Both the position numbers and the translations under genes were made by a program. A stretch of 6,021 nt of DNA, from positions 1 through 6,021 of the forward strand of contig PWGE01000436.1 of assembly GCA_003554345.1 (NCBI GenBank), written 5' to 3'. Each line of letters begins with the position of its first letter. Position 1 is the stretch's first letter. Positions 1 to 6,021 of this stretch are shown here, one piece after another. The notes under the pieces were generated by a model. It did not search any database, was not told where the DNA came from, and was given only the letters and a program-made list of their open reading frames with translations. The stretch is from T1SED10-198M sp003554345 [NCBI: Candidatus Sumerlaeota bacterium]. GTDB lineage: Bacteria > Sumerlaeota > T1SED10-198M.

Positions 1-351
1 GTTGAATTCCGTGGTCGGCGGGAGTTGTGACCCGTCGACAGCCATAACCGGCACGTCACTGAGAATCTCGCGCGCCCACTCGTTGATCTCCTCGTGGTTT
101 TCCCACCCATCGCTTTCCGTATGCGAGACGACGAAGCTACTCGCGGAATCAAACTCGTCGGTCGGGTACGCCCCGGGGTATGACGCTCGCTGCAACGCGT
201 CACGTATCTCCTCGCTCGTCCACTCCTCAGGCAGCCGCTGGAACGCGTCCTTATACCGCTCAACGACCCCCGTATCATCGTCCAGATACGCTTCGATCGC
301 CTCAACGTTGGACTCCAACTCGGTAGCGACTCCGTGTTTGTCGATCGGCAT
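1..351 (-). CDS. nurA: NurA-type DNA end-resection nuclease, N-terminal part (runs off the window)
   Basis: NurA is a Mn-dependent 5'-3' exonuclease and ssDNA endonuclease that works with the HerA hexameric translocase on ends opened by Mre11-Rad50. The reading frame is open from the ATG at 351-349 to base 1, giving 117 residues without a stop and with haloarchaeal acidic composition. The diagnostic motif is VMAVDGSQLPP at residues 102-112: a hydrophobic strand ending in Asp-Gly-Ser, which matches the NurA metal-binding Asp (here D106, codon 36-34). Residues 1-100 are an acidic helical lead-in, longer than I would expect before this motif. The start is well fixed: it overlaps the rad50 stop as TAATG, and GAGGTGA lies 10 bases upstream. 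The rest of the nuclease, including the later acidic residues, lies outside the window, so activity cannot be judged. Placement directly after mre11-rad50 matches the archaeal HerA-NurA-Mre11-Rad50 clusters and supports the call. Family assignment rests on one motif plus context. Confidence 0.82.
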   Translation of the reverse strand, partial: MPIDKHGVATELESNVEAIEAYLDDDTGVVERYKDAFQRLPEEWTSEEIRDALQRASYPGAYPTDEFDSASSFVVSHTESDGWENHEEINEWAREILSDVPVMAVDGSQLPPTTEFN

Positions 352-3062
352 TAATTCACGGTCACCTCTGACGACTGTTGGTCCTTCTCCACTGTGACCG
401 TGTAATCCGTCATCGAATCGAACGTCTGGTCGTGACTAATGACCGTGAGCTGCTCGAAACTATCCAATTGTTTCAACTGTGTTACCAAGTTCCGTTTCTT
501 CTCCCGGTCGAGATTTGCCGTCGGTTCATCCAGGAACGCCACACCGACCGACGCTAACTGCTCAAGGATGGCGAGTCGCACTGCGAGCGCAGCTGCCATC
601 TTCTCACCGCCGCTCAGCGTCGTGAATGACTTCCGAACGTCCGCATCGTGCACGACAATCTCGTAATCGCTCGTCCACTCTAACGTCTCCGCGGATGCGC
701 GACGGATCGTCCGGAACAACTCGTTTGCTCGCGTCCCAATCCGATCCGTGATTATCTCGCGCATCTTCGGCCCAGCCTCCCGAACGTTCTCACGCACCCA
801 CGTTGCGAACTGTTGATCCGCTTTCATCTCCTTCAACTGCTGGAGCATCTCCTGGCGCTCCGCCAACTTCGCCTCTAACTCCTCAATTTCCTCTCGCGTC
901 TCTTTTAGCGCTTCCTCCTTGTGCTCTAATGACCGCCGATCACCAGCCAGATCCTCTTTGAGCCCATCGATCTCCCTATCAAGTGCCTCGAACCGTTCTT
1001 CATCAAACGATGCTTGCGTCTCCTCCAGTTCAGCCTCGGTCTCCCCGAACTCAACTTCGAGATCCTCAAGCTCATCCCTCAATTCCTCGACCTTCCCTCG
1101 GCGTTCCTCCACCTGCGACGCCTGCTGCTCGTGCTGCAGATACGTCTGATACGCCGACTCCATCTGTTCCATCGTCCGCTTGACTTCATCGATCTCTTCA
1201 TCCAGCCCGTCGAACTCGTCTAGCTTGTCCCCAATCTCTTCAAGCGCCGACTGTTCTTCTTCTAACTCAGTACGCTTTTGTTCCAATTCCTCTGGTGCAT
1301 CCGCATGCTCGTCTACCCGGAACTCTGCCTTCTGATACTCGGTGTGCGCCTCTTCCAAGTCGTCGCGTTCAGCTTCGAAGTCCGGTAGTTCCTCTAACTC
1401 GTCTTCTAACTCCGATAACTCCGTCTCAGTCTCTTCCTTCTCATCCTCGAGTCCGTCGAGATCGTCTGCTAACGACTCAATCTTGTCCTGATGATGAGAG
1501 ATTTTCTCGACGCGTTGCTTGACCTCTTTTGCCGCTTCATGTCGCTCTCGTAGCTCTGCGAGCTGTTCACCGAGATCCGCGCGTTCCGCTTCAATCTCTT
1601 CGAGTCGGCCTTCTCGTTTCTCGATCGTCTTCGACCGATGCTGTTCGTTTAACGGCCGGTCGCATGTCGGGCACAGCGCATCGACGTCCGTATTACGCAA
1701 CCGGGTTAATTGCTCTTCGAGCCGCTCTCGTTCATTCCCAAGTTGCCTCCGATCCGCTTCCTTGTCGTTGATCTCGTCCGCGGTGTCTTCCGGGTCAGTC
1801 GTTTCCTCCCACTCTTCTTCGATCTCGGTAATCGTTTCTTCTAACGACTCAATCTCCGCCTCCGTCTCGTCGATTTCCGCCGTCAGTTCCTCAATCTCTT
1901 CCCGTAACTCCTCGACTTCGTCTTCGCGGTTCTTCAGCGACTCAATCCGCTCATCGAGTTCCTCATACCGTCCCTTATCAGCTTCAAGCGACTCCAGCGT
2001 CGCCTGAGCGTCCTTCAGCGTCTCCGACTGTTCCTCAAGTTGCTCAACTTGGAATTCGAGTGATTGAATCTCCTCTCTCTGTTCGCCACGTCGGTCTTCA
2101 AGCGCATCCCGCTCTTCCTCGTCCTCCTCTAACTCATCCAGTCTATCACTCGCGTCCTGATACTGCTGATACCCGTCACGGTTGGCCTCGCACTTCTCTT
2201 GGGCCTTCTCGGCTGCTTCAAGCTCTCCCTCAGCCGTTTCCAGTTGCCCCTCTGTCGACTCGATTTCCTGGTCTAACGACTCAACCTCGTTTTCCAGAGA
2301 CTCAATCTCCTCTTCGACCGCCTCTAACTCCTCGTACTCCGCTTCCTTCTCCGATAACTCACCCTCTTTTCGGTCGATACGCGACTCGATCTCCTCGACT
2401 GCTTCAGCCAACGATTCCGATTCCGCTCGCTTGTCCGGCAGGCTCTGCACCTCGCCGGTAAGCGTATCGATGTCCCCTCGAAGGTCCTGCTGTTGCTTCT
2501 CGATCGTTTCCGGGATGTCTTTGAGCCGCTTCCACGACTCTTCGTACGCATCGAGATTCAGCAACGCATCGAACGTCGATTGGCGGTTCCCCGCTGTCTG
2601 TGCAAAGTCAGAAAGGAATCGTGTCTGGGGCACCCCGATACAGGACTCCCAAAGACTCTGTAACTCGCCTGCGTCTTCCACGTCGAACCGAGCACACAGC
2701 CACTTCATCAACTCCGTTTTCGAATCGATGTCCTGATCTACCCACTCGTCACTTGCAGCGTCGTACCGATGCACCCCATAGTTTGCCCGGCCGACCGATC
2801 TGGTTACGCGGAATCGCTCCGTGCAGTCCTTCGTCTCTGTGTCGAACGTGACCTCAACGGTTCCCGAACTTGCGCCTTCCCGGACGAAATCCTTGTTGTT
2901 GAACGGGAGCGAATCGAATAACGCGAACCCGATCGCTTCCTGAATCGTCGATTTTCCTGCACCGTTCTTACCAAGAACCGCCGTCACACCACCCTCGATC
3001 GGGACCACTGTCTGGTCTTCGTACGACTTGATGTCTTCCAGCGTAACTTCCGTGATTCTCAT
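351..3062 (-). CDS. rad50: Rad50-type SMC-like ATPase (DNA repair), zinc hook present
   Basis: Rad50 is the ATP-dependent, DNA-end-binding and tethering partner of Mre11. At 903 residues it is of normal length for archaeal Rad50. Features in order: Walker A GKNGAGKST at 31-39; Q-loop near Q146; a Glu-rich coiled coil from about 180 to 463; zinc hook CPTC with Cys464 and Cys467 (codons at 1673-1671 and 1664-1662); a returning coiled coil from about 468 to 745; signature LSGGE at 816-820; Walker B VAFLDEP at 841-847 with D845 and E846; D-loop NLD at 850-852; H-loop His877. All ATPase elements are intact, and the hook sits almost exactly midway between the arms. The ATG overlaps the mre11 stop as ATGA, with GGTGA four bases upstream, implying coupled translation and balanced amounts of the two subunits. 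The N-terminus differs from the housekeeping haloarchaeal Rad50 as I recall it (GLNGSGKSS-type Walker A), so this is probably a divergent paralogue. Bacterial SbcC is the closest alternative name. Serine-rich open frames on the opposite strand are shadows of the Glu-rich coiled coil. Confidence 0.95.
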   Translation of the reverse strand: MRITEVTLEDIKSYEDQTVVPIEGGVTAVLGKNGAGKSTIQEAIGFALFDSLPFNNKDFVREGASSGTVEVTFDTETKDCTERFRVTRSVGRANYGVHRYDAASDEWVDQDIDSKTELMKWLCARFDVEDAGELQSLWESCIGVPQTRFLSDFAQTAGNRQSTFDALLNLDAYEESWKRLKDIPETIEKQQQDLRGDIDTLTGEVQSLPDKRAESESLAEAVEEIESRIDRKEGELSEKEAEYEELEAVEEEIESLENEVESLDQEIESTEGQLETAEGELEAAEKAQEKCEANRDGYQQYQDASDRLDELEEDEEERDALEDRRGEQREEIQSLEFQVEQLEEQSETLKDAQATLESLEADKGRYEELDERIESLKNREDEVEELREEIEELTAEIDETEAEIESLEETITEIEEEWEETTDPEDTADEINDKEADRRQLGNERERLEEQLTRLRNTDVDALCPTCDRPLNEQHRSKTIEKREGRLEEIEAERADLGEQLAELRERHEAAKEVKQRVEKISHHQDKIESLADDLDGLEDEKEETETELSELEDELEELPDFEAERDDLEEAHTEYQKAEFRVDEHADAPEELEQKRTELEEEQSALEEIGDKLDEFDGLDEEIDEVKRTMEQMESAYQTYLQHEQQASQVEERRGKVEELRDELEDLEVEFGETEAELEETQASFDEERFEALDREIDGLKEDLAGDRRSLEHKEEALKETREEIEELEAKLAERQEMLQQLKEMKADQQFATWVRENVREAGPKMREIITDRIGTRANELFRTIRRASAETLEWTSDYEIVVHDADVRKSFTTLSGGEKMAAALAVRLAILEQLASVGVAFLDEPTANLDREKKRNLVTQLKQLDSFEQLTVISHDQTFDSMTDYTVTVEKDQQSSEVTVN
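362..368 (-). promoter_or_regulatory. Shine-Dalgarno for nurA
   Basis: GAGGTGA on the minus strand lies inside the 3' end of rad50, 10 bases before the nurA ATG. It matches the archaeal anti-Shine-Dalgarno consensus (GGAGGTGATC) well. It decides the nurA start and suggests independent initiation in addition to coupling through the TAATG overlap. Confidence 0.75.
1469..2284 (-). repeat. Recurrent 12-bp motif inside the rad50 coiled coil
   Basis: The + strand sequence CTAACGACTCAA occurs exactly at 1469-1480, 1841-1852 and 2273-2284. All copies are in the same reading frame and encode (I/V)-E-S-L (residues 528-531, 404-407 and 260-263) with identical Glu, Ser and Leu codons, including TTA for Leu. 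Many shorter variants (CTCTAACTC, GACTCAATC) surround them. This is coiled-coil heptad repetition written with a restricted codon set, not a mobile repeat. Confidence 0.6.
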
Positions 3063-4561
3063 TCGTTCACCACCCCTGCAGCCTCATCAGCCTCAGTACG
3101 TGACTCCTCAGATCCCGCGGTTTCTGCAGTGTTGCCATCATCGAACGGATCTTCATCGATATCGAGGACTACGCCGTCGGCTAACTCCGGGAACAAGTTC
3201 CGTCGCGCCGAACTCACCGAGTCCTGAATATCTTCTACTGCTTCCTCAGCTTGCGCCATTTGGTGTGCGTTCCCCAGCACGTCAGCGACATCCGACGCGT
3301 TCTCAGCGTACATCGACTCCTGAGCGATCGTCTCGAACACACTATCTTCCAACGCTGCCGTGTTCAACTGCCCGTCTTTGAACACCTCGTCCTCATCGAT
3401 CTCCGAAATGAGTTGCTGCACGTTCGCTGTTCGGATCCCCGTGTTCACTTGGACGTACAACGCGTTACACACATCTTGCGCGTACGCTGCGAGCTCATCC
3501 GCCCGGAAATCCCCGCGACTACACTGCAGCGTCCCCGTGAACCGAAGATCAAGAATCGGATCCCGCGGCTCACCACGCGCCGCATACTTCGACTGCCGGC
3601 AGTACTCCGTGACCGCCGACTGCTCGCTTTGCACATATTCTTGGAACGCCGCTTCCAACTCGCCTGGCGACTCGTACGTCGTCACGTCGAACTCGATACG
3701 GTAGTACGGCCGGCGTTTCGACTCGTGATGAGCCACCTCAAAATCAACTGCGTTGTCGCCTTCGGACGGATCGGAGTTCAGCGAGACTGAATAATACCCG
3801 TGCTCCCAGTCGTCCCGACCTTCGCGCGTATTGTGCGCTTCAGGCGACCCCGGATTGTAGATCCAATCACTCGCCTCGTACCGCTTGTGAATATGTCCGA
3901 GCGCGAGATAATCCACAACCTCTTTGACGTCCCGAAGCTCAGCGTGTGTCACCGTCCCACCCAGCGTCGGCACCTCGTCTTCCATCCCGAAGTGGGCCAA
4001 CAACACCGTGAACGCTGGCTCACCGTGCTTCTCGTTCGTCGCTCGAATCCCGTTCGCCACTTGTTGAAGGGCTTTCCCGGCCTTCGCCCCACGCCACTGC
4101 AACCCGAACACACGAATCGAGCCATCGAACTCCTCGATATCGATATCGTAGAACCCTGCATACTCTCCCGGATTGTCAGGATTGTACCGCTCGAATCGTG
4201 CCGTTTCAGGGTCAGCATCCAGATCTGCTTTCAAAAACACGACGTGCCCGCGTTGATGTAGATAATTCAGCCACGTCACCTTACGTGGCGTCAGATTCTC
4301 GTCGTGATTCCCGCGCGACACCAGCACCGGGATATCATCCGGAACGCGCGCGAGTTCCCGTTCAGTTTGATCGAGAACTTTCGGGCGGAGATCCCGAGAG
4401 TGGAACAGATCTCCCGGTAACAGGATCGCATCAGTCTCCCGTTCCTCTATCATTTCCTGAAATGCGGCACGCGTGGAGGACATCATGTCGTCCTCGCGTT
4501 GGTTTAGTCCGTACTGTCGGTGGCCAAGGTGCGTGTCAGCGATATGCCCAAATGTTAACAT
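3059..4561 (-). CDS. mre11: Mre11-type DNA double-strand-break nuclease
   Basis: Mre11 is the Mn-dependent 3'-5' exonuclease and ssDNA endonuclease of the Mre11-Rad50 complex. All calcineurin-like phosphoesterase motifs are visible: D9-T-H11, GD51 with H54, GNHD at 84-87 (N85, H86), H190 in LLAHFG, and GHIH at 222-225. Residues about 1-260 are the catalytic domain and about 284-380 the capping domain. Residues about 395-460 probably form the helical Rad50-binding segment, followed by an acidic low-complexity tail to residue 500, typical of halophile proteins. At 500 residues it is somewhat long because of this tail. The ATG at 4561 is chosen because the first catalytic motif follows within nine residues, as in the family; AGGAT nine bases upstream is only a weak ribosome binding site. 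It heads the mre11-rad50-nurA cassette and overlaps rad50 by four bases. The opening reads HIADTHLGHRQYG, whereas the housekeeping haloarchaeal protein, as I recall, reads HTGDTHLGYQQYH. This suggests an accessory paralogue. SbcD is the bacterial equivalent. Confidence 0.95.
   Translation of the reverse strand: MLTFGHIADTHLGHRQYGLNQREDDMMSSTRAAFQEMIEERETDAILLPGDLFHSRDLRPKVLDQTERELARVPDDIPVLVSRGNHDENLTPRKVTWLNYLHQRGHVVFLKADLDADPETARFERYNPDNPGEYAGFYDIDIEEFDGSIRVFGLQWRGAKAGKALQQVANGIRATNEKHGEPAFTVLLAHFGMEDEVPTLGGTVTHAELRDVKEVVDYLALGHIHKRYEASDWIYNPGSPEAHNTREGRDDWEHGYYSVSLNSDPSEGDNAVDFEVAHHESKRRPYYRIEFDVTTYESPGELEAAFQEYVQSEQSAVTEYCRQSKYAARGEPRDPILDLRFTGTLQCSRGDFRADELAAYAQDVCNALYVQVNTGIRTANVQQLISEIDEDEVFKDGQLNTAALEDSVFETIAQESMYAENASDVADVLGNAHQMAQAEEAVEDIQDSVSSARRNLFPELADGVVLDIDEDPFDDGNTAETAGSEESRTEADEAAGVVNE
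3067..3071 (-). promoter_or_regulatory. Shine-Dalgarno for rad50
   Basis: GGTGA on the minus strand (within GGGTGGTGA) lies inside the last codons of mre11, four bases before the rad50 ATG. It supports the start that overlaps the mre11 stop as ATGA. The spacing is a little short, and reinitiation after mre11 may contribute. Confidence 0.55.
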
Positions 4562-4586
4562 TGTGAGTGAATCCTGAGCAGCCCGT

Positions 4587-4605
4587 GTTCGGTCGAGACC
4601 GGAAC
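4587..4605. repeat. Inverted repeat upstream of mre11, possible operator
   Basis: The + strand reads GTTCGGTCGAGACCGGAAC. The perfect core is CGGTC-GA-GACCG at 4590-4601, and it extends to GTTC/GAAC outer arms with one extra G in the right arm. It lies 26-44 bases before the mre11 ATG. It would overlap the transcription start if the TATA-like element at 4631-4626 is used, which is a usual position for an archaeal repressor operator. It could also form a short RNA hairpin in the leader. A chance palindrome of this size is possible. Confidence 0.4.
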
Positions 4606-4625
4606 CAAATTACGTGACTGAGGGT

Positions 4626-4657
4626 CTATAACTACATTTGACCGGACAGCTATTAAA
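4626..4657 (-). promoter_or_regulatory. Candidate core promoter for mre11-rad50-nurA
   Basis: Two minus-strand TATA-like elements are present: TTTAATA at 4657-4651 and TTATAG at 4631-4626. With archaeal TATA-to-start spacing of about 25 bases they would place transcription starts near 4629 or 4602, giving leaders of about 40-70 bases rather than the leaderless transcripts common in haloarchaea. Neither has a convincing purine-rich BRE upstream, so the call is weak. Read-through from the PIN gene cannot be excluded. Confidence 0.3.
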
Positions 4658-4753
4658 CATCAGACAATCAAAGTGAAAGTGAAACTCGGGTTTAAAACAG
4701 TAACACTCGCCGCGTTGTTCACTAGCTGCAAGCCAATTAGTGGAACGGCGCTG

Positions 4754-5797
4754 CTACAGTTCTTCGAATTGCTTAACGAGTGTAACATCGCGTTTGATTC
4801 GCGGCTCAACGACGGGGCTGCGGACATCAATGTCGAGTTGTTCTCGCTGCCACTCCAATCCCGTCTTGCCCGTCCAGACGCCGTACAGCGTGACCTTCGG
4901 GAGCACGAGCACGCCGAACATCACCGTCATCACGTAGAGCGTGTTCACGATGTCCACCCAAGGAGCAGTCGCTTTCCGCGGAAGATCGACTGGGAACGCG
5001 ACATGGTGTGCCCAGATATCCTGTGATCGGGCTCTGTCGACAAACCCGTAGTCGTTGCTGAAGAGGAGTATTCGTTTGCGATTCTCCTTGTCGTAGCGTT
5101 CGTAGGCATCGACGATGTCGGCGTCGCCGGTCTCAGACGGGACGATATCGACCGCCCGGTTTGCCATGCGATCACGGAACTCGTAGAGTCCCAGAACACC
5201 CATCCGGTTTGCCCCAGCTGGCTGGTCCTTCAGTCGAGCAAACTCCTGTCCGAACGCATCTTCGAGGCTCCGTGTCGAGAACCGATTGTAGTACCAATCG
5301 AGTTCCTCCTTGACGCCACCCGAGAGCGCGTACCCGTTTGCCGGCGGCCGACCGCTGCCGTCCGTCGAGCCTGTAACAGGGTCGATGTCGAGAATCTCCG
5401 GAATCCGGAATCCGAAAAGGTTCGTGTCATAGGCGACCATGACAGGATTGTGCCCCGCCGTCAGGTCGGGATGCGTGTGCCGATCGAGAAACGAGTCAAT
5501 TTCGGTCTGGTTCTCTGGGTCGACAAGCCCACCTGCGACCGCCGCTTTGACGTAGTCAGTATGTCCGGGAAGGTCCTCGTACGGGTCCTCACCGAACTGC
5601 TGGTGGACTGTGTCCCGACTCTCACGGTAACTCATCGCTCCCTGTGTGAATCGGACTGTGCTCTCCTGATAGTCCCCAAGTTCGATTCGGAACAGTTCAC
5701 CAACCTCTTCATACGGATGTTTCACGGGGATACTCGTCACCCCGCTGTCGTAGAGTGCATTGAGCACGACAGTAAGGTGTCGACGTGAAATCTCCAT
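4754..5797 (-). CDS. PIN-domain nuclease with an uncharacterised N-terminal extension
   Basis: This is a predicted metal-dependent ribonuclease of the PIN fold. Acidic PIN positions can be followed in order: D124 in VAYDTN (first strand); E164 and E165 in GVKEELDWY; D225, D227 and D230 in GDADIVDAY; D249 in LLFSNDYGFVDRA with D254 after it. Residues 1-115 come before the PIN fold, match no family I recognise, and make the protein (347 aa) much longer than a VapC toxin (about 130 aa). A hydrophobic stretch, residues about 285-306, follows the fold and could be a buried strand or membrane-contacting segment. The ATG at 5797 is supported by GGAGGTC five bases upstream and by the TAATG overlap with the preceding gene; the stop is TAG at 4756-4754. 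Close coupling to a CARF-like protein suggests that the pair acts as sensor and nuclease. There is no small antitoxin gene next to it, which argues against an ordinary VapBC pair. Substrate and trigger are unknown; the PIN call rests on motif order. Confidence 0.8.
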   Translation of the reverse strand: MEISRRHLTVVLNALYDSGVTSIPVKHPYEEVGELFRIELGDYQESTVRFTQGAMSYRESRDTVHQQFGEDPYEDLPGHTDYVKAAVAGGLVDPENQTEIDSFLDRHTHPDLTAGHNPVMVAYDTNLFGFRIPEILDIDPVTGSTDGSGRPPANGYALSGGVKEELDWYYNRFSTRSLEDAFGQEFARLKDQPAGANRMGVLGLYEFRDRMANRAVDIVPSETGDADIVDAYERYDKENRKRILLFSNDYGFVDRARSQDIWAHHVAFPVDLPRKATAPWVDIVNTLYVMTVMFGVLVLPKVTLYGVWTGKTGLEWQREQLDIDVRSPVVEPRIKRDVTLVKQFEEL

Positions 5798-6021
5798 TAG
5801 ACGACCTCCGTGAAATCGATCAACTCAACCGCAGGACGCGGGATGGTCGGAAACACTTGCCCGTAGAACTCGCTCGAATCCAGTAGCAAATAGAACACGT
5901 GGTCGGCCCCGTACCGAATCCCCGCCTGGAACGCGATCGCCGACATAAACTTTCGACCAGGAGGGATGTCGACGGCAACGTGGTCGTCCTCGCCGACTCG
6001 CTCAATCCCCGCTCGAAAAAA
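5797..6021 (-). CDS. CARF-like protein, C-terminal 74 residues (5' end outside window)
   Basis: The frame is open from base 6021 to TAA at 5799-5797, giving 74 residues of normal coding character. The segment VAVDIPPGRKFMSAIAFQAG (residues 15-34), followed by ADHVFYLLL (39-47), has the shape of the CARF-domain core: a hydrophobic strand, a D-x-x-G-G/R-K-x-M-like loop and helix, then a strand ending in Tyr-Leu. CARF domains bind cyclic oligoadenylates or related nucleotides and control attached or partner nucleases, mostly in type III CRISPR systems. The protein ends about 27 residues after the last recognisable strand, so no effector domain follows the CARF-like part. An effector could precede it or be the adjoining PIN protein, whose start overlaps this stop by one base (TAATG). 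The call rests on one motif in a fragment; another Rossmann-like domain is possible. Its ligand cannot be inferred, and no cas gene or CRISPR array is in the window. Confidence 0.55.
   Translation of the reverse strand, partial: FFRAGIERVGEDDHVAVDIPPGRKFMSAIAFQAGIRYGADHVFYLLLDSSEFYGQVFPTIPRPAVELIDFTEVV
5803..5809 (-). promoter_or_regulatory. Shine-Dalgarno for the PIN gene
   Basis: GGAGGTC on the minus strand sits within the last codons of the upstream CARF-like gene, five bases before the PIN-gene ATG. It is a good match to the archaeal consensus and fixes this start over internal Met codons. Confidence 0.7.

Follow-up and report, generated by a model that had tools for sequence, protein, structure and literature searches.

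What would a Mre11-Rad50 pair unlike the housekeeping pair of haloarchaea be for, and how would it come to lie on a contig assigned to a bacterial genome of the Sumerlaeota? The window, i.e., the whole 6,021-nucleotide stretch analysed here (contig PWGE01000436.1), is misbinned in this metagenome-assembled genome (MAG). The MAG yields no match over cut-off to Mre11_Halo or Rad50_Halo and none to an archaeal 16S model, and the Mre11 encoded in the window is 75-81% identical to that of 17 haloarchaeal loci. The other MR-like pair of the MAG (on contig C428, in locus L087), considered as the pair of the host, fell below every NCBIfam cut-off; because it sits in bacterial DNA, it is uninformative with respect to the haloarchaeal host, as is the absence of an archaeal 16S match. 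The check for another mre11-rad50 locus in the same genome, suggested in the first-pass annotation, thus has no force for this contig.

All genes of the window lie on the reverse strand. The product of mre11 (3059 to 4561; 500 aa), which begins with MLTFGHIADTHLGHRQYG, matches Pfam Metallophos (E value of 5.4e-12) and carries the phosphoesterase motifs ADTH, GDLF, GNHD, AHFG, and GHIH at residues 8, 50, 84, 189, and 222, respectively. Overlapping it by 4 bases is rad50 (351 to 3062; 903 aa), with the Walker A motif GKNGAGKST, the zinc hook CPTC, the signature LSGGE, and the Walker B motif DEPT; its product matches NCBIfam Rad50 PRK03918 at 1.7e-72 (244.7 of 700 bits). The first-pass annotation had described this pair as catalytically intact, which the full set of motifs in both proteins bears out, and its span of 351 to 4561 is correct for the pair but stops short of the genes on either side. 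The stop of rad50 overlaps by 1 base the start of nurA (1 to 351), of which the first 117 codons are present, the 3' end being lost at the contig end. By itself, this piece gave no Pfam match at E 0.1; it scored 204 bits against a NurA model built from relatives, and a full-length NurA relative (in locus L002) matched Pfam NurA PF09376 at 1.5e-23. On the other side, 5' of mre11, a gap of 192 bases between ORFs (4562 to 4753) is presumed to hold the promoter region. Beyond it lies an upstream neighbour outside the conserved cassette, encoding a PIN-type nuclease protein (4754 to 5797; 347 aa), residues 2-323 of which align with positions 171-453 of the PADLOC profile CARF_m1--CARF_PIN (1.9e-22). 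Its start is overlapped by a C-terminal piece of 74 codons (5797 to 6021), cut at its 5' end by the contig end and probably from a CARF protein; its Pfam matches are weak and below cut-off (Cas_NE0113, 0.0081; CARF_Card1, 0.077), and the CARF+PIN family of the next gene supports this identity.

The pair had initially been treated as the unit, whereas in its relatives the unit is five co-directional genes, mre11-rad50-nurA-X-herA. Because the window ends inside nurA and shows only three of these (mre11, rad50, and nurA), it is through the relatives that the operon linkage of archaeal HerA, NurA, Mre11, and Rad50 is seen. The five-gene order was found in the stretches of 46 of 48 haloarchaeal relatives, the other 2 running over the record end. 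Across 391 sampled haloarchaeal genomes, NurA occurred in 41 (about 1 in 10), always within this cassette; all five genes were in order in the stretch read for 39 of these (in one of which herA is truncated where the contig stops, and in two of which a single gene reads as two ORFs), and 2 again ran over the record end. In some haloarchaea, the cassette is an extra copy beside the carriers' own divergent housekeeping Mre11-Rad50, with 16 of 17 named carriers encoding at another place a housekeeping Mre11 over the Mre11_Halo cut-off and the 17th having a divergent housekeeping Mre11. This confirms the earlier suggestion of a second MR pair. Haloarchaeal nurA and herA have been called "not apparent" in one paper (PMC12977600), and NurA and HerA are named among the repair genes of Natrinema altunense 4.1R in another (PMC9995536). 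In the open PMC literature, most of it judged from listings, we found no paper describing this cassette in haloarchaea; by term search, NurA, Mre11, and Rad50 are absent from PMC2743648, and NurA and Rad50 from PMC4158269.

The proteins of the window score poorly against the housekeeping families (Mre11 versus Mre11_Halo, 45.8 of 550 bits; Rad50 versus Rad50_Halo, 184.7 of 1000 bits). In trees of Mre11 and of Rad50 (both quick, without bootstrap, and with long-branch warnings), 47 cassette copies form one clade beside non-haloarchaeal operons and away from the housekeeping pair; the grouping of cassette copies with the non-haloarchaeal HerA-NurA-Mre11-Rad50 (HNMR) members has SH-aLRT values of 97 (Mre11) and 92 (Rad50), and 17 of the 23 HNMR members have the five-gene order. 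Moreover, cassette profiles detected no nurA, X, or herA in 17 housekeeping stretches. The pair is therefore unlike the haloarchaeal housekeeping pair, as had been proposed, and the phylogeny suggested as a check on that proposal places it outside the housekeeping clade. The motifs given for housekeeping proteins in the first-pass annotation were partly right: H.GDTHLGYQQYH was found in 3 of 17 housekeeping pairs and GLNGSGKSS in 9 of 17. On the cassette side, H.ADTHLGHRQYG occurs in 25 of 47 Mre11s and GENGAGKS in 26 of 47 Rad50s; GKNGAGKS is not diagnostic of the cassette type, since only 2 of 47 (the window and L130) have it.

The cassette has been transferred between lineages. Cassette Mre11 is more alike than housekeeping Mre11 in 113 of 120 genome pairs (in one pair, 99.6% versus 66.3% identity), and in all 16 comparisons made the cassette has a lower GC content than the housekeeping stretch. 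A plasmid or island location, raised for the window by the first-pass annotation, is seen in relatives: the cassette lies on four complete plasmid records (Natrinema zhouii, halophilic archaeon DL31, Halobaculum, and Halorussus), and it is also chromosomal in Halovenus salina and Salinibaculum litoreum. A viral origin was considered and rejected; in one scan, 12 viral-contig loci held mre11 or rad50 relatives at best 28% identical, and the cassette profiles picked up neither nurA nor X nor herA in them.

The cassettes often adjoin defence genes, including Argonaute, Shango, TmtA, DISARM-like, and OLD/GmrSD-like genes, as well as CARF-PIN in the window. With PADLOC (E<=1e-20), the 91 proteins flanking 24 cassette loci matched 111 families and the 77 proteins flanking 17 housekeeping loci matched 8, an enrichment in known defence genes that draws on 24 of the 48 cassettes and a single control set and counts families rather than matched proteins. 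The two families matched most often in the control set were HEase and IetA, each by 13 of 77 proteins; the 3 HEase matches scanned all proved to be DNA polymerase B, and the 4 IetA matches scanned were each an AAA ATPase. One HEase match in a cassette flank (L143) may likewise be DNA polymerase B. No defence family is common across the cassette flanks, the most frequent reaching 3 of 91 proteins, below those AAA/polymerase matches of the control. Several flanks are without a recognisable defence gene (HEase aside, only 4 of 10 flank proteins scanned had a defence-family match), and PADLOC gave no match for cassette NurA, X, or Mre11. Since islands collect passengers, such neighbours prove no shared function. 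On the N. zhouii plasmid, PADLOC detected Shango immediately before the cassette, on its upstream side; on the DL31 plasmid, three upstream genes have the same lengths as in N. zhouii, and two of them cluster with its SngA and SngC.

The fourth gene of the cassette encodes a small protein, X, with a predicted fold that resembles the N-terminal barrel of HerA and, by fold and PDB matches, the N-terminal domain of the HerAs from SIR2-HerA and HerA-DUF4297. This predicted likeness is visible by fold only and not by sequence; hhalign detected no relation between X and HerA (probability 0.2, E 0.27), and X had no significant match in a PDB sequence search and none in Pfam or NCBIfam.

Among the neighbours, Argonaute (pAgo) adjoins 9 of 48 cassettes and none of the 17 housekeeping loci that served as controls, while the fetched flanks of the other 39 cassettes, like the window, hold none. 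In three cases it precedes the cassette on the same strand with a gap of 23-25 bases. Five of the nine adjoining pAgos are close relatives encoded 2.7 kb off on the other strand, and one (L136) is broken by an in-frame stop. The nine linked cassettes are spread over several branches of the cassette tree, and the pAgos examined have, by eye, catalytic-looking DEDX residues. Co-occurrence at the genome level is weak, at 10 of 41 carriers (one with a fragment) versus 43 of 350 non-carriers (Fisher p 0.035), i.e., 10 shared genomes of the 41 with a cassette and the 53 with a pAgo; these counts are lower bounds, because the protein-query search (used instead of a Pfam Piwi search that missed known pAgos) missed the cassette-adjoining pAgos of two genomes (G347 and G405). 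A PLD protein is found near 19 of 48 cassettes. It was rejected as AgaP, as none of the 20 proteins in its cluster fits HxK(x)30-70GSxN; HxK and GSxN are 15 residues apart in 14 of 20, and the other 6 are partial pieces with neither motif.

An extra, mobile copy that often lies among virus-defence genes suggests that repair machinery has been reused for defence. We thus consider the cassette to be a mobile accessory Mre11-Rad50-NurA-HerA machine, complete with X, that probably serves as a DNA-end-degrading defence module. Our best reading is that haloarchaea gave up the canonical archaeal machine as a housekeeping system but retained or reacquired it in mobile form, as a module that would degrade invader DNA. 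Mre11-Rad50 would bind and open foreign DNA ends, which could be the termini of linear viral or plasmid molecules or breaks introduced by a nuclease encoded nearby (e.g., Argonaute). HerA would then pump the duplex and NurA would cut both strands, so as to degrade the ends rather than resect them, with X perhaps mounted on HerA-NurA. A study of Thermococcus kodakarensis reports degradation of both strands by HerA-NurA and puts forward an antiviral role for it (PMC12977600).

It is rather unlikely, in our estimation, that the cassette is instead an accessory repair system, i.e., a second end-resection machine that aids recombination or damage survival of haloarchaea or their plasmids and is passed around with islands. 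HerA-NurA with Rad50-Mre11 has been described as break-repair machinery and reported as essential in Sulfolobus (PMC7776575), so that it cannot be for defence alone there; the same operon order recurs outside haloarchaea, the neighbours of L200-L202 look ordinary by eye, and the flanks without a recognisable defence gene would fit a repair role. However, the carriers already own a housekeeping MR pair, the cassette is patchily distributed, its flanks hold many defence families where the housekeeping loci hold nearly none, and three cassettes are immediately preceded by a pAgo gene on their own strand. Location on four complete plasmids would suit a cassette that is part of plasmids or integrative elements and either acts in the recombination of those elements or shields them, in the manner of gp46-gp47, the MR pair of phage T4. 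The chromosomal copies, as well as the distant viral mre11/rad50 relatives unaccompanied by nurA, X, or herA, make this highly improbable.

A special form of the defence module, with which its probability overlaps, is that of an archaeal RecBCD counterpart that makes guides for haloarchaeal long pAgo or finishes off the DNA it has cut; where no pAgo is present, the cassette would then serve the PLD protein, Shango, CARF-PIN, or other nucleases. The recurrence of pAgo on several branches, its catalytic-looking residues, and the frequent PLD protein are consistent with such a partnership, and a possible part for RecBCD in the processing of guides or targets has been suggested in a review of pAgo (PMC6279821). 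Yet most cassettes and pAgos occur apart, five of the nine linked pAgos are the close relatives on the opposite strand, and that of L136 is interrupted, leaving this partnership unlikely overall.

More speculatively, haloarchaea may have lost an ancestral Mre11-Rad50-NurA-X-HerA set as housekeeping and now use it as an interchangeable immunity core, an archaeal RecBCD-like engine that would provide guides to, or complete the work of, different sensors and nucleases swapped in beside it (Argonaute, PLD protein, Shango, or CARF-PIN), a proposal we consider unlikely. Whether HerA-NurA acts in repair or immunity is stated to be an open question (PMC12977600), and genetics in Sulfolobus is hampered because the genes are reported as essential (PMC7776575). 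A mobile, patchy haloarchaeal copy beside the host's own MR pair would make this question testable by plain deletion.

Ultimately, the cassette can be set against several known systems. It has in common with the haloarchaeal housekeeping Mre11-Rad50 the two-gene core and main motifs, but its pair belongs to a different clade, and the profiles detected no nurA, X, or herA in the 17 housekeeping stretches. Shango (SngABC) is a separate three-gene system that was found beside only two cassettes (N. zhouii and DL31). APAP, in which a haloarchaeal long-A pAgo is paired with the PLD nuclease AgaP (PMC11442185), has a parallel in the long pAgo and PLD-type protein that adjoin some cassettes; however, AgaP has an HxK-GSxN spacing of ~49 (HxK(x)49GSxN) rather than 15, the window is without a long-A pAgo, and the main text of that paper has no NurA, Rad50, HerA, or SMC. 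The canonical herA-mre11-rad50-nurA operon of thermophilic archaea links the same four proteins (PMC7776575), and it is with non-haloarchaeal members that the Mre11 and Rad50 of the cassette cluster, whereas the haloarchaeal cassette is accessory and mobile, has the extra X, and follows the order mre11-rad50-nurA-X-herA. Finally, HerA-nuclease defence systems (SIR2-HerA and HerA-DUF4297; cited in PMC12977600) likewise join a HerA-type DNA pump to a nuclease, but in the cassette that nuclease is NurA and Mre11-Rad50 belongs to the set.

The window encodes, in minus-strand order, a CARF-like piece, a PIN protein, a gap of 192 bases, Mre11, Rad50 and an N-terminal portion of NurA, with mre11 and rad50 overlapping by 4 bases and rad50 and nurA by 1 base. 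Every motif searched for in Mre11 and Rad50 was found; the first-pass annotation had described the catalytic motifs as intact. Upstream, the CARF-like piece and the PIN protein lie in adjacent, overlapping genes (4754-6021), whereas the PADLOC family matched by the PIN protein is a CARF-PIN protein; this gene pair is perhaps a cyclic-nucleotide-responsive nuclease.

The window is the entirety of contig C76 of a 454-contig MAG (87.66% complete, 4.32% contaminated), which is bacterial, with DnaA, DnaN, RecF, TrmD, GatB and SMC_prok_B above curated cut-offs. GC content is 0.560 in the window versus 0.342-0.467 in 18 readable MAG contigs (20 fetched, 2 masked), and the acidic-residue content of its proteins is 24%, versus 10-17% in those contigs. 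By tetranucleotide usage, the window lies at a distance of 0.647 from the MAG mean, where MAG contigs reach at most 0.335, and of 0.112 from the mean for 17 haloarchaeal cassette stretches. Given these three properties, the contig is haloarchaeal and was misbinned; searching the MAG thus gives no answer as to a second mre11-rad50 pair in the host.

Seventeen named haloarchaeal genomes encode a Mre11 of the window's type (75-81% identity), all 17 with the gene order mre11-rad50-nurA-X-herA, hereafter the cassette, in which X encodes a small protein. Across an even draw of 391 haloarchaeal genomes from the class, a NurA profile search detected NurA in 41, in each case inside the cassette. All five genes are present in order within the stretch read in 39 of these, including one locus with herA truncated at a contig end (L004) and two with a gene in two open reading frames (herA in L002, mre11 in L017); the other two genomes reach record ends (G249, with its other end in L092, and G097, with mre11 at the opposite contig end). 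Adding plasmid records brings the total, window excluded, to 48 distinct cassettes, of which 46 show all five genes and 2 lie at record ends. Left out of the 48 is the Halobacterium sp. DL1 plasmid (L094), which carries only a shortened gene related to cassette mre11 and none of the other four; a gene resembling it, a 417-aa open frame, lies at G080:C2:300267-301415 in a genome with no NurA match.

The cassette pair is an extra one. Elsewhere in the genome, 16 of the 17 named carriers encode a Mre11 above the cut-off of Mre11_Halo, the NCBIfam model for the housekeeping protein, and in the 17th (Halocatena) the other Mre11 scores 413 bits; the second MR pair proposed in the first-pass annotation is thus present in these carriers. 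The 17 housekeeping stretches used as controls read mre11 then rad50, and cassette profiles found no nurA, X or herA in them. Two cassette carriers also encode a third haloarchaeal kind of Mre11, at 279-290 bits to Mre11_Halo and with a rad50 relative adjoining (G072:C9:92303-93352, L058; G076:C23:54607-55683, L057). On a Natrinema zhouii plasmid (L090), a further pair annotated as "DNA repair exonuclease" and AAA ATPase lies at 27379-29515, ~5.5 kb downstream of the cassette.

That the window's pair is unlike the housekeeping one, the main first-pass claim, is borne out by both profile scores (Mre11, 45.8 of 550 bits to Mre11_Halo; Rad50, 184.7 of 1000 bits to Rad50_Halo) and phylogeny. In the Mre11 tree (110 rows), the 47 cassette rows form a single clade (SH-aLRT 100) that unites with 23 non-haloarchaeal rows (97). 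The housekeeping rows, 17 in all, fall elsewhere, grouped with two non-haloarchaeal rows and another two haloarchaeal copies (99). The Rad50 tree (108 rows, protein ends only) likewise supports the cassette clade (99) and its union with the 23 rows (92), with the housekeeping proteins outside. Both trees are quick ones, without bootstrap and flagged for long branches and composition, which makes the immediate sister group of the cassette clade uncertain; placement of the cassette proteins outside the housekeeping clade is the more secure result. The 23 relatives were taken as non-haloarchaeal since their Mre11 proteins have a much lower net acidic fraction (≤0.080, versus ≥0.093 in the 47 cassette proteins and ≥0.122 in the 17 housekeeping proteins).

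In non-haloarchaeal genomes of the same phylum, the five genes occur in cassette order at 3/3 loci (L200-L202), whose flanks appear ordinary by eye, and at 14 of 20 others; the remaining six comprise five with mre11-rad50 only and one truncated at a contig end. A herA-mre11-rad50 arrangement is seen at other loci (e.g., L280, L283 and L287). A published reconstruction (PMC7599335) infers that nurA was lost, and the herA and mre11 families replaced, along the lineage leading to the ancestor shared by Hikarchaeia and haloarchaea. On account of this reconstruction and the non-haloarchaeal gene order, the cassette is best read as an ancestral machine, retained by few or regained, and accessory today. 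Of separate note, a Rad50 CxxC motif occurs in 0/23 non-haloarchaeal relatives (L200, L201 and L313 among them; some open reading frames are short) versus 47/47 cassette proteins; some non-haloarchaeal Rad50s have wider-spaced cysteines mid-protein, e.g., CPFIQETC.

Mobility is apparent from the 16 genomes holding both copies (120 pairs), in which cassette identity exceeds housekeeping identity for Mre11 in 113 pairs and for Rad50 in 114. Between Halovenus salina and Halosimplex salinum, cassette Mre11 and Rad50 are 99.6% and 99.9% identical, versus 66.3% and 57.2% for the housekeeping proteins. The six exceptions listed are pairs inside Natrialbaceae or inside Halorubrum, and the two sets of identities correlate weakly (Spearman 0.24, p 0.009); some vertical signal is therefore left. 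Cassette GC is below that of the housekeeping stretch in 16/16 genomes. The plasmid location raised in the first-pass annotation is realised in relatives, with four complete plasmids carrying the cassette.

Flanking proteins were scanned with PADLOC (E ≤ 1e-20) at 24 of the 48 loci, counting families matched: 111 for cassette flanks (91 proteins) versus 8 for housekeeping flanks (77 proteins, 17 loci). The commonest single family accounts for 3/91 cassette-flank proteins among the matches listed (25 of 111 families), versus 13/77 for each of the two commonest control models, HEase and IetA, whose matching proteins, where scanned, were DNA polymerase B (3/3) and AAA ATPase (4/4), respectively; control matches to mad3, MkoA and DpdJ are one protein each. 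Cassette-flank matches include pAgo, TmtA, HEC-06, Orf5, Old, AriA, Shango and BREX/DISARM-type proteins. The two sets thus differ in kind and diversity. Shango lies directly upstream of the cassette in L018, and gene lengths and clustering place it in L093 too. Other named neighbours are TmtA (L003, L005 and, from clustering, L130), OLD/AriA and HEC-06/Orf5 types (L006 and, from clustering, L016) and DrmMI together with a DrmD/BrxHII-like helicase (L015). Several cassette flanks have no matches, and in one scan a defence family, HEase aside, was matched by 4/10 proteins.

Argonaute is a recurrent neighbour: by pAgo profile, it lies beside 9/48 cassettes versus 0/17 control loci. Five of the nine, closely related to one another, lie 2.7 kb upstream and on the opposite strand (L002, L010, L013, L126 and L131). 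In L149 and L150, which belong to the earliest-splitting branch of the cassette clade in the Mre11 tree, pAgo shares the strand of mre11 and ends 25 bases ahead of it; in L136 it is 23 bases upstream and broken by an in-frame stop, and in L152 it shares the cassette's strand, with a PLD-type protein in between. Such PLD-type proteins occur near 19/48 cassettes and no controls. The genome-level association is weak (pAgo matches in 10/41 cassette genomes, one a fragment, versus 43/350 others; p 0.035). A ~239-aa protein is also encoded upstream of five cassettes (L002 8089-8805, L010 8086-8805, L013, L017 and L131), with pAgo adjoining in four; the L002 protein has no Pfam match, and a DUF2797 protein and an RNase H_2-HHH protein are each found nearby in four loci.

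Protein X (~157-235 aa) has no Pfam or NCBIfam match in the one sequence scanned. Its AlphaFold2 model from 41 sequences (pLDDT 86.7, pTM 0.81) retrieved 25 PDB rows with Foldseek at E ≤ 0.001, 23 titled HerA or HerA complex (T. kodakarensis HerA-NurA, 1.4e-5) and two from 8wiv, titled only "a bacterial protein"; TM-scores normalised to X length were 0.32-0.43. With VIA-align 2, Z was 11.9 for the N-terminal part of the HerA from HerA-DUF4297, 9.2 for TdpAB and 8.5 for the first F1-ATPase. From these structural matches, modelled X resembles the HerA N-terminal barrel, presumably that named the HAS barrel, plus helices; no sequence-level match to cassette HerA was found. Our guess is that X docks on HerA or NurA.

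The analysis thus adds to the first-pass annotation a five-gene cassette, its probable ancestral identity, its mobility, its defence-gene surroundings, the putative barrel protein X and the recurrent pAgo. As a mechanism, we propose that Mre11-Rad50 would bind the ends of DNA and trim them, with HerA pumping the duplex and NurA cutting both strands; we lean towards a function in defence. Plasmids and a virus are restricted by APAP, a haloarchaeal pAgo with a PLD partner, according to PMC11442185, in the main text of which NurA, Rad50 and HerA go unmentioned; motif spacing in its AgaP is unlike that in the cassette-linked PLD protein. In PMC12977600, haloarchaeal nurA/herA are stated to be "not apparent", which the present data contradict; it also describes both-strand cutting by T. 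kodakarensis HerA-NurA and proposes an antiviral role, with which our data agree.
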